Assembly: GCA_937868765.1 (NCBI GenBank)
Contig: CALMNL010000003.1
Location: 434,001-498,000, forward strand
Direction of reading: 5' to 3'
DNA length: 64,000 nucleotides
Origin: an uncultured Desulfatitalea sp.
GTDB lineage: Bacteria; Desulfobacterota; Desulfobacteria; Desulfobacterales; Desulfosarcinaceae
A program made the position numbers and the translations under genes. Positions 1 through 64,000 of the stretch are shown piece after piece (positions within the stretch are counted from its first letter, which is position 1; every line of letters starts with the position of its first letter). A model generated the notes under the pieces. It made no database searches and was not told the DNA's origin. It saw only the letters and a list, made by a program, of their open reading frames with translations.

Positions 1-2
1 AA

Positions 3-1400
3 TTCTGGTCGGTGCTGGCCGGCCTTGTCAAATTCGGCATCGTGATTTCCATGGTACCTGCGATTTTCGCCGGGCATACCATCGAATTCACCCTTTTCCA
101 TTTTTACCAGGGCATCGACATCAAGTTCCGTGTGGATGCCTTCGGGCTGCTGTTCGCCACCGTCTCTTCGTTTCTGTGGATCGTCACCACCATTTACTCC
201 ATCGGGTACATGCGCGGAAATAATGAGCATGCTCAGACCCGCTACTATGCCTGCTTCGCCATCAGCCTGGCTTCTACCATCGCCGTGGCCTTCAGCGCCA
301 ACCTGGTGACCCTATTTTTTTTTTACGAGGCTCTGAGTCTGGCCACTGTGCCCCTGGTCGGGCATAAGGAAACCCCCGAAGCCCAGGAGGGCGCCCGTAA
401 GTACTTTCTCTATCTGGTCGGCCTTTCCAAAACCCTTTTGCTGGCAGGCGTCATCATCGTATACACCGTAGCCGGCACCACCGATTTCGTACCCGGCGGC
501 CTGCTGAAAAACGCACCGGCCTCCACGCTCCTTTTCGTCACCTTCTTCCTCTTCATGTTTGGTTTCGCCAAGGGCGCCGTCATGCCGGTGCACAACTGGC
601 TGCCGTCGGCCATGGTGGCGCCCACTCCGGTGAGTGCGCTCCTGCATGCGGTGGCGGTTGTCAAGGTCGGCGTCTTCTCGATCCTGCGGGTAGTGTTCCA
701 CACCTACGGCGTCGATGCCATGAGCCAAATGCATATCGGAACCACCGCTTCCTACATCGCATGCTTCACGATCATATTCGGCTCGATCGTCGCCCTAACC
801 AAAGATAACTTGAAGGCACGGCTGGCTTACTCCACGGTCAGTCAGCTTTCATATGTGATCCTGGGCGCGGTGCTGCTGACGCCGCTGGGCATGACCGGCG
901 GCATCGTTCACATCGCCAACCACGCCTTTTCCAAGATCACCCTGTTCTTCTGCGCCGGATCGCTTTACACATCTGCTCACAAGACCGAAATCAGCCAACT
1001 CTCCGGCATCGGCAAGAAGATGCCGCTGACCATGGCGGCCTTTTTCATCGGCTCCTTGAGCATGATCGGCGTGCCGCCCGCCGCAGGCTTCGTCACCAAA
1101 TGGTATCTGGCCTTGGGTTCCATCCAGGCCCATCAGATACCAATCCTGATGGTCCTACTGGCCAGCACGGTGCTCAATGCGGCCTATTTCCTGCCCGTTA
1201 CCTACAAGGCCTTCTTTCAAAAGGAAGACAACCCAGGTCACGGCCATGGCAATCCCCATGGCGACGGTCACGGGCATCAGGGCGAACCACGTGAGATCCC
1301 AATGGTCGCAGGTCCGCTGTTGCTGACCGCCATCATCTCGCTGGCTATCGGCATTTTCCCCAATTACTTCTTGAACCTGGCCCAGGAGGTATTGCGATGA
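3..1400 (+). CDS. Proton-conducting antiporter-like membrane subunit (complex I / Mrp type), 5'-truncated by window edge
   Basis: Membrane subunit of the family shared by NuoL/M/N and Mrp antiporter subunits, expected to move H+ or Na+ in a complex I-type enzyme. The frame is open to the first base, so the true start lies upstream; the first in-window candidate is a GTG at 12. About a dozen hydrophobic segments are visible. The expected ion-path residues are present: a Glu in FFFYEALSLATVPLV, a Lys in GFAKGAVMPVHNWLP, a Lys in HAVAVVKVGVF and a Lys in NHAFSKITLFF. A His/Gly-rich loop (NPGHGHGNPHGDGHGH) near residues 405-420 is unusual and could bind metal. The stop overlaps the next start (ATGA), so the genes are translationally coupled. 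Family is secure; exact subunit identity is not. Confidence 0.85.
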   Translation, partial: FWSVLAGLVKFGIVISMVPAIFAGHTIEFTLFHFYQGIDIKFRVDAFGLLFATVSSFLWIVTTIYSIGYMRGNNEHAQTRYYACFAISLASTIAVAFSANLVTLFFFYEALSLATVPLVGHKETPEAQEGARKYFLYLVGLSKTLLLAGVIIVYTVAGTTDFVPGGLLKNAPASTLLFVTFFLFMFGFAKGAVMPVHNWLPSAMVAPTPVSALLHAVAVVKVGVFSILRVVFHTYGVDAMSQMHIGTTASYIACFTIIFGSIVALTKDNLKARLAYSTVSQLSYVILGAVLLTPLGMTGGIVHIANHAFSKITLFFCAGSLYTSAHKTEISQLSGIGKKMPLTMAAFFIGSLSMIGVPPAAGFVTKWYLALGSIQAHQIPILMVLLASTVLNAAYFLPVTYKAFFQKEDNPGHGHGNPHGDGHGHQGEPREIPMVAGPLLLTAIISLAIGIFPNYFLNLAQEVLR

Positions 1401-1651
1401 TCAAACGCATGGTCCTCTATATCGGCAACCCCGAAAATTCCAGACAGCTGAAAAGGATTGGGTATGTCATGCTGTTGATCACGGTGGTGGCCGACTTTTT
1501 CGTCGAACGGCATCACGCCCACTATATCTGGGACAAAATCCCCGGCTGGGGGGCGTTTTACGGGTTTGTTTCCTGTGTGGTGATCATTCTGGTTTCCAAG
1601 TTCATCGGCCACCAGGGAGGCATCATGAAGAAAGAGGATTACTATGACTGA
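1397..1651 (+). CDS. Small membrane protein of the complex I-like operon
   Basis: An 84-residue protein with two hydrophobic segments (about residues 22-37 and 52-68) and a charged C-terminus ending KKEDYYD. It begins inside the stop of the preceding antiporter-like gene (ATGA overlap) and its last codons overlap the start of the next one. It is therefore co-translated with the complex I-like subunits and may be an accessory or assembly subunit. I recognise no named domain. The function is inferred only from its tight packing between two membrane subunits. Confidence 0.7.
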   Translation: MIKRMVLYIGNPENSRQLKRIGYVMLLITVVADFFVERHHAHYIWDKIPGWGAFYGFVSCVVIILVSKFIGHQGGIMKKEDYYD

Positions 1652-3410
1652 GTGGTTCCATCCAGCCGTTATTTTCATCCTGGGGGCGTTCCTGGTGCCC
1701 TTCGTGCGCGGCAAGGCGCAGCAGGCTTACATCCTGCTGCTGCCGGCGCTGGCCATCTTCGCGGTGTACCGCATGACGGCCGGAGACTACTGGACCTACT
1801 CGTTCATGGGAAACCAACTGGTCTTCGGCCATGTGGACAAACTGAGCGTCGTTTTCGCCTGGGTGTTCACTATTGCCGCATTCATCGGCATGGTCTATGC
1901 GCTGCACATTAAAGACAGCGGCCAGCACGTAGCGGCATTCCTCTATATCGGCGGCTCCTTGGGGGTCACCTTCGCTGGTGACTACTTCACCCTCTTCGTC
2001 TTCTGGGAGTTGATGGCGTTTGCTTCGGCGTTTCTGGTGTTCGCCAGCCGCAACCAGCAAGCGCTCGCCGCCGGCTTCCGCTACCTGCTGGTGCACATCT
2101 TCGGCGGGGTCTGTCTGTTGGGGGGCATCATCCTGCACGTGATCGCTACGGGTTCCATCGCCGTCGGCATCTTACCCAAGGATGGAAGCCTGGCGTTCTA
2201 CCTGATCATGGTGGGCTTCATCCTCAATGCGGCCGTGCCGCCCCTGCATGCCTGGCTCACGGATGCTTACCCCGAAGGGACGGTTACCGGTGCGGTCTTC
2301 ATGTCGGCCTTTACTACCAAAACAGCGGTCTACGTACTCGTGCGGGTTTTCCCCGGCACGGAAGTGCTGGTTTGGCTGGGTACCATCATGGCCCTCTATG
2401 GCGTCGTGTACGCCGTGCTGGAAAACGACTGCCGGCGCCTGCTGGCCTACCACATCATCAGTCAGGTCGGGTACATGGTGGCCGGCGTGGGCATCGGCAC
2501 GGAGTTATCCCTCAACGGTTCGGTATCCCACGCCTTCGCCCACATCCTTTACAAGGGGTTGTTGTTCATGGGCGCTGGCGCCGTCATCCAGATGACCGGC
2601 CGGCGCAAGCTCACCGAGTTGGGCGGTCTCTACAAGACCATGCCGATCACATTGTGCCTATACATGATCGGCGGCTTTGCCATCTCTGCCTTCCCCCTGT
2701 TCAGCGGATTCGTGACCAAATCCATGGTGGTGTCGGGCGCCGCCGCTGACCACCGGCCGGCCGTGGCCCTGTTGCTGACCATGGCCTCTTCCGGTACCTT
2801 CCTGCACACCGGCTTGAAGCTGCCTTACTACATGTTCTTCGGCAAGGATTCGGGCCTGCGCGCCAAGGAGCCGCCGCTGAACATGTTGATCGGCATGGGA
2901 TTGGCCGCCTTCCTGTGCATCGGCATCGGCGTCATGCCCGGTCCCCTATACCACCTGCTCCCTTTCAATGCACCTTATCATCCGTACACCGGGGACCATG
3001 TGACCAGCGCCCTGGGTATCCTGCTTTTTACCGGTCTGGGATTCTTCATGCTGCTCAAGAAGCTTGATCCCGAGCCCACCATCAGTGTTGACACCGATTG
3101 GTTCTACCGCAAAGGCGCCAAGGTTTTCATGTGGGTTGCCAACAAACCACTGGCGGCTTACGAAGAGTATTTGACCAATATTTACAACCGCTGGTTCAGC
3201 GCCGGTTTCCTGAAGCTCGCCGATTTCTTCAGCCGTATTTTCGACCGGTATGTGGTGGATGGTCTGGTGAACGGCGTGGCCTCCTTTTTCATGGGCTTGT
3301 CAGGAAACCTGCGCCGGGCTCAGACCGGTTTGGTTCGCAGTTACGCGCTTGTGATGCTTGTCGGCAGTATGGCCCTTATTGCTTTTTACCTCATCGCTTA
3401 TCAGATGTAA
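1644..3410 (+). CDS. NuoL/MrpD-like proton-translocating subunit with altered TM7 site
   Basis: A 588-residue antiporter-like subunit. It carries the TM5 Glu (FTLFVFWELMAFASAFLVF). The usual TM7 pattern K-x3-FP-x-H-x-W is instead LNAAVPPLHAWLTDAYPE, so the conserved Lys position is Asn; a Lys remains in the next helix (FTTKTAVYVL). The C-terminal ~120 residues resemble the NuoL extension that forms the lateral helix (VDGLVNGVA, then LRRAQTGLVRSYALVM). This argues that it takes the NuoL position even though the core is MrpD-like. It overlaps the gene before it by 8 nt and nuoM follows after 5 nt. Role in a complex I-type enzyme is inferred from neighbours. Confidence 0.85.
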   Translation: MTEWFHPAVIFILGAFLVPFVRGKAQQAYILLLPALAIFAVYRMTAGDYWTYSFMGNQLVFGHVDKLSVVFAWVFTIAAFIGMVYALHIKDSGQHVAAFLYIGGSLGVTFAGDYFTLFVFWELMAFASAFLVFASRNQQALAAGFRYLLVHIFGGVCLLGGIILHVIATGSIAVGILPKDGSLAFYLIMVGFILNAAVPPLHAWLTDAYPEGTVTGAVFMSAFTTKTAVYVLVRVFPGTEVLVWLGTIMALYGVVYAVLENDCRRLLAYHIISQVGYMVAGVGIGTELSLNGSVSHAFAHILYKGLLFMGAGAVIQMTGRRKLTELGGLYKTMPITLCLYMIGGFAISAFPLFSGFVTKSMVVSGAAADHRPAVALLLTMASSGTFLHTGLKLPYYMFFGKDSGLRAKEPPLNMLIGMGLAAFLCIGIGVMPGPLYHLLPFNAPYHPYTGDHVTSALGILLFTGLGFFMLLKKLDPEPTISVDTDWFYRKGAKVFMWVANKPLAAYEEYLTNIYNRWFSAGFLKLADFFSRIFDRYVVDGLVNGVASFFMGLSGNLRRAQTGLVRSYALVMLVGSMALIAFYLIAYQM

Positions 3411-3415
3411 CGACT

Positions 3416-4957
3416 ATGAACATTGCGCAAATACCGATCTTGTCCATCACCACCTACCTGCCCCTGGCAGGCATCGTGCTGATCTGCTGCATGAGCGGCA
3501 AGCGCCACGATCTTATCCGCTGGACCGCCTTTCTCACGACCGTGGCCACTTTCGTCGTTTCGCTGCCGATCTACTTCGGCTTCGACGCGAGCACCTGGCA
3601 GATGCAGTTCGTTGAGAACGTTCCCTGGATAGAACGCTTCGGCATCAACTACCATATGGGTGTCGACGGCATCAGCATGCTGCTGGTCATGCTTACGACC
3701 TTTCTTTCCGCATTGGCGGTCCTCTCCACTTGGAGCGCCGTTAAAGAAAGCGTAAAGGCGTACATGATCTCTCTGCTTCTCCTGGAAGTCGGCATGCTGG
3801 GCGTTTTTTGCGCCCTGGATTTCTTCCTCTTCTATGTTTTCTGGGAAGTGATGCTGATCCCGATGTATTTTATCATCGGTATCTGGGGTGGACCGCGTCG
3901 GATCTATGCAGCCGTCAAGTTCTTCATCTACACCATGAGCGGATCGGTGCTCATGCTGGTGGCCATTTTGAGCCTCTACTTCATGATGCACAAGGCAACC
4001 GGACAATACACCTTCGACATTTTGAAGTACCATGAGCTCAACCTGCCGGCCGGCACCCAGTTCTGGATGTTCCTGGCCTTCTTCCTGGCTTTTGCCATCA
4101 AGGTGCCCATGTTCCCGTTCCACACATGGTTGCCCGACGCCCACGTGGAAGCGCCCACGGCCGGCTCCGTGATCCTGGCCGGTGTGCTCCTGAAGATGGG
4201 TACTTACGGTTTCCTGCGCTTCAACCTGCCCATGTTCCCCCAGGCCACGATCCAATTCGTGCCGTTCATTTTCTGCCTGGCGGTGATCGGCATCGTTTAT
4301 GGCGCTTTCGTCTCCCTGGCCCAGGACGACATCAAAAAGATGGTGGCCTACTCCAGCGTGAGCCACCTGGGGTATGTCATGTTGGGCATGTTTGCCCTCA
4401 ACGTGGAAGGCATCGAAGGCAGCACGATCCAGATGATCAACCACGGATTGAGCACCGGCGCGCTCTTCCTCATCGTCGGCATGCTTTATGAGCGGCGGCA
4501 CACCCGCCTCATATCGGAATACGGCGGGCTGATGAAAGTGATGCCGCTTTTCGCCACACTGTTTCTGGTCGTCTGCTTTTCATCCATCGGCGTGCCCGGG
4601 CTCAACGGCTTCATCGGCGAATTGCTGATCCTCATCGGCGCCTTCAAGGCCAGCGTGCCCTTCGCGTCGGTGGCCATGCTGGGGCTCCTGCTGGGAGCGG
4701 TTTATCTATTATGGATGTACAAACGGGTCATGTACGGACCGATCACCAATGAAGAGAACAGGCACCTCAAGGACATGACCGTCCGGGAGATCGCCTACCT
4801 GGTCCCGATTTTGGTATTTATCGTTTGGATCGGAGTCGCTCCGAAGACGTTCTTGAACAAGATGCACACCACGGTAGCGCATCTGATCGAACAGGTCAAC
4901 GCCGATAAAACCCTAGCAAAGACGACGGATTATGCAACTGACCATACCAATAATTAA
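3416..4957 (+). CDS. nuoM: NADH-quinone oxidoreductase subunit M
   Basis: A 513-residue NuoM homologue, one of the proton-pumping antiporter-like subunits of complex I in the inner membrane. Hallmarks are the TM5 Glu in FYVFWEVMLIPMYFIIGIWGG, the TM7 Lys in AIKVPMFPFHTWLPDAH, the Lys in AGVLLKMGTYGFLR, and the QDDIKKMVAYSSVSHLGYVMLG segment. Length is normal for NuoM. The open frame runs further upstream, but the ATG 5 nt after the previous stop is chosen because it begins the conserved N-terminal hydrophobic helix. The 3' end overlaps nuoN by 26 nt. Confidence 0.95.
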   Translation: MNIAQIPILSITTYLPLAGIVLICCMSGKRHDLIRWTAFLTTVATFVVSLPIYFGFDASTWQMQFVENVPWIERFGINYHMGVDGISMLLVMLTTFLSALAVLSTWSAVKESVKAYMISLLLLEVGMLGVFCALDFFLFYVFWEVMLIPMYFIIGIWGGPRRIYAAVKFFIYTMSGSVLMLVAILSLYFMMHKATGQYTFDILKYHELNLPAGTQFWMFLAFFLAFAIKVPMFPFHTWLPDAHVEAPTAGSVILAGVLLKMGTYGFLRFNLPMFPQATIQFVPFIFCLAVIGIVYGAFVSLAQDDIKKMVAYSSVSHLGYVMLGMFALNVEGIEGSTIQMINHGLSTGALFLIVGMLYERRHTRLISEYGGLMKVMPLFATLFLVVCFSSIGVPGLNGFIGELLILIGAFKASVPFASVAMLGLLLGAVYLLWMYKRVMYGPITNEENRHLKDMTVREIAYLVPILVFIVWIGVAPKTFLNKMHTTVAHLIEQVNADKTLAKTTDYATDHTNN

Positions 4958-6416
4958 TTTCAGCGCGTTCTACTCCGAAATCGTGATCTGTGCTTTTGCG
5001 CTCGTGATTCTCATGGCCCAGGTGCTGGCCAAGCCCAGCCAAAATAGTTTGGGCTACGTCGCTTTTATTGGCGTCCTGATTGCACTGGTCATCAATGTTT
5101 ATGTCCCGTCGGCCATGGGAACCCAAGCGGTCGAAAGCACATTCAGCGGGTTATGGGTATTGGATAACTACAGCCGCTTTTTCAAGCTGATCTTTCTGGT
5201 CGGCACCGGCCTCACCATCCTGATATCGATCAAGTACATCAAGCAGGAAGCCATGCCCCCCGGCGAATACTACGCCATGCTGCTGATGGCCACCCTGGGC
5301 ATGATGATCATGGCCAGCGGTGCCGATTTGATGCCCATCTTCCTGGGCATCGAACTGATGTCCATCTCGCTTTACGTGCTCACCGGATATGCCCGCACGC
5401 GCTTGATTTCCAACGAAGCAGCCTTGAAATACTTCCTGCTCGGCTCTTTCGCCACCGGGTTTTTGTTATACGGCATAGCCCTGCTGTACGGCGCCACCGG
5501 CACCACGCGCATCCAGGGCATTTTCGCCTTCATCTCCCAGAACACCAACAACCATCACATCATCCTGATCGGCATGGCCCTGCTGGTGATCGGCTTCGGC
5601 TTCAAACTGGCCGCGGTTCCCTTCCACATGTGGACCCCGGATGTTTATGAAGGCGCGCCGGCACCCATCACCGCTTTCATGTCGGCCGGGCCCAAGGCCG
5701 CCGCTTTCGCCGCCTTCCTGCGCGTCTTCCTGGAAGCCCTGCCGGCCATGCACGATCAATGGGTGATGATCCTGTGGTGGCTCGCGGTGCTGACCATGAG
5801 CGTGGGCAATATCATTGCCCTGGTTCAGGACAATATCAAGCGCATGCTGGCCTACTCCAGCATCGCCCATGCCGGCTATGTGCTGGTGGGCTTCGTGGCC
5901 GGCGGACAACTGGGTACCCCCGGCATCCTCTTCTACATGCTGGCCTACACCCTGATGAACATCGGCGCTTTTGCCATCATCACCTACCTCGGCGGGACCA
6001 ACGAAGCGCGCATTACGGTCAAAGATTATGCCGGGCTCGGTTACCAATATCCCATCGCGGCCGTGGCCTTGAGCCTGTTCCTCTTTTCCCTGGCCGGGAT
6101 TCCGCCCACCGCTGGCTTTATGGGCAAGTTCTACCTTTTCAGCGCCGCCATCGATGCCGGTTATCTCGGCCTGGCCATCATCGGCGTGCTTAACAGCGTG
6201 GTGTCGGTCTACTTTTACCTCAAGGTTACCGTATCCTTGTATATGAAGAGTCCCGAAATGCAGAGCACGCCAGGCAATGTTGCTTCCCTGCCGGCGGTCT
6301 TCGCACCGATGTTGATGGTAGCGGTGTTGATCTCCGCATGCGGGGTGCTGGGCCTGGGGATTCTGCCCGAGAAGTATATCACGCTGGTGCAGAGTTCCCA
6401 GTTGATGTTGCCCTGA
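4932..6416 (+). CDS. nuoN: NADH-quinone oxidoreductase subunit N
   Basis: A 494-residue NuoN homologue, the antiporter-like complex I subunit closest to NuoK/NuoJ. It shows the TM5 Glu (IFLGIELMSISLYVLTGYAR), the ALKYFLLGSFATGFLLYG motif, the TM7 Lys (GFGFKLAAVPFHMWTPDVYEGAP) and VQDNIKRMLAYSSIAHAGY, all typical of NuoN. It overlaps the end of nuoM and is the last gene of the operon. A strong hairpin follows 30 nt after the stop. Confidence 0.95.
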   Translation: MQLTIPIINFSAFYSEIVICAFALVILMAQVLAKPSQNSLGYVAFIGVLIALVINVYVPSAMGTQAVESTFSGLWVLDNYSRFFKLIFLVGTGLTILISIKYIKQEAMPPGEYYAMLLMATLGMMIMASGADLMPIFLGIELMSISLYVLTGYARTRLISNEAALKYFLLGSFATGFLLYGIALLYGATGTTRIQGIFAFISQNTNNHHIILIGMALLVIGFGFKLAAVPFHMWTPDVYEGAPAPITAFMSAGPKAAAFAAFLRVFLEALPAMHDQWVMILWWLAVLTMSVGNIIALVQDNIKRMLAYSSIAHAGYVLVGFVAGGQLGTPGILFYMLAYTLMNIGAFAIITYLGGTNEARITVKDYAGLGYQYPIAAVALSLFLFSLAGIPPTAGFMGKFYLFSAAIDAGYLGLAIIGVLNSVVSVYFYLKVTVSLYMKSPEMQSTPGNVASLPAVFAPMLMVAVLISACGVLGLGILPEKYITLVQSSQLMLP

Positions 6417-6447
6417 CGAAATCAGTCCACCGATCCGGTTTTATGTT

Positions 6448-6485
6448 ATCGCGCGAAGCCGACCAACCGGGAGGCTTCGCGCGAT
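6448..6485. terminator. Hairpin between nuoN and kup (convergent)
   Basis: Perfect 13-bp inverted repeat (ATCGCGCGAAGCC at 6448-6460, its complement at 6473-6485) with a 12-nt loop, between two convergent genes. It is followed by TGGTTT on the + strand but has no long T-run, so it may be a bidirectional or Rho-assisted terminator. Confidence 0.6.
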
Positions 6486-6564
6486 TGGTTTCTGGGTGAT
6501 GCCGTCATCGGTGGAAGGATTCGCGGCATAGCAGGACCCGATACGGCTTCCTATCTTCTGCGGT

Positions 6565-8490
6565 TCAGAGTTGAATTTGCGCCCCCAGCTCGACAATCCG
6601 GCTGGGGGGGATTCCAAAGTACGTCGAAGGATTGGCGGCATTGCGCGACAAGAAGGCAAAGAGCGTCTTGCGCCAGCGCATCATGGGCGACCGCCCTGTG
6701 ATCAGAAGGGTCTCGCGCCCTAAATAGAAGGTGGTCTCCAACGGTTTCAGGTCGAACCCATGCCCGGATGCCAGCTCAAGCAGCCTCGGAACATTGGGAG
6801 TCTGCATATAGCCGTAGCGCGCCACCATCCGCACAAACCCCATGGGCAACCGCTGGATATCCAAGAGCTCTTCATCCGCCACCAGCGGCACATCCGTGCT
6901 TTCGAGGGTCAATAGAATCACCTGCTCATGCAGCATCTGATTGTGCTTGATGTGATGCAACAAGGTAAAAGGGGTACCTTCGGGTGAAATGGTCAAAAAG
7001 ACCGCTGCGCCCTTGACTCTGGCTACGGTGCGTTTCTGCAAATCAGCGAGGAATTCATCCAAAGGGAACAAGCCGGAAAGCAGATGCCGCTTGACCTCGG
7101 CACGTCCCTTGATCCATGAGGTAAATATGGTTGCAATCACGCCCGCCACGACCAGGGTGATCCATCCGCCATCGAATATTTTAAATAGATTGGCGGCAAA
7201 ATAGGTCAAATCAAAGATCATGAAAAGCGCCACCGGCGGCAGCACTTTCCACAGTGGCCGCCGCCATACCCAAAGCGCAACAGCCATATACAAAAGTGAG
7301 GTCAATGCCATGGTGGCGGTCACGGCCAGGCCGTACGCACCGGCCAGTCGGCTGGAGGCCCCGAAAGAGAGTACCAGCACCAGACAGGCAACCATGAGGC
7401 CGAAGTTCACACTGGGAATATAGATCTGCCCTTTGATCTGGGCAGAGGTATGAACGATGCGCATCCGCGGACAGAATCCAAGCTGGATGGCTTGTTGGGT
7501 CAAGGAGAAGACCCCTGATATCAACGCCTGGGATGCAATCACTGTTGCCATGGTCGAAAGCAGTACCATCGGATAGAGCAGGTCAGAGGGAATCAAGCCG
7601 TAGAAGGGATGGGCGCTGGCATCCGGATGGTCAAGCAGCAGGGCGCACTGGCCGAAGTAGTTGAGCAGCAGGGCAGGGCAAGCAAGCCCGAACCAGGTCA
7701 TTTGAATCGCCCGACGACCGAAGTGCCCCAGATCAGCATATAGAGCTTCGCCGCCGGTGATGCACAACACCACCGAACCCAGCACCACGATACCGTGCAA
7801 GTGGTTGGCTTGGAAAAAGCGCCAGGCATAGATCGGGTTGAGAGAGAACAGGATATGAGGGCTTCGTACCACCTCCCAAGTGCCTGCAACCGCGATGGCC
7901 AGAAACCACAATACCATCACTGCCCCGAAGATCCTTCCAATGCCGCCGGTGCCATGCTTCTGAACGGCAAACAGCGCCACAAGCACCATACAAGTCAAAG
8001 GCACGACCCACGCCGAGGCGGCCTGAGCGGCCACTTCCAGTCCTTCGATGGCGGACAACACGGATATGGAGGGCGTGATGATGCCGTCCCCATATAGCAA
8101 GGCTGCGCCGATCAAAGCGGCCAGGACGACCATGCTGCGCACCCTGGGAGAGGGTTGTCTGGTCGCACCAAGAATCAAGCCCAACAGCGCAAAAACGCCC
8201 CCTTCCCCCCTGTTGTCGGCCTTGAGGATCAAACCGACGTACTTGATGCTCACCACGATGGTCAGGGACCAGAAGATCAGCGATGCCACGCCCAGGATAT
8301 TGACCAGGTTGAGAGCCACGGCATGCTGGCCTTTGAAACATTCGCGAACGGCATAAAGCGGGCTGGTGCCGATGTCGCCATAAACAACGCCCAGGGCGGC
8401 CAGGGTGAGGGGCATCCAATGGCCAAAGGATTGCGCACGGATGGGATCGCACGGGGCCTCTGCCCCTGCGGATGCACGGGATTCCAACAT
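6565..8490 (-). CDS. kup: Potassium uptake transporter Kup
   Basis: A 641-residue KUP/HAK/KT-family K+ importer, a proton-coupled multi-pass inner-membrane protein. The family signature GDIGTSPLYAV is at residues 38-48, followed by about 12 hydrophobic segments. A C-terminal soluble part of ~150 residues ends with the typical FYLGRETL and MMRWRKTLFAFLSRNA segments, so the length is full. It is a single gene convergent with nuoN. The 5' leader of roughly 180 nt contains a c-di-AMP riboswitch, so expression is expected to fall when c-di-AMP (a reporter of high K+) is abundant. The SD is weak (GTAGGTC), consistent with leader-controlled expression. Confidence 0.95.
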   Translation of the reverse strand: MLESRASAGAEAPCDPIRAQSFGHWMPLTLAALGVVYGDIGTSPLYAVRECFKGQHAVALNLVNILGVASLIFWSLTIVVSIKYVGLILKADNRGEGGVFALLGLILGATRQPSPRVRSMVVLAALIGAALLYGDGIITPSISVLSAIEGLEVAAQAASAWVVPLTCMVLVALFAVQKHGTGGIGRIFGAVMVLWFLAIAVAGTWEVVRSPHILFSLNPIYAWRFFQANHLHGIVVLGSVVLCITGGEALYADLGHFGRRAIQMTWFGLACPALLLNYFGQCALLLDHPDASAHPFYGLIPSDLLYPMVLLSTMATVIASQALISGVFSLTQQAIQLGFCPRMRIVHTSAQIKGQIYIPSVNFGLMVACLVLVLSFGASSRLAGAYGLAVTATMALTSLLYMAVALWVWRRPLWKVLPPVALFMIFDLTYFAANLFKIFDGGWITLVVAGVIATIFTSWIKGRAEVKRHLLSGLFPLDEFLADLQKRTVARVKGAAVFLTISPEGTPFTLLHHIKHNQMLHEQVILLTLESTDVPLVADEELLDIQRLPMGFVRMVARYGYMQTPNVPRLLELASGHGFDLKPLETTFYLGRETLLITGRSPMMRWRKTLFAFLSRNAANPSTYFGIPPSRIVELGAQIQL

Positions 8491-8544
8491 AGCGATGACC
8501 TACGGGCAGGAGCTTTCGGCCGAAGGTTCTTCCGGTCTTCGCCG

Positions 8545-8675
8545 GTGGTTCTCCTCATCAACGCCTGCGAGGTTAGCTGACGGGATAGGGCTGAAGAGGT
8601 TGCCCTTCGCCATGATGACGATTCTCCCCGTGTTCTTGGCTCCCCCGCCCCCTGAGCCATCAGGGATTCGGCATT
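8545..8675 (-). promoter_or_regulatory. c-di-AMP riboswitch (ydaO/yuaA class) in the kup leader
   Basis: Read on the minus strand, the leader holds the conserved ydaO elements in order: GCCGAATCC (8672-8664), GGCGGGGGAGCCAA, GGGGAGAATC, GAAGGGC ... GCCCTATCCC, and the diagnostic GTCAGCTAACCTCGCAGGCG (8581-8562) followed by TGATGAGGAGAA. These match the known aptamer, where the CCGUCAGCUAACCUCG block is nearly invariant. Known members of the class turn K+ transporter genes off on c-di-AMP binding. Two small GC hairpins (CCGG-CGAAGA-CCGG and TTCGGCCGAA) between the aptamer and the kup start could be part of the expression platform. No U-tract terminator is evident, so control may be translational. 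Confidence 0.9.
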
Positions 8676-8679
8676 CGTT

Positions 8680-8708
8680 CTAATAGTGACCCCTCATAGA
8701 GATGTCAA
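8680..8708 (-). promoter_or_regulatory. Sigma70-type promoter for kup
   Basis: On the minus strand, TTGACA (8708-8703), a 17-nt spacer and TATTAG (8685-8680). It lies just upstream of the riboswitch aptamer, placing the transcript start near 8673 and giving a leader that contains the whole aptamer. Confidence 0.75.
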
Positions 8709-8710
8709 TA

Positions 8711-9613
8711 TCAGGGGCTGAGCGGCCCGGCACCAGAGGATTTGGCTGTTTCCCCTTTTTCCGTGTACAGGTGGTCCACCATGTTCAACCCGACGAAATC
8801 GTGTGAAAAAGAGGTCATTTGAAAACGGCAGTCGCTTTCCATCGTGTCGCATTCCTTTTTGTGGATGCGTTGCTCGGGTAACAGACGATGGGAAAATTTG
8901 AGCGATTCGGCAAACAGGAAAACCGGCACCTTGTACGCATGGCAGATGCTGACCACATTGGCGGTCCCTGGGCCGGTGATGGCCTGGCCTTCGGCAGTGA
9001 TGGTCACGGCACTGATGAAGAGTTTGTCGGTCTGGCCCAGGTAGTGGCTCAGGTTGTGCTCGGGGATGAGCAGGTAATCGATCTTATGGGCGTCGAAGGC
9101 GTTGACCAGATCCTTGGTGCGCAGGAAATCCTGCTTGAGCACCAGCACTTTGAACGGTCGCTTCAACTCGTTATGGGCGCGAACGAAGCCATCGCGGATG
9201 TAAGCGGTGGGTGAATGGGCGATAATGAAGTCGTTCGGCTCAATGAGCGACGTACATTGTTCGGACAATTTCAGCGTATCGGCCTCGAAGCGCTGCAGCT
9301 TGTTCTGGAGAATCTTGAAAACGACACTCTTGGCTGCCGCCAGATCCTTTTCACGGCTGGCCTGCAGTTCGTCTTCAAACTCTTCGATCAGGTGCACCAG
9401 CGGCACTACTTTGGGTTCGGTCTCGCGGATGACCGTATTCAGCGCCAGCAGCGAAGATCTGAACTGGTCATCGTCGCACGCGAGCCGTCGAACCGCTTCG
9501 ATGTATGATTTGAGCGCCACTACCGTGGTTCGGGAAGTGCCCAGGGCGTTCATGTAGTCCCGGACCAGGGGGTATAGTGTTTGATGGACATTGGTTTCCA
9601 TATGCATTTCCAT
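8711..9613 (-). CDS. eIF-2B alpha/beta/delta-like family protein
   Basis: A 300-residue member of the family that includes eIF2B regulatory subunits, ribose-1,5-bisphosphate isomerase and methylthioribose-1-phosphate isomerase. An N-terminal helical half (about 1-120) is followed by a Rossmann-like half with IIAHSPTAYIRDGF, IDYLLIPEHNLSHYLGQTDKLFISAVTITAEGQAITGPGTANV and YKVPVFLFAESLKFS. The isomerase-type Asp in the usual VGADRI segment is not obvious (TDKLFISA instead), so enzymatic function is uncertain. In bacteria the family probably acts on sugar phosphates rather than in translation. It ends 26 nt... upstream of nothing shared with kup, and the NhaD-type transporter gene precedes it in the same direction by 26 nt, suggesting one transcript. 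The start is tentative: SD is poor and the second Met (residue 3) or third (residue 5) is possible. Confidence 0.7.
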   Translation of the reverse strand: MEMHMETNVHQTLYPLVRDYMNALGTSRTTVVALKSYIEAVRRLACDDDQFRSSLLALNTVIRETEPKVVPLVHLIEEFEDELQASREKDLAAAKSVVFKILQNKLQRFEADTLKLSEQCTSLIEPNDFIIAHSPTAYIRDGFVRAHNELKRPFKVLVLKQDFLRTKDLVNAFDAHKIDYLLIPEHNLSHYLGQTDKLFISAVTITAEGQAITGPGTANVVSICHAYKVPVFLFAESLKFSHRLLPEQRIHKKECDTMESDCRFQMTSFSHDFVGLNMVDHLYTEKGETAKSSGAGPLSP

Positions 9614-9639
9614 TTATTTTTAGCATTAAGGTGCCTGGC

Positions 9640-10947
9640 CTACATAGCCATCCATAAATAAACCATCAGTACCAGTGATGCCACCACCAGGGATAAGATG
9701 GTCCCCGGTGCGCTCCAGCGGGCGTATTGCCCGAAGCTGACATGATAACCGGACTTTTTCAAAATGGCCATGGAGACGATGTTGGCCGATGCGCCGATCA
9801 GGGTGAGGTTGCCGCCCAGGCAGGCTCCCAGGGAAAGCGCCCACCATAGAATGTTATGAGGAATGGGATTGGTTTCGAGCATCATGCGCACGATGGGAAT
9901 CATGGTGATGGTGAAGGGGATGTTGTCGATGAAGCCTGAGGCGATGCCGGATACCCACAGCACCATAAGCATCATCACATAGGGATTGGACCCCACGCGC
10001 ATGAAAATGTGGCGCGCCACCCATTCGATCACCCCCATCTCTTCCATGGCGCCCACCAGGATGAAAAGGCCCGCAAAGAAGAGCAGGGTGCTCCACTCCA
10101 CCTCCATCAGAACGTGCTCGATGTCCATCCGGGTGATGGTGAACAGCACCATGGCTACCGTGAGGGCCACCACGCCTGCCGAGAGATGGGTGATGGTGTG
10201 GGTGACGAACAGCAACAGGGCCACGCACATGCAGCCGACGCTTTTCAAGAGAAACGTACGGTCGATTTTGAACGATAGGAAATCGAGGTCGATCTTTTCG
10301 ATGAGCATCTGTACCGAGAAGAGCTTGGTCAGATTGTCGTCGATGGGCTTGAAGCTCTTGCGATTGGTGGCCAGAAAGTAAAAGATGACGCTCACCGTGG
10401 CAAGGAGCACCGGAATGAAGAGATACCCGATGAACTGATTGAAGGTCAGACCCACCTTGGAGCCGATGATGATGTTGGGCGGGTCGCCGATGAGAGTGGC
10501 CGTGCCCCCCAGGTTGGAGGCCATGACCAGGGCCACTACGTAGATCTTGGGGTCCAAACCCATGCCCTGGGTCAGTTCAATGATGATGGGCACCATGATG
10601 AGGACGGTGGTGACATTGTCGAGGAAGGCGGAGAGCACAGCCGTGGCGATACAGAACATCACCAGGATTCTCACCGGTTGACCGCCGGTCAGCTTGGCGA
10701 TGCGCACGGTGAGGATGGTGAAAAAACCCGATTTGCGCAGCACGGCCACGATTCCCATCATGCCGATGAGCAGCATGATCGTTTCGAAATCAACGAACTT
10801 GGCGGCGTCCTGTACCTCGATAACCCTCAGAATCAAGAGGATCATCACCCCCAAGACGGCGGCCACGGCCTTGTGCAGCCACTCGAACGAGATGGCCACA
10901 TAGACGGCAATAAATATGACCACTGGTATCCATGCATTTGGTTCCAT
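9640..10947 (-). CDS. NhaD/ArsB-family ion transporter (SLC13/P-protein type)
   Basis: A 435-residue polytopic membrane protein of the ion transporter superfamily, with two inverted halves. It carries the paired motifs ATAVLSAFLDNVTTVLIMVPI with NLGGTATLIGDPPNIIIGSK in the first half, and ASGFIDNIPFTITMIPI with GACLGGNLTLIGASANIV in the second. These are typical of P-protein/NhaD/ArsB carriers for Na+/H+ exchange, arsenite or dicarboxylates. The substrate cannot be told from sequence. A GAGG ribosome site precedes the ATG. The downstream eIF2B-like gene is likely co-transcribed. Confidence 0.88.
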   Translation of the reverse strand: MEPNAWIPVVIFIAVYVAISFEWLHKAVAAVLGVMILLILRVIEVQDAAKFVDFETIMLLIGMMGIVAVLRKSGFFTILTVRIAKLTGGQPVRILVMFCIATAVLSAFLDNVTTVLIMVPIIIELTQGMGLDPKIYVVALVMASNLGGTATLIGDPPNIIIGSKVGLTFNQFIGYLFIPVLLATVSVIFYFLATNRKSFKPIDDNLTKLFSVQMLIEKIDLDFLSFKIDRTFLLKSVGCMCVALLLFVTHTITHLSAGVVALTVAMVLFTITRMDIEHVLMEVEWSTLLFFAGLFILVGAMEEMGVIEWVARHIFMRVGSNPYVMMLMVLWVSGIASGFIDNIPFTITMIPIVRMMLETNPIPHNILWWALSLGACLGGNLTLIGASANIVSMAILKKSGYHVSFGQYARWSAPGTILSLVVASLVLMVYLWMAM

Positions 10948-11024
10948 TCGTAAACCTCGAAGCAGATAGTCTTCACCGCTGGCGTTGAAAACCTTCCGGC
11001 GGTAGAGGAGAATTTAATTCATTC

Positions 11025-11348
11025 CTAATTCACACGCTGCATGGCTTCAAACTCCGCAACCTTTTTCCTGACTTTCATGCTTTTAATGACCAGGACGGTC
11101 GCTGCGAGGATCACCAGTGCAATTACGATGGATAAAAGGTCCACTCCATTTTGCGTGAATTTGACGAGGCCGGACCCCAAAGAAAAAATGCCGCCCACAC
11201 CCAATAGAAGAATCACGATGCTATGGCAGTTTCCCACCCAAGCCGCAGAGGCCCACGCCGGCTTGCGCGGGTTACGCGCCGCCAATAATACGATACAAAA
11301 GAACAAAACCGCCAACGAAATAGCTGCCGACCCCACAATGATATGCAT
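11025..11348 (-). CDS. Small integral membrane protein, unknown function
   Basis: A 107-residue protein with three hydrophobic stretches (about 5-23, 43-57 and 70-88) and a basic C-terminal tail (KSMKVRKKVAEFEAMQRVN). A strong SD (GGGAAGGGGAG) sits 3-6 nt before the ATG. I recognise no family. It lies upstream of the NhaD-type transporter in the same direction (78 nt gap) and may share its transcript. Confidence 0.65.
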   Translation of the reverse strand: MHIIVGSAAISLAVLFFCIVLLAARNPRKPAWASAAWVGNCHSIVILLLGVGGIFSLGSGLVKFTQNGVDLLSIVIALVILAATVLVIKSMKVRKKVAEFEAMQRVN

Positions 11349-11535
11349 ATGCTCCCCTTCCCGTCACAGCCGATTCCAGGAACGGTTCAGATGGCCGTTC
11401 CATTGCGGATGCGAGCGAACTTCCATCCGTCGTTTACCGCGAGCTGAGTAGAATAACACGGGTAACATTACAGGGGGCTTTCATGAGTCTTACAATTTGG
11501 AAAGGTTGCGGCCGGCATTCGATAAAAATGGGTAA

Positions 11536-12960
11536 TCAGGAACGCTTGACTTGGAAGAGCGGCGCGCGCAGCGGCAAGCAGACAGTAAAGGTGGCGCCAC
11601 AGCCAGGCGTGCTGGCAACTTGGACAGTGCCTCGGTGGGCGTGAACCACTGCGCGGACCATGCTCAAGCCCAGTCCAAGCCCTTTGTGGGTGGCCTGGGA
11701 GCCACGGTAAAGACGATCCCAGATCTTTTTGATCTCTTCCGGTTCGATTCCCACGCCGGTGTCGACCACCTGAAGTTCGATGTGGTCTGGCTGGTTTTTG
11801 ATCGTTACGCGCACCACGCTTCCGGGTTCCGAAAATTTCACCGCATTGTCCAGCAAATTAGCCAGCACCTGTCCGATGCGGTCGGCATCCACTTCCAGTT
11901 CGGCGCTTGGTGCAAAATCGGTTTCAATCCGAACCCCTTTTTCCTCACCGACGTATTGGTACATGTCGACGATTCGCGCCGCCAGCTGAACCAGGTCGGC
12001 CTGCTTCATATAAAGCCGCATGGTGCCGGCTTCGGCCTCCGAGATGTCCATGAGCATATTAAGCATACGCAGGATGCGGTCCGATTCATCCATGCACTCC
12101 TGAAGGGCCTCGCGGTAGGCCATGATATTGGAACCCTTTTGGAGAGCGGATTCGGCGATATTGCGAAAGCGGGTCATGGGTGTGCGCAGGTCGTGGGCCA
12201 CGGTATCCAGGGAGTTTTTCATCCCCTGGATCAGCAGATCGATTTTTTCTATCATCCGGTTGAACAGTTCCCCCAATTCATCCAGTTCGTCACTGGTGCG
12301 GGTGGGCTGCACGCGGGCATCCAACCGGCCAGCCTCAATGGAAGCCACCGTATCGATCAGGTGCCGCAGGGGACGCAGCGTGCGTCGCGATAAAAATGCG
12401 CCTCCGCCGGCAGCCAGCATAATCAGTGGGATGGAAACCAGAAAAAAACTCTCTTCATAGCGGTTCAGGATGGCCAAACGATCCTGGGTGCTGATGCCCA
12501 CCTGAAAAAGCGTTCCGTCCGCATGGCTGGCGGTAAATACTTCGAGGTAATATTTGCCGGTGTGATTGGGGAGGGATGTCCATTGCCCGACCGCCTTAGA
12601 GGGCATCTGTTTCAGAAGGCTGAGGTCGAAGTCTTTCCAATATTGAGGGAAGTATATGTGATCATTTCTACCCGGCGCCGGCAGCGTCCGGGTGAAAAAG
12701 GGGTTGTTCTTCCGCAGGCGATCGTTCTCCAGGACTTTGCTGTCAAATGCGGTCCACCCCCCTGATCGATACTGCTCCTGAAGGCTTTGGACTTCGCCGG
12801 CGATCATCAATCGATCCTGCCGGGCCAAGGTCCCCTCCAGGAAGACATAGGCGAAAACGGTCAGCCCGACAAAACTGCAGGCGAAGAGAAGGGAATAGCC
12901 TGCGGCGATTTTAAACCCAATGGTTTTACTGAATTTGAGAATCCGGGGCGTTAAGGACAT
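11536..12960 (-). CDS. Sensor histidine kinase (HAMP-HisKA-HATPase)
   Basis: A 474-residue membrane sensor kinase. TM1 is near residues 18-42, followed by a ~125-residue periplasmic sensor region. TM2 is near 172-190, a HAMP linker near 192-245, and the HisKA H-box is DTVAHDLRTPMTRFR with phospho-acceptor His256. The HATPase core shows the N-box LLDNAVKF (Asn372), DTGVGIEPEE and GLGLGLSMVRAV. Its start lies 35 nt inside the end of the response regulator gene, so the pair is co-translated and should be cognate. The stimulus is unknown. Confidence 0.93.
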   Translation of the reverse strand: MSLTPRILKFSKTIGFKIAAGYSLLFACSFVGLTVFAYVFLEGTLARQDRLMIAGEVQSLQEQYRSGGWTAFDSKVLENDRLRKNNPFFTRTLPAPGRNDHIYFPQYWKDFDLSLLKQMPSKAVGQWTSLPNHTGKYYLEVFTASHADGTLFQVGISTQDRLAILNRYEESFFLVSIPLIMLAAGGGAFLSRRTLRPLRHLIDTVASIEAGRLDARVQPTRTSDELDELGELFNRMIEKIDLLIQGMKNSLDTVAHDLRTPMTRFRNIAESALQKGSNIMAYREALQECMDESDRILRMLNMLMDISEAEAGTMRLYMKQADLVQLAARIVDMYQYVGEEKGVRIETDFAPSAELEVDADRIGQVLANLLDNAVKFSEPGSVVRVTIKNQPDHIELQVVDTGVGIEPEEIKKIWDRLYRGSQATHKGLGLGLSMVRAVVHAHRGTVQVASTPGCGATFTVCLPLRAPLFQVKRS

Positions 12961-13615
12961 AGCCGATACCGCGTATGGTTTGAATCATCTTCTGGGAAAA
13001 ATTCTTGTCGATCTTGTTTCGCAGTCGGCATACGAGCACATCCACTACGTTGGTTTGCGGGTCGAAATGCATGTCCCAGATCTGCTCCATGATCATGGTT
13101 TTGGAAACGGTGCGGCCGCGATTGCGCAGGAGGTATTCCAACAGGGCATACTCTTTGGGCTGCAATTCGATGAGCTGCCCGCCGCGGCGGACCTTGCGTT
13201 CCAGGAGGTCCACGGCCAGGTCGCCGCAGGTGATCCGGTTGCCTTCAAAGGGTTTGGACGAACGGCGTACCAGCGCCTGCACCCTGGCGAGCAGTTCCGC
13301 GAAGATAAACGGTTTGACCATATAATCGTCGGCACCGCTCTGCAGTCCTTTGATGCGGTCATCGACCGTATGCTTGGCGCTCAAAACGAGGATCGGGATA
13401 TCGATATGGCGGCTGCGTAACAGATCGATGAGGCTCAAACCGTCCAGCTTGGGCAGCATGATGTCGATGATCGCGACATCGTACTTGATCTCCTTGGCGA
13501 ACTGGAAGGCCTGCTCGCCATCCTGGGTGCTGTCGACGACAAAACCGGCTTCGCGCAATCCCTTGGTGACAAAAGAGGCGATCTTGGGATCGTCTTCCAC
13601 TAACAGGACTTTCAT
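12926..13615 (-). CDS. OmpR/PhoB-family response regulator
   Basis: A 229-residue response regulator. The receiver domain (1-118) has the acidic pocket (VEDD), phospho-acceptor Asp51 (AIIDIMLPKLDGL), and conserved LSAK and VKPF motifs. The winged-helix DNA-binding domain (about 128-222) includes LQPKEYALLEYLLRNRGRTVSK and VDVLVCRLRNKID. SD GAGGAG is well spaced. It is first in a two-gene operon with the overlapping kinase gene. Targets are unknown; the adjacent DUF4382/5666/6502 operon lies directly upstream on the same strand. Confidence 0.95.
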   Translation of the reverse strand: MKVLLVEDDPKIASFVTKGLREAGFVVDSTQDGEQAFQFAKEIKYDVAIIDIMLPKLDGLSLIDLLRSRHIDIPILVLSAKHTVDDRIKGLQSGADDYMVKPFIFAELLARVQALVRRSSKPFEGNRITCGDLAVDLLERKVRRGGQLIELQPKEYALLEYLLRNRGRTVSKTMIMEQIWDMHFDPQTNVVDVLVCRLRNKIDKNFSQKMIQTIRGIGYVLNAPDSQIQ

Positions 13616-13738
13616 AGGGCTCCTCGCATCCCGACATCCAGAAGGTTTGTTCCGGTCAGGTCGACTGGTGAAGGGATTGTAATAGGACTGAATATCGCAG
13701 TTGCGAGGAAAACACCATAACCGATTGGGGCGGATGGG

Positions 13739-13770
13739 GCAGGCCCCCCGGATCGGCTCCGGGGGCCTGC
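13739..13770 (-). terminator. GC-rich hairpin after the DUF4382 gene
   Basis: A strong stem (GCAGGCCCCC-CGG against CCGGGGGCCTGC, one bulged C) lies between the DUF4382 stop and the response regulator start. There is no U-run. The apical sequence CCGGATCGGCTCC recurs in another hairpin at 38428-38440. Confidence 0.55.
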
Positions 13771-13803
13771 GGGTTTGGCGGTAAATGGGGCGGATAGTAA
13801 ATG

Positions 13804-15426
13804 CTATTCAGATTCCGTCGGTACGATCAAAACCACCGTGGCTTCGAAAACCGCATCGCCCGCCTCGGCAGGGCAGGTGTAAAATCCATAGAGCAGCACT
13901 GAATCGCCCGGCGCGACGGTGTTCAAAAAGGTCGGCGGCAGAGCACCGGGTCGCAGATCGCCTATGTGTGCCAGGGGGGTCACATAGACCGGTCCTTCAT
14001 CGGTTTGCAGAATCCGCTCGTCGAGATCGATGGCACTGACGGTGGTGTTCAGTGCATCGGGCAGGACTGTTAGCCATGCGGCGGTAAGGGCCGGTTCACT
14101 GGTTGGCGCGACGCCCAGGTTCACGGTGCGTGGCCGGCAGGCCACCATTTCGGTCAGCTGGCCGGGGGTCAGCAATCCGTCGAACTGGACGTGGATCGGC
14201 GCGAGGGTTGGAAGGAACACAGGGGTCCCAAGCGTGTCGATGGTCAAGTTGTTGCCGCCCGTTGTGGGCTCCACCGCGGTGAGCTGACCGCTGAACAGTT
14301 GGGGGCGCAGCAGGACGGCTACTGCCACGATGCTGCCATCCACCTGTGCCTTGCCGATGATCCGGGCGCGCATGCCCGGCTGAATGGAGTCGGGTGTGAA
14401 GCGCACATCACAGGCCCAGAGGATCAGTGTTTCGGGTCTCAGGACAATGGCCTGGGCTTCCGGATTCGGGTCGAAGTCCAAGTCCAGCATGAACTGGCCA
14501 TCGCTGACGGCCTGGGTGACCGTTCCTGTGAAAAGATCCACATCCCCGATCACCACCATGCTGGCCAGAAGACCGTCTTCCTGCAGCATGCCCCGCACGT
14601 GCACCCAGTCGCCGACTTCCAGGGATTGAGAATCGGCGCTGTCGCCGTTGGCGTCGATGTAGGCCGTAGCATCATCCAACTGGACCGGTACCGCGAAATT
14701 GCTGTGCGGGATGGCCAGGTTGAAGCCCACGACGGTCTGGCCATCCTCACCCAGAACCAGGCTTTCGATGGCGCCGTGCAGGATCCGGGGGCATAGCTGG
14801 AAATCACCCACGAGCTGTACATCGACGAACACCACCGGCCGGAAATTCTTCTGGTTGCCTACGGAGACATGAATGGACTTTTCGCAGTCGATATCCACCG
14901 TGACCACGACGGTGGAACCCACGGCCACATGCACGCCGCTTCTGAAATTGAGGTCGATTTTACCGCTGGGAAGGCGGAAATACTCAAAAGTGGATGAGCC
15001 GTCCAGCTGGATCTTTTCGCCCACGACCACATGCTGGTAGGAGACGGTCGAGACCTCGTTTTCGGCGATCTCCAGGCGGATTTTGCCGTATACGCCCACG
15101 GGAATATCGGCGAAGGTCAACAGCGCGCCACCGTCCTGTTCATCTTCCGAACGCAGGCTGAGCAGGTCATACCGCACCGGTTGGTCCGGATTGAAAATCA
15201 CCACCGGATGGCCGCCGTTTTCGGGCAACAGTTCGGCCCGGCTGATGTCGATCCAGATGTGATCGTAATCATCGGTCGGGCCGTCGGTCAGCATCACGGC
15301 CATGGTGCCGGTGGCGCTTTGGGTGTCGGTGGCATCGCTCGATCCACCACCGCCACCGCCGCAAGCCGTCAGGCCCATTATAAAAGCCAGACTGAACACT
15401 AAACACCAAACGCTTTTGTTTTTCAT
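13804..15426 (-). CDS. DUF4382-domain lipoprotein
   Basis: A 540-residue secreted lipoprotein of unknown function. The signal peptide ends in a lipobox (MGLTAC then GGGGGG), followed by a DUF4382-type beta domain (about residues 40-180; GTMAVMLTDGPTDDYDHIWI, then FADIPVGVYGKIRLEI). The C-terminal ~350 residues are beta-rich with repeated OB-like segments (for example VGDWVHVRGMLQEDG). The ATG at 15426 is preferred over an upstream TTG because AAAGGAGG sits 6 nt before it. Last gene of the DUF6502-DUF5666-DUF4382 set. Probably membrane-anchored at the cell surface or periplasm. Confidence 0.8.
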   Translation of the reverse strand: MKNKSVWCLVFSLAFIMGLTACGGGGGGSSDATDTQSATGTMAVMLTDGPTDDYDHIWIDISRAELLPENGGHPVVIFNPDQPVRYDLLSLRSEDEQDGGALLTFADIPVGVYGKIRLEIAENEVSTVSYQHVVVGEKIQLDGSSTFEYFRLPSGKIDLNFRSGVHVAVGSTVVVTVDIDCEKSIHVSVGNQKNFRPVVFVDVQLVGDFQLCPRILHGAIESLVLGEDGQTVVGFNLAIPHSNFAVPVQLDDATAYIDANGDSADSQSLEVGDWVHVRGMLQEDGLLASMVVIGDVDLFTGTVTQAVSDGQFMLDLDFDPNPEAQAIVLRPETLILWACDVRFTPDSIQPGMRARIIGKAQVDGSIVAVAVLLRPQLFSGQLTAVEPTTGGNNLTIDTLGTPVFLPTLAPIHVQFDGLLTPGQLTEMVACRPRTVNLGVAPTSEPALTAAWLTVLPDALNTTVSAIDLDERILQTDEGPVYVTPLAHIGDLRPGALPPTFLNTVAPGDSVLLYGFYTCPAEAGDAVFEATVVLIVPTESE

Positions 15427-15503
15427 CTTCAACCTCCTTTATGGTTACTGGTATGGCCGATATCGAAGGACCGGTCATCGCCCTGGTGGTGGACCGGCAG
15501 ACA

Positions 15504-16967
15504 TTACCGTATGACGGCCATGATCTCATAGATCAGCTGCCCATCTTCCCAGCGGCCGGTCACCCTGGCCAGCGAACCGATGGATAAGGACGAGAGAAAT
15601 TCTTCACCGGTCAGGGCAACCGAATCGGTGTCGTAGAAGACAATCCCGCCATCGGCGTACGGGTCGATCCCGATGCCCATGAGTTCAAACTGCTGATCGG
15701 CGGTGCCGGTGACAGGCCCCTGCAGGAGATAGCGTGCATCTTGGGCATTGGTCAGGTTCTTGAAGATGTCGACCGCCAATACGGATCCATCCTGGCGGTG
15801 CTGAGCGGATACCCGCACATGATCCCCTGGGCTGATTCCCGTGAGGGTCAAGGCACCGCCGCGAATAAGCGTGAGCGGATTGAGGTGGATGGATAGCCCG
15901 TCGATACCCGCCAGGATAAGCGTCCGATTGGCTGTATCCACTGCAGCCACGTTGGACTCGAGGCGCACCCGGCTGGCGGCTTTCACCCTGCGGACATCGA
16001 GCAGGCGCTCCCGCAACCGGCCCTGAACCACGACCCGGACGCCCGTCTCGAGCTCTTCGGGGTCTATCCCTTCAAACCAGGTGGCGGCGTCGATGCGGAT
16101 GCGGTAGGGCCCCATGCGCCATAGGCCCACACCCAAGGAGGCGGTAATGAAGCCATCCATGGAGAATTCCTCCGCTGAATCGAAAAGGTCGGTGGCGAAT
16201 CGTCGCAGGGAGTCGGCCAGCAGGATCTCCCCGTTCAATGCGCCTTCGACCGCGACGGAATGATCTTCCGCCACGAGTTCCGCCGCATTCTGCACCCGGC
16301 TGTAATCCACCAACAGATCGTTGATCTGGAAATGCTTGGTGTTGGTATCGAGATTTTGGATGCGGCCCTTGACCAAAACGACGAGGTCCGGGGCCGTGTT
16401 TCCGGCGAGCAGAGCGACATGGCCCGCATGGATATCGCCGAGCGCATCCAGGGTGCCGCTGACTTGGAGCACCATATCTGGCGCCAGGGAGTCCACCGTC
16501 ACACCGGCCAGGGTGGTCTGCGGTTCGACAAAGACCGTCTGCCCCATGACATCGAGTTGGACGGTCTGCTCATCCAGTCGGGTCACCTGCCAAACCGGCC
16601 CCTGGACGTAATAGAAGAGATCGACCCGAAGGGCGGTGCCGTTCTGGTCGTCCTGGATGTCGCCTTGCACCACCACCCGCTGGCCGATGGGGATCAGGTT
16701 GCGGGCGGCTTCGTTGCCGGATCCTGCAAGCGCGCCCTCCACATAGATCTCGGCATGGCTGGTATCCAACTCCATGCCATTGACAAAGATGCTGCCGTAA
16801 TCCGAGACATCCCCCACGGTAACGCCGGTGCCGCCGATACCACCGCTGGCGCTCAGACTCTCCGACCCCGAGCTGCAGCCGCTTGCGATCAGCAGGACCG
16901 CCGCGATTGCCAGCCACCAGCACCATGGGGTGACCCCTGTGCGGAAGTATTTTTTCTTATTCATCAT
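15504..16967 (-). CDS. DUF5666-domain lipoprotein
   Basis: A 487-residue predicted lipoprotein with N-terminal MMNKKKYFRTG, a hydrophobic segment and a lipobox-like IASGC. Repeated ~60-residue beta modules of the DUF5666 type follow, recognisable by YGSIFVNGMELDTS, IGQRVVVQGDIQDDQNG, PDMVLQVSGTLDA, TGVRVVVQGRLRE and PGDHVRVSAQHRQDGS. The ATG at 16967 is chosen because GAGGAG lies 7 nt upstream; the upstream TTG would put this SD inside the gene. It overlaps the 3' end of the DUF6502 gene by about 11 nt, so the two are coupled. Function unknown. Confidence 0.8.
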   Translation of the reverse strand: MMNKKKYFRTGVTPWCWWLAIAAVLLIASGCSSGSESLSASGGIGGTGVTVGDVSDYGSIFVNGMELDTSHAEIYVEGALAGSGNEAARNLIPIGQRVVVQGDIQDDQNGTALRVDLFYYVQGPVWQVTRLDEQTVQLDVMGQTVFVEPQTTLAGVTVDSLAPDMVLQVSGTLDALGDIHAGHVALLAGNTAPDLVVLVKGRIQNLDTNTKHFQINDLLVDYSRVQNAAELVAEDHSVAVEGALNGEILLADSLRRFATDLFDSAEEFSMDGFITASLGVGLWRMGPYRIRIDAATWFEGIDPEELETGVRVVVQGRLRERLLDVRRVKAASRVRLESNVAAVDTANRTLILAGIDGLSIHLNPLTLIRGGALTLTGISPGDHVRVSAQHRQDGSVLAVDIFKNLTNAQDARYLLQGPVTGTADQQFELMGIGIDPYADGGIVFYDTDSVALTGEEFLSSLSIGSLARVTGRWEDGQLIYEIMAVIR

Positions 16968-17772
16968 CGACTGGCTCCTCAAAATAGTAGATCCCGACGC
17001 CGGCCTTGAAACGCCCTGTTCCTCCGACTTCGGGATGATTATCGCGGTCCTGCCGGGAAAGGTGCTTGTCCAGGGTTTCCAGCAGGTTCTGGGCCTTTTC
17101 CGTCGCCATGCGGCGGAAGGGGGCCAGGGCCTCCAGGGGAAGATTGTCGTAGGCGACTTTTCGCTGCAAGCGGGCCTGGGAAGGGTCGTTGTGCAGGTTG
17201 TGGCCGATGGTGGCGATCAGATGCGACACATCGGTGCCCAATATGTGCAATTTCATCTGGGCATCGTTGGAGGGCAGGTAGGCCCGTACCAGGAGTTCGA
17301 CGCTGCCGTCATCGGCCTGAGCGACGGCCTGAATGCGCTTGAGTTCGTCGATCACTGCCCGGGCAGGCACATCTCCGCTGTACCGTTTTACCAGCGCAGA
17401 GAAGCTGGCGGAGTTGCCGTGGAAGGGCAGGCGTGCCGGCTCTCCATCCGTTTTCTGAAATTCGTGATCACGCCGCCAGCCGGCAATTACCCGGGCCGCA
17501 CGGTTGTAATATTCGTCAAGGTCGTCATCTTTTTTCGCTGGCTGTTCCATGGCCTCTTTGACTGCTTTGCGGGTCAGGCCGGTGATGACAGCCACACGGG
17601 AGATGGATTGCTTGCGTCCCTGGATGTCGAATTCCTGCACGGCCACCCGGGTGAATACTTCTTTGGCGATTTCGGCAAAGGTACCGTAGGAGACGCCGTT
17701 GCGCAGCAGGATGCGCACCAGGGGCGTCAGGACACGAATAATCGCATTTCGCAGGGGGGATGGCGCGGCCAT
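16957..17772 (-). CDS. DUF6502-family protein, possible DNA-binding regulator
   Basis: A 271-residue protein starting at MAAPSPLRNAIIRVLTPLVR, typical of the DUF6502 family. The segment SISRVAVITGLTRKAVKEAME (about residues 52-72 from this Met) looks like a helix-turn-helix, and the rest is helical. A longer frame reaching a TTG at 17886 lies inside the promoter palindrome and is rejected as start. First gene of the operon, followed by the overlapping DUF5666 gene. A regulatory role is inferred from the HTH-like stretch, not from known biochemistry. Confidence 0.75.
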   Translation of the reverse strand: MAAPSPLRNAIIRVLTPLVRILLRNGVSYGTFAEIAKEVFTRVAVQEFDIQGRKQSISRVAVITGLTRKAVKEAMEQPAKKDDDLDEYYNRAARVIAGWRRDHEFQKTDGEPARLPFHGNSASFSALVKRYSGDVPARAVIDELKRIQAVAQADDGSVELLVRAYLPSNDAQMKLHILGTDVSHLIATIGHNLHNDPSQARLQRKVAYDNLPLEALAPFRRMATEKAQNLLETLDKHLSRQDRDNHPEVGGTGRFKAGVGIYYFEEPVDDE

Positions 17773-17868
17773 ACCGATTTTCCAGCACTTTAATTTGGGT
17801 TTGAACACCGGGCTGAGGTCTGAAGTGTTCTGAACAGGAGGTAGGAAAGGGGCCCGGGTGTCTATTAT

Positions 17869-17902
17869 TTGGGAAAATAATCCCAAAAAAAATTATTGTC
17901 AA
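17869..17902 (-). promoter_or_regulatory. Promoter with overlapping palindrome for the DUF6502 operon
   Basis: On the minus strand, TTGACA (17902-17897), a 17-nt T-rich spacer and TATTTT (17879-17874). An inverted repeat TTGGGA-N6-TCCCAA (17869-17886) covers the -10 element. An 11-bp near-perfect palindrome TGTTC-N-GAACA follows at 17826-17836 in the 5' UTR. The layout fits an operator that blocks RNA polymerase. Confidence 0.6.
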
Positions 17903-18007
17903 TCCATTTTTCATGCTGCCTTCGGGACGGCGGTTATGCTATGAAACTGATATCTTCCTTCCGTACTCCGACCTTCTCATGCGCCCGATCCGGGCAAGGA
18001 GGCCTGC

Positions 18008-19237
18008 ATGCACCATGTGATCATCGGCAATGGCATCGCCGGTGTCAGCGCGGCCGAAGCCATTCGCCGGATAGACCCCCACAGCGCCATCACCATGATC
18101 GGCGACGAAACTGAAATTCCTTACTGTCGTCCCATGATCAGCATGGTTTTGGAAGGGGCGCTGGGACCGGAACGCCTGCCGATCCGTGGCCGAGACTTTT
18201 ACGCATCCCTGAAAATCTCGCCGCTTTTAGGGGAGCGCGTCACCGCACTGGACACGGATGCCAGGCAAGTCACCATCGGTGAAGGCCGGACGATCTCTTA
18301 CGACCGCCTGCTCATCGCTTCGGGCGCCGACCCCAGGCCGATCAAGGCCGAGGGATGCGATCTGGAAAACATCTTCTTCCTGCGCAACCAGGCCCAGGTG
18401 CGCCGCATGCAGGCGGTGCTGCCAGATGCCCGAGAGGCGCTGGTCCTGGGCGGCGGGCTGGTGGGTTTCAAGGCCGCCTATGGTTTGCTGCGGCGCGGGC
18501 TGAAGGTGACCTTAGTGATTCGTTCGGGCTACCCCTTGTCCATGCAGGCCGACGAAACCGCCGGCGCCATGGTATTGGCCGAACTTTGCCGCCAGGGGCT
18601 GGACGTGCGCGTGGGGGTGGAAGCAATCGGTTTCGAGGGCGGTACGGCCGTGCGCAGGGCCCATCTTTCGGACGGGACACAACTGGCCTGCGATCTGGTG
18701 GTGGTGGGCAAGGGGGTGCTGCCGGCCCACTCGTTCGTCAACCGCAGCCAGATCACCGTGGATCTTGGAATTGTGGTGGATGCCCATATGCGCACCGGCG
18801 CTGCGCATGTTTTCGCCGCTGGGGATGTGGCCGAGGCCGTGGATCTGGCCCGCCAGACCCGCTGGGTCAATGCCATCTGGCCCGAAGCCGTGGCCCAGGG
18901 GCGCCTGGCCGGCCAAAACATGGCCGGAAGGTCGGTCGCCGGCACCGGCAGCCTGGGGCGCAACGTGATCCGAATTTTCGACCTGGACATTATGACCGGC
19001 GGTATCGTCTCGCCTGAACAGGAAAAGGGCTATGAGATCCTGCAATGTCATGATCCACGTTCGCACACCTATCGAAAAATGGTCTTCCAGTGCGACCGCC
19101 TGGTGGGTGTGGTGATGGTCAACCGCATCGAACAGGGGGGGGTGCTGCTCTCAATGATTCAAGGCCGTATCCCCGTCGCCATCGACAAGGAGAAGATGTT
19201 GTCGCCCGGTTTCAATTATGCCCAATTGCTGCCTTGA
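18008..19237 (+). CDS. FAD/NAD(P)-dependent oxidoreductase of the CODH cluster
   Basis: A 409-residue pyridine nucleotide-disulfide-type reductase related to rubredoxin/nitrite reductase-like FNORs. FAD site GNGIAGVSAAEAIRR is at the N-terminus, the second dinucleotide fold is LVLGGGLVGFKAAYGLLRRG near residues 138-157, and the FAD-closing motif VFAAGDVAEAVD is near 268-280. It lies directly upstream of CooF and CooS with strong SDs throughout. The expected role is to pass electrons from CO oxidation through the CooF ferredoxin to NAD(P)+ or another acceptor. Such FNOR-CooF-CooS sets are known from other anaerobes. Confidence 0.88.
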   Translation: MHHVIIGNGIAGVSAAEAIRRIDPHSAITMIGDETEIPYCRPMISMVLEGALGPERLPIRGRDFYASLKISPLLGERVTALDTDARQVTIGEGRTISYDRLLIASGADPRPIKAEGCDLENIFFLRNQAQVRRMQAVLPDAREALVLGGGLVGFKAAYGLLRRGLKVTLVIRSGYPLSMQADETAGAMVLAELCRQGLDVRVGVEAIGFEGGTAVRRAHLSDGTQLACDLVVVGKGVLPAHSFVNRSQITVDLGIVVDAHMRTGAAHVFAAGDVAEAVDLARQTRWVNAIWPEAVAQGRLAGQNMAGRSVAGTGSLGRNVIRIFDLDIMTGGIVSPEQEKGYEILQCHDPRSHTYRKMVFQCDRLVGVVMVNRIEQGGVLLSMIQGRIPVAIDKEKMLSPGFNYAQLLP

Positions 19238-19280
19238 AGGCAGCCGGGGCTTTATACCTTTGTTGAAAGGAGGCGCTTGA

Positions 19281-19877
19281 ATGAAACAAGTCGTGGTTCA
19301 TCCCGAGCGGTGCGTGGGGTGCAGGCAGTGCATGCTGGCGTGCGCCACCGCCCACTCCCAAAGCCAGCGGTTGACTTCGGCCGTCCTGGAGACGCCCCGG
19401 CCCAAGCCCCGGGTGCATGTCGGCGTCGGGCGTCTGGAGGAAGGTTTTCCCAACCGCTGCCGCCACTGTGACCCGGCACCGTGCATGCTGGCCTGCCTGC
19501 CCGGCGCTATCTACCGCGATACGGCTACCCAAACGGTATTGATCGATGCCGATCGGTGCATCAATTGCGCCTCGTGCGCCATGGTGTGCCCGTTCGGCGT
19601 GTTGCGGTATCACGCCGATCGATTGGCCCCTGCGGGCAAGACCGTGGCCGTGAAGTGCGACAACTGTATTGCACGCCAGATCCAGGGACTGGTCCCGGCC
19701 TGCGTGGAGGCCTGCCGCACCGGAGCGCTCACCTTCGAAACGCTGGACCAGGCCATGAAGCGCAAGACCGATGCGGTTTCACGGTCGATGTCGACCACCG
19801 CGGTCGAGGCCGAAGCCCCCGCCGGAGTGTCGTTGCTGCACCAGATCAAAAAGGTACAGGCCCGGCTGCGCACCTGA
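19281..19877 (+). CDS. cooF: CooF-type ferredoxin-like electron carrier (four 4Fe-4S sites)
   Basis: A 198-residue iron-sulfur protein of the DMSO reductase B-subunit/CooF class. Four Cys clusters are visible: CVGCRQCMLAC, CRHCDPAPCMLAC, CINCASCAMVC and CDNC-x11-CVEAC. They are arranged as in proteins holding four [4Fe-4S] centres. It sits between the FAD reductase and CooS and should link the CODH to that reductase. SD AAAGGAGG. Confidence 0.9.
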   Translation: MKQVVVHPERCVGCRQCMLACATAHSQSQRLTSAVLETPRPKPRVHVGVGRLEEGFPNRCRHCDPAPCMLACLPGAIYRDTATQTVLIDADRCINCASCAMVCPFGVLRYHADRLAPAGKTVAVKCDNCIARQIQGLVPACVEACRTGALTFETLDQAMKRKTDAVSRSMSTTAVEAEAPAGVSLLHQIKKVQARLRT

Positions 19878-19931
19878 TGGTGGCGGCCTGCATTTCTTGC
19901 CACGCCCATCTGCCATGGAGGAACGAAACAG

Positions 19932-21812
19932 ATGAATAAAACATATCAGCAGGAGACCATCGCCCAGGACAGCCAGTTGCTGTTGAAGAAGATAGAAAAC
20001 GATGCGGCCACTACGGTATGGGACCGCTACCAGACCCAGCTGCCCCATTGCGGTTTCTGCGAAATGGGGCTGAGCTGCCGCAATTGCGTCATGGGACCGT
20101 GTCGTATCGACCCGTTTGGCGACGGCCCCCGCCAGGGGGTGTGCGGAGCGGATGCCGAAATCATCGTGGCCCGCAACTTAGGACGTATGATCGCGGCCGG
20201 CGCGGCCTCCCACTCGGACCATGGCCGCGATCTGGTGGAGGTGCTCGCCCAGGTGGCGGAGGGCAATGGCAGCGGTTACCAGATTCGGGACACGGCCAAG
20301 CTGAAGCGGCTGGCTGCCGAATTCGGCGTCACCATCGATGGCAAGGCGGATCTGCTGATCGCCGCCGAGCTGGCCGACGCCCTGCAGGAGGAGTACGGTA
20401 CGCGCCGCAAGGCCCTGACATTGCTCGGGCGGGCCCCGGAAAAGCGCCGGAAATTGTGGACATCGCTAAATATCACGCCTCGGGGCATCGACCGGGAGAC
20501 CTCCGAGATGATGCACCGCACCCACATGGGGGTCGACAACGACTGGCAGAGCCTGCTGCTGCACGGCATGCGCAACGCCCTGTCCGATGGGTGGGGCGGG
20601 TCGCTCATTGCATCTGAAGTTTCGGACATTCTTTTCGGCACGCCCACGCCCCGGCCCACGCAAGCCAACGTGGGCGTCTTAAAAAAGGACCAGGTCAACA
20701 TCATCGTCCACGGCCACAACCCCGTAGTATCGGAAATGGTTCTGGCCGCCTGCCAGTCGCCGGAAATGATCGCGTTGGCCGAGTCCAAAGGCGCCCAGGG
20801 CATCAACCTGGCCGGCGTTTGCTGCACCGGCAACGAGTTGCTCATGCGCCACGGAGTGGCCATGGCCGGCAACCATCTTTCCACCGAACTGGTTCTGGCC
20901 ACGGGCGCCGTGGAGATGATGATCGTGGACTACCAGTGCATCATGCCCGCCATCAGTCAGGTGGCCGCCTGCTACCATACCCGCATGGTCAGCACCAGCG
21001 ACAAGGCCAAGTTCCCCGGCATGACCCACCGCGAGTTTCACCCCCTCAACGCCAAAGAGATGGCCGTGGCACTGGTCAAGGAGGCCGTGGAGAATTTTTC
21101 CAATCGAAAGACGGTGTACATTCCAGTGGAGCCGGTGGCGGCGGTGGGCGGTTTTTCCGTGGAGGCCGTCGTGGGCGCACTGGGCGGCACTCCCGGGCCG
21201 TTGCTGGACGCCATCAAGGCCGGCAAGATCCGGGGGGCGGCCGGCATCGTGGGCTGCAACAATCCGCAGATCAAGCAGGATCATGGTCATGTGACCCTGA
21301 CCCGCCGCCTGATCGAAAACGACATCCTGGTGGTCGATACCGGCTGCGCGGCTGTGGCCAATGCCAAAGCCGGCTTCAAGGTGGCCGAGGCCATCCACCT
21401 TGCGGGCCCCGGCCTCCAGGAGATTTGCGGCGCATTGGGCATTCCGCCGGTGCTGCATTTCGGCAGCTGCGTGGATAACGTGCGGATCCTGGTCCTGGCC
21501 TCGGCCCTGGCCAATGCCCTGGGGGTGGATATCAGCGACCTGCCCATCGCCGGGGCGGCGCCCGAGTGGTATTCCGAGAAGGCCGCGGCCATCGGCGTCT
21601 ATTTCGTGGCCTCCGGCGTCTACACCGTGCTCGGGCCGATGCCGCCTGTCACCGGGAGCATGGCCGTGGTCAATCTGCTCACCCAGGGCCTGGAAGATAT
21701 CGTGGGCGCCACCTTTGCTGTGGAGCCCGATCCGGAACAGGCCGCCGTCTTGATCCGGCGGCGCATCGAAAACAAGCGTAAGGCGCTGGGGCTGGATGCC
21801 CGTTCGGTGTAA
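19932..21812 (+). CDS. cooS: Anaerobic Ni-CO dehydrogenase catalytic subunit
   Basis: A 626-residue monofunctional Ni,Fe-CODH (CO + H2O to CO2 + 2e- + 2H+). B-cluster Cys ligands appear at C49, C52, C57 and C71. C-cluster ligands appear in VHGHNP (H260/H262), GVCCTGNE (C297/C298), DYQCIMP (C336), VGCNNP (C442), TGCAAVA (C472) and GSCVDN (C513), so the active site looks complete. The D-cluster region is CGFC (C40, C43), a CX2C spacing rather than the CX7C of some CODHs. CX2C is known from CODHs with a [2Fe-2S] D-cluster. No acetyl-CoA synthase subunit is adjacent, so this is a CO oxidation or detoxification type. Confidence 0.95.
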   Translation: MNKTYQQETIAQDSQLLLKKIENDAATTVWDRYQTQLPHCGFCEMGLSCRNCVMGPCRIDPFGDGPRQGVCGADAEIIVARNLGRMIAAGAASHSDHGRDLVEVLAQVAEGNGSGYQIRDTAKLKRLAAEFGVTIDGKADLLIAAELADALQEEYGTRRKALTLLGRAPEKRRKLWTSLNITPRGIDRETSEMMHRTHMGVDNDWQSLLLHGMRNALSDGWGGSLIASEVSDILFGTPTPRPTQANVGVLKKDQVNIIVHGHNPVVSEMVLAACQSPEMIALAESKGAQGINLAGVCCTGNELLMRHGVAMAGNHLSTELVLATGAVEMMIVDYQCIMPAISQVAACYHTRMVSTSDKAKFPGMTHREFHPLNAKEMAVALVKEAVENFSNRKTVYIPVEPVAAVGGFSVEAVVGALGGTPGPLLDAIKAGKIRGAAGIVGCNNPQIKQDHGHVTLTRRLIENDILVVDTGCAAVANAKAGFKVAEAIHLAGPGLQEICGALGIPPVLHFGSCVDNVRILVLASALANALGVDISDLPIAGAAPEWYSEKAAAIGVYFVASGVYTVLGPMPPVTGSMAVVNLLTQGLEDIVGATFAVEPDPEQAAVLIRRRIENKRKALGLDARSV

Positions 21813-21971
21813 GCGACGGTCCAAAGGCCTCGCCGATCCCTTTCTTAAGCCACGAAAAAGAACGCGCCGGTTGTTCTTCGCCCATGGGCATTGGACAGCT
21901 GTTGCGAAGGTGCTTACTTTGCCCGCGACCAAGTTCATGAAAGCGCATGCGACAGCAAAGGAGACATGATC

Positions 21972-22175
21972 ATGCCCAGTCAAAAATTTCACATTCCCAA
22001 GATTTCATGCGGTCATTGCACGCGGACCATCGAGAACGAACTCAAAGAAGTGGCCGGCGTCCAGAAAGTCGAAAGCGATATTCTGGCCAAAACCGTCACC
22101 GTGAATTTCCAGTCACCGGCCACCGAAGAGCAGATCCGGGCCACGCTCAAGGAGATAGACTATCCCGCGGCCTGA
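21972..22175 (+). CDS. Heavy-metal-associated (HMA) domain protein, CopZ-like
   Basis: A 67-residue single-domain metallochaperone-like protein. The metal motif is ISCGHCTRTIE (CxxC), followed by VAGVQKVESDILAKTVTVNF, a typical ferredoxin-like HMA fold. The ATG at 21972 is chosen because AAAGGAG ends 8 nt upstream; an ATG at 21966 is too close. It follows cooS and precedes a nitroreductase, so it may be co-transcribed. Copper is the usual ligand of this family, but the context leaves other metals open. Confidence 0.85.
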   Translation: MPSQKFHIPKISCGHCTRTIENELKEVAGVQKVESDILAKTVTVNFQSPATEEQIRATLKEIDYPAA

Positions 22176-22199
22176 TCGTTTCAACGGCGAAAGAGGAAG

Positions 22200-22772
22200 A
22201 TGATGACTACATTCGACGCGCTTCTCAAGATCCGCCGCTCGGTCCGGGATTACACCGACCAGGCGGTACCCCTGGAGTTGATCAAGACCCTGATCGACGA
22301 AACCATTTGTGCGCCCAACGCCAGCAACGAGCAGCTCTGGCGTTTCAGCATCGTACGCGACAAAGAGTACATGCGGCGCATTTCGGACGAAAGCAAGAAG
22401 AACATCCTGGCCACCATTCAGGTGGATCCCAATTCGCCCATTGCGCGCTATGAAGCCGTGTTACGCAATCCCTCCTTCAACGTCTTTTACAACGCGCCCT
22501 GCCTGGTGATCATTTCCGGCCCGGCGGAACGGCTCAATACCCAGGTGGATTGCGCCCTGGCGGCCGGCTACTTCATGCTGGCCGCCGCGGCGCGCGGCCT
22601 GGGCACCTGCTGGATCAACCTGGGGGCCTACATCGAGGACGCCGCCATGCGTGCCGAGTTGGGATTGGACAGCCAGACCCGCGTTGTGGCGCCCCTCATT
22701 CTGGGATACCCCAAGCAGATTCCGTCCATGCCCAAGCGCAATCCGCCGCGGATTTCAGCGGTCATTGAATAG
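22200..22772 (+). CDS. Nitroreductase-family flavoprotein
   Basis: A 190-residue FMN-dependent nitroreductase-like protein. It has the N-terminal FMN motif KIRRSVRDYTDQAVP, the APNASNEQLWRFSIV segment, a GLGTCWINLGAY segment and the C-terminal VAPLILGYPKQIP. Substrate is unknown; many members reduce quinones, nitroaromatics or other electrophiles. A second ATG 3 nt downstream is equally likely as start. The 3' end overlaps the convergent uvsE gene by 18 nt. Confidence 0.88.
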   Translation: MMTTFDALLKIRRSVRDYTDQAVPLELIKTLIDETICAPNASNEQLWRFSIVRDKEYMRRISDESKKNILATIQVDPNSPIARYEAVLRNPSFNVFYNAPCLVIISGPAERLNTQVDCALAAGYFMLAAAARGLGTCWINLGAYIEDAAMRAELGLDSQTRVVAPLILGYPKQIPSMPKRNPPRISAVIE

Positions 22773-23654
22773 CGCGGCAGCCAGACGCTGGACAGCCAGT
22801 TCCTTGGCTTTGGCCTCTACTTCCACCGTGAGGCTCAGTTTGCGCCACTCCCTTGGAAAATCGCCTGGATCGATATAATCGTGGTGGGGCCGGCAATCGC
22901 CGCCGGTCCAGCCATTGAGCGGCGATGATACATGAAAAAGCGGCTCCCGCTGCCAGGTGGCCAATGCCGTCGCGGTGATGTGTTGGACGCTGAGCCCATC
23001 GGGCAGGCAGCGATGGTGGTGGACATCGTACACCAAGGGGATACCTGTGGCCCGGCAGACCGGCAACAGATCGCTGGGGGTATAGCTGCGGTCGTCGTTT
23101 TCCAGCGTCAGACGCCGTCGCACCGAAGCCGGCAAACGATCGATATTCGCTCTCAGGCGGGCCAGGGCGCTTTGCTTGTCTCCGTAGACACCGCCGGCAT
23201 GCAGGTTGATCACGTCGGCGTGCACCCATTGGGCCACTTCTGCATGATAGCGCAAATCGGCTACGGAGCGTTCGACCACCTGGGGATCGGGCGAATTGAG
23301 CACGATGAACTGGTCGGGGTGGAACGTCATCCGGATGCCATGGCGGCGGCCGAACGCACCGCAGCGTCGGAAAATGGCCACGATCGCCTCGCCCCCGGGA
23401 AGGTCTTTCATATCGTAGCCCGCCTGGGGATGGGTCTTGAGCGGCAGGATCTGGCTGTTGATGCGGAAGGCCCCGATGCCGTGCGCCTGGCAGTAGTGCA
23501 GGGCCTGCTCGAGCGCCAGGGCATTGTGACGGCAGATTTCGGCCAGCGACCGGAGTCTTTCCTTCCGGGCCTTGGCGAGCAGATACTTGGCCGTCGCGCG
23601 CCGGAAAGAGATCGGTTGGGAGTGGAAGATGCAGCAAAGGCCCAGGCGAATCAT
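22755..23654 (-). CDS. uvsE: UV DNA damage endonuclease UvsE
   Basis: A 299-residue UVDE-type TIM-barrel endonuclease that nicks DNA 5' of UV photoproducts and other lesions. Signatures are MIRLGLCCIF at the start, AFRINSQILPL, RMTFHPDQFIVLNSP, HADVINLHAGGVYGDKQ, LTLENDDRSYTPSDLL and PLVYDVHHHRCLPDG, which include the metal-binding His/Glu/Asp residues. It begins 3 nt after the corA stop, so corA and uvsE are likely co-translated. SD is weak. Confidence 0.93.
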   Translation of the reverse strand: MIRLGLCCIFHSQPISFRRATAKYLLAKARKERLRSLAEICRHNALALEQALHYCQAHGIGAFRINSQILPLKTHPQAGYDMKDLPGGEAIVAIFRRCGAFGRRHGIRMTFHPDQFIVLNSPDPQVVERSVADLRYHAEVAQWVHADVINLHAGGVYGDKQSALARLRANIDRLPASVRRRLTLENDDRSYTPSDLLPVCRATGIPLVYDVHHHRCLPDGLSVQHITATALATWQREPLFHVSSPLNGWTGGDCRPHHDYIDPGDFPREWRKLSLTVEVEAKAKELAVQRLAAALFNDR

Positions 23655-23657
23655 GGT

Positions 23658-24728
<1,071 letters not shown>

Positions 24729-24742
24729 GGTTCTCCTCCGGC

Positions 24743-25693
24743 TCAAACATGATTACGCAGCTGCAGCGCGATGGGGTGGGGATTGAGATAGCTCTGCTGC
24801 ACCAGATAGGGTTCGGCGTATTTGCGCACATAGTGGTTGATCAGGGTGACCGGCACGATGAGCGGCAGGTGCCCGGCGCGGTAATCTTCGATCAGGGAGA
24901 GCATCTCCTGCTTCTCGTCGGCCGCCAGGTTTTTCTTGAAGTATCCCAGGGTGTGCTGCAGAACGTTGGCATGCTTGGCCGGCGTGGCCTTCAAGGCCAG
25001 GGCAGCCACGAACGAGCTTTCGTAAGCGTCGAACAAGCGATCCGCGGGCTGCTGTTTGCCGGCGGCCACGAGCTTGCCCAGGGTACGATAGTGCTCGGTA
25101 CTGTGGGAAAGCAGCAGCAGTTTTTCACGGGTGTGGAAGGCCACCAGCCGTCCCAGGGTTTGGCCTTGGCTCAGGGTTTCCCGCCAGCGCTGCAAGGCGA
25201 AGATGCGCTCGATGAAATTCTCGCGCAGCCGGGGATCGTACAGGCGTCCTTCCTCTTCAGTGGGGATACGCGGAAAGCGGGTCATGAACGCTTTGGCGAA
25301 AAGGCCGCTGCCGGTTTTTTCGGGCATGCCCTTGTCATTGTAGACTTTGACCCGGAGCATACCGCTGCTGGGGGAATCCTTCTTGAAAATGAAACCGCAC
25401 AGGTTCTCCCCGGCCAGGGCATCGAGCCTTTGCCGGGCCCAGCTTTTCATGCGCTCGGTATGATCCAGGCCGGTGCGGGTCGTCACCAGTCGCGGATCGG
25501 CTGGATCGCCCACCAGGCGCATGCTCTCCCGGGGCACGGGCAGCCCGCACTCCACTTCCGGGCATACCGGAACGAAGGTGACGTACCGGCCCAGGGTATC
25601 CCGCAGAAAACGGTCGAGCTTATGGCCGCCGTCGTAGCGTACGTTGTTGCCCAGCAGGCAGCTGCTGATGCCGAGCTTGATTGTATCGGCCAT
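24743..25693 (-). CDS. DUF523-DUF1722 two-domain protein
   Basis: A 316-residue fusion of an N-terminal DUF523 domain (GISSCLLGNNVRYDGGHK, PVCPEVECGLPVPRESMRL, GFIFKKDSPSSGMLRVKVY) and a C-terminal DUF1722/YbgA domain (LVAFHTREKLLLLSHSTEHYRTLGKLVA through LIVPVTLINHYVRKY). Conserved Cys and Asp residues in DUF523 suggest redox or metal chemistry, but no reaction is established. This fusion often sits near photolyase or DNA repair genes; here uvsE is two genes downstream. SD AAGGGGGC. Confidence 0.88.
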   Translation of the reverse strand: MADTIKLGISSCLLGNNVRYDGGHKLDRFLRDTLGRYVTFVPVCPEVECGLPVPRESMRLVGDPADPRLVTTRTGLDHTERMKSWARQRLDALAGENLCGFIFKKDSPSSGMLRVKVYNDKGMPEKTGSGLFAKAFMTRFPRIPTEEEGRLYDPRLRENFIERIFALQRWRETLSQGQTLGRLVAFHTREKLLLLSHSTEHYRTLGKLVAAGKQQPADRLFDAYESSFVAALALKATPAKHANVLQHTLGYFKKNLAADEKQEMLSLIEDYRAGHLPLIVPVTLINHYVRKYAEPYLVQQSYLNPHPIALQLRNHV

Positions 25694-25901
25694 GGTGCCC
25701 CCTTGGTTTGAATCATCATGCTCCTCGTATTTGTTTATAACGATTTTCGTTTGGGTTCAATGAGTTCCTGGCAATGGGCCGGGGCCGCCCCAGGTTCGTC
25801 ATTTTGCATCTTACCTGTATCTGATATGGTTGGCAGGAGATGAAACTTTTGCCAATGGCATGCAGATCCCTTATCCCGAGAATCTGGAAGGAAGATCGCC
25901 T

Positions 25902-26330
25902 ATGCTGGAAACGATGAAAACGCTGATCCGCGAAAGTGACTTATGCGTATTGGCCACCAGCGGTCCCGAGGGCCCTCACGCTTCTCTGATGGCCTGCATC
26001 TGTTCGGCGGATGCAGGTACACTCTACCTGGTGACGGCCAGGCAATCCCAGAAATTCAGAAACATCGCGCTGGACAGCCGGGTCAGTGTCCTACTCGACA
26101 CCCGTGAGAAAGATCCGCGCGGTATCATACGGGCCTTGACCCTCCACGGCCAAGCCCGAATCGCTCCAGAGGGGGCTGAAAAGGACGAAATGCTCGCGCG
26201 GTTCGCCCGCACGCATCCCCACCTGGAAGGCCTTATTCACCGGGGAGACATCGCTCTCGTCGTCATCCGGATCAGATCGCTGCAACTACTCAACGGCCCC
26301 CAGGAAGCTCATCATGTGGTGATACCGTAA
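25902..26330 (+). CDS. Pyridoxamine 5'-phosphate oxidase-fold (flavin split-barrel) protein
   Basis: A 142-residue split-barrel protein, with MLETMKTLIRESDLCVLATSGPEGPHASLMAC at the start and LYLVTARQSQKFRNIALDSRVSVLLDT in the core, typical of FMN- or F420-binding PNPOx-like proteins. The ATG at 25902 follows GGAAGGAAG; an open frame continues upstream without a good site. It is convergent with a second PNPOx-like gene. Substrate unknown. Confidence 0.78.
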   Translation: MLETMKTLIRESDLCVLATSGPEGPHASLMACICSADAGTLYLVTARQSQKFRNIALDSRVSVLLDTREKDPRGIIRALTLHGQARIAPEGAEKDEMLARFARTHPHLEGLIHRGDIALVVIRIRSLQLLNGPQEAHHVVIP

Positions 26331-26338
26331 CCTGGGCC

Positions 26339-26728
26339 TTACGCTTCTTCTTCCCCGGGCCCGATGAGGGGCAACTCTTTTTCAACGGTGAAGAAGACCA
26401 GAAATTTAGGCCCCTGGGACTCTTTTCCGGACGTGTAGGCACGCCGCTTCAATTTATAGAGAAGTTCGCTGTCTTTTTCTTCGCGCACCTTTTTGAGAAG
26501 GAGACGTTTGCCCTTGAAACCTTCGGCGGCTTCCCTGAAAAGATAGGCGGCTCTGGGATTGGATTGCAGATTGTGATGGGTGAGACGGTCGTTCATGACA
26601 AAAGCGATGGTGCCGTCCTCCATCACGTGGGGGCGGCTATAGATGGCCGCGTCCACCCGGCCCTCCTTGTCAGCTGTGGACATCACGCCAAACCCCTTGG
26701 TATTGTCGAAGTACTCTTTCAAGCTCAT
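26339..26728 (-). CDS. Pyridoxamine 5'-phosphate oxidase-fold protein
   Basis: A 129-residue split-barrel flavin-binding-type protein (FGVMSTADKEGRVDAAIYSRPHVMEDGTIAFVMNDRLTHHNLQSNPRAAYLF). The conserved surface resembles general stress/heme-utilisation PNPOx relatives. SD GGGAG. Converges on the neighbouring PNPOx gene with a 9-nt gap. No substrate can be assigned. Confidence 0.78.
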   Translation of the reverse strand: MSLKEYFDNTKGFGVMSTADKEGRVDAAIYSRPHVMEDGTIAFVMNDRLTHHNLQSNPRAAYLFREAAEGFKGKRLLLKKVREEKDSELLYKLKRRAYTSGKESQGPKFLVFFTVEKELPLIGPGEEEA

Positions 26729-26807
26729 GTGCTATTCTCCCTGTGGTTAATAGGTCCATCCTCACGCTGCGGCGTTGCCTTGAATGGCGGGAAATATGGG
26801 GATGACA

Positions 26808-28364
26808 TCAGGATTGGTCAAGGGCCGGCGGTTTGCTGTTGAGCGCGCACGTGGGCTCCCGGCGCGGATCGAAAGCTTCCGGTGCATTGGCCGGGTTGAT
26901 CCTCGTGCGCTGGGCCAGTGCCATGAGCATGCCCCTGAAGATCCAGACATGGAAGGGATAGAGTCCGTACCAGTAAAGCAGGCCGCCCAGGCCACGGGGC
27001 AGAAAGCGGGAGACGAGGCGCAATTCGCTCTGGCCGTTGGGCAATGGCTGAACCTGGATATCCAGGATGGCGTCTCCCGGCACTTTCATCTCGGCCAGCA
27101 GCGTGAGCCGGCGATCGGGCACCACGGTCCATACGCGCCAGAAGTCCAGTGCATCGCCGACACGCAATTCGGTGGGATGACGCCGGCCCCGCCGCAGCCC
27201 AACGCCGCCCACCCAGCGATCCAGCAAGCCGCGCAGACGCCACAGCCAGTCGGCGAACAGATAACCGCCGTCGCCACCTATCGCCGTTATATGCGGCCAG
27301 ATGCAGTGGGGTTGGGCATTGAGCCGCAAGCGGTAGGCGCAGGTCAGTATGGTGCCGCCGGCATAGTCGGCATCTCCGCAGACCGCCCATTCCGGTGGAC
27401 GCGGCACCCCGGCATCGCTCCAGCAGGTCTCCACCTGGTGTTGCAGGATGCGGTCCAGGGCGGTGCGCATGGCCTGCCGACAGTCGATCAGATTCACCGG
27501 CATCAGTGCCCGGATGCGCTGATCGCTGCAGGCCGTGGGAACGCTCAATCCCTCGGTCAGCGGTCTGGCGATGGCGGCCGGCACCGGCGTCACCAGGTGG
27601 ATCCAGAGCGAACTGAGTCGCGGGGTCAGTACCGGCACCCGGAAAATGCGGCGTGGCGGCAGACCGGCTTCTTGGGCGTAGATGCGGATCAGGGCGGCAT
27701 AGTCGAGCACCTCGGGCCCGCCGATGTCGAATGTCTCGCCCACGGCGCCTGGGTTTCCCAGGCAGCCCACCAGGTAGTCCAGGACGTTTTCGATGGCAAT
27801 GGGCTGGGTGGGGGTGTTGACCCAGCGCGGTGTGATCATTACCGGCAGCCGCTCCACCAGATAGCGCAGGATCTCGAACGAGGCGCTGCCCGAGCCCAGG
27901 ATCATGGCGGCCCGCAAAATGGTGACCGCAACGGCGCCTGCCCGGAGGATCTCACCCACCTCGTGGCGCGACGCCAGGTGGGGGCTCAAACCCGGGTCGC
28001 CGGATTCGCCGAGCCCTCCCAGATAGATGATTTGGGCCATGCCGGCCCGTTCGGCGGCCGTACGCATGTTGACCGCCGCACGTCGGTCCGCCTCGGCATA
28101 GCGGTTTTTCTGAGCTATCATGCCGTGGACCAGGTAGTAGGCCGCCCGGCACCCTTGGGCGGCACGCGCCAGCGCGGCTGGATTCAGGACGTCGCCTTCG
28201 ACCAACTGGATTGACGGATGGTTCCCCCAGGGTCTGCAGGCCAGCTTCTCCAGCGAACGCCCCATGGCGCGAACCCGATAGCCGGCGGCCAGCAATCGAG
28301 GAACGAGGCGCCCGCCCACGTATCCCGTGGCGCCGGTGACCAGTATCGGGGCATTATCAGACAT
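26808..28364 (-). CDS. NAD(P)-binding epimerase/SDR fused to a DUF2867 domain
   Basis: A 518-residue protein. An atypical short-chain dehydrogenase domain (VTGATGYVGGRLVPRLLAAGYRVRAMGRS, residues ~5-290) is followed by a C-terminal DUF2867/SRPBCC-like domain with WRVWTVVPDRRLTLLAEMKVPGDAILDIQV and LYWYGLYPFHVWIFRGM. The DUF2867 arrangement is common in bacterial NAD(P)H-binding proteins of unknown role. The second ATG (28364) is favoured since AGAAGG is 6 nt before it. Divergent from ftsH, with a shared promoter region. Confidence 0.85.
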   Translation of the reverse strand: MSDNAPILVTGATGYVGGRLVPRLLAAGYRVRAMGRSLEKLACRPWGNHPSIQLVEGDVLNPAALARAAQGCRAAYYLVHGMIAQKNRYAEADRRAAVNMRTAAERAGMAQIIYLGGLGESGDPGLSPHLASRHEVGEILRAGAVAVTILRAAMILGSGSASFEILRYLVERLPVMITPRWVNTPTQPIAIENVLDYLVGCLGNPGAVGETFDIGGPEVLDYAALIRIYAQEAGLPPRRIFRVPVLTPRLSSLWIHLVTPVPAAIARPLTEGLSVPTACSDQRIRALMPVNLIDCRQAMRTALDRILQHQVETCWSDAGVPRPPEWAVCGDADYAGGTILTCAYRLRLNAQPHCIWPHITAIGGDGGYLFADWLWRLRGLLDRWVGGVGLRRGRRHPTELRVGDALDFWRVWTVVPDRRLTLLAEMKVPGDAILDIQVQPLPNGQSELRLVSRFLPRGLGGLLYWYGLYPFHVWIFRGMLMALAQRTRINPANAPEAFDPRREPTCALNSKPPALDQS

Positions 28365-28421
28365 GGCCATCCTTCTAACAAATTTCGGTTAACTTGTTAA
28401 AATAGAATGTGACGATGCAAA

Positions 28422-28440
28422 GTCAATGAATTCCATTGAC
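28422..28440. promoter_or_regulatory. 19-bp palindrome in the SDR/ftsH divergent promoter region
   Basis: Perfect inverted repeat GTCAATG-AATTC-CATTGAC. Its arms overlap a TTGACA on the + strand (28436-28441) and a TTGACT on the minus strand, with a TATTTT 16 nt further on for the SDR gene. A second + strand -10-like TATAGT is at 28484-28489. Shape and position suit a dimeric repressor site. Confidence 0.45.
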
Positions 28441-28521
28441 AAACTATGCTTAAGGTCATTGCATCTTGCATTCCGCGTGTTACTATAGTCGCACTGCCTT
28501 GCAACCCAAATAGGAGGACTC

Positions 28522-30357
<1,836 letters not shown>

Positions 30358-30400
30358 AGGGCGTCTCAATAACTTCGTTTTAAGCCGCCTGGTGTGGTTG

Positions 30401-30458
30401 CGCGGTTTTCGAAAGCGATCTCATAGGTGCTCGTATGTCGCGCTGTTCGAAAACCGCG
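30401..30458. repeat. Long imperfect hairpin between ftsH and methyltransferase gene
   Basis: A 12-bp perfect arm pair (CGCGGTTTTCGA at 30401-30412, its complement at 30447-30458). The interior (AGCGATCTCATA against TATG-TCGCGCT) also pairs imperfectly, giving one long stem. It lies between convergent genes and may be a terminator or a dispersed repeat unit. Confidence 0.5.
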
Positions 30459-30545
30459 TCCTTTCTTAAGGGCCTGACTCTTGTTTTCAATAGCCGGTTA
30501 ACGTGCCGATAAATGCCGCCTTGCAGTATAACCAGCTATGCTTGT

Positions 30546-31754
30546 TCATTTTTTCTGCCCCCACACCGCATATACCGGATCGGAAAAGGGGATCTCGCCA
30601 AAGTATTTGTCATGGCGCGGCCGCTTCAACCCCCGGACGGAATAGGTTTGCAGGTCGCTGAACGCACCGGTTCCATGGAAGTACTCGAGCACCAGGCCCA
30701 TGCGTTCGAATTCGCTCAATTGGGTCCAGATTGCAATGGCCTTGGGAGGAAACCAACGGTTGGAGAAAGTGATAATCAGGTGGCCTCCTGGCCGCAGCAC
30801 CCGGGCTGCTTCGGCAAAGACCGCCCACGGATCGGTCAGATATTCCACTGAGGCAGTACAGATGACATCGTCAAAATGGTTCGTAGCATAGGGCAGGGCA
30901 GGGTCCGTGTTCAGATCTTTCACCCTGAAATCACTCAAGGCCTTGTTCTTCTCCAGCTCGGTTGCGTTCATTCCGATGGCGCTGACCTGATTGAAGTTGC
31001 GCCCGGAAGGCAAGTGCGAATCCCAACTGCTCATCAAATCCAGGACACGGGCCCCCGGAAACAGGAAACGTTCATAGAGCTGGCGCACCATTTCCACTGC
31101 GGTGTCATCGATATGCTGCACCAGGCGAGGTTTGGCGTAAAACAAATCGTCGGGGGTCTCATCCGGGCGTGCGAAGGGCGCTTCGCTGAAAAAGTCCGTA
31201 GGTCGATCCTTCCAGCGGGCCTGCATGCCGACACCCCTCGAAATGGTTTGCATCCAATCATGCGAGCCGCCGCCCCGTTCATCGGTTTTAACCGAAACCG
31301 TGCCCACGGTCATGTTGAGAGATACCGGGTTGGCGGCCAGGGGGTGTCCAAAATCAACCAGGATCAGATTTTCATCGGCTTCGATACAACGGAACGGCTC
31401 CCGGTTTTCAGAAAACACATTGGTGACATCGGCCAGCAGCCCTTTGGGATAAAAACGACCCGGTGCGGGGGATTGGCGGGGGGCTTGAATGCGCTGGGGA
31501 TTGAATTGCGACCTTTTCAAACGGCGAATATCCGGAGCGCAGGCCGGCCCAAGCAGTTCTTCGGGGGGCAAGCGCCACTCCAGCCGGTCGCCGGGCAGGT
31601 GCTCCATGAGATCCGCGTAAACCCGGCGGGGCAGAAGGTCGCGCCAGAAGTTGACCGCATGGCCTGCGTAAGCATCCGTGTGGCGGACGTTGGGGCTGTG
31701 CCAGGTCAATTGAAAGAACAAATCTGCAGTGGTATTGGGACCGATGGGTACCAT
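30546..31754 (-). CDS. FKBP/SlyD-like domain fused to SAM-dependent methyltransferase
   Basis: A 402-residue two-part protein. Residues ~10-155 read like an FKBP/SlyD peptidyl-prolyl isomerase domain: HLPGDRLEWRLPPEELLG matches the usual L-x-G-D...PPEEAYG strand, and FRCIEADENLILVDFGHPLAANPVSLNMTV matches the D-x-NHPLAG-x-L-x-F-x-V region. Residues ~225-400 form a class I methyltransferase, with motif I GARVLDLMSSWDSHLP, DDVICTASVEYLTDP and VLRPGGHLIITFSNRWFP. SD AAAGGA. Single gene convergent with ftsH. The methyltransferase assignment is firm, the FKBP-like part likely, and the substrate unknown. Confidence 0.82.
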   Translation of the reverse strand: MVPIGPNTTADLFFQLTWHSPNVRHTDAYAGHAVNFWRDLLPRRVYADLMEHLPGDRLEWRLPPEELLGPACAPDIRRLKRSQFNPQRIQAPRQSPAPGRFYPKGLLADVTNVFSENREPFRCIEADENLILVDFGHPLAANPVSLNMTVGTVSVKTDERGGGSHDWMQTISRGVGMQARWKDRPTDFFSEAPFARPDETPDDLFYAKPRLVQHIDDTAVEMVRQLYERFLFPGARVLDLMSSWDSHLPSGRNFNQVSAIGMNATELEKNKALSDFRVKDLNTDPALPYATNHFDDVICTASVEYLTDPWAVFAEAARVLRPGGHLIITFSNRWFPPKAIAIWTQLSEFERMGLVLEYFHGTGAFSDLQTYSVRGLKRPRHDKYFGEIPFSDPVYAVWGQKK

Positions 31755-31883
31755 GGCGAGTTCCTTTCATTATTATCCATTTTATGACGCTGACAGATAA
31801 TAAGCGGCGCCAGCGACCTCACAAATAGGGAAATACCAGAGGCCATTGGCGGGTGGAACCTACCATCAAACGGCTTCCGTCGG

Positions 31884-32786
31884 TCAAGCGATGGACATGA
31901 GGTAAGCGCGCAGGTTGGTGGCGTCGTTCTTGATGTTGAGCTTGCGGCGCAAGTTCTTGCGGTGAAAATGGATGGTGGTTTCGGAAACGTTCAAAATCTC
32001 GGCGATCTCCTTGCTCGAGCGTCCATCCTTGACCAGCGCGGCCACCTGCATCTCCTGGGGGGTGAGCATGATACTCAGGTTGGTCAGGCGCTGCAGCAAC
32101 GGTGAAATGATATCGTTCAGATGGTTTTCGATGATGGTCAGGGTGGTCTTGTCCCTTGGGCGCAGCGGTGCGCGTTTGAGTTTCTCGATATAGGGAAAGA
32201 CCAGGTCCTTGATGTTGGTCAGTACCTTTTGCTCAAGTTCTCCCTTGTCGGCCTCGCGCTGTTTGAGAAGCACTTTCAGGGCGATATTGGCCTCTTCCAG
32301 ATCCTGTTTCTGTCGTTCCAGGGCCAATTTGTTCTGTTTGAGGGCCTCTTCCGCCAGTTTGAGCTGGGTGATCTCTTCGTGGCTGATGACGACATGGATC
32401 TTGCCGTGCGTCTCCATGCGGACCGCACGCAGGTAAAACCAATGCTGCTCGGTGGGCGAATGGCAGGGGTAATCGAAGAGAAATTCCTGGACTTCGCCCG
32501 TAATGACCGAGCGAATGCCGGCGGCCACAGCGCGGGCATCCCGGGCATCCGGGCCTTCGGCCGCATCGCAGATGCCGAGATAGTTCATACCGATAAAGTC
32601 CTTGGAACTGTCTTGTCCTTCAGAAGCGGCGAATAGCTGCCAGGCCCGGTTGGTTTCCACGATCACCCCCTGGGCGTCGATGATGGCGATGTGCGCAGAC
32701 AGCGCGTTGAGCACACTGCGTCCCAAGTCTCCCGCGAACTCACAGGGGTGACACGAATCCTCGGTTGATCGTAATGTTTTTTTCAT
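31884..32786 (-). CDS. PAS-domain LuxR-type transcriptional regulator
   Basis: A 300-residue soluble regulator. An N-terminal PAS domain (VLNALSAHIAIIDAQGVIVETNRAWQLFA through an FYLRAVRMETHGKIHVVISHEEIT segment) leads to a coiled coil (LKLAEEALKQNKLALERQKQDLEEANIALKVLLKQ, described here by parts) and a middle helical domain. The C-terminal LuxR/GerE helix-turn-helix is LTPQEMQVAALVKDGRSSKE, then IAEILNVSETTIHFHRKNLRRKL. Ligand and targets are unknown. The Met at 32786 is preferred over one 22 residues upstream. Divergent from the gamma-carbonic anhydrase gene. Confidence 0.85.
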   Translation of the reverse strand: MKKTLRSTEDSCHPCEFAGDLGRSVLNALSAHIAIIDAQGVIVETNRAWQLFAASEGQDSSKDFIGMNYLGICDAAEGPDARDARAVAAGIRSVITGEVQEFLFDYPCHSPTEQHWFYLRAVRMETHGKIHVVISHEEITQLKLAEEALKQNKLALERQKQDLEEANIALKVLLKQREADKGELEQKVLTNIKDLVFPYIEKLKRAPLRPRDKTTLTIIENHLNDIISPLLQRLTNLSIMLTPQEMQVAALVKDGRSSKEIAEILNVSETTIHFHRKNLRRKLNIKNDATNLRAYLMSIA

Positions 32787-32953
32787 TGCCGCCAAGCCTC
32801 GGTTTGGATTACAAAGACGCGAACCGCCGGTCCGCCTGTGTTGTTCATACACCGTGCCGTCGGGGAGATTTTAATGGCGGCCGTGCGGCTTTGCAAGGCG
32901 CGCCAATGCAATGCCCCGGAAAAAAAGCTGGACCGGCCACGCGAGGTTGTCCC

Positions 32954-33454
32954 ATGATCATTCCATACAACGGCAAGACCCCCATCATCGGTAAAAATGT
33001 CTTTATCGCTCCATCGGCCGCGGTCATCGGCGAGGTGGTGATCGGCGATGAAACCAGCATTTGGTTCGGCGCGGTGGTGCGCGGGGACATGGACCGAATC
33101 ACCATCGGGGCCGGCAGCAACGTCCAGGACAATTGCACGCTGCATGTGGATCGTGGCCATCCCTTGGCCATCGGCGACGAGGTGACCATCGGGCACAATG
33201 CCGTGGTCCATGGCTGCACCATTGAGGACCGGGCCCTCATCGGCATGCAGGCTGTGGTGCTGAACGATGCCGTGGTAGGAACCGGGAGCGTGGTGGCCGC
33301 GGGAGCGGTGGTGCCTGAAGGTATGCAGGTAGGGCCCCTGGAACTGGCGGCGGGGGTGCCGGCCAAAATCAAAAAACGCTACGACGAGAGCCAATTGGCG
33401 CACAATGCCGGCGAAGCCGCCATCTATAAGCGTCTTAACGAAGCCTACCGTTGA
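32954..33454 (+). CDS. Gamma-class carbonic anhydrase-like hexapeptide protein
   Basis: A 166-residue left-handed beta-helix protein (YrdA/CaiE type). Hexapeptide repeats run from GKNVFIAPSAAVIGEVVIG, and the metal-ligand His residues are in VDRGHPLAIG and GHNAVVHGC. Family members are gamma-carbonic anhydrases or acyl carriers; activity varies. The ATG at 32954 follows GAGGT, while the open frame upstream lacks family similarity. It ends 4 nt from the convergent hydrolase stop. Confidence 0.88.
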   Translation: MIIPYNGKTPIIGKNVFIAPSAAVIGEVVIGDETSIWFGAVVRGDMDRITIGAGSNVQDNCTLHVDRGHPLAIGDEVTIGHNAVVHGCTIEDRALIGMQAVVLNDAVVGTGSVVAAGAVVPEGMQVGPLELAAGVPAKIKKRYDESQLAHNAGEAAIYKRLNEAYR

Positions 33455-33458
33455 ACCC

Positions 33459-34265
33459 TCAAGTCCCTTGAAGATGCGTCACCAGATCCTGGACAGCCTG
33501 CAGATAGGGGGCCAGGCCCCGGGCGAAGATGTCGTTGTGATTGGCACCGTCGATGCGCAACAACCGTTTGTGAGCCGCAGCGGATGCCTCGTGCAGGGCC
33601 TTCCCGTCTCTGAAGGGAATGATGTGATCGTGCTGGGCGTGGATGATCAGGGTGGGTCCGGCATAGCGCCGGATCTTGTCCAGATTGCCGAAGCCCTGCT
33701 CCTCCTTGAAGCCTATCCGTCGCGTATCGACGCCCAACAGTTCCAACAGTGGTTCGGCAAAGGCGAAGCCGCTTTCCACGATCAGGGCGTCGATCTGCTC
33801 CGCATGGGATGTGGCCAGTTCCAGGGCCGAGGCACTGCCCAACGAGCGGCCCATGACAATCAGCGGGCTGGACTGGCCATGCTCGCCCAGCCACTTGCGG
33901 ACGTATTCCAGGATGATGTGGCAGTCTCCCATCATGGCGCTCACCGTGGGCTGGCCGTTGGAAAGACCGTAACCGCGGTAGTCGGCCACCAGAAAGTTGA
34001 TCGCCATCTGGTTGTAAAGCGGCCCCAATTCGTCATAATCTGCTGCGATCTCGCCGTTGCCGTGGAAGAACAGGATGGTGGCCCTGGCACCGGCGACCGC
34101 ATGAAAACGGGTGCCGATATAAATGCCGGCGGAGACTTCAATGCGCGGTGCGCGCTCGTCATCCCGCGCCGTCGGCAGGCCCCACTGCCCGCGGGGATGG
34201 AAGATGGCATTGAGCACCTCGGGTCGATCCAGAAGGGTGTAGTCGGGTCTTTCCACCGCTGGCAT
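33459..34265 (-). CDS. Alpha/beta-hydrolase
   Basis: A 268-residue serine hydrolase-like protein. An oxyanion strand ILFFHGNGEIAADYDELG leads to the nucleophile elbow VMGRSLGSASALELA (Gly-x-Ser-x-Gly, Ser) and a late catalytic Asp/His in PTLIIHAQHDHIIPF and GANHNDIF. It is related to the BEM46/ABHD13 group. The ATG at 34265 is chosen because AAGGAGG sits 6 nt upstream. It is last in a three-gene run with a PNPOx-like protein and a dynamin-like GTPase. Confidence 0.88.
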   Translation of the reverse strand: MPAVERPDYTLLDRPEVLNAIFHPRGQWGLPTARDDERAPRIEVSAGIYIGTRFHAVAGARATILFFHGNGEIAADYDELGPLYNQMAINFLVADYRGYGLSNGQPTVSAMMGDCHIILEYVRKWLGEHGQSSPLIVMGRSLGSASALELATSHAEQIDALIVESGFAFAEPLLELLGVDTRRIGFKEEQGFGNLDKIRRYAGPTLIIHAQHDHIIPFRDGKALHEASAAAHKRLLRIDGANHNDIFARGLAPYLQAVQDLVTHLQGT

Positions 34266-34285
34266 AATACCTCCTTGTGGTCTTC

Positions 34286-34819
34286 TCACTTTTCCAGGTT
34301 CACCGCTATTCTCCGGCCGAATCCAATCCGGTTGTTGGTGTACTGGATCTCCTTGGGAACGAAACGGTAGAGGCGCACCTTGTCGCCCAGCATGGGGACT
34401 TCACTGGATTGCTGTCTGCCGCCTTGCAGAAACGGGCGGGCAAACGGAAATTTCATCAGGAAGCGGGAAACGGCGGCCGCCTGCTCTTTCAGGCGGGTCA
34501 CTTCCTGGAGGACGCCTTGCATCTGGATGCCCTGGATATCTTCCCACCGGGGGCTGTCGGAGAAGAGGGCGGCCGAGGTCACGGGCGCGTTCAGGCCCTC
34601 TTGGATGTGGCGCGATCGCGGGCTGGAGAAGAAGTAAAAACCAGGCGCGTGATAGACATAGTAAACCGGAGCGGCCCACGGGGTTTGCCGCTCGCATGTG
34701 GACAGGACCAGGGTGCGGCATTCGGCGATCAGCGCCCGGACCTGGGTCAGGGCCAGACGGCCGGTATCATCCGGGAGTTGCCCCCCGGTCTTTTCTTCAG
34801 CGCTGGGGTCGTCCTTCAT
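34286..34819 (-). CDS. Pyridoxamine 5'-phosphate oxidase-fold protein
   Basis: A 177-residue flavin split-barrel-like protein (ALIAECRTLVLSTCERQTPWAAPVYYVYHAPGFYFFSSPRSRHIQEGL). The Met at 34819 is the first after the stop of the upstream dynamin gene (16 nt away), whereas the longer open frame runs out of frame through that gene. It is followed after 20 nt by the hydrolase. It is the third protein of this fold in 9 kb. Substrate unknown. Confidence 0.8.
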   Translation of the reverse strand: MKDDPSAEEKTGGQLPDDTGRLALTQVRALIAECRTLVLSTCERQTPWAAPVYYVYHAPGFYFFSSPRSRHIQEGLNAPVTSAALFSDSPRWEDIQGIQMQGVLQEVTRLKEQAAAVSRFLMKFPFARPFLQGGRQQSSEVPMLGDKVRLYRFVPKEIQYTNNRIGFGRRIAVNLEK

Positions 34820-34835
34820 GGGGTGTTTTCCCCGG

Positions 34836-36293
34836 TCAGGCCGGCGGCTCCTTGCGGCGGGAGTCGGAGACCAACCGCAATTGGCCCTGGGTAAACTCGA
34901 TCTCCTCGTCCTCCGGCAGGTTTTCCAACTCCTTGAGTGCCTCCCGAATCTCTTTGGAGCCGCGTTCGTAGATCTTCCAGACGGCGGCATACTCGCGGCG
35001 GGCTTCGCGCAGGGAGAATTTGCCGTTGGTGTTGCGCAGGTAGCCACTCGCCAGCTCGCGCACCGATTCCCAGCTGTCACGCCGGGTCTGAGTCTGCAAC
35101 GGGGTGAGCTGGCCGATGTTCTTCAAGGCCTTTTTCAGGAAACGGTCGAAGAGAAATCGATGCAGCACCAGCGTCCAACCGCCCAGGCAGACCAGGGCCG
35201 CGGCACCGCCGATGCCCAGGGTGATCATGAGACCCAGCGCGGCCACGGGCGGTGCGGCCATGGCGATGGTGAACCCGGCGGCCCCGGCCAGCAGGCTGGT
35301 GCCGATGGCCGCCAGCGACGATTTGATAGTAAAGGCTCGGGATTTCAGGCGAAAATTGATCAAGGCCTCCAGCAGATGGGCCAACCTTTCGCCGTGGGTT
35401 TCGACGAAAGCGGCCAGATTGTCCAACCGATATCGCGGCGCCTGCAAGACGGCCCGCTTGAGCTCCTCGCGCTGGTTCTCCAGGTAACGCAGATAGCTGG
35501 TGTCGTGTTCGTCCTTGTGGGCCGCCGCCTCCTGGGCCGAATAGGTCAGGTGGATCATGGGAATGTCTTTGCGGCCGGTGATCTGGGACAGGTTCCAGCA
35601 CAAGGTGCCATAGACCCTGAGCAGGTCGATCATGGAGGCGCATTCATCGATGCGGTTCAGAACGAAGAGCACACGGTCCTCGAAGGTGCGCGTGGGCAGC
35701 GTGTCACGCAGGCTGGTGTGGATCTCGCGCACCGTGCCCGCCTTGTGGGGGTCGAAAAGCACCAGCACCAGGTCGGCGATCTGGGCCAGGTCGCCGATCA
35801 CTTCCTGGTAGTTGTAGCCGCGGTCCCGCTCGGTGATGCTGTCCAGCATGCCGGGGGTATCGATGATGGCCAGGTTTTCAAGAAAAGGGGAGTTGATCTT
35901 TTTCAACCGGAAGTGAGCCGCGAAGCGCTGGCCGTGCTTCTTCAAGGTCTCGAAGGGGTATTCGCTGTCATTCAGGAGAAATTTGCCGTCACGGGTTTCG
36001 GTTACCTGGACGGGCACCTCGGACGGCTGGCTGTCGTCGTAGGTGATGACCGTGAACGAGTCGTCGGTGGGCGCCTGACCGGTGGCCTGCACCTTGGCCC
36101 CCAGGAAGTCGTTGATCAGGGTCGATTTGCCCGAAGAGTATCCGCCCAGGACCAACACCTGGGGCCGCCATTTGATGGTGGTCTCCAGCGGCACATCGCT
36201 GTAGCCGTAACGCAGGGCCACCGGTGTCAAATGGCCGGCCACCATATCCAGCAGCTCGGTTCGCAGCGCCTTGATGTAATTGTCGCGGTACAT
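34836..36293 (-). CDS. Dynamin/EHD-like GTPase
   Basis: A 485-residue dynamin-superfamily GTPase. P-loop GGYSSGKST is at residues 50-58, switch I Thr in the APTDDSFTVI region, G3 IIDTPGMLDSI and a G4-like NRID. A hydrophobic hairpin (about 318-370) could insert in membrane. It is followed by helical C-terminal segments (YAAVWKIYERGSKEIREALKELENL). It is shorter than canonical bacterial dynamins and EHD-like at the P-loop. First gene of an operon with the PNPOx-like protein and hydrolase; a promoter is visible upstream. A role in membrane remodelling is inferred from family. Confidence 0.87.
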   Translation of the reverse strand: MYRDNYIKALRTELLDMVAGHLTPVALRYGYSDVPLETTIKWRPQVLVLGGYSSGKSTLINDFLGAKVQATGQAPTDDSFTVITYDDSQPSEVPVQVTETRDGKFLLNDSEYPFETLKKHGQRFAAHFRLKKINSPFLENLAIIDTPGMLDSITERDRGYNYQEVIGDLAQIADLVLVLFDPHKAGTVREIHTSLRDTLPTRTFEDRVLFVLNRIDECASMIDLLRVYGTLCWNLSQITGRKDIPMIHLTYSAQEAAAHKDEHDTSYLRYLENQREELKRAVLQAPRYRLDNLAAFVETHGERLAHLLEALINFRLKSRAFTIKSSLAAIGTSLLAGAAGFTIAMAAPPVAALGLMITLGIGGAAALVCLGGWTLVLHRFLFDRFLKKALKNIGQLTPLQTQTRRDSWESVRELASGYLRNTNGKFSLREARREYAAVWKIYERGSKEIREALKELENLPEDEEIEFTQGQLRLVSDSRRKEPPA

Positions 36294-36605
36294 TCGCTAC
36301 TCCAGTCTGGTATTGCATCCATACAGGGCCGTGCGGTGTCCGTCGCGGCCGACAGCGGCAATTTTTTGCATTATTAGAGTCCTTATACGCAATAGGGCGA
36401 ATTAAATCAATAAATTAATCTGGTTAGGCGTTTGCCCCATCGTAACCGCGGTGGCACCGATTTGGGATGCAATAGCATATCGCTTGGGGTAAATGGAAAA
36501 GAAGAGCAGCAAACATCTTTGCCCCGTCACAGGTCGTTTGACACCAGGACGCTTTGGAGTGGGCAAAGGGGACTGATACCGATGCGGTTTGGCAATTGCT
36601 CCGGT
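36294..36605. other. Intergenic stretch between FKBP-like and dynamin genes
   Basis: 312 nt without a supported gene. It holds the dynamin operon promoter (see separate entry) and a loose 8-bp inverted repeat CTTTGCCC/GGGCAAAG (36517-36524 and 36561-36568), which could end transcription from the upstream FKBP-like gene. Open frames here are continuations of the wrong frame of that gene. Confidence 0.5.
36382..36410 (-). promoter_or_regulatory. Sigma70-type promoter for the dynamin operon
   Basis: On the minus strand, TTGATT (36410-36405), a 17-nt spacer and TATAAG (36387-36382), about 80 nt before the GTPase start and in an AT-rich region unlike the surrounding DNA. Confidence 0.65.
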
Positions 36606-37001
36606 TTAGTGGCCGCCGCAGCCGCAGCCGCAACCGCCGCCGCAGCCGGTGGCTTGGGCCATGGCCCGAACCACTTCCTGAGCCGGAGCGGGGGCCACGG
36701 AGGTCACGGTGACATGCAGCGTGTATGGCGGTGCCATGGAAATGGCATGGGCCAAGACACACTGCAGGTGGCCGAATATGAGGGTTTCGACACCCGGCTC
36801 GATGGGCAGGCTGAACTGGTCCCCCACTGATTTGGCATGGAGCATTTTTTCAAAGGGCGTCACGCCGGCTGACCCGATGCCATAGATGAACGCGGCGTTG
36901 GTTTCAATCGTTTCGGTCGTCTTGCCGGCAGCGCCGGGCACGGCTTTGATTTGCAGCTGTACTTTGTCCAGGGGAGCGACGGATTTTACGGGTATCGGCA
37001 T
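36606..37001 (-). CDS. FKBP-like protein with Cys/Gly metal-binding tail
   Basis: A 131-residue protein. The middle segment (GIGSAGVTPFEKMLHAKSVGDQFSLPIEPG) resembles the FKBP-type loop where substrate binds (G-x-x-x-P-x-FE-x-M-L-x-G-x-x-V-G-D). The last 12 residues, from C120 to H131, alternate Cys and Gly (C120, C124, C126, C128, H131), recalling the metal-binding tail of SlyD proteins that serve nickel enzymes. The FKBP match is partial and several active-site aromatics are missing, so catalysis is doubtful. SD GAGGA. Confidence 0.65.
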   Translation of the reverse strand: MPIPVKSVAPLDKVQLQIKAVPGAAGKTTETIETNAAFIYGIGSAGVTPFEKMLHAKSVGDQFSLPIEPGVETLIFGHLQCVLAHAISMAPPYTLHVTVTSVAPAPAQEVVRAMAQATGCGGGCGCGCGGH

Positions 37002-37212
37002 CGGCGGATTCCTCAGTTAGAATTAAGATTGGCCAACTATAAGAATAGTACGGTTGTTTGCAAATCTTGATTGCCTTCAAATCGTCGGTGCAAATCAACA
37101 AGGGGAGCGTACGGGTGAAGGTTGTTCTTTTCGGTGCTCAAAGGCTTTTAGTGAAAAGAAACAACGATGCCCGCATCTGATTTTACTTCTCGTTCGATCG
37201 TGGTGTGCTGCG

Positions 37213-37533
37213 TCAAAGCAAGTGACCGGCGACGTACACACCGTTGTCCGCTTTCAGTCGGGAACGCATGCGATCCATGATGATCCGCATGGGGTCCGTG
37301 CTGGTATCGAAGCGAACGGACTCGAAACAGGATATCAGAAGACGGTCGTTTCCGCTCCAGAGTCGAAAATCGTGCTGCAGGTGGGGAACCAGTTGCTCGC
37401 ACAGTTGATCGAATTGCGCATCGCTCATTTCGGCCATGGCGGCCATTTGTTGGATGGTCAGGTCCGAAACCAGTACATCGACCGCTTCGTCGACGGTCTT
37501 GGGTTGCTTGAAACGTTGAAACCGGTCAATCAT
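37213..37533 (-). CDS. Small helical protein, unknown function (DUF6794-like)
   Basis: A 106-residue acidic helical protein beginning MIDRFQRFKQPKTVDEAVDVLVSDLTIQQMAAMAE. The KTVDEAVDVL start resembles small bacterial DUF6794-type proteins, but I cannot be sure of the family. No TM segment or signal. A good SD (AAGGAG) precedes the ATG at longer than usual spacing. Stands alone between the FKBP-like gene and efpL. Confidence 0.6.
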   Translation of the reverse strand: MIDRFQRFKQPKTVDEAVDVLVSDLTIQQMAAMAEMSDAQFDQLCEQLVPHLQHDFRLWSGNDRLLISCFESVRFDTSTDPMRIIMDRMRSRLKADNGVYVAGHLL

Positions 37534-37828
37534 GTTGCTACTAAAAGCTCCTTCTCAGATCTCGCTGCCGCGCTTTCCAGTCCTGCTCCGTGGCATAAAT
37601 TACAAGCGAATCCATATAGCAAAACATGTGCCCATATTATAGATTTTCAACCCCCTATAAAATTACCTGATTACGAGAAGGCGCGATCCCGCTCGCTTCC
37701 GCTATGGCTGTGTGAGCATTGGTTTCCATAAAAACTAGTTCATATGGGTAGGCCGATATGATAACAAAGGCGCCGTTCGGAGAAGCCTCCGACGTGATTT
37801 CGCTTAATGAAAAGGGAGGGATGTCTTC

Positions 37829-38395
37829 GTGAAAGCATCGCAACTGCGCAAGGGTAATGTGATCGGCATCAACGGCGTGGCCTACCGGGTGCGCGATATC
37901 GATATGCAGACCCCATCGGCCCGGGGCGGCAACACCCTTTTCCGGGTGCGCATGACCAGCATCCCCGGCGGACAGAATATGGATCAGACCTACAAGAGCA
38001 ATGACATCGTCGAGGAACTGAACCTGGAGCGCCGTGCGATTACCTACCTGTATAACGACCAGGAGTCCTTCCATTTCATGGACGCCGAAAATTTTGAACA
38101 ATATGCTGTTCATGTCGATCAACTGGAAGATCAGAAGAACTGGCTCGTGGAGAATATGGAGGGACTGGCGGCGCTCATGCTGGACGGTCAGGTGGTAGCC
38201 GTCGAACTGCCGGCAACCGTGGAGTTTGACATTGCGGAGACGGCGCCGGTCATCAAAGGGGCTACCGCCACCAACCGTAACAAGCCGGCCACGTTGACCA
38301 ACGGCCGGGTGGTGCAGGTGCCAGAGTATATGTCTCCTGGGGATCGCGTGCGGATCAATACCGAAACCGGCAAATTCATGGCGCGGGTCCGATAG
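37829..38395 (+). CDS. efpL: EfpL (YeiP)-type elongation factor P paralogue
   Basis: A 188-residue three-domain EF-P-like protein that should relieve ribosome stalling, as EfpL does at polyproline and related motifs. It follows the EfpL pattern: QTPSARGGNTLFRVRM puts Arg32 at the loop tip in place of the modified Lys of EF-P, followed by ETAPVIKGATATNRNKPATLTNGRVVQVPEYMSPGDRVRI, a close match to E. coli YeiP. Start codon is GTG with AAGGGAGGG 8 nt upstream. No EF-P modification gene is nearby, as expected if Arg32 is unmodified. Confidence 0.92.
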   Translation: MKASQLRKGNVIGINGVAYRVRDIDMQTPSARGGNTLFRVRMTSIPGGQNMDQTYKSNDIVEELNLERRAITYLYNDQESFHFMDAENFEQYAVHVDQLEDQKNWLVENMEGLAALMLDGQVVAVELPATVEFDIAETAPVIKGATATNRNKPATLTNGRVVQVPEYMSPGDRVRINTETGKFMARVR

Positions 38396-38414
38396 GGGTG
38401 GGTTGACGGCATGG

Positions 38415-38452
38415 CGGACGCCCCGCACCGGATCGGCTCCACGGGGCGTCCG
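38415..38452. terminator. Hairpin between efpL and the PHP gene (convergent)
   Basis: Perfect 11-bp stem CGGACGCCCCG/CGGGGCGTCCG with a 16-nt loop between convergent genes, 20 nt after the efpL stop. The loop region contains CCGGATCGGCTCC (38428-38440), identical to the apex of the hairpin at 13739-13770. Confidence 0.7.
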
Positions 38453-38460
38453 GAATGGTT

Positions 38461-39378
38461 TTAGATACCGAAGTAGCTTCTGAGGCGGCGTGGTTTGAGG
38501 TGTTGTTCGATGCCCCGGCGTACGTTTTCCTTCACGGCCTGGGACTTCAAGTGGAGCACCTTTCGCCCGTAGCGCAGGTTCTTTTCGATGAGATCCGGGT
38601 AGTTGCTCAGGTTACAGCGCAGTTTGAGGCTGTTGCTCGTGATTTTGCGGAGGAACGTGATCTCTTTTCCCATGATTTGATTGGTCTTTTGGAGCACGGC
38701 ATTAAGGAAATCGTGGCGTGTCCTGGGGCATTCCGCATAGGTGACGGCCCGTCCCATGTGTCCGAGGGAGTGGCCGTCGCTGCCGCCCATCATGGCGCCG
38801 TCCAGGTTGAACCCCAGCACCGTGCACTTCAAATTCCACTTGTTCAAATTGTTGGCGTTGATCGCCTCGATGCCGTCCACCATCTGGAAAAGACCTTGCC
38901 GCTGGGTCTCGGAGAACTGGGCATTGCAGATGCCGGTGTACATGGCGCAATAGGGGTGCGGGAAAATGATCACACACCGGTAGCGTCGGGCCCGCTCGAT
39001 GGCTGCCTCCATGGACAGGCTCAGGGAGGTCATCACGCCGCTGCCCATGTGGGGGACGATCTCCTTTTCGTAGAAGCGCTGCAAATCGGTGATTTCGTAA
39101 AAATAGACCAAAAGGTGCGACCCCTCGGCCACCGTCAATTCGATGCCGGGGATGCTCAAGACATCCTTGTACTGGTCGATTTCCAGGGCTCCCCGGATTT
39201 CGTTATGATCCGTGATGGCGATGCCGATGCCCAGTCGCCGGGCTCGCTCCACAATTTTGTCGATGCGGTTCAAACCATCGGAATAGCTGGAATGAAAATG
39301 GGTATCGACTACGGTATATGTTTTGTTGAGCAGTTCGAGATCAGGTTTTTCAAATCGCACGCGATCGCTTGAATGCAT
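38461..39378 (-). CDS. PHP-domain metal-dependent phosphoesterase
   Basis: A 305-residue PHP-fold protein. The metal-binding motifs are DTHFHSSYSDGLNRID, AITDHNEIRG, GIELTVAEGSHLLVYF, CVIIFPHPYCAMY and a late GGSDGHSLGHMGRAVT. Family members hydrolyse phosphoesters or nucleotides; the substrate here is not known. C-terminal ~90 residues are basic and helical and could bind nucleic acid. SD GGGAG. Confidence 0.87.
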   Translation of the reverse strand: MHSSDRVRFEKPDLELLNKTYTVVDTHFHSSYSDGLNRIDKIVERARRLGIGIAITDHNEIRGALEIDQYKDVLSIPGIELTVAEGSHLLVYFYEITDLQRFYEKEIVPHMGSGVMTSLSLSMEAAIERARRYRCVIIFPHPYCAMYTGICNAQFSETQRQGLFQMVDGIEAINANNLNKWNLKCTVLGFNLDGAMMGGSDGHSLGHMGRAVTYAECPRTRHDFLNAVLQKTNQIMGKEITFLRKITSNSLKLRCNLSNYPDLIEKNLRYGRKVLHLKSQAVKENVRRGIEQHLKPRRLRSYFGI

Positions 39379-39497
39379 TTAACAGGCTCCCTATCGGATT
39401 TGGCGTTCTATGTTCGGGCGAAAAACCATGCAAAAGGCTTGCCGGTAAGATTTCCTGGCCAAATCATTCACCAGATTAAATGAAATTCGTTTTTTGT

Positions 39498-40598
39498 TCA
39501 AGATTTTCTACCGACCACGCAATTTTTACCCTTATGCTTGGCGTCGTAAAGCGCTTTGTCGGCCCTGCCGACCAGGTCGGCGACGGTGTCCCCTTTTTTG
39601 AACTGAGTGACCCCGATGCTGATCGTCATCGAAAGATATTCGTCGGTTGCACCGTCGCTGGTGGCATAACGCACCGAGGCGATGGTATTGCATAAGAGCT
39701 GGGCTTTCTTCAGAGCATTACGGAATCCTGCCCCCTCCAGGATAATGGTGAACTCCTCGCCGCCGTACCGGGCGAGGAAATCTTCCCCGCGGATGGAGTT
39801 GCGGCACTTCTGGGCCAGCGCCACCAGGACTCGATCGCCGATGGGATGACCAAATTTGTCATTGATCTGCTTAAAGTTGTCAATGTCGACCATCAACAGG
39901 CTGAACTCGGCATTGTTCATCTGGCTGCGCTCGATCCGCGCGGCAAGGAAGTCATCCAGGGCCTGGCGGTTATATGCCCCGGTCAGCGCATCGGTCATAG
40001 CTTTTTCACGGGTTTTTTCCAACTCGGTCTTCAAGCTGGTTACCTGGGTTGCGAGCAACCGGATTTGGCGCTGTTCCTGATCCTCCTTCAGGTGGACGAT
40101 TTCCCGCATCTGGTCCACCTCGACCTTGAGGGCGTTCTTGATCTTCTTGATATCATCCAGGGCGCTGATCTTGATGATCTTTTCGCCCTGCTCATTGATG
40201 CGCTGGTAAAATTCACGGTTCTCCACATTGAGATTGGCCATGGCCCGGGTGAGCAGATCGATGATATCCCGCAGCTCCTTTTCACGGTCTTTGATATAGG
40301 TCTGCTGCTGGTCGATGAAATGTAAGATGTGCTCCTTGCGCTGTTCAAAGTGCAGTTCCAGGCGCTTGGGCTTTTCAGGTTCCTGGAATCGTTCGTTAAG
40401 CTCTTCGATCTCCTGTTTGAACCGTTCCGTTTGCAGCTCGGCGACATCCAGGGTGAAAGCCTTCAAAAAATGCAACATGGCAGTGATGCTGCGCAGATAG
40501 ACATCGCACTTATCCTGGATGATCGAGAGCTTTTCGGTCATCGACCGGAGGTCTGCCTCTTCAGGCGGATTTTGGGAGCGGTTGAGAAAGTTGAGCAT
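39498..40598 (-). CDS. Diguanylate cyclase (GGDEF domain)
   Basis: A 366-residue cytoplasmic c-di-GMP synthase. The N-terminal ~190 residues are largely coiled coil (for example RTAREKEL-like stretches and MREIVHLKEDQEQRQIRLL). The GGDEF domain follows (ALTGAYNRQALDDFL, DIDNFKQINDKFGH) with active site RYGGEEFTI. An RxxD inhibitory site (RGED) sits 5 residues before GGEEF, so product inhibition is likely. The ATG at 40598 is preferred to an upstream TTG. The N-terminal part resembles diguanylate cyclases with a DUF-type helical sensor. Confidence 0.92.
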   Translation of the reverse strand: MLNFLNRSQNPPEEADLRSMTEKLSIIQDKCDVYLRSITAMLHFLKAFTLDVAELQTERFKQEIEELNERFQEPEKPKRLELHFEQRKEHILHFIDQQQTYIKDREKELRDIIDLLTRAMANLNVENREFYQRINEQGEKIIKISALDDIKKIKNALKVEVDQMREIVHLKEDQEQRQIRLLATQVTSLKTELEKTREKAMTDALTGAYNRQALDDFLAARIERSQMNNAEFSLLMVDIDNFKQINDKFGHPIGDRVLVALAQKCRNSIRGEDFLARYGGEEFTIILEGAGFRNALKKAQLLCNTIASVRYATSDGATDEYLSMTISIGVTQFKKGDTVADLVGRADKALYDAKHKGKNCVVGRKS

Positions 40599-40790
40599 CG
40601 CGAGGTTCTGCCTTTCTTGCAATGGTTTGGACGGAGGGCGCGGGGCCGCTCATGGTGTTTATCGCCCCTCGCGGGCAAAACTTTATGCGATGTGCTTGAA
40701 TAATCTGGCCAATGGGCTATAGAGTCTTCTTCACGCCGGCCTACCGGCCGGGCTGCATGTGACTTCACCCATCCACAGGAATAAGGTGTT

Positions 40791-41708
40791 ATGACCCCGG
40801 ATTTAAGCGTCAAAATAGGGGCCCTGGGGCTGAGCAACCCGGTGATGACGGCTTCGGGTACTTTCGGTTATGCCAAGGAGTTTCAGACCCTGGTGGATCT
40901 GGACCGCCTGGGCGCAATCATCGTCAAGGGTTTGTCGCTGCTGCCGTCCAAGGGCAATCCCCCTCCGCGCATCGTCGAAACTCCCTGCGGGATGCTCAAT
41001 GCCATCGGCCTGGAAAACGTGGGTGTGGATCGGTTCATAGAGGAAAAAGTGCCATTCCTGGAGGGGCTGCGCACACCGGTGATCGCCAATATATATGGTA
41101 CCGATGTGGCCGCCTATGCCGCACTGGCCGAGCGCCTGGATGAGGTCGAGGCCGTGGCCGGGGTCGAAGTCAACATCTCCTGCCCCAATGTCAAGCAAGG
41201 CGGTGTGGCCTTCGGCGCCGACCCCGTCACGGCCCGGCAGGTGACCGAAGCGGTACGCGCCAGATACCGCCGGCTGCTCATGGTCAAGCTTTCCCCCAAT
41301 GTGACCGATATCACCCGGATCGCCAAGGAGGTGGAGGCCGGTGGGGCCGACGCCGTCTCTTTGATCAACACCATTACCGGCATGGCTATCGATATCCACC
41401 GCCGCCGGCCGAAGCTGGCCAATATCACCGGCGGCCTTTCGGGGCCGGCGATCAAACCGGTGGCCCTGCGGATGGTGTGGCAGGTGGCCCAGGCGGTCAA
41501 GGTGCCGGTGGTCGGCATCGGCGGGATCATGACCGCCGAAGATGCCCTGGAGTTCATCATCGCCGGCGCCAGCGCCGTGCAAGTGGGCACGGCCAACTTC
41601 GTCAACCCCCGCTGCACCATGGAGATCATCGACGGCATCGCCGATTATCTGAGGGAAAAAAAGATCGGCGCGGTCAACGAGTTGATCGGTTCACTGCGGA
41701 CCGATTGA
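40791..41708 (+). CDS. pyrD: Dihydroorotate dehydrogenase (class 1B)
   Basis: A 305-residue FMN-dependent enzyme oxidising dihydroorotate to orotate in pyrimidine synthesis. Typical motifs are NPVMTASGTFGYAKEF, KGLSLLPSKGNPPPRIVET, GLENVGVDRF, the catalytic-loop Cys in VEVNISCPNVKQGG, and GLSGPAIKPVALRMV. The Cys base fits the class 1 type; class 1B enzymes normally pair with PyrK, which is not in this window. It is convergent with the sirtuin gene, 6 nt apart. Confidence 0.94.
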   Translation: MTPDLSVKIGALGLSNPVMTASGTFGYAKEFQTLVDLDRLGAIIVKGLSLLPSKGNPPPRIVETPCGMLNAIGLENVGVDRFIEEKVPFLEGLRTPVIANIYGTDVAAYAALAERLDEVEAVAGVEVNISCPNVKQGGVAFGADPVTARQVTEAVRARYRRLLMVKLSPNVTDITRIAKEVEAGGADAVSLINTITGMAIDIHRRRPKLANITGGLSGPAIKPVALRMVWQVAQAVKVPVVGIGGIMTAEDALEFIIAGASAVQVGTANFVNPRCTMEIIDGIADYLREKKIGAVNELIGSLRTD

Positions 41709-41714
41709 AACGGG

Positions 41715-42500
41715 CTATTTCTGGGAAGCCTGGCCAGATGCCGGACCATTGCCCGAAATCGCCGCCTCGAAGGTGGCGCCGATCTCCGCATTGATCACCA
41801 GGTCGGCGTAGCGGTCCATTTCAGTGGGGTCGCGGTTGATGATCGCCAGGCGGGCGCCGTTCTGCTTGGCCATCAGTGGAAATCCGGCTGCCGGGAAGAC
41901 CACCAGGGACGAACCCGCCGCAAGGAAAAGATCGCAGGCCAGGGTCTCTTCTTCGGCCAGGCGCATCTCACGCTCGGGCATGGACTGGCCAAAAGAGATG
42001 GTGGCGGTCTTGATGATGCCGCCGCAGGCATCGCACAGGGGCAGGGTTTCGTCGGGTAAAAAGACGGCGCGGATTTCATCGAGTTCGAAGCGCTTGCGGC
42101 ACGTCAGGCAGATGGCGTAGGTGCTGTTGCCGTGCAGTTCGATGACCCTGTCGTCGGGAATGCCGGAAGCTTGATGCAGCCCGTCGATGTTCTGGGTGAT
42201 CACGCTGCTCAGTTTACCCAGGTCCAGCAATCGGGCGATGGCCATGTGACCTTTGTTGGGCTTGGCTGCGGCCATCACCTTCTCGGTGGCGAACTTAATG
42301 CGCCAGCTCTCCCTGCGTTTCTCTTCGCTTGCCATGAAATCCCTGAAATCAATGGGCTTGTAACGGGTCCACAAGCCCCCGGGGCTGCGAAAATCGGGAA
42401 TCCCCGATTCGGTACTGATGCCCGCACCGGTGAATACCACCAGGCGGCGGCTGTCAGCGATCATGGATCGTAGCTGAGCGATTTTGGTTTTATGAGTCAT
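41715..42500 (-). CDS. cobB: NAD-dependent protein deacylase (Sir2/CobB)
   Basis: A 261-residue sirtuin that removes acyl groups from lysines using NAD+. Motifs are FTGAGISTESGIPDFRSPGGLW, TQNIDGLHQASG, the HGN catalytic His and a four-Cys zinc site (CLTC ... CDAC). A GSSLVVFPAAGFP segment binds NAD. SD AAAGGTG. It sits next to an acyl-CoA dehydrogenase gene (divergent), a setting where acylation control would be sensible. Confidence 0.94.
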   Translation of the reverse strand: MTHKTKIAQLRSMIADSRRLVVFTGAGISTESGIPDFRSPGGLWTRYKPIDFRDFMASEEKRRESWRIKFATEKVMAAAKPNKGHMAIARLLDLGKLSSVITQNIDGLHQASGIPDDRVIELHGNSTYAICLTCRKRFELDEIRAVFLPDETLPLCDACGGIIKTATISFGQSMPEREMRLAEEETLACDLFLAAGSSLVVFPAAGFPLMAKQNGARLAIINRDPTEMDRYADLVINAEIGATFEAAISGNGPASGQASQK

Positions 42501-42716
42501 GGCGGCACCTTTGCTTTTTTTGCGTTACAGGTCCATCGATGCAGCTGAAATAAGCACCGGTTCCTGCACTGGCCATGCTTTTTCATTGTCCTCTATCTTG
42601 CTTTTTATCAATAAAAAATATAGGCCTGGGTGGCAATCATGATTCAACTTCGGCGGTTTGGACATGAGAGCCTTTACGGATACATTTCATTGGGATTTAG
42701 AAAGGGAGGGTTACAC

Positions 42717-44528
42717 GTGGCACAACAGATTGCGGACCGCAGGGACATCGACTTCGTCCTGTATGAACAACTGGAAACTGAAAAGCTGGCCAAGGAAAAA
42801 GCGTTCGGCGGCCTTGACCGCAAGGCCTTTGACATGATCATCAACGAGGCGCGCAACTTCGCCATCAAGGAGTTGTTGCCCGTCTATGTCGATAGCGATC
42901 GTATCGGTGCTACTTTCAAAGATGGCAAGGTCACGGTTCCGGAGAGCTTTCACAAACCGTTCAAGCTTATGCTGGAAAACGAATTCACCTCCATGTGCGA
43001 GGATCCGGAATGGGGCGGACAAGGGCTGCCCCATATCATCGACCGGGCCGCCCGGGAGTATTTGTCCGGTGCCTGCGGTTCGCTGGTGGCCTATGGCCAG
43101 ATGGGCCACGGCACCGGCAAGATGATCGAGCTGTACGGCACGCCGGAACAGAAAAAGCTCTTCATCAACAAGCTCTATGACGGCATCTGGGGCGGCACCA
43201 TGGTGCTCACCGAACCCAATGCCGGCTCGGATGTGGGCGCCCTGACCACTTCGGCCAAGAAGAATTCCGACGGTACCTACGCCATCACAGGTAACAAGAT
43301 CTTCATCACCAACGGGGACCATGATCTTGCCGACAACATCATCCATCCGGTGCTCGCCCGCGTGGAAGGCGCACCCGCAGGAACCAAAGGCATATCCATC
43401 TTCATCGTGCCCAAGATCTGGGTCAACCCCGATGGCAGCCTGGGTCAACCCAATGATGTGGTGTGTACCGGCATCGAAGAGAAATGCGGTATCCACGGCA
43501 GTGTCACCTGCAGCCTGGCGTTCGGCGGCAAGGGCCAGTGTCGAGGATTCCTGCTGGGCGAAGAGGGCATGGGCATGAAGATCATGTTCAAGATGATGAA
43601 CGAAGCGCGCCAGGACGTGGGTTTCCAGGGTCTGTTCGCCGCTTCCCGTGCCTATCTCTATGCGCTCAACTATGCCCGTGAGCGGCTCCAGGGCAAGGAG
43701 TTGGGGGCCGGCAAGGACTCTCCGGACCAGGTGCCCATTATCCGCCATCCGGACGTGCGCCGCATGCTGCTGTGGATGAAGAGCTACGTGGAGGGGCTGC
43801 GCAGCATGATCTACTACGTGGAGTCGCTATTCGACCGCGCCCACTGCAGCAATGATCCGGCCGTGAAAAAAGCGTGCAACGACGAGGCGGAACTGCTTAC
43901 TCCGCTCATCAAGTCACTGGGTTCGGACCGCGGCTTCGACATCTGCGTGCAGGCCATCCAGGTTTACGGCGGCTATGGTTACATCCAGGAGTACCCCGTG
44001 GAGCAGTTGATGCGCGACACCAAGATCGCCTCCCTCTACGAAGGCACCAACGGCATCCAGGCCATGGACCTGCTGGGCCGTAAGCTGGGCATGAACAATG
44101 GCGCGGTTTTCATGAACATGCTCAACCAGATGAATGAGATTATCAAGCGAGCCAAGGAGACCGAGGGTTTGCAGGCAATGGCCGATGAGTTCCAGGCTAC
44201 CGTCCACCGCCTGGGCGAAGTGGCCATGATCATGGGCAAACGCGCCATGTCCGCTGATTTCAAGACCGCCTTCGCCCACGCCACCCCCTTCCTGAACGCC
44301 ATGGGGGACGTGGTCATGGCCTGGATGCTGCTATGGCGTGCCCAGGTGGCGGCCACCAAGCTCGCCAAGGGTGCCGCCCAGAAAGATGTGGCCTTTTACA
44401 AGGGCCAGATCAAGAGCGCGGACTTCTTCATCGGTACCGTACTGCCGGTGGCTTTGGGCAGCATGAATGCCATCGCCAAAGGCAATAAAGCCGCCATCGA
44501 AATTGACGAAGAGTCCTTCGGCGGCTGA
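42717..44528 (+). CDS. Acyl-CoA dehydrogenase (large, ~600-residue type)
   Basis: A 603-residue FAD-dependent acyl-CoA dehydrogenase of the long family with an extra C-terminal domain, used in beta-oxidation of fatty or aromatic-derived acyl-CoAs. Landmarks are GGTMVLTEPNAGSDVGAL, ITGNKIFITNGDHDL, VYGGYGYIQEYPVEQLMRD and the catalytic-base region SLYEGTNGIQAMDLLGRK (Glu). The GTG at 42717 is chosen because AGGGAGGG is well placed before it; an upstream ATG lies in non-conserved sequence. A strong terminator follows. Chain-length preference cannot be assigned. Confidence 0.93.
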   Translation: MAQQIADRRDIDFVLYEQLETEKLAKEKAFGGLDRKAFDMIINEARNFAIKELLPVYVDSDRIGATFKDGKVTVPESFHKPFKLMLENEFTSMCEDPEWGGQGLPHIIDRAAREYLSGACGSLVAYGQMGHGTGKMIELYGTPEQKKLFINKLYDGIWGGTMVLTEPNAGSDVGALTTSAKKNSDGTYAITGNKIFITNGDHDLADNIIHPVLARVEGAPAGTKGISIFIVPKIWVNPDGSLGQPNDVVCTGIEEKCGIHGSVTCSLAFGGKGQCRGFLLGEEGMGMKIMFKMMNEARQDVGFQGLFAASRAYLYALNYARERLQGKELGAGKDSPDQVPIIRHPDVRRMLLWMKSYVEGLRSMIYYVESLFDRAHCSNDPAVKKACNDEAELLTPLIKSLGSDRGFDICVQAIQVYGGYGYIQEYPVEQLMRDTKIASLYEGTNGIQAMDLLGRKLGMNNGAVFMNMLNQMNEIIKRAKETEGLQAMADEFQATVHRLGEVAMIMGKRAMSADFKTAFAHATPFLNAMGDVVMAWMLLWRAQVAATKLAKGAAQKDVAFYKGQIKSADFFIGTVLPVALGSMNAIAKGNKAAIEIDEESFGG

Positions 44529-44567
44529 TCGTCTTTTCTTCTGCCTGAAAAATAGTTCTCTCCTGTA

Positions 44568-44608
44568 CCCGGCGGAGCCGTCGCTGGCAACAAGACGGCT
44601 CCGCCGGG
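44568..44608 (+). terminator. Hairpin after the acyl-CoA dehydrogenase gene
   Basis: Perfect 14-bp stem CCCGGCGGAGCCGT and its complement with a 13-nt loop, 39 nt after the stop. There is no T-run after it. Confidence 0.65.
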
Positions 44609-44680
44609 CTTCCTCCGCTCCGATTCAGTCGTTTCCGCGATTATCCCGTGCAGCTCGGCCATTCAAAAAGGAGGGGAACG

Positions 44681-45427
44681 ATGAAAGTTTACTTCCATGA
44701 AAATTTTTATCGAATTTATACCCACGACCCGGCCGCTGCGGCAGGCCGCATGGAGGCCATCGTCCAGGCGATCGAAGACCATGTCACCCTTTGTGCGTTT
44801 CCGCCCGCGGCCGAAGCGGATCTGAGACGCGCGCACTCTCAGGGGCACATCGACGCCATCCGTGAGCAAGGGCTTTATGACATTGCCGCCCTGGCCGCCG
44901 GAGGCGCCATCGCCGCAGCCGAAACCGGCATGGATGACCCCTGCTTCGCGTTGATCCGGCCGCCCGGCCATCACGCCTCGGCGAGCAGCTGCTGGGGCTT
45001 CTGTTTTTTCAACAACCTGGCCATCTCACTGCATCGCCTGCGCGCCAGCGGGCGCATCAAAACGGCATTCGTCCTGGATTTCGATCTGCATTTCGGCGAC
45101 GGCAACGTCAACATTCTCGGCAGCGAAGCATGGGTGGAGATCCTCAATCCCGAATCGGCCAGCCGCGCCGCATACTTGAAACAAGTGCAGCGGGCTCTGG
45201 ATGCCACCTTCGCCGACGTCATCGCCGTGTCGGCCGGTTTCGACAACCACCTCGAAGACTGGGGCGGCCTGCTCGCCACCGAAGACTACCGAACCATGGG
45301 CGGCTGGGTCCGTGAGGCGGCCCGGCGCAATCGGGGCGGCTGCTACGGCATCCTGGAAGGTGGATACAACCATGCCGTTCTGGGAAGTAATGTGCTGGCC
45401 TTTCTGGAGGGGCTGGGCGGGCTTTGA
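44681..45427 (+). CDS. Histone deacetylase-family (acetylpolyamine amidohydrolase-like) protein
   Basis: A 248-residue zinc amidohydrolase of the HDAC/AcuC/AphA superfamily. The active-site His pair and loop are in PPGHHASASSCWGFCFFNN, the zinc-ligand segment is LDFDLHFGDGN, the second is SAGFDNHLEDWGG, and the late Tyr/Gly is in EGGYNHAV. It is shorter than most family members (300+), lacking a loop region, so the substrate may be a small acetylated molecule. SD AAGGAGGGG. It follows the acyl-CoA dehydrogenase after a terminator. Confidence 0.85.
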   Translation: MKVYFHENFYRIYTHDPAAAAGRMEAIVQAIEDHVTLCAFPPAAEADLRRAHSQGHIDAIREQGLYDIAALAAGGAIAAAETGMDDPCFALIRPPGHHASASSCWGFCFFNNLAISLHRLRASGRIKTAFVLDFDLHFGDGNVNILGSEAWVEILNPESASRAAYLKQVQRALDATFADVIAVSAGFDNHLEDWGGLLATEDYRTMGGWVREAARRNRGGCYGILEGGYNHAVLGSNVLAFLEGLGGL

Positions 45428-45443
45428 AAAGATCGGGCAAAGA

Positions 45444-45466
45444 CCGGCGGAGCATGGCCCCGCCGG
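45444..45466. terminator. Hairpin between HDAC-family gene and leuA (convergent)
   Basis: 7-bp GC stem CCGGCGG/CCGCCGG with 9-nt loop between convergent stops; the minus-strand side continues TTTGCCCGATCTTTTC, the likely end of the branched-chain operon. Confidence 0.5.
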
Positions 45467-45481
45467 CCCCATTTGAATCGA

Positions 45482-47020
45482 TCAGACGCTCTGGGCTCTT
45501 TCGGTAGGGTGGTTCTTGAGATACTCCAGCCGGTTCAGGCCGTTGATGTAGGCCAGGGCGCTGGCGGTAATGATGTCGGGGTCCGAGCCCCGACCCAGGG
45601 CCACCAGACCGTTTTCCCGCAAACGCACGGTCACTTCGCCCTGGGCGTCGGTGCCGCCGGTCAGGGCGCTGATGGAAAAGCGCAGCAGTTCGGATTCTGT
45701 GCCGGTGAGCTTGGCGATGGTATTGTAGGCGGCGTCGATGGGGCCGTTGCCGTAGCCGGCGTCTTTCACCGAGCGGCCGTTGATGGAGAGCCGCACGCTG
45801 GCCATGGGCATCACCGTCGTGCCGGCGGTCACGTGCAGGTATTCGAGCACGAAGGTCTCGGCCGTGCGCAGCACCCCCTGGGTGACGATGGCTTCCAGGT
45901 CTTCGTCCATGACATGCTTCTTCTTGTCTGCCAGCGCCTTGAACTGGGTGAAGACGGTTTGCAGTTCGTCTCCGGAAAGGTCATAACCCAGTTCCTTGAG
46001 ATGCTCGCGCAGCGCATGGCGGCCGGAGTGCTTGCCCAGGACCAGTTTAGTGGAGCTCAGACCGATGGTCTCCGGCCGCATGATCTCATAGGTCATCGGG
46101 TTTTTGAGCATGCCGTCCTGGTGGATGCCCGCCTCGTGGGCAAAGGCGTTGGCGCCCACGATGGCTTTGTTGGGCTGCACCATGATGCCGGTGATCATGC
46201 TTACCAGGCGGCTGCTGGGGTAGATCTGGTCGGTGCGGATGCGTGTGTTCAGCGGCAGGTAGTTCTGACGGGTGTGCAGGGCCATGACCACCTCTTCCAG
46301 GGAGGTGTTGCCGGCCCGTTCGCCGATGCCGTTGATGGTCACCTCGGCCTGGCGTGCGCCGGCGGCGATGGCGGCCAGGGTGTTGGCCGTGGCCAGTCCC
46401 AGGTCGTTGTGGCAATGGACGCTCAACACGGCCTTGTCCATGTTGGGCGTGTGCTGCATGACATGTTTGACCAGATCGGCGAACTCGCTGGGGATGGCAT
46501 AGCCCACCGTATCGGGCAGATTTACCGTGGTGGCTCCGGCGGCGATGGCGGTTTCGAAGGCCTGGCAGAGGAAATCGCGGTCGCTGCGCGATCCGTCTTC
46601 GGCGGAGAACTCCACGTTGGGAGTCAGGCTTTTGGCGTAGGCCACCGCGCCCTTGATCTCGGCCAGCACCTTCTCGCGGGGCATCTGCAGCTTATACTTC
46701 AAGTGGATGTCCGATGTGGCGATGAAGGTGTGGATGCGCGGTTTGGCCGCGTGCCGGATGGCGGCCCAGGCGGCGTCGATGTCGTGTTTGTTGGCGCGGG
46801 CCAGGCCGGCCACTTCCACATTCTTTAACTTGCCCGCGATCTGGGAAACCGCGTCGAAATCGCCTTCCGAAGCGGCGGGAAAACCGGCTTCGATGATGTC
46901 TACTCCCAGTTTCTCCAACTGCACGGCCAGACGTAGTTTTTCACCGGTATTCATGCTGGCGCCCGGCGATTGCTCGCCGTCGCGCAATGTCGTGTCGAAG
47001 ATTTTGACTGTATCGCTCAT
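45482..47020 (-). CDS. leuA: 2-isopropylmalate synthase
   Basis: A 512-residue enzyme joining acetyl-CoA and 2-ketoisovalerate, the first committed step of leucine synthesis. N-terminal DTTLRDGEQSPGASM, the metal HxH in VLSVHCHNDLGLATANT and NGIGERAGNTSLEEV are diagnostic. The C-terminal LeuA regulatory domain (~390-500) should give leucine feedback inhibition. It is the last gene of the operon ilvD-ilvB-ilvN-ilvC-cimA-leuA. leuB and leuCD are not in the window. The start overlaps the stop of a 35-codon ORF (see 47031-47137). Confidence 0.95.
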   Translation of the reverse strand: MSDTVKIFDTTLRDGEQSPGASMNTGEKLRLAVQLEKLGVDIIEAGFPAASEGDFDAVSQIAGKLKNVEVAGLARANKHDIDAAWAAIRHAAKPRIHTFIATSDIHLKYKLQMPREKVLAEIKGAVAYAKSLTPNVEFSAEDGSRSDRDFLCQAFETAIAAGATTVNLPDTVGYAIPSEFADLVKHVMQHTPNMDKAVLSVHCHNDLGLATANTLAAIAAGARQAEVTINGIGERAGNTSLEEVVMALHTRQNYLPLNTRIRTDQIYPSSRLVSMITGIMVQPNKAIVGANAFAHEAGIHQDGMLKNPMTYEIMRPETIGLSSTKLVLGKHSGRHALREHLKELGYDLSGDELQTVFTQFKALADKKKHVMDEDLEAIVTQGVLRTAETFVLEYLHVTAGTTVMPMASVRLSINGRSVKDAGYGNGPIDAAYNTIAKLTGTESELLRFSISALTGGTDAQGEVTVRLRENGLVALGRGSDPDIITASALAYINGLNRLEYLKNHPTERAQSV

Positions 47021-47030
47021 AGGCTAACCT

Positions 47031-47137
47031 CTTTGTTTTCGTTGATGGTCGATCCAGAGAAATCGTGGTGAATGATGTTTTCTTCTTCATTAACGAAAAC
47101 AAAGCATAGGCCGCGGAGCAGCATGCAGCCCCGCGGC
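47031..47137 (-). promoter_or_regulatory. Two-hairpin leader region between cimA and leuA
   Basis: A perfect 13-bp inverted repeat CTTTGTTTTCGTT ... AACGAAAACAAAG (47104-47092 and 47043-47031 on the minus strand) ends at the leuA SD (AGAGG). Just before it is a 7-bp GC hairpin (GCCGCGG/CCGCGGC, 47137-47131 and 47116-47110). A 35-codon minus-strand ORF (47124 to 47017, starting MLLRGLCFVFVNEEEN) runs through the hairpin and its TGA overlaps the leuA ATG. The arrangement suggests translational coupling or hairpin control of leuA. The ORF is not rich in Leu codons, so classic attenuation is not indicated. Confidence 0.5.
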
Positions 47138-47171
47138 GTGAGATCCTGCCTTTCGAATGGGAGTTATCATC

Positions 47172-48761
47172 CTATCGTGGTTCCTGTCGTTTGGCCAGTT
47201 TGAATTGGAAGCTGTCGGCCAGGGCCTGCCAGCTGGCTTCGATGATATCTTCGGAGACTCCGATAGTACTCCACAGATCTTCGTGATCCCTGGATTCAAT
47301 GAAGACCCTGACCTTGGCCTTGGTGCCGTCCCGGCCATCGATGACCCGTACCTTGAAATCCACCAGGCGCATGGCTTCCAGATCGTCGGGGAAGAACTTG
47401 CCCAGGGCCTTGCGCAGCGCGTTGTCCAGGGCGCTCACCGGGCCCTGGCCCTCGGCGGCGGTAATTTCGTGCATCTCGTCCACGAGGATCTTGATGGTGG
47501 CGTGGGCTCGGCAGGGCTGATCCTTGTCCTTTTCAATGGTCACCCGAAACGATTCCAGGGCGAAGAGGGGCGTGAACTGCTCCGTGAACTTCTGCAGCAG
47601 AATCTTCATGGATCCGTCGGCCACATCGAACTGGTAGCCCTGGTCTTCCAGGGTTTTGATCTCGGCAGCGATCTTCTGGCTGTCGAAACCGTTGGCACCC
47701 AACTCGACGCCCAGTTCCTTGGCTTTGTAAATGATATTGCTGCGGCCACCCAGGTCCGAGACCAGCACCCGCCGCTTGTTGCCCACCAGGGTCGGGTCGA
47801 TATGCTCGTAAGCCTCGGGCAACTTCATGATGGCGCTGACATGCAGGCCGCCTTTGTGGGCAAAGGCGCTGCGGCCTACGAAGGGCCTGGAATTGAGCGG
47901 GACGATGTTGGCGGTTTCGCTCACGAAACGGGATACACTTTTTAACTGCTGCAAGCGTTCCCGCGGAAGGGTCTCCATTCCCATCTTGAAGCTCAGCAGC
48001 GGGATGATGGTGACCAGATCGGCATTGCCGCATCGCTCACCGTAGCCGTTGATCGTGCCTTGCACCATGGTGGCACCGCCGCGTACGGCCGCGATGCTGT
48101 TGGCCGCTGCCAGCCCGCAGTCGTTGTGCGTGTGAATCCCCAGGCGTATGGCGGGTCCGCTCAGGGTCAATGACTGCTTGACCTGGGCGACAACGCTTTC
48201 CACATCGAAGGGCAGGGAACCGCCGTTGGTATCGCACAGCACGACGGTGCCCGCGCCTGCCTGGGCCGCGGTCTTCAGCGTTTCCAGGGCGTAGGCGGGG
48301 TCCGATTTGTAGCCGTCGAAAAAATGCTCCGCATCGTACAGCACTTCACGGCCCGCATGTACCAGAAGCGCCACGCTGTCACGGATCATGGCCAGGTTTT
48401 CCTCGCGGGTGTTGCCCATGATTTGTTCTACATGCAAGGGCCATGTTTTGCCCACGATGGCCACGGCCGGGGCACGACTGGCGATGAGGGCCAGCAGATT
48501 GGGATCTTTGTCGGCTTCGGTTCTGGGTTTGCGCGTGGAGCCGAAGGCCGTGATGCGGGCGTGTGAGAAATGCTCCTGCTGCGCCATTTCGAAGAAACGG
48601 GCATCGCGGGCGTTGGAACCTGGCCAGCCGCCTTCGATATAGTGCACCCCGAACTGGTCCAGGCGCTTGGCGATCTTGATCATCTCCTCGGACGAGAAGC
48701 TGATATTTTCCCCCTGGCTGCCGTCGCGCAAGGTAGTGTCGTATATGAATACTTGGGTCAT
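47172..48761 (-). CDS. cimA: Citramalate synthase
   Basis: A 529-residue enzyme condensing acetyl-CoA and pyruvate to (R)-citramalate, entering isoleucine synthesis without threonine. Motifs are DTTLRDGSQGENISFSSEEM, VHYIEGGWPGSNARD, GIHTHNDCGLAAANSIAA and NGYGERCGNADLVTI. The C-terminal LeuA-type regulatory domain (about 400-515) points to Ile feedback. It lies between ilvC and leuA. Its presence together with the absence of threonine dehydratase nearby supports the citramalate route. Confidence 0.94.
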   Translation of the reverse strand: MTQVFIYDTTLRDGSQGENISFSSEEMIKIAKRLDQFGVHYIEGGWPGSNARDARFFEMAQQEHFSHARITAFGSTRKPRTEADKDPNLLALIASRAPAVAIVGKTWPLHVEQIMGNTREENLAMIRDSVALLVHAGREVLYDAEHFFDGYKSDPAYALETLKTAAQAGAGTVVLCDTNGGSLPFDVESVVAQVKQSLTLSGPAIRLGIHTHNDCGLAAANSIAAVRGGATMVQGTINGYGERCGNADLVTIIPLLSFKMGMETLPRERLQQLKSVSRFVSETANIVPLNSRPFVGRSAFAHKGGLHVSAIMKLPEAYEHIDPTLVGNKRRVLVSDLGGRSNIIYKAKELGVELGANGFDSQKIAAEIKTLEDQGYQFDVADGSMKILLQKFTEQFTPLFALESFRVTIEKDKDQPCRAHATIKILVDEMHEITAAEGQGPVSALDNALRKALGKFFPDDLEAMRLVDFKVRVIDGRDGTKAKVRVFIESRDHEDLWSTIGVSEDIIEASWQALADSFQFKLAKRQEPR

Positions 48762-48779
48762 AAGGCAATGTCTCTGCGG

Positions 48780-48848
48780 CGGCCATATTGCCGCGCAACC
48801 GAAAGCTCCCCTATGATAGGTTCAAGTTGCCTGCTGGCAATATGGCCG
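48780..48848. repeat. 13-bp inverted repeat between ilvC and cimA
   Basis: Perfect arms CGGCCATATTGCC (48780-48792) and its complement (48836-48848), loop 43 nt. It fills most of the ~100-nt gap between ilvC and cimA. It may stabilise or process the operon mRNA, and there is no U-tract. Confidence 0.5.
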
Positions 48849-48861
48849 GCCCGCCGAAGGC

Positions 48862-49920
48862 TTACTTCTTGGCGCGATTCTCCGGGCGCAGGCTGCGTAC
48901 CGCCCGGCCGGCGCGCCACATTTCGGAGTTGCCGATCACGGCCAGCTCGGCATCGAGCTTCTGGCGATAATCCGGCGCGCTGTTGGCGGTGAGCACCCGC
49001 CGGGTTTCCGTGCCGTCCTTGACGCTCCGGTAGAGGGCATCGAACACCGGGACGACGGCTTCACGGAATTTGGGCGCCCAGTCCAGGGCCCCGCGCTGAG
49101 CCGTGGTGCTGCAGTTGGCATACATCCAGTCCATGCCGTTTTCGGCCACCAGGCGGATCAGGCTCTGGGTTAATTCTTCCACGGTTTCATTGAAGGCTTC
49201 GCTGGGGCTGTGGCCATGTTTTCGCAATAGATTGTACTGGGCCTCCATGACGCCCGCCAGGCAGCCCATGAGCACCCCGCGTTCGCCGGTGAGATCGCTG
49301 TACACTTCCTGCTCGAAGGTGGTGGGGAAGAGATATCCCGAACCGATGGCGATGCCCAGGGCGATGGTGCGCTCTTTGGCGCGACCGGTGTAGTCCTGGA
49401 AAATGGCATAGCTGGAGTTGATGCCGCTGCCGTCCAGGAAGTTCAAACGCACATTGCGACCGGAACCCTTGGGCGCCACGAGGATCACGTCGACGTTGTC
49501 CGGCGGAATGACCTTGGTCTGATCCTTATAGACAATGGAAAAGCCGTGGGAGAAGTAGAGGGCGTCCCCCGGGTTCAGACATTTCTTGACCTGGTTCCAG
49601 GTGTTCATCTGGCCGGCGTCGGAGAGCAGATACTGGATTACGGTGGCACGTTTGGCTGCCTCCTCGATGGAAAAGAGCGTCTTGCCGGGAACGAAGCCGT
49701 CGGCGATGGCCTTGTCCCAGTAGACTTTGTCGGATTCGAGCTGGCCGATGATCACCGGGAATCCGTTGTCGCGCATATTCAAAGCCTGGGCCGGGCCTTG
49801 TACGCCATATCCCAATACGGCGATGGTCTCGTTGGCCAGAACCTTGCGGGCCTTCTCCAGGGTGAACTCCTCGGATGTGATGACCTCTTCCACAACGCCG
49901 CCAAAATCGATTTTTGCCAT
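48862..49920 (-). CDS. ilvC: Ketol-acid reductoisomerase (class I)
   Basis: A 352-residue NADPH-dependent enzyme converting acetolactate or acetohydroxybutyrate to dihydroxy acids. It has the dinucleotide motif AVLGYGVQGPAQALNMRDNG, APKGSGRNVRLNFLDG, and the metal-binding EQEVYSDLTGERGVLMG and Glu-rich SPSEAFNETVEEL. SD AAAGGAG. It sits between ilvN and cimA. Confidence 0.95.
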   Translation of the reverse strand: MAKIDFGGVVEEVITSEEFTLEKARKVLANETIAVLGYGVQGPAQALNMRDNGFPVIIGQLESDKVYWDKAIADGFVPGKTLFSIEEAAKRATVIQYLLSDAGQMNTWNQVKKCLNPGDALYFSHGFSIVYKDQTKVIPPDNVDVILVAPKGSGRNVRLNFLDGSGINSSYAIFQDYTGRAKERTIALGIAIGSGYLFPTTFEQEVYSDLTGERGVLMGCLAGVMEAQYNLLRKHGHSPSEAFNETVEELTQSLIRLVAENGMDWMYANCSTTAQRGALDWAPKFREAVVPVFDALYRSVKDGTETRRVLTANSAPDYRQKLDAELAVIGNSEMWRAGRAVRSLRPENRAKK

Positions 49921-49987
49921 GTTATTCTCCTTTGGAATGATAAGATTCAGCCTTCGTTAAAAAGCTGATTGGGTTCAGCGGGGTGTC

Positions 49988-50485
49988 TTAAATACCTCGT
50001 TTGGGTTCGCGATACAACGCCACAGTGCCGGTGCGGGCGATTTTTTTGATGCCCATGGGCCTGAGCAAACCGATCAGGGCGGTCATTTTGTCTTCATCGC
50101 CGCTGGCTTCGATGGTGTAGTAGTTGGACGCCACGTCGATGACCTTGGCGCGGAACAGGTTGACCAGACGCAGAATCTCGTCCCGGTTTTCAGATCGCGC
50201 GTGGACGCAGATCAGGGCCATCTCCCGGCGTACGGCGCGATCGTCGGACATGTCGCGCAACTTGACCACGTTGATCAGTTTGCGCAATTGCTTCTCGATC
50301 TGTTCCAGCAACGGTTTATTGGCCTGGGTGACGATGGTGACGCGCGACACCTTGGGATCCATGGTTTCGGCGACGCACAAGCTGTCGATATTGAAGCCGC
50401 GGCCGCTGAACAATCCCACCACCCGGGAGAGCACTCCCGGCTCGTTATCCACCAGCATCGTCAACGTATGTTTTTCCGGACTCAT
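49988..50485 (-). CDS. ilvN: Acetolactate synthase small (regulatory) subunit
   Basis: A 165-residue ACT-domain protein. ACT1 (HTLTMLVDNEPGVLSRVVGLFSGRGFNIDSL, residues ~6-36) gives valine feedback on the IlvB large subunit, and a C-terminal domain (~85-160) follows. Length is standard. It follows ilvB by 41 nt. Confidence 0.94.
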   Translation of the reverse strand: MSPEKHTLTMLVDNEPGVLSRVVGLFSGRGFNIDSLCVAETMDPKVSRVTIVTQANKPLLEQIEKQLRKLINVVKLRDMSDDRAVRREMALICVHARSENRDEILRLVNLFRAKVIDVASNYYTIEASGDEDKMTALIGLLRPMGIKKIARTGTVALYREPKRGI

Positions 50486-50526
50486 ATTCGCCTTTCACAC
50501 CGTAACAAATGGTTAGCGCAAATTAC

Positions 50527-52212
50527 CTAAACCAGGAGCATGTCCGTGATCGGCCGGCCGGCCGGCACCATGGGATAGACGCACTCTTCGGACTCCACGA
50601 TGAATTCCATGATCACCGGACCGGGCGTGGCCAGCCCCTTGGCCAGCACCGCCTGCACTTCGTCCGGACGAGTGGCCCGCAAGCCGGTGGCCCCGTATGC
50701 TTCGGCCAGTTTTACGAAGTCCGGGGCGTGGTCCATGATGGTTTGCGAGTAGCGCTTGTCGTAGAAAAGCTGTTGCCACTGGCGCACCATGCCCAGGCAG
50801 CGGTTGTTGAGGATCACGATCTTGACCGGCAGACCATACTGCACGGCCGTGGCCATCTCCTGGATGTTCATTTGAATGCTGCCATCGCCGGCGACGTCCA
50901 CCACCAGTTTCTCCGGAAATGCTACCTGGGCGCCGATGGCCGCGGGCAGACCGAAGCCCATGGTGCCCAGGCCGCCGGAGGTGATCCACTGCTGGGGGCG
51001 ATCGAAATGGTAGTACTGTGCAGCCCACATCTGATTCTGGCCCACCTCGGTGGCCACGATGGCTTCGCCGTTGGTCAGCTCATGAAGCTTCTCCACGACA
51101 TACTGGGGCTTGATGACATCCTTCTGCTGGTACGCCAGTTTGTATTCATCGCGCCACTGCTTGATCTGCGCGAGCCACTCGCCGTGGGGCGGCATCGACT
51201 GCTCCAGATTATCTTCCTGCACCATCTGGTTGAGGGCCGTCAGACTTATTTTGCAGTCGCCCACCACCGGCACGGTCACGGGGATGTTCTTGCGGATGGT
51301 GGTGGGATCGATGTCGATGTGTACGATCTTGGCCTGGGATGCGAACATCTCGGTCTTGCCGGTCACCCGGTCGTCGAAGCGCACTCCCACGGCGATCAGC
51401 AGGTCGCAATTGGAAATAGCCATGTTGGCCCGGTAGGTGCCGTGCATGCCCAGCATGCCCAGCCACAAGGGGTCGGAGCCGGGGAAGGCGCCCAAGCCCA
51501 TCAGCGATGCGGTGACCGGAATGCGCAGCCTGCGGGCCAGGGTGGTCAACTCTGGGGAAGCCTTGGAAAGAATTACCCCGCCGCCGGTGAATATCACCGG
51601 CCGCCGGGCGGTCTTGAGCAGAGCCACGGCTTTTTGCAGTTGCTTGGGGTTGGGCGTATAGGTCGGATTGTACGACTTGATGCTTACCTTCCCGACGGGC
51701 TGATATTCCGTCCTGGCCTGGGCCACGTTTTTGGGAATGTCCACCAGCACCGGCCCCGGTCTGCCGCTCCGGGCGATGTGAAAGGCTTCCTTCAGGCACT
51801 TGGCCAGATCTTCCACCCGGCTCACGAGATAGTTGTGCTTGGTGCAGGGCCGGGTGATGCCCACGATATCCACCTCTTGAAAGGCGTCGTTGCCAATGAG
51901 CTGGGTGGGCACCTGGCCGGTGATCACCACCATGGGGATGGAGTCCATGTAGGCCGTGGCAATGCCGGTGACCGTGTTGGTGGCGCCGGGGCCCGAGGTG
52001 ACCAGGCAGACGCCCACCTTGCCCGAAACCCGGGCGTAACCGTCGGCGGCGTGGACCGCCCCTTGTTCATGCCGGACCAGGATGTGCCGGATCTCGGCGC
52101 GCATGATCTCGTCATAGAGATCGATCACCGCGCCGCCGGGAAAACCGAAGATGGTATCCACACCTTCTTCTTTTAAAATGGTCATCAAAATTTGGGAGCC
52201 GGTAAGTTCCAT
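50527..52212 (-). CDS. ilvB: Acetolactate synthase large (catalytic) subunit
   Basis: A 561-residue ThDP-dependent enzyme making acetolactate and acetohydroxybutyrate. The catalytic Glu is in VRHEQGAVHAADGYAR, the FAD/ThDP motifs are in the middle, and the ThDP-Mg site is VDVAGDGSIQMNIQEMATAVQYGLPVKIVILNN (GDGS...NN). Second gene of the operon; its first ATG is 55 nt after the ilvD stop. The intergenic stretch carries a tiny hairpin GGCGTTG-G-CAACGCC. Confidence 0.95.
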   Translation of the reverse strand: MELTGSQILMTILKEEGVDTIFGFPGGAVIDLYDEIMRAEIRHILVRHEQGAVHAADGYARVSGKVGVCLVTSGPGATNTVTGIATAYMDSIPMVVITGQVPTQLIGNDAFQEVDIVGITRPCTKHNYLVSRVEDLAKCLKEAFHIARSGRPGPVLVDIPKNVAQARTEYQPVGKVSIKSYNPTYTPNPKQLQKAVALLKTARRPVIFTGGGVILSKASPELTTLARRLRIPVTASLMGLGAFPGSDPLWLGMLGMHGTYRANMAISNCDLLIAVGVRFDDRVTGKTEMFASQAKIVHIDIDPTTIRKNIPVTVPVVGDCKISLTALNQMVQEDNLEQSMPPHGEWLAQIKQWRDEYKLAYQQKDVIKPQYVVEKLHELTNGEAIVATEVGQNQMWAAQYYHFDRPQQWITSGGLGTMGFGLPAAIGAQVAFPEKLVVDVAGDGSIQMNIQEMATAVQYGLPVKIVILNNRCLGMVRQWQQLFYDKRYSQTIMDHAPDFVKLAEAYGATGLRATRPDEVQAVLAKGLATPGPVIMEFIVESEECVYPMVPAGRPITDMLLV

Positions 52213-52267
52213 GGTGGTTCACCTGAATTTCTGGCGTTGGCAACGCCGCTGTCATTTCGTCGAGTCG

Positions 52268-53938
52268 TTATCTCACCACCGCACCGCAATCCGCCGAACC
52301 TACCAGTCGGGCATAGCGGGAGAGATACCCGGTCTTGATTTTCGGCTCGGGAGCGCGCCAGGCCCTGCGGCGGTTTTCCAACTGGTTTGCGTCCACCTTT
52401 AAATTGATCTGCTTGGCCGGAATATCGATGGCGATGATGTCGCCCTCCTGAACCAATGCGATGGGACCGCCCTGGGCGGCTTCCGGGGAGATGTGGCCGA
52501 TGGCCGCTCCGCGGGTGCCGCCGGAAAAGCGCCCGTCCGTGATCAGTGCCACCTGGCCATCCAACTGCATGCCGGCGATGGCCGAGGTGGGCGTGAGCAT
52601 TTCGCGCATGCCCGGACCGCCCTGAGGCCCTTCGTAGCGCACCACCACCACATCGCCGGGTTTGATTTGGCGATTCAGGATGGCCGCGGTAGCGGCGTCC
52701 TCGGAGTCAAAAACCCTTGACGGCCCCTGGTGGCGCAGCATTTCGGGGCGCACGGCGGTCTGTTTGACCACGCAACCGTTGGGTGCCAGGTTGCCATAGA
52801 GCACGGCCAGGCCGCCGGTGGCGTGGTAGGCGTTCTCCCGGGAGCGGATCACCTCGGCGTCCTTGATGCGGGCACGGACGATATTTTCGGCCACGCTTTT
52901 GCCCGTGACCGTCAGGCAGGTGCCGTCGATGTGTCCGGCTTTTTCCAACTCTTTGATAACGGCCTGGATACCGCCGGCGCGGTCTAGATCCTCGATGTGG
53001 TGGGCCCCGCCCGGACTCAGCGAACACAGATGGGGCGTCTTCTGGCTGATGATGTTGATCTGGTTCAGATCGAAGGGAACGCCCGCTTCATGGGCGATGG
53101 CCGCCAGATGTAACGTGGTATTGGTCGAACAGCCCAGGGCCATGTCCACCGCCAGGGCGTTGGCAAAGGCTTTGGGCGTCATGATCTTGCTCGGTGTGAT
53201 CTGGCGCTTCCACAATTCCATGATCTGCATGCCGGCCAGTTTGGCCAGGCGCGTGCGGGCCGACATGACGGCGGGAATCGTGCCGTTGCCCGGTAGCCCC
53301 ATACCGATGGCTTCGGTGAGACAGTTCATGGAGTTGGCAGTGAACATGCCGGCGCAGGAACCGCAGGTGGGGCAGGCGGCCTCTTCGATGTCGGCCAGCT
53401 GGCCTTCGTCCATTTGGCCGGATTTGACTGCACCCACGGCTTCGAACACCGTGATCAGATCGATCTTGGCACCCTTGGGCTGGCTGGGATGGTGGCCGGC
53501 CAGCATGGGGCCGCCGCTGACCACGATGGCAGGCAGATTCAGGCGGGCTGCGGCCATGAGCATGCCCGGCACAATTTTATCGCAGTTGGGGATCAGAACG
53601 ATGGCGTCCAGACCGTGGGCTTTGGCCATGATCTCCACCGAGTCGGCGATGATTTCGCGGCTGGCCAGGGAGTACTTCATGCCTTCGTGGTTCATGGCGA
53701 TGCCGTCGCACACACCGATGATGCCGAACTCCACAGGCGTGCCGCCGGCCATGTAGATGCCGGCCTTGACCGCTTCGGCCAGGGTATTCAGGTGGACGTG
53801 GCCGGGGATGACGGTGTTGGCCGAATTGGCGATCCCGATCAGGGGCCTTTGAATTTCGGGATCGCTGTAGCCGCAGGCTTTCATCAAGGCCCGATGGGGG
53901 GCGCGTTCGACACCTTTTTTCACTTGATCGCTCTTCAT
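52268..53938 (-). CDS. ilvD: Dihydroxy-acid dehydratase
   Basis: A 556-residue Fe-S dehydratase forming 2-keto acids for Val, Ile and Leu. Cluster Cys residues appear in [35 protein letters not shown] and [13 protein letters not shown]. The C-terminal [21 protein letters not shown] is typical. The ATG at 53938 follows GGAGGAGT; the longer open frame runs through the leader terminator and is not the real start. First structural gene after the attenuator. Confidence 0.95.
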
Positions 53939-53952
53939 GAATTTACTCCTCC

Positions 53953-53995
53953 AAAAAAAATCCGTTATCAGCCTTTGGGGCCGATAACGGATTTT
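53953..53995 (-). terminator. Attenuator terminator of the ilv operon
   Basis: On the minus strand, a 13-bp stem (AAAATCCGTTATC with GATAACGGATTTT) flanks a 13-nt GC-rich loop and runs straight into eight U residues, just before the ilvD SD. The 5' arm CCGTTATC (53990-53983) can alternatively pair with GATAATGG at the leader stop codon (54028-54021), eight pairs including one G-U. The terminator and antiterminator are therefore mutually exclusive. A ribosome at the leader stop would cover GATAATGG and let the terminator form. Confidence 0.9.
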
Positions 53996-54023
53996 GTTTT
54001 TAACGGGGGTATTGCTTAAACCA

Positions 54024-54107
54024 TTATCGTCCCCTTGGCCCAGCGTCGGCAATGACACCGAGGACGAGAATAATAAGGTTTACAATTTGAACGATGAGGC
54101 TTTTCAT
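54024..54107 (-). CDS. ilvL: ilv leader peptide (27 codons)
   Basis: A 27-residue peptide starting [18 protein letters not shown] and ending DAGPRGR. It contains five Ile, four Val and four Leu, 13 of 27 residues, as in leader peptides of attenuated branched-chain operons. Starvation for any of the three amino acids would stall the ribosome here, free the GATAATGG segment and favour the antiterminator. The stop TAA lies inside GATAATGG. No strong SD is visible. Too short for most gene callers; evidence rests on composition, position and the matching RNA structures. Confidence 0.88.
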
Positions 54108-54136
54108 AGTGGTAATCGCCAATGTTGGTTGAGCGG

Positions 54137-54165
54137 TCTTTAACAACAAGCGGTAGGGCTGTCAA
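54137..54165 (-). promoter_or_regulatory. Promoter of the ilv-cimA-leuA operon
   Basis: On the minus strand, TTGACA (54165-54160), a 17-nt spacer and TAAAGA (54142-54137), about 30 nt before the leader peptide start. The -35 is perfect and the -10 weak. Confidence 0.65.
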
Positions 54166-54314
54166 CACTTTTGTTTATTATCCGAGCATTTGGGACCGAA
54201 GGGGGTGTTGTGGATTTTTTCGGGATATGTTTTGTAATGGAAATCCGTTTTGCCCGCGTTGGTGTTGCTCTCGGTGTTCCTGCTCAAGCGATGCTTCCCC
54301 AGGAGGTGTTTTTT

Positions 54315-55334
54315 GTGACTAATTATAAGCGCACGGGTGTGTTATTTTATGGACTGTTTGTTTTCTGGTGCGTCCTGATCGGCCGGGCCCAGGGGGCGCT
54401 GGATCGAAGCCCTTTGTCCGTATCCAACCGGTTCCCCATGCATTTTATCTTTCTTTCGCCCCGGCCGGTGTCGGCGCAATTGCCCGCTGAAGGCACGATC
54501 ACGGGCGAGCTGGCACTGGACTACAGCAGCGTCTACTTCGACCGGCAAAGCGATACCTATGCCTTCCTGATGGATATGGAGGCGCTGGTGGCGGAGCTAT
54601 CGCTGACCTACAGCCTCACAGAGCGACTGGGGCTGCGGCTTCACGTGCCTATGGTCAGTATGAATTCAGGTTTTCTGGATGGTTTTCTTGAATCCTACCA
54701 TGATGCGCTGGGGGTTTCCAACTATGGGCGGGAAAACCGGCCCCACGACAACTTCGCCTATCGCCTGACAAAGGGGAGAGAGACTTGGGTGGACGGATCG
54801 ACGGGAGAGTTCGGCTGGACCGATATCACTGTATCGGTCCAGTGGGGGCTGTTTCGTGCGGGCCAAGGCCGGTGCTGGCAAAGCAGCCTGTTGGCCAGCG
54901 CCAAAGCGCCCACGGGAGATCCGGAATTCGGCTATGGCAGCGGGCGATGGGATTTCGCTCTCTTTATGCCCAATCAGTGGTCCTTCCAGCGTTGGACGCT
55001 GCACCTGATGCCGGGTCTGATCTACCATGACGATCCCGAAACCCTGGGCGCCGAGGTTTCGGCCCAAAACAGCTATAGCCTCTTCGGCGGGGCGGCATAC
55101 CATTACAACGAGCGCTGGACCTGGCTGGCCCAGCTCAATTACTTCTCTTCACCCATCGAAGATACCGGAGTGTCGCGCATCGACGATGGGGCGCTTGAGC
55201 TGGCGCTGGGCTTTCGGCGCATTTTGGCCCGGAATTGGCACCTGGCGTTCGCTTTCTGCGAAGATCCATTTACCCTGGCGGCACCTGATTTTACGGTGCA
55301 TATGGGGCTTTCCTGGGCTCCCTCGACGAAATAA
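54315..55334 (+). CDS. DUF3187-family envelope protein
   Basis: A 339-residue predicted exported protein with N-terminal MTNYKRTGVLFYGLFVFWCVLIG signal-like segment (positively charged start, hydrophobic core, then RAQGALDRSP). It is beta-rich afterwards, with aromatic, glycine-containing strands resembling outer-membrane barrel or DUF3187 proteins (TERLGLRLHVPMVSMNSGFLDGFLESYH, SLLASAKAPTGDPEFGYGSGRWD). The GTG at 54315 is preferred because CAGGAGG is 8 nt upstream; an earlier ATG-containing frame reads through the ilv promoter. Function unknown. Confidence 0.75.
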   Translation: MTNYKRTGVLFYGLFVFWCVLIGRAQGALDRSPLSVSNRFPMHFIFLSPRPVSAQLPAEGTITGELALDYSSVYFDRQSDTYAFLMDMEALVAELSLTYSLTERLGLRLHVPMVSMNSGFLDGFLESYHDALGVSNYGRENRPHDNFAYRLTKGRETWVDGSTGEFGWTDITVSVQWGLFRAGQGRCWQSSLLASAKAPTGDPEFGYGSGRWDFALFMPNQWSFQRWTLHLMPGLIYHDDPETLGAEVSAQNSYSLFGGAAYHYNERWTWLAQLNYFSSPIEDTGVSRIDDGALELALGFRRILARNWHLAFAFCEDPFTLAAPDFTVHMGLSWAPSTK

Positions 55335-55366
55335 GGCGGCGAGCTCACCCTTGGAGACAGGAGACT

Positions 55367-56161
55367 ATGACCAACCACAAGAGACCATCTGTTTACATCG
55401 TCACCGGCACCACGCGCGGCATCGGTAGGGCAATGGCCGAGGAGATCCTTCGGCGCGGCCATCGGCTCTTCTCCCTGTCCCGGGCGCCGGATACCGTGAC
55501 GCAAGGATGGCGCAATTATCGTTGTGATTTGCGCGACGCAGAAAAGATACAGGTGGCGATGATTCGCCTGCTGGACGAAATCCCCCATGAGGCCTGCGGC
55601 GACGCGATTCTGCTCAACAATGCCGGGGTGCTCACGCCCATCGGACCCCTGGAACGCAATGACTGGGCCGGCATGGCAGCCGCCCTCCAGGTCAACCTGA
55701 TGGCGCCCATGCAGCTCATGTCCTTATTCATTCAGGCGGCCGCCCGGTTCCAGGGTTCCCGCCGGATCATCAACATCACCTCTGGCGCCGGCAGGCACCC
55801 ATATGCCGGCTGGGGGCTTTACTGCACCGCCAAATCCGCATTGAACATGCTGACGCGTTGCATTGCCCTGGAACAGCGCGGCCGATCCCGTCCGGTGACC
55901 ATATGTGCCGTGGCACCGGGAGTGGTCGCCACTGATATGCAAGCCGATATTCACCGGGCCGATGACATCGACTTTCCCGAGCGCCAGCGATTTTTGCGTT
56001 TGGCCGAATCAGGGGGCCTGCTTGCCCCGGAAGATGTCGCGCGCCTTATTCTCGATCTCGATCTGGCCGGACAATTTCAATCAGGTCAGATTTACGACCT
56101 GCGCCACGCGACGTGGTCGGAAGGCCGACCCGTCATCACGGCTCTGAAAGAAAACGGCTGA
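55367..56161 (+). CDS. Short-chain dehydrogenase/reductase
   Basis: A 264-residue NAD(P)-dependent SDR. Cofactor motif VTGTTRGIGRAMAEEI, NNAG (LLNNAGVLTPIG), catalytic Ser in INITSGAG and the YxxxK pair in LYCTAKSALNM, placed as in classical SDRs. The nearest recognised pattern is the benzil/sepiapterin reductase-like group. Substrate unknown. It follows the DUF3187 gene by 32 nt with a good SD (GGAGACAGGAG). Confidence 0.88.
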   Translation: MTNHKRPSVYIVTGTTRGIGRAMAEEILRRGHRLFSLSRAPDTVTQGWRNYRCDLRDAEKIQVAMIRLLDEIPHEACGDAILLNNAGVLTPIGPLERNDWAGMAAALQVNLMAPMQLMSLFIQAAARFQGSRRIINITSGAGRHPYAGWGLYCTAKSALNMLTRCIALEQRGRSRPVTICAVAPGVVATDMQADIHRADDIDFPERQRFLRLAESGGLLAPEDVARLILDLDLAGQFQSGQIYDLRHATWSEGRPVITALKENG

Positions 56162-56231
56162 TTTCAAGCCGGGTATCTGTTACAGTAATTCGAGGCGACC
56201 CGGAAACGATTCTGAAGAAAGGCTGGCGGTT

Positions 56232-56798
56232 ATGGAAGCTTTTCCCGCTTTTTTAAAAGGCTACTTCCTCATGGCCATGCCCGCCCTGATGGACCCGAAT
56301 TTTTTCCAATCCGTGACCTGTATCACCGAACACACTGAAGAGGGCGCGGTGGGGATTATCGTAAATCGGGTGCATGAGGGACTCATCGCCAAGCTGATAT
56401 TCGAAGAACTGGGGATGGATACCGACGGCCGAGCGGATGACCTTCCCATCCATATCGGCGGTCCGGTGCATGCCAATGAGCTGTTCGTGCTGCATGGCCC
56501 CCCGCTGGACTGGGGACAGAGCCTCATCATCGGCCAGGAACTGGCGCTGAGCAACTCCCGGGAAATCCTCGAGGCCATCGCCAAGGGACGCGGACCCGGG
56601 TCTTATATTATCGCCCTGGGGTGCGCCGGATGGGCGCCCGGTCAACTCGAATGGGAATTGAGCCAGAACGCCTGGCTCGTTTCACCATGCAACCAGGACA
56701 TCATCTTCAATACGCCCATGGACCAGCGCTGGGAAAGGGCCATCCAGCAGATGGGCATCGATCCTCAATCACTGACACATACTGCAGGTCATGCGTGA
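56232..56798 (+). CDS. YqgE/AlgH family protein
   Basis: A 188-residue UPF0301 protein. Signature LKGYFLMAMPALMDPNFFQSVTCI, EEGAVGIIVNR, IHIGGPVHANELFVLHG and the late GCAGWAPGQLEWELSQNAWL are typical. The structure is known from homologues but the biochemical role is not. A terminator follows. Confidence 0.93.
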   Translation: MEAFPAFLKGYFLMAMPALMDPNFFQSVTCITEHTEEGAVGIIVNRVHEGLIAKLIFEELGMDTDGRADDLPIHIGGPVHANELFVLHGPPLDWGQSLIIGQELALSNSREILEAIAKGRGPGSYIIALGCAGWAPGQLEWELSQNAWLVSPCNQDIIFNTPMDQRWERAIQQMGIDPQSLTHTAGHA

Positions 56799-56806
56799 AC
56801 CAAATA

Positions 56807-56842
56807 AACAAAAAAAGAGGGCGCTTTGCGCGCCCCCCTTTT
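56807..56842. terminator. Bidirectional terminator between yqgE and the small Cys protein
   Basis: Stem GGGCGC-TTTGC-GCGCCC (56819-56835) with an A-rich tract before it and CCCTTTT after it, between convergent genes; the flanking A and T runs fit termination in both directions. Confidence 0.75.
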
Positions 56843-56879
56843 CATCTCACTGGTTTTCTACTGCTGAACTTGTGTCGTA

Positions 56880-57032
56880 TTATTCCTCATCCTCAATTTT
56901 CTGCTTTTGTTTGGGCTTCTTCTTTTTTAAGCAGACCCTGTCCTTGCGCACAAAGGCGCACAGTTTGGGGTTGTAGTATTCCTTGCAGTTTAAGGGATTG
57001 TATAGCGGGCATTCGGGATGTTTTTCGGACAT
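56880..57032 (-). CDS. 50-residue Cys-patterned basic protein
   Basis: A 50-residue protein starting MSEKHPECPLYNPLNCKEYY. Cys residues are at 8, 16, 25 and 34, spaced 8, 9 and 9. A Lys-rich run KKKKPKQKQK follows and the C-terminus is acidic (IEDEE). SD GAGGGG lies 12 nt upstream. The bidirectional terminator at 56807 ends its transcript. Even Cys spacing suggests a small metal-binding or zinc/iron-binding protein; the family is not recognised. Codon use looks like a real gene, not a chance frame. Confidence 0.65.
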   Translation of the reverse strand: MSEKHPECPLYNPLNCKEYYNPKLCAFVRKDRVCLKKKKPKQKQKIEDEE

Positions 57033-57304
57033 GTATCGTGATTCCCCTCGGCTGTTTTATGCGCCCCGGGCTCTTTTTTGCGCAAATTGAAGATCCAAAT
57101 ACCATAAAATCATAGAATTTACAATCCATTATATTTTCCGGTGCCCTGTGCACCGCCTTGATACAAGGTAAGGTTTTGACAATCCGGGGCAAGCATTGGT
57201 ATACCCGGCCCCTGCATCGCGGAACGCCCCGGGCAGCGCCCAGGGCGAGGTCAACCGCGGCAATGTGCTGACTGCGTTACCCACGCCGGTCGACAAGGAT
57301 AAGG

Positions 57305-59548
57305 ATGGACGCATACCAGAATAACAGGGAAGCAATCCTCAAGAGCAATCAGCAGTTGAACGCGTTGCTTCAGCAAGCCGAAGCCGTAATGGGGGGAGCG
57401 GGTGGCGTTTTTGAAAAATGGAAGCATTCCTGCGCAAGCATCGAACGCCAACTGCTGGACCATGTCGTGCGCATCGCCGTAGTGGGAGCGATCAAGTCGG
57501 GGAAAAGCACCTTCGTCAACGCGCTGCTGCAAGAGGACTACCTCAAGCGGGGCGCCGGGGTGGTGACCTCCATCGTCACTCGAATCCGCCAGGGCGAAGA
57601 GTTGCGGGCGCGGCTGTTCTTCAAATCCTGGGACGACGTCAACGCCGAAATTCAACAAGCCCTTGTGCTTTTCCCCTCGGAGGAGTGGCGCTCGGACAAA
57701 CAAACCTTCGACATCCGGCGCGCCCAGGACCGCAGCGATTTGAAAAGCGCGCTCTATACCCTGGACAGTGAACGGCTGGTCGCCCAGGACAGCCTCAACG
57801 CCAACGGCGTACTGCTCTCATCCTACCTCAAGGGGTTCGATCAGGTTCAAAGCTATGTCTCCGCCGAAAGTGCCACGCGGGAATTCAACGGCGAAATATT
57901 CGCAGAACATCGCAATTTCGTTGGCAACGATGCGCTGGCCGTCTATCTGAAGGACATCGAACTGGAAGTGAACGGCGAGGTCCTGACCCGCAACATCGAA
58001 CTGGCCGACTGCCAGGGAAGCGATTCGCCCAATCCGCTGCACCTGGCCATGATCCAGGATTATCTACTCCAAGCCAATCTCATCGTCTATGTCATCAGCA
58101 GCCGCACCGGCGTGCGGCAGGCCGACATCCGCTTCCTCTCCATGATCAAGCAGATGGGCATCGCCGACAGTATGCTCTTCGTCTGCAACTGCGATCTGAA
58201 CGAACACGACAGCCTGGATGATCTGCGCGCCCTGGTGCAACGGATGAGCGAAGAGTTAGCCATGATTGTAGATGAACCGAAGTTGTTCACCCTTTCAGCC
58301 TTGTTCAACCTGTTCGGGGCCATCGAATCAAAGCTTTCATCCAAAGACCAGGAGCGCTTGGCCCAGTGGCGCAAGGCCGCCCGGCTGGTTTTGTTCTCCG
58401 ATGAAGAAAGCGTCCGGCTTCGCGATGTTCTCGATCACAAATTGACCCGCGAGCGCTCGGCGCTGCTGCTTCAGAACCAGTTGGCCCACCTGCTGGTTGC
58501 TGCTACGGGCCTGGGGCAGTGGATCCGTTTGAATCGAGACCTTCTGCGCCGGGATGCCGGAGACGCCAGGATGGTGGCCGAACGGCTCCATTCCCATCAG
58601 AGCCATATGCGCCAGGTGCAATCCATGATTCAGAACACCTTGACGGGCGCTGTCCAAAAAATCAGCCGGGAACTGAAAAAGGAGGTGGACCGCTTTTTCG
58701 ATCTGTACAGCGGACCGGTGCTCAAAAAAGTACTGACGTTCGTGCGGGAATACCGGGTGGAACTGGAGCGCTACCGCGAGCCCCTGACCAACCTTGGGTT
58801 CACCCGCACACTGTACCTGGTCTTTCAGGAACTGAAACAGGCGGTGGATGTCTACATGGCCGAAAAAATAAATCCCGAGATTGCCGGTTTCATCAAGGCC
58901 CAGGAGAAAAGCCTGCTGGCGCAACTGCGATTCGTAGCCGAGCCTTATAAGGCCATGGTGCAGGATGCCTTGGCCCAATTCTCAGATGGCCTGGGGCAGT
59001 TGGGATTGGATCGGAGCGCCAACGATTTCTGCGTTTTGTGCCTGGAGGACGACCTGGGAGCGATCAAGCAGGTGACCGGCCTGAATTTGCCGCCGGCCGC
59101 CGCTACCATGCGCTACTCGGCCCATATTAAAACCGAGGCCGTTATGCGCCTGGGGTTCTACTCATTGATGCGGGCGGTGCGCAGGGCTCTCAAGAAAGCG
59201 GTCGATGCGGAAAAGAGCGAAGAGTTCAAGGCGTTGAAGGCCGGCATCCGGAGAATGAAGGAAGAAACCGAGCGCTCCATCAACGCGCTGTTCAAGGATT
59301 ACAAGGAAAATATAAAGTTCCAGTACATGCAGCGCCTGGCCGATCTGGCCGGCCAGCGGTTGTATGAATCACTTACCGAACAGTTCGGTGCCTATGTGGG
59401 AGACGTGCAGAATCTGGTGGCGGCCATCGCCGAACGGCGCAACGACAAAGAGCGTGTGGACGGTACCCTGGAGGCCATCGCGCAGGCCGTAAAGGCCCTG
59501 CTGGTTGAGTTGGGAGCAATACGACAAGAGGTGCAATCACTGCTATAA
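57305..59548 (+). CDS. Large dynamin-like GTPase
   Basis: A 747-residue dynamin-superfamily GTPase. P-loop VVGAIKSGKSTFVNALL (61-69 GAIKSGKST), switch I region VVTSIVTRI, and a G3-like DCQGSDSPN in place of the usual DTPG, then VCNCDLNEHDS as a G4 candidate. The C-terminal 400 residues are long amphipathic helices. No TM helix is obvious. The next gene is a ParA ATPase 41 nt away, a pairing that implies shared transcription. Role in membrane shaping or stress is inferred. Confidence 0.86.
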   Translation: MDAYQNNREAILKSNQQLNALLQQAEAVMGGAGGVFEKWKHSCASIERQLLDHVVRIAVVGAIKSGKSTFVNALLQEDYLKRGAGVVTSIVTRIRQGEELRARLFFKSWDDVNAEIQQALVLFPSEEWRSDKQTFDIRRAQDRSDLKSALYTLDSERLVAQDSLNANGVLLSSYLKGFDQVQSYVSAESATREFNGEIFAEHRNFVGNDALAVYLKDIELEVNGEVLTRNIELADCQGSDSPNPLHLAMIQDYLLQANLIVYVISSRTGVRQADIRFLSMIKQMGIADSMLFVCNCDLNEHDSLDDLRALVQRMSEELAMIVDEPKLFTLSALFNLFGAIESKLSSKDQERLAQWRKAARLVLFSDEESVRLRDVLDHKLTRERSALLLQNQLAHLLVAATGLGQWIRLNRDLLRRDAGDARMVAERLHSHQSHMRQVQSMIQNTLTGAVQKISRELKKEVDRFFDLYSGPVLKKVLTFVREYRVELERYREPLTNLGFTRTLYLVFQELKQAVDVYMAEKINPEIAGFIKAQEKSLLAQLRFVAEPYKAMVQDALAQFSDGLGQLGLDRSANDFCVLCLEDDLGAIKQVTGLNLPPAAATMRYSAHIKTEAVMRLGFYSLMRAVRRALKKAVDAEKSEEFKALKAGIRRMKEETERSINALFKDYKENIKFQYMQRLADLAGQRLYESLTEQFGAYVGDVQNLVAAIAERRNDKERVDGTLEAIAQAVKALLVELGAIRQEVQSLL

Positions 59549-59589
59549 TGGTTCATGTCCATAAACGCACGATGGAGGAGGCGAATCCA

Positions 59590-60378
59590 ATGCAAACCCG
59601 TACCGTGGCCGTCGCCAACGAGAAGGGCGGCGTCGGCAAAACCGTCACTGTCATCAATCTGGGCGCCGCTTTAAGTGTATTGAATCAAAAGGTGCTGATC
59701 GTGGACATGGACCCCCAGGCCAATGCTACCAAAGGGCTCGGGGTGGAAGTCCCCGACGGGGCGCCGACAGTGTATGATCTGCTGGAACCCGAGGCGACGT
59801 CGGAGGTGGGGCAGGCCATCGTTCAGACGCGATGGCGTGGACTCGACCTGTTGCCCTCTCATGTGGATCTTTCCGGTGCCGAGGTCGAACTGACCGAGGT
59901 GGAAGGCCGCGAAAACCGGCTCAAGGAAGCCCTGGCCGGGTTGCCTGACCAATACGATTTCATCCTTTTGGATACGCCGCCCAGCCTTTCCCTCTTGACG
60001 GTCAACGTCTTTGCCTATGCCCGTCACGTGCTGGTTCCCTGTCAGACCCATCCTTACGCATTCGCGGCCCTGGAAGAGCTGTTCGACACGATCGCGGCCG
60101 TCAAGGATGCAATCAATCCCGAGATCTCCATTTTGGGAATCGTGCCCACTTTTTATGACAGCCGGACCCGGGTGAGCCAGCGCATCATGGAGCAACTGCA
60201 AGAGGATGCCCGCTACCGCGACCTTCTCTTCAAGACGGCGGTGCGGGCCAATACCACCATTGCCGAATCGGCCGAAGTTAGCAAGCCGGTGGTCTTTTAC
60301 CGCAAAGGCAGTTTCGGCACGGCGGACTACAATCAGCTGGCCACCGAGGTCATGGACCGCTGCCGCGGTTTAACATGA
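59590..60378 (+). CDS. ParA-family (MinD/ParA) ATPase
   Basis: A 262-residue ParA-like ATPase. Deviant Walker A KGGVGKTVTVINLG (residues ~11-24), switch I VDMDPQANATKGLG and Walker B FILLDTPPSLSLLTVN. The ATG at 59590 follows GGAGGAGG; an upstream ATG lies in non-conserved sequence. No ParB gene is next to it, so it is likely an orphan that positions cargo. It is coupled to the dynamin-like gene. Converges on the YcaO gene 12 nt away. Confidence 0.92.
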   Translation: MQTRTVAVANEKGGVGKTVTVINLGAALSVLNQKVLIVDMDPQANATKGLGVEVPDGAPTVYDLLEPEATSEVGQAIVQTRWRGLDLLPSHVDLSGAEVELTEVEGRENRLKEALAGLPDQYDFILLDTPPSLSLLTVNVFAYARHVLVPCQTHPYAFAALEELFDTIAAVKDAINPEISILGIVPTFYDSRTRVSQRIMEQLQEDARYRDLLFKTAVRANTTIAESAEVSKPVVFYRKGSFGTADYNQLATEVMDRCRGLT

Positions 60379-60389
60379 AATTGTGAGTT

Positions 60390-62126
60390 TCATTCCGCCA
60401 TCCCCAACTGCCGCAGGTGATCCCTGGCAAAGTCGATACCCGGATCCAGGGTCAGAGCCAGCTGATAATACTCGATGGCCTTGGCCTTGTCGCCCAGGGC
60501 GCGGTAATTGACGCCCAGGTTGGCGTAGTCGATGGCCGAGCTGGGGTTTAGGGCGATGACCCGCTGAAAGCACCGGATCGCTGCTTCGTGATCCTTTCGC
60601 TTGTAGTGGCAGAACCCCATGAGGTTGAGGGTGTCGGTTCTTTCCGGATCGACCCGGTCCGCCTTGCCCAGCACCGCCAGGGCTTCCTCGAATTGCCCCA
60701 TCTCTTTGTGGCAGACGCCCCAATAGGTGTAGATGCTGGCCAGATCCTCCTCGGGCGGGGCCATTTTTTCGGCCCTGGAGAGGTACGGAATCGCTGCGAC
60801 AAAATCCCCCTGGTTGAGATGCACCTGGGCCAGATAGAAGTAAAGGTAGTATTTTCCCGGCAGAAGGGCATCGAAACGCTTGAGGCGGGCGATGGCATCG
60901 TCGGCCGGAAAGTTTTCAGCGATGATCTTGGCGCACATCATGCCGACGCTGGGGAAGGCGGCCCGCTCTCGGAACAGGGTCCCGGGGATGATGGTGTAAA
61001 AAGCCGGTATATCCAGTTGCGGATGGCGCACATCCACGGCGTACACTTCCATTTGGCGGCGGGCCAGGGCGGAGATGCAGCTTTGCACTTCCACCCTGAT
61101 ATTGTCATGGCTCAGGTCCGGCAGTTCGTTCAAGGAAATGGTCTGGCCGGGAGCGAGGATGTACTCGGCTTCTGCCAGCCGGGCGAATTTGGGCAGGCCT
61201 GAAGCCACATAGTTACCGCCGCTGTTGAAGTCTCCGGCCAGTTGGGCCACCTCGGTCAGTGCCCGGCAAAGGGCCTTGGCCGGACTGGGGGTGGTTCCGG
61301 CGGTCCAGACGATTTCGCTTTTTCGTGGAAAAGTCGTCGGGTCCCAAGCCAGGGCGCTGACGCTGGGAATTCCCATATTAATAGTAAAATCAGAAATATG
61401 GATATTTATTCCGGCGGTTTTGAATCTGGCCATCAATCCCTGGGCCACCGGATCCTGAATGGACTCGGGCACAATGGTCGGCACTTTAAGGCGCTGGCGG
61501 CTGACCAGTGCCGAGACGTGCCGCTCCACAACCTCGCAGATTCCCTGGCAAAGCGCCTCCTCATTGCAGTTGCCGGCGGATGAACCGTTGAACTCATTGA
61601 TGCCCCAGAACCAGTTGAAAGGCACCAGGATCGTGCGTTCCTGGGTGAGATCGTGCGCCCAGGTCCACTTCAGCGGCAGATCGGCGAATATCTCCCGGGC
61701 CGCCGGCAAATCATCGGAACGGTCCTCCACAGAACGGGCGATGGCCTCGAACGACATGGCCGGTTCGCTGATCGCATTCAAGGGCGCATACATGAAATTG
61801 GCCGGGTTGCGGTAGAAGCTGAAAAGACTGAAGCGCTCGCCCAACTCCATAACGGCGCTGGCCTGGGATTGTTCGGGGGTGGCGCCTTTGCCCATTTGTT
61901 TGTAATTGCCGATAGCGGCGCGGGCATCGGGCCCGCAAATGCTGAAGTACACCGGAATCCCCAGGCGGCCCTTATCGATGCGCACCACATCCTCGAGGAT
62001 GTTCAACCGGCGTTCGGCCAGACGCTGTTTAAAGCGTGCCACGGTGGCGTCCGGAGAGATGATCTTGTCCTGATCATGGCAATAGCCTTTGAAAGCATCC
62101 TGCAATAGGATCGGGTCCGGTTTCAT
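60390..62126 (-). CDS. YcaO-domain protein with C-terminal TPR repeats
   Basis: A 578-residue protein. The YcaO domain (~1-400) has the ATP-binding signature SQASAVMELGERFS (Glu94/Glu97/Arg98), the second acidic set ALCQGICEVVERHV (Glu198/Glu201) and TTPSPAKALCRALTEVAQ. The C-terminal ~150 residues are TPR repeats (EEALAVLGKADRVDPERTDTLNLMGFCHYKRKDHEAAI... in 34-residue units). It matches E. coli YcaO type fusions with a TPR tail rather than azoline-forming YcaO with a precursor peptide. No peptide substrate or partner dehydrogenase is near. Target unknown. Confidence 0.88.
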   Translation of the reverse strand: MKPDPILLQDAFKGYCHDQDKIISPDATVARFKQRLAERRLNILEDVVRIDKGRLGIPVYFSICGPDARAAIGNYKQMGKGATPEQSQASAVMELGERFSLFSFYRNPANFMYAPLNAISEPAMSFEAIARSVEDRSDDLPAAREIFADLPLKWTWAHDLTQERTILVPFNWFWGINEFNGSSAGNCNEEALCQGICEVVERHVSALVSRQRLKVPTIVPESIQDPVAQGLMARFKTAGINIHISDFTINMGIPSVSALAWDPTTFPRKSEIVWTAGTTPSPAKALCRALTEVAQLAGDFNSGGNYVASGLPKFARLAEAEYILAPGQTISLNELPDLSHDNIRVEVQSCISALARRQMEVYAVDVRHPQLDIPAFYTIIPGTLFRERAAFPSVGMMCAKIIAENFPADDAIARLKRFDALLPGKYYLYFYLAQVHLNQGDFVAAIPYLSRAEKMAPPEEDLASIYTYWGVCHKEMGQFEEALAVLGKADRVDPERTDTLNLMGFCHYKRKDHEAAIRCFQRVIALNPSSAIDYANLGVNYRALGDKAKAIEYYQLALTLDPGIDFARDHLRQLGMAE

Positions 62127-62358
62127 CGGTTAAAGCTCCTTTAAAGGAATTATGCGAAAAATGGTGTCGGTACGCAAAACCACAAGCCTTTACAGGCCCC
62201 ATCGAACGAAATCAACATCTAATCCCTGCTCGGGCAGGGGGTAAAAGGGGGGCGGCGCAGGTGGGGCGTACGGCCGCCTCCGGCCTATTTGTTTGCTTTT
62301 TCAATAGGATTGATGTAGTAGGGGGATCAAGCCTATACCCTCCGAAAAGGAACTTTCG

Positions 62359-62946
62359 ATGAAACGTGCCGCTGAGATCGAGCGCAAGACCAAGGAAACC
62401 CAGATTAGCGCCAGAGTTGCGTTGGACGGCAGCGGACGCTGTGAAGTGTCCACGGGCATTGGGTTTTTCGACCACATGCTCACGTTGCTTTCCGTCCACG
62501 GGGCGATAGATCTTTCGGTGCGGGCCGAGGGGGATCTGCAGGTGGATTTCCACCACACCGTGGAAGATGTGGGGCTGGTGCTCGGCGAAGCCTTGACCAA
62601 ATGCTTAGGGGATCGGAAGGGGATAAATCGATACGGCCATGCCGTCGTCCCCATGGACGACGCCCTGGCCGCCGTGACCATCGATCTTTCCAACCGGCCT
62701 TATCTGAAAGTAACGCTGCCGGAGCGGATGCCGATCCAAAACAATTTCGATGCTTCGCTGGCCGGGGAATTTTTTCGTGCCCTGGCCCAAAAGGCCGGCA
62801 TGAATCTGCACATCCGCGTCATCTACGGGGAAAACTGGCATCACATGATCGAGGCGATTTTCAAAGGCATCGGACGTGCCTTGCGACAAGCGACAAGCCC
62901 CGACAGCCGCATGGTCGGCGTGCCTTCCTCCAAGGGCACGCTATGA
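62359..62946 (+). CDS. hisB: Imidazoleglycerol-phosphate dehydratase
   Basis: A 195-residue monofunctional HisB for histidine synthesis. Metal-binding His clusters are in GIGFFDHMLTLLSVHG, VDFHHTVEDVG and NWHHMIEAIFKGIGRALRQA. SD AAGGAA. It is separated from other his genes here. The next gene starts inside its stop (ATGA), so the pair is translationally coupled. Confidence 0.95.
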   Translation: MKRAAEIERKTKETQISARVALDGSGRCEVSTGIGFFDHMLTLLSVHGAIDLSVRAEGDLQVDFHHTVEDVGLVLGEALTKCLGDRKGINRYGHAVVPMDDALAAVTIDLSNRPYLKVTLPERMPIQNNFDASLAGEFFRALAQKAGMNLHIRVIYGENWHHMIEAIFKGIGRALRQATSPDSRMVGVPSSKGTL

Positions 62947-63647
62947 TAAAAGCTAAAGGTGTCAGGCAGGGGTTTGTTTTTATGTATCAAAAAATACTAT
63001 TAATATTGCTTGTATTTTTACTTCCGGCCGGTGTCGCTCAATCCCAACCGGAGCCAGTCGATACGCCGGAGCCCGAAATGCGCTCCAACCGGATCCTCTC
63101 TTTACCGGTCTATGACATGCACGCCGTCTACGGGGAAAACTTCAACATGCAGGGGCCTTTGTCCGGCAAAGTATTCACCTTGGATGAGGTGGACCCCTCG
63201 GCAACGGATTTCGTGCGAACCACCATATCGTCGATTCTTGAAAAAAACGGCTCGTACCATATGTTGCTAACGACAGCCAAGGAAGCCGAAGTGATGATCG
63301 GACTGACACCGGTGGCCGGGTCCCGGGCCGAGCGAATCGCCTTGATCCAAAAAACCGGCGAGCGGGTAGGGGCCGATTCAGTTTTGTGCACATATATCTA
63401 TGCATTCAGAAACCGGGTAGGCAGCGCCTATGGCGTTGAAAGACCAACCATGGTCTCATTCGAGATGAATCTGGTCAGCGTGGCCACCGGCCGCATCGTA
63501 TGGCAGCGGGATTTCACCGAAACCCAGCAAACGCTGAATGAAAACCTGCTGAAATTGGGTAAGTTTCTGCAACGCAAAGGCCGCTGGGTGACGGCCCAAG
63601 AGATGGCTGCCAAAGCCCTTGAGGATATTTTGGCATCCCTACCCTGA
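62943..63647 (+). CDS. Secreted hypothetical protein coupled to hisB
   Basis: A 234-residue protein with a signal peptide (LLILLVFLLPAGVAQSQ). The rest is a soluble alpha/beta domain (LTTAKEAEVMIGLTPVAGSRAERIALIQKTGERVGADSVLCTYIYAFRNRVGS). The GADSVLCTYIYAFRNR and FEMNLVSVATGRIVWQRDF strands recall the GNA1162/DUF-type putative lipoprotein fold that reports 'metabolite-dependent' outer-membrane genes, but the lipobox Cys is missing. The start at 62943 overlaps the hisB stop (ATGA); a second ATG at 62982 has its own weak SD. Function unknown. Confidence 0.72.
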   Translation: MIKAKGVRQGFVFMYQKILLILLVFLLPAGVAQSQPEPVDTPEPEMRSNRILSLPVYDMHAVYGENFNMQGPLSGKVFTLDEVDPSATDFVRTTISSILEKNGSYHMLLTTAKEAEVMIGLTPVAGSRAERIALIQKTGERVGADSVLCTYIYAFRNRVGSAYGVERPTMVSFEMNLVSVATGRIVWQRDFTETQQTLNENLLKLGKFLQRKGRWVTAQEMAAKALEDILASLP

Positions 63648-64000
63648 TGGGATTGGTAATCTTCCCAATCGTGTTTATCTTGGCGTCCAAGCGATCAGGG
63701 ATCGCAAATTGAAAGGCGATGGCAGGGGAGTAAGCGCATCAATCCTTCAACTGCGCAATTGTAAAAATCGGACAGAGCTGAATCGCAAGGATCGGGAACA
63801 GGAAAGGCTTTCAAGGCAATCCTTTTGCGGTAAGAGGCTTTTTTGCGGTTTGTGTTGACATTTTAGGTTTTATTCTGTAGCTTTGCAGATTTTAAAAAAT
63901 TGAAACAATCGATGAACCCATGCAGCTCACTCGCCGTACAAACAAGCATACCGCTCCCCAGTCGGACCCTTAGTTGCCGGACCCAGTGGGCTTTTCGAAA
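63648..64000. other. Terminal region without a supported gene
   Basis: 353 nt at the window end. It begins with a small inverted repeat GATTGG-TAATCTTC-CCAATC (likely weak terminator of the preceding gene). Later it has two near-copies of TTTGCGGT and a TTGACA at 63855-63860, a possible promoter for a gene beyond the window. An 80-residue open frame across the previous stop is not credible. Confidence 0.45.

Follow-up and report, generated by a model that had tools for sequence, protein, structure and literature searches.

A predicted ribosome-mediated attenuator ahead of branched-chain amino acid operons in Desulfobacterales

The 64,000 nucleotide stretch analysed here (the window, G000:C3:434001-498000, in a genome of 5.36 Mb) carries a run of six branched-chain amino acid biosynthesis genes on its minus strand. 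The gene set ilvD-ilvB-ilvN-ilvC-cimA-leuA given in a preliminary description was corroborated, as each gene scored above the cut-off of its NCBIfam model:

52268-53938, minus strand: ilvD, dihydroxy-acid dehydratase (TIGR00110; ATG at 53938)
50527-52212, minus strand: ilvB, acetolactate synthase large subunit (TIGR00118)
49988-50485, minus strand: ilvN, acetolactate synthase small subunit (TIGR00119)
48862-49920, minus strand: ilvC, ketol-acid reductoisomerase (TIGR00465)
47172-48761, minus strand: cimA, citramalate synthase (TIGR00977)
45482-47020, minus strand: leuA, 2-isopropylmalate synthase (TIGR00973)

The intergenic gaps measure, in order from ilvD to leuA, 55, 41, 67, 100 and 151 nt, and terminator-like sites are not enriched between 45300 and 54200 (8 on both strands as compared to 9.3 in shuffles), one such site with a weak tail being located in the cimA-leuA gap. 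Gene spacing and recurring gene order suggest that all six genes would be controlled jointly. The ribosome site of ilvD, GGAGGAG, is located at 53952-53946 on the minus strand, and the following features were assigned upstream of it, with the basis of each in brackets:

54160-54165, minus strand: TTGACA, -35 element (sequence reading)
54137-54145, minus strand: TGTTAAAGA, extended -10 element (spacer of 17 nt to the -35 element)
54024-54107, minus strand: leader peptide ORF, 27 codons and TAA (sequence, shuffles of isoleucine, leucine and valine content, conservation at ilvD loci)
54051-54077, minus strand: main control codons, Leu-Ile-Ile-Leu-Val-Leu-(Gly)-Val-Ile (codon frequencies over 121 leaders)
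54039-54068, minus strand: leader-internal hairpin, candidate RNA polymerase pause hairpin (RNAalifold consensus with double-sided changes)
54021-54032, minus strand: segment 2, GGACGATAATGG, 5′ strand of the antiterminator, overlapping the leader stop (alignment, covariation)
53979-53990, minus strand: segment 3, CCGTTATCGGCC, common to antiterminator and terminator (alignment, covariation of both stems)
53973-53962, minus strand: segment 4, GGCTGATAACGG (sequence reading)
53953-53995, minus strand: predicted intrinsic terminator hairpin (segments 3:4) with U8, stem 53995-53957 and U8 53960-53953 (sequence, fold, covariation)

The leader ORF (54107-54024) with isoleucine, leucine or valine (I/L/V) at 13 of 27 codons, the U8 terminator and the TTGACA promoter (54165-54160) had all been proposed in the preliminary description and were confirmed in position and, for the ORF, in count, the partner of the -35 element being read as the extended -10 element. 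The proposal that an antiterminator forms at the leader stop was likewise confirmed, with one refinement. In the window the antiterminator core GATAATGG (54028-54021, minus strand) can pair with CCGTTATC (53990-53983), and the leader stop TAA (54026-54024) falls within this core; such overlap is not a fixed design across 122 leaders with a recognised core, in which the stop starts at -1 relative to the core in 67, at +2 in 8 (the window type), at +10 or +13 in 41 and elsewhere in 6, the -1 and +2 arrangements both overlapping the core. For the 210-nt leader the folding energy is -66.8 kcal/mol (z -4.6), a value equalled by none of 200 shuffles, and an ORF as rich in I/L/V as that of the window leader was absent from 5000 dinucleotide shuffles of its leader region. 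The terminator pattern has a single matching place in its own genome. A simple consensus scan listed neither the leader terminator nor the leader promoter.

On the basis of this anatomy, order-wide conservation, covariation and a folding model, we consider it very probable that the region works by ribosome-mediated transcription attenuation in response to branched-chain amino acids. Transcription would start approximately 23 nt upstream of the leader ATG, as judged from the promoter, and a ribosome would translate the leader, with the hairpin in the ORF possibly serving as an RNA polymerase pause site. When charged Ile-, Leu- or Val-tRNA is scarce the ribosome would stall on codons 4-19 and leave segment 2 (GGACGATAATGG) free to pair with segment 3 (CCGTTATCGGCC), which would prevent the terminator and allow transcription of ilvD-ilvB-ilvN-ilvC-cimA-leuA, presumably as one transcript. 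When amino acids are ample the ribosome would reach the stop inside segment 2 and cover that segment, segments 3 and 4 would pair, and transcription would end at U8. Expression would be expected to respond to amino-acid supply in this manner. The attenuation reading of the preliminary description is thus supported by the leader being present in 29 of 30 ilvD loci, by covariation of both stems with some three-way compensation, and by a folding logic that holds in 119 of 121 leaders.

Loci picked by IlvD alone provide the conservation evidence, as loci gathered by motif or covariance model conserve the leader by construction. The IlvD search covered 40 genomes including the window's own, of which 38 matched, and 30 loci were fetched, the window being the first of these (L001). 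An I/L/V-rich short ORF ending 77-136 nt upstream of ilvD was present in 29 of the 30, window included; in the exception, L029, ilvD directly follows cimA and therefore sits within an operon. The leader RNAs of L004 and L005 are identical, and 28 distinct sequences were aligned, in all of which a T-rich tract is retained after the terminator hairpin, albeit weaker in L007 and L019. Conservation of leader codons and stem pairing in relatives, on which the preliminary description had made its reading depend, was therefore found in 29 of 30 ilvD loci, with both stems covarying above shuffles by most measures.

For the antiterminator (segments 2:3), 91.3% of cells in the 28 aligned sequences are paired as compared to 87.4% in shuffles, double changes occur in 5 of 12 pairs (0 of 500 shuffles), and covariation stands at 0.112 as against 0.061 shuffled (0 of 500), while the count of pair types did not exceed shuffles, being equalled in 456 of 500. 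For the terminator (segments 3:4) the corresponding values are 92.8% paired against 86.7%, and covariation of 0.189 against 0.088 (0 of 500), with double-changed pairs (5 of 15) equalled in 56 and the pair-type count in 97 of 500 shuffles. This shuffle test makes no correction for relatedness, and the covariation rests on few positions because the stem cores hardly vary. Pairing falls to 20-62% when the partner strand is slid. The core CCGTTATC is nearly invariant, which is consistent with one strand pairing in two alternative structures. Changes are largely matched between segments 2, 3 and 4 in L007, L026 and L182, the three segments reading GGTAATGG / CCGTTACC / GGTAACGG in L007 and GATAATGA / CCATTATC / GATAATGG in L182, which has lost its outermost 2:3 pair. 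The pair type changes at positions 10 and 11 of segment 3, where the two partners agree in part: among the 78 distinct segment sets found in the 122 leaders both pairs are retained in 55 and 65, respectively. Segments 2 and 4 are near-duplicates (on average 8.9 of 12 letters alike), and the covarying hairpin within the leader ORF also appears in the RNAalifold consensus.

The consequences of ribosome position were modelled by equilibrium folding, rather than kinetics, of the nascent RNA between the ribosome edge and segment 4. From 126 distinct leaders preceding a branched-chain gene, four (L059, L070, L081 and L085) were dropped for an unrecognised core, leaving 122, and one more for density (at least 9 I/L/V in 14 codons), leaving 121. 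The model predicts that a stall at some codon allows the antiterminator to form with a probability of at least 0.5 in 120 of 121 leaders, that a ribosome at the stop keeps it below 0.5 in 120, and that both hold in 119. With ribosome edges set at 8-16 nt, stalling on the final I/L/V codon no later than codon -8 gave at least 0.5 in 119-120 of 121 leaders, as against 4, 2, 1, 1 and 0 leaders, over these edges, when the ribosome was placed at the stop. For the window, predicted stalls at codons 2-23 free the antiterminator, codon 24 is intermediate (0.4) and codon 25 onward does not free it. As stalling at almost every codon leaves the antiterminator free in the folding model, specificity would rest on codon content alone.

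Codon placement over the 121 leaders, counted from the core, agrees with an I/L/V-rich upstream half: the I/L/V frequency is 0.56-0.93 at -20 to -13, 0.65 at -12, 0.37 at -11 where Gly is common, 0.68-0.91 at -10 to -8, and at most 0.16 at -7 to -2, the core itself reading as Ile at position 0 in one frame. I/L/V codons therefore stop about 8 codons before the core, and in the model masking starts at about -4. Three reading frames relative to the core occur among the leaders, and in each of them this upstream half has retained its I/L/V codons. The density of at least 9 I/L/V in 14 codons was reached in all 120 scored leader regions as compared to 0.83% of 4800 shuffles, the best ORF being used for real and shuffled regions alike; leader-region statistics used 120, 116 or 119 of the 122 leaders, with locus ends or non-ATG starts excluded. 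In 110 of 119 leaders TTGAC is present no more than 110 nt upstream of the leader start, a count that has no shuffle control, while the pattern TTGAC-N15-TG[TC]TA occurs in 54 of 119 as compared to 0.03% in shuffles. The Shine-Dalgarno signal is weak (mean -2.6 versus -1.5 kcal/mol shuffled; -1.9 in the window), with a Shine-Dalgarno 4-mer in only 31 of 116 leaders.

A protector stem of the trp type (1:2) favours termination without translation, and is not known to be required of the ribosome-mediated attenuator class. No such stem was predicted in most leaders: ribosome-free folding led to the antiterminator in 97 of 121 leaders (probability 0.99 in the window) and fell below 0.5 in 24. The classical protector stem would accordingly be weak or absent, and the device would not be trp-like with a strong protector.

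Four other explanations were weighed against attenuation. The hairpin might be an ordinary terminator of a neighbouring or divergent transcript with an incidental short ORF, since it is nearly palindromic and the covariance model built on the leader matches the reverse strand too; the ORF, codon register and antiterminator strand are conserved together with the hairpin, however, and the neighbouring large ORF (54171-55334) runs opposite to the leader, so that no upstream gene on the leader strand needs the terminator, which renders this explanation extremely unlikely. The strong sequence conservation of the stems resembles that of an aptamer, as would befit a riboswitch or T-box sensing a metabolite or uncharged tRNA directly and without translation, yet no Rfam family reached its gathering threshold at the leader locus or in 20 relatives, a relaxed search of the leader locus returned only three microRNA models, the invariant alignment columns fall mostly in the switching stems and the I/L/V codons upstream are kept in three frames; direct sensing is hence highly improbable.

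That the leader might instead encode a functional small hydrophobic protein, with attenuation minor or absent, is suggested by the strong hydrophobicity of the leader peptides, and is extremely improbable given that their sequence and length vary widely, that the last codons shift in frame and sequence while the RNA core is constant, and that composition varies with the operon products. An action mainly through translation or Rho access, and not through intrinsic termination, would be compatible with leaders that have no protector stem, but the hairpin and T-rich tract retained in the 28 aligned loci, and an ilvD ribosome site outside the stems, make it very unlikely. The attenuation reading is followed below.

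A covariance model was built from the 28 aligned sequences and applied with a threshold of E≤1e-3. Within the order 261 of 291 genomes gave a match, a count that takes in the own genome and most of the training genomes, as did 172 of the 183 of good quality; in a phylum-wide sample it matched 25 of 297 genomes, 10 of them in the order (own included) and 15 outside. A match elsewhere in the own genome (G000:C4, E 0.63) was taken as chance, none of the six genes following it within the stored stretch. An exact pattern was found in 91 stretches of a species-genome collection, and the 80 of these matches listed were all named as deltaproteobacteria, mostly Desulfobacterales, except for one (L169) named only as Proteobacteria. 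The 120 loci L062-L181, 10 of which have no pattern match and a few of which are the same place twice, hold 120 pattern matches: 71 precede ilvD, 18 ilvB, 12 cimA and 6 leuA, while 13 have no gene of the six downstream, 10 of them lying on the reverse strand of a gene-bearing match and 3 within 170 nt of a stretch end. Of the 30 genomes of the order in which the model found no match, 20 were searched for ilvD and 10 of these had no match. In two others (L229 and L230) ilvD directly follows cimA, as in L029, so that the operon head and any leader should be further upstream; one locus (L228) is truncated by a contig end with a terminator-like remnant present, and in another (L232, 47% identity) no such leader was found upstream of ilvD. 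In L195 (G036) and L121 such a leader precedes an ilvB-like gene 45-46% identical to the window ilvB, perhaps a divergent or second acetolactate synthase.

The leader RNA is thus found before ilvD, ilvB, cimA or leuA operons, and its codon content appears mostly to follow the products of the operon downstream. Among 151 distinct leaders, which are related and not independent sequences and whose classes were formed after the leaders had been seen, I, L and V account for 41, 33 and 26% in ilvD/ilvB leaders (127, of which 125 pass the density cut), 22, 52 and 26% in leuA leaders (9), 41, 39 and 20% in cimA leaders where leuA was not seen (12) and 27, 50 and 23% in cimA leaders where it was (3). 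In the control window from -20 to -8, the 15 cimA/leuA leaders hold 90 L, 47 V and 9 I, and the 107 ilv leaders 387 I, 368 L and 323 V. Many cimA loci ended too soon and therefore 12 operons were extended to about 6 kb and compared with three fetched earlier. Lone cimA (L217, L210) and cimA-leuC-leuD-leuB without leuA (L216), where LeuCDB would serve the citramalate route, are headed by leaders dominated by Ile, with no more than one Leu and one Val. In all seven cimA-leuA operons (L215, L218, L219, L221-L224), four of which continue into ilvB or ilvD, a cluster of Ile, or of Ile and Val, comes first in the leader and a Leu cluster after it. The leader of cimA-ilvD-ilvB-ilvN (L225) has I9 L4 V5, those of leuA-leuC-leuD-ilvB-ilvN (L226, L227) I4 L4 V7, and that of L208, with a leuA-like gene downstream and none of the other genes after it, I1 L10 V2. 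L220 (I10 L4 V3; cimA, with no leuA within approximately 4 kb) is a partial misfit to the codon rule, this locus (L077/L220) having Leu and Val codons ahead of cimA with leuA not seen.

Leaders that coexist in one genome were compared in 13 genomes with at least two covariance-model matches, 10 of which carry two or three such leaders ahead of genes of the branched-chain pathway. The copies show no clear difference in composition in three genomes (G067, G036 and G030) and differ in seven (G139, G235, G259, G288, G097, G324 and G463). In G139, G235, G259 and G288 one leader precedes ilvD (e.g. INSLVVLIIIVEVIIV; ilvD-ilvB-ilvN-cimA follow in G139) and one a leuA-like gene (e.g. SRLLVLLLIEEVVL). 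From leader hairpin to U tract the paired copies match at 83-85 of 108 positions, and in the codon part before the hairpin at 25-33 of 44-47, with ATT in one copy and CTT in the other. The activity of the leuA-like protein is uncertain, since its best matches are 2-isopropylmalate synthase models below their cut-offs (323 versus 532 bits) and these four genomes gave no match above the TIGR00973 cut-off while containing further LeuA-family frames. Two LeuA-family frames have one internal TAA (G259:C1:4564862-4565986 and G288:C6:2504152-2505300). Of the three leaders of G097, the one ahead of ilvD-ilvB-ilvN-ilvC and leuA is V/L/I in content, that of a lone ilvB is Ile-rich and that of a lone cimA Ile-only. 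Since operons that differ in their products share this RNA, evolution seems to have carried out a codon-swap experiment of its own. The broader proposal would be that one sequence-frozen attenuator scaffold spread by copying from one branched-chain operon to another across Desulfobacterota and was retuned by single codon-base swaps (ATT Ile, CTT Leu), with paralogues in one genome sensing different amino acids and, for want of a protector stem, with readthrough as the default state of an untranslated leader; we regard the arguments for and against this proposal as evenly balanced.

Ribosome-mediated transcription attenuation is a textbook mechanism class, and the case of apparent codon retuning seen here is unusually clear. 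Vitreschak 2004 and Lopatovskaya 2010 are, by their titles, said to be comparative-genomic surveys of proteobacterial amino-acid attenuators, and no Desulfobacterota description was recognised in the literature searched, which did not cover these two. The E. coli and Salmonella ilvGMEDA, ilvBN and leu attenuators resemble the present leader in having a product-rich leader peptide, mutually exclusive antiterminator and terminator, and the ribosome as sensor, whereas here the stop falls within or next to the antiterminator strand, segments 2 and 4 nearly duplicate each other, the protector stem is mostly unpredicted and the window gene run includes cimA and leuA. These operons, ilvGMEDA with its leader ilvL included, are named as attenuated in PMC1183508.

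According to PMC10272879, attenuation is supported for ilvB-II, the leader of Corynebacterium ilvBNC, and suggested for the ilvB-OMG motif, both of which, by description, share with the present leader an ORF ahead of ilv genes in which branched-chain codons are plentiful; ilvB-II is from Corynebacterium, and the Rfam release in which no match was found may not include either family. PMC1262725 deals with leader peptides of ilvB in actinobacteria and with the LEU element of leuA, for which the exact mode is left open or mutations behave unlike attenuation; these are similar in that runs of I/V/L or Leu codons lie ahead of ilvB or leuA, while in the present leader both stems are present and covary. 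The leader is not described in the available parts of PMC10272879, PMC1262725, PMC2965389, PMC11109978, PMC3766115, PMC2864571 and PMC4833913. Desulfobacterales thereby gain a testable rule for the control of isoleucine, valine and leucine synthesis through a short leader gene that may escape automated annotation, the covariance model is a possible new RNA family, and a comparison of the paralogous leaders of one genome would reveal how far codon content alone sets attenuator specificity.

Two further RNA elements were encountered. In another genome of the order a Tyr-rich leader (FFYYYYYWYP; L200, minus strand) followed by a strong hairpin and T run precedes an ORF (420-1457, starting MIIVMKSK) that is probably DAHP synthase; it was rejected as a member of the branched-chain leader family on account of that peptide and the DAHP synthase-like ORF, and is apparently an aromatic amino-acid attenuator. 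In the window itself the only Rfam match is a c-di-AMP riboswitch (RF00379, 92 bits) at 8547-8683 on the minus strand, immediately upstream of a 641-aa ORF (6565-8490) that resembles a Kup potassium transporter.
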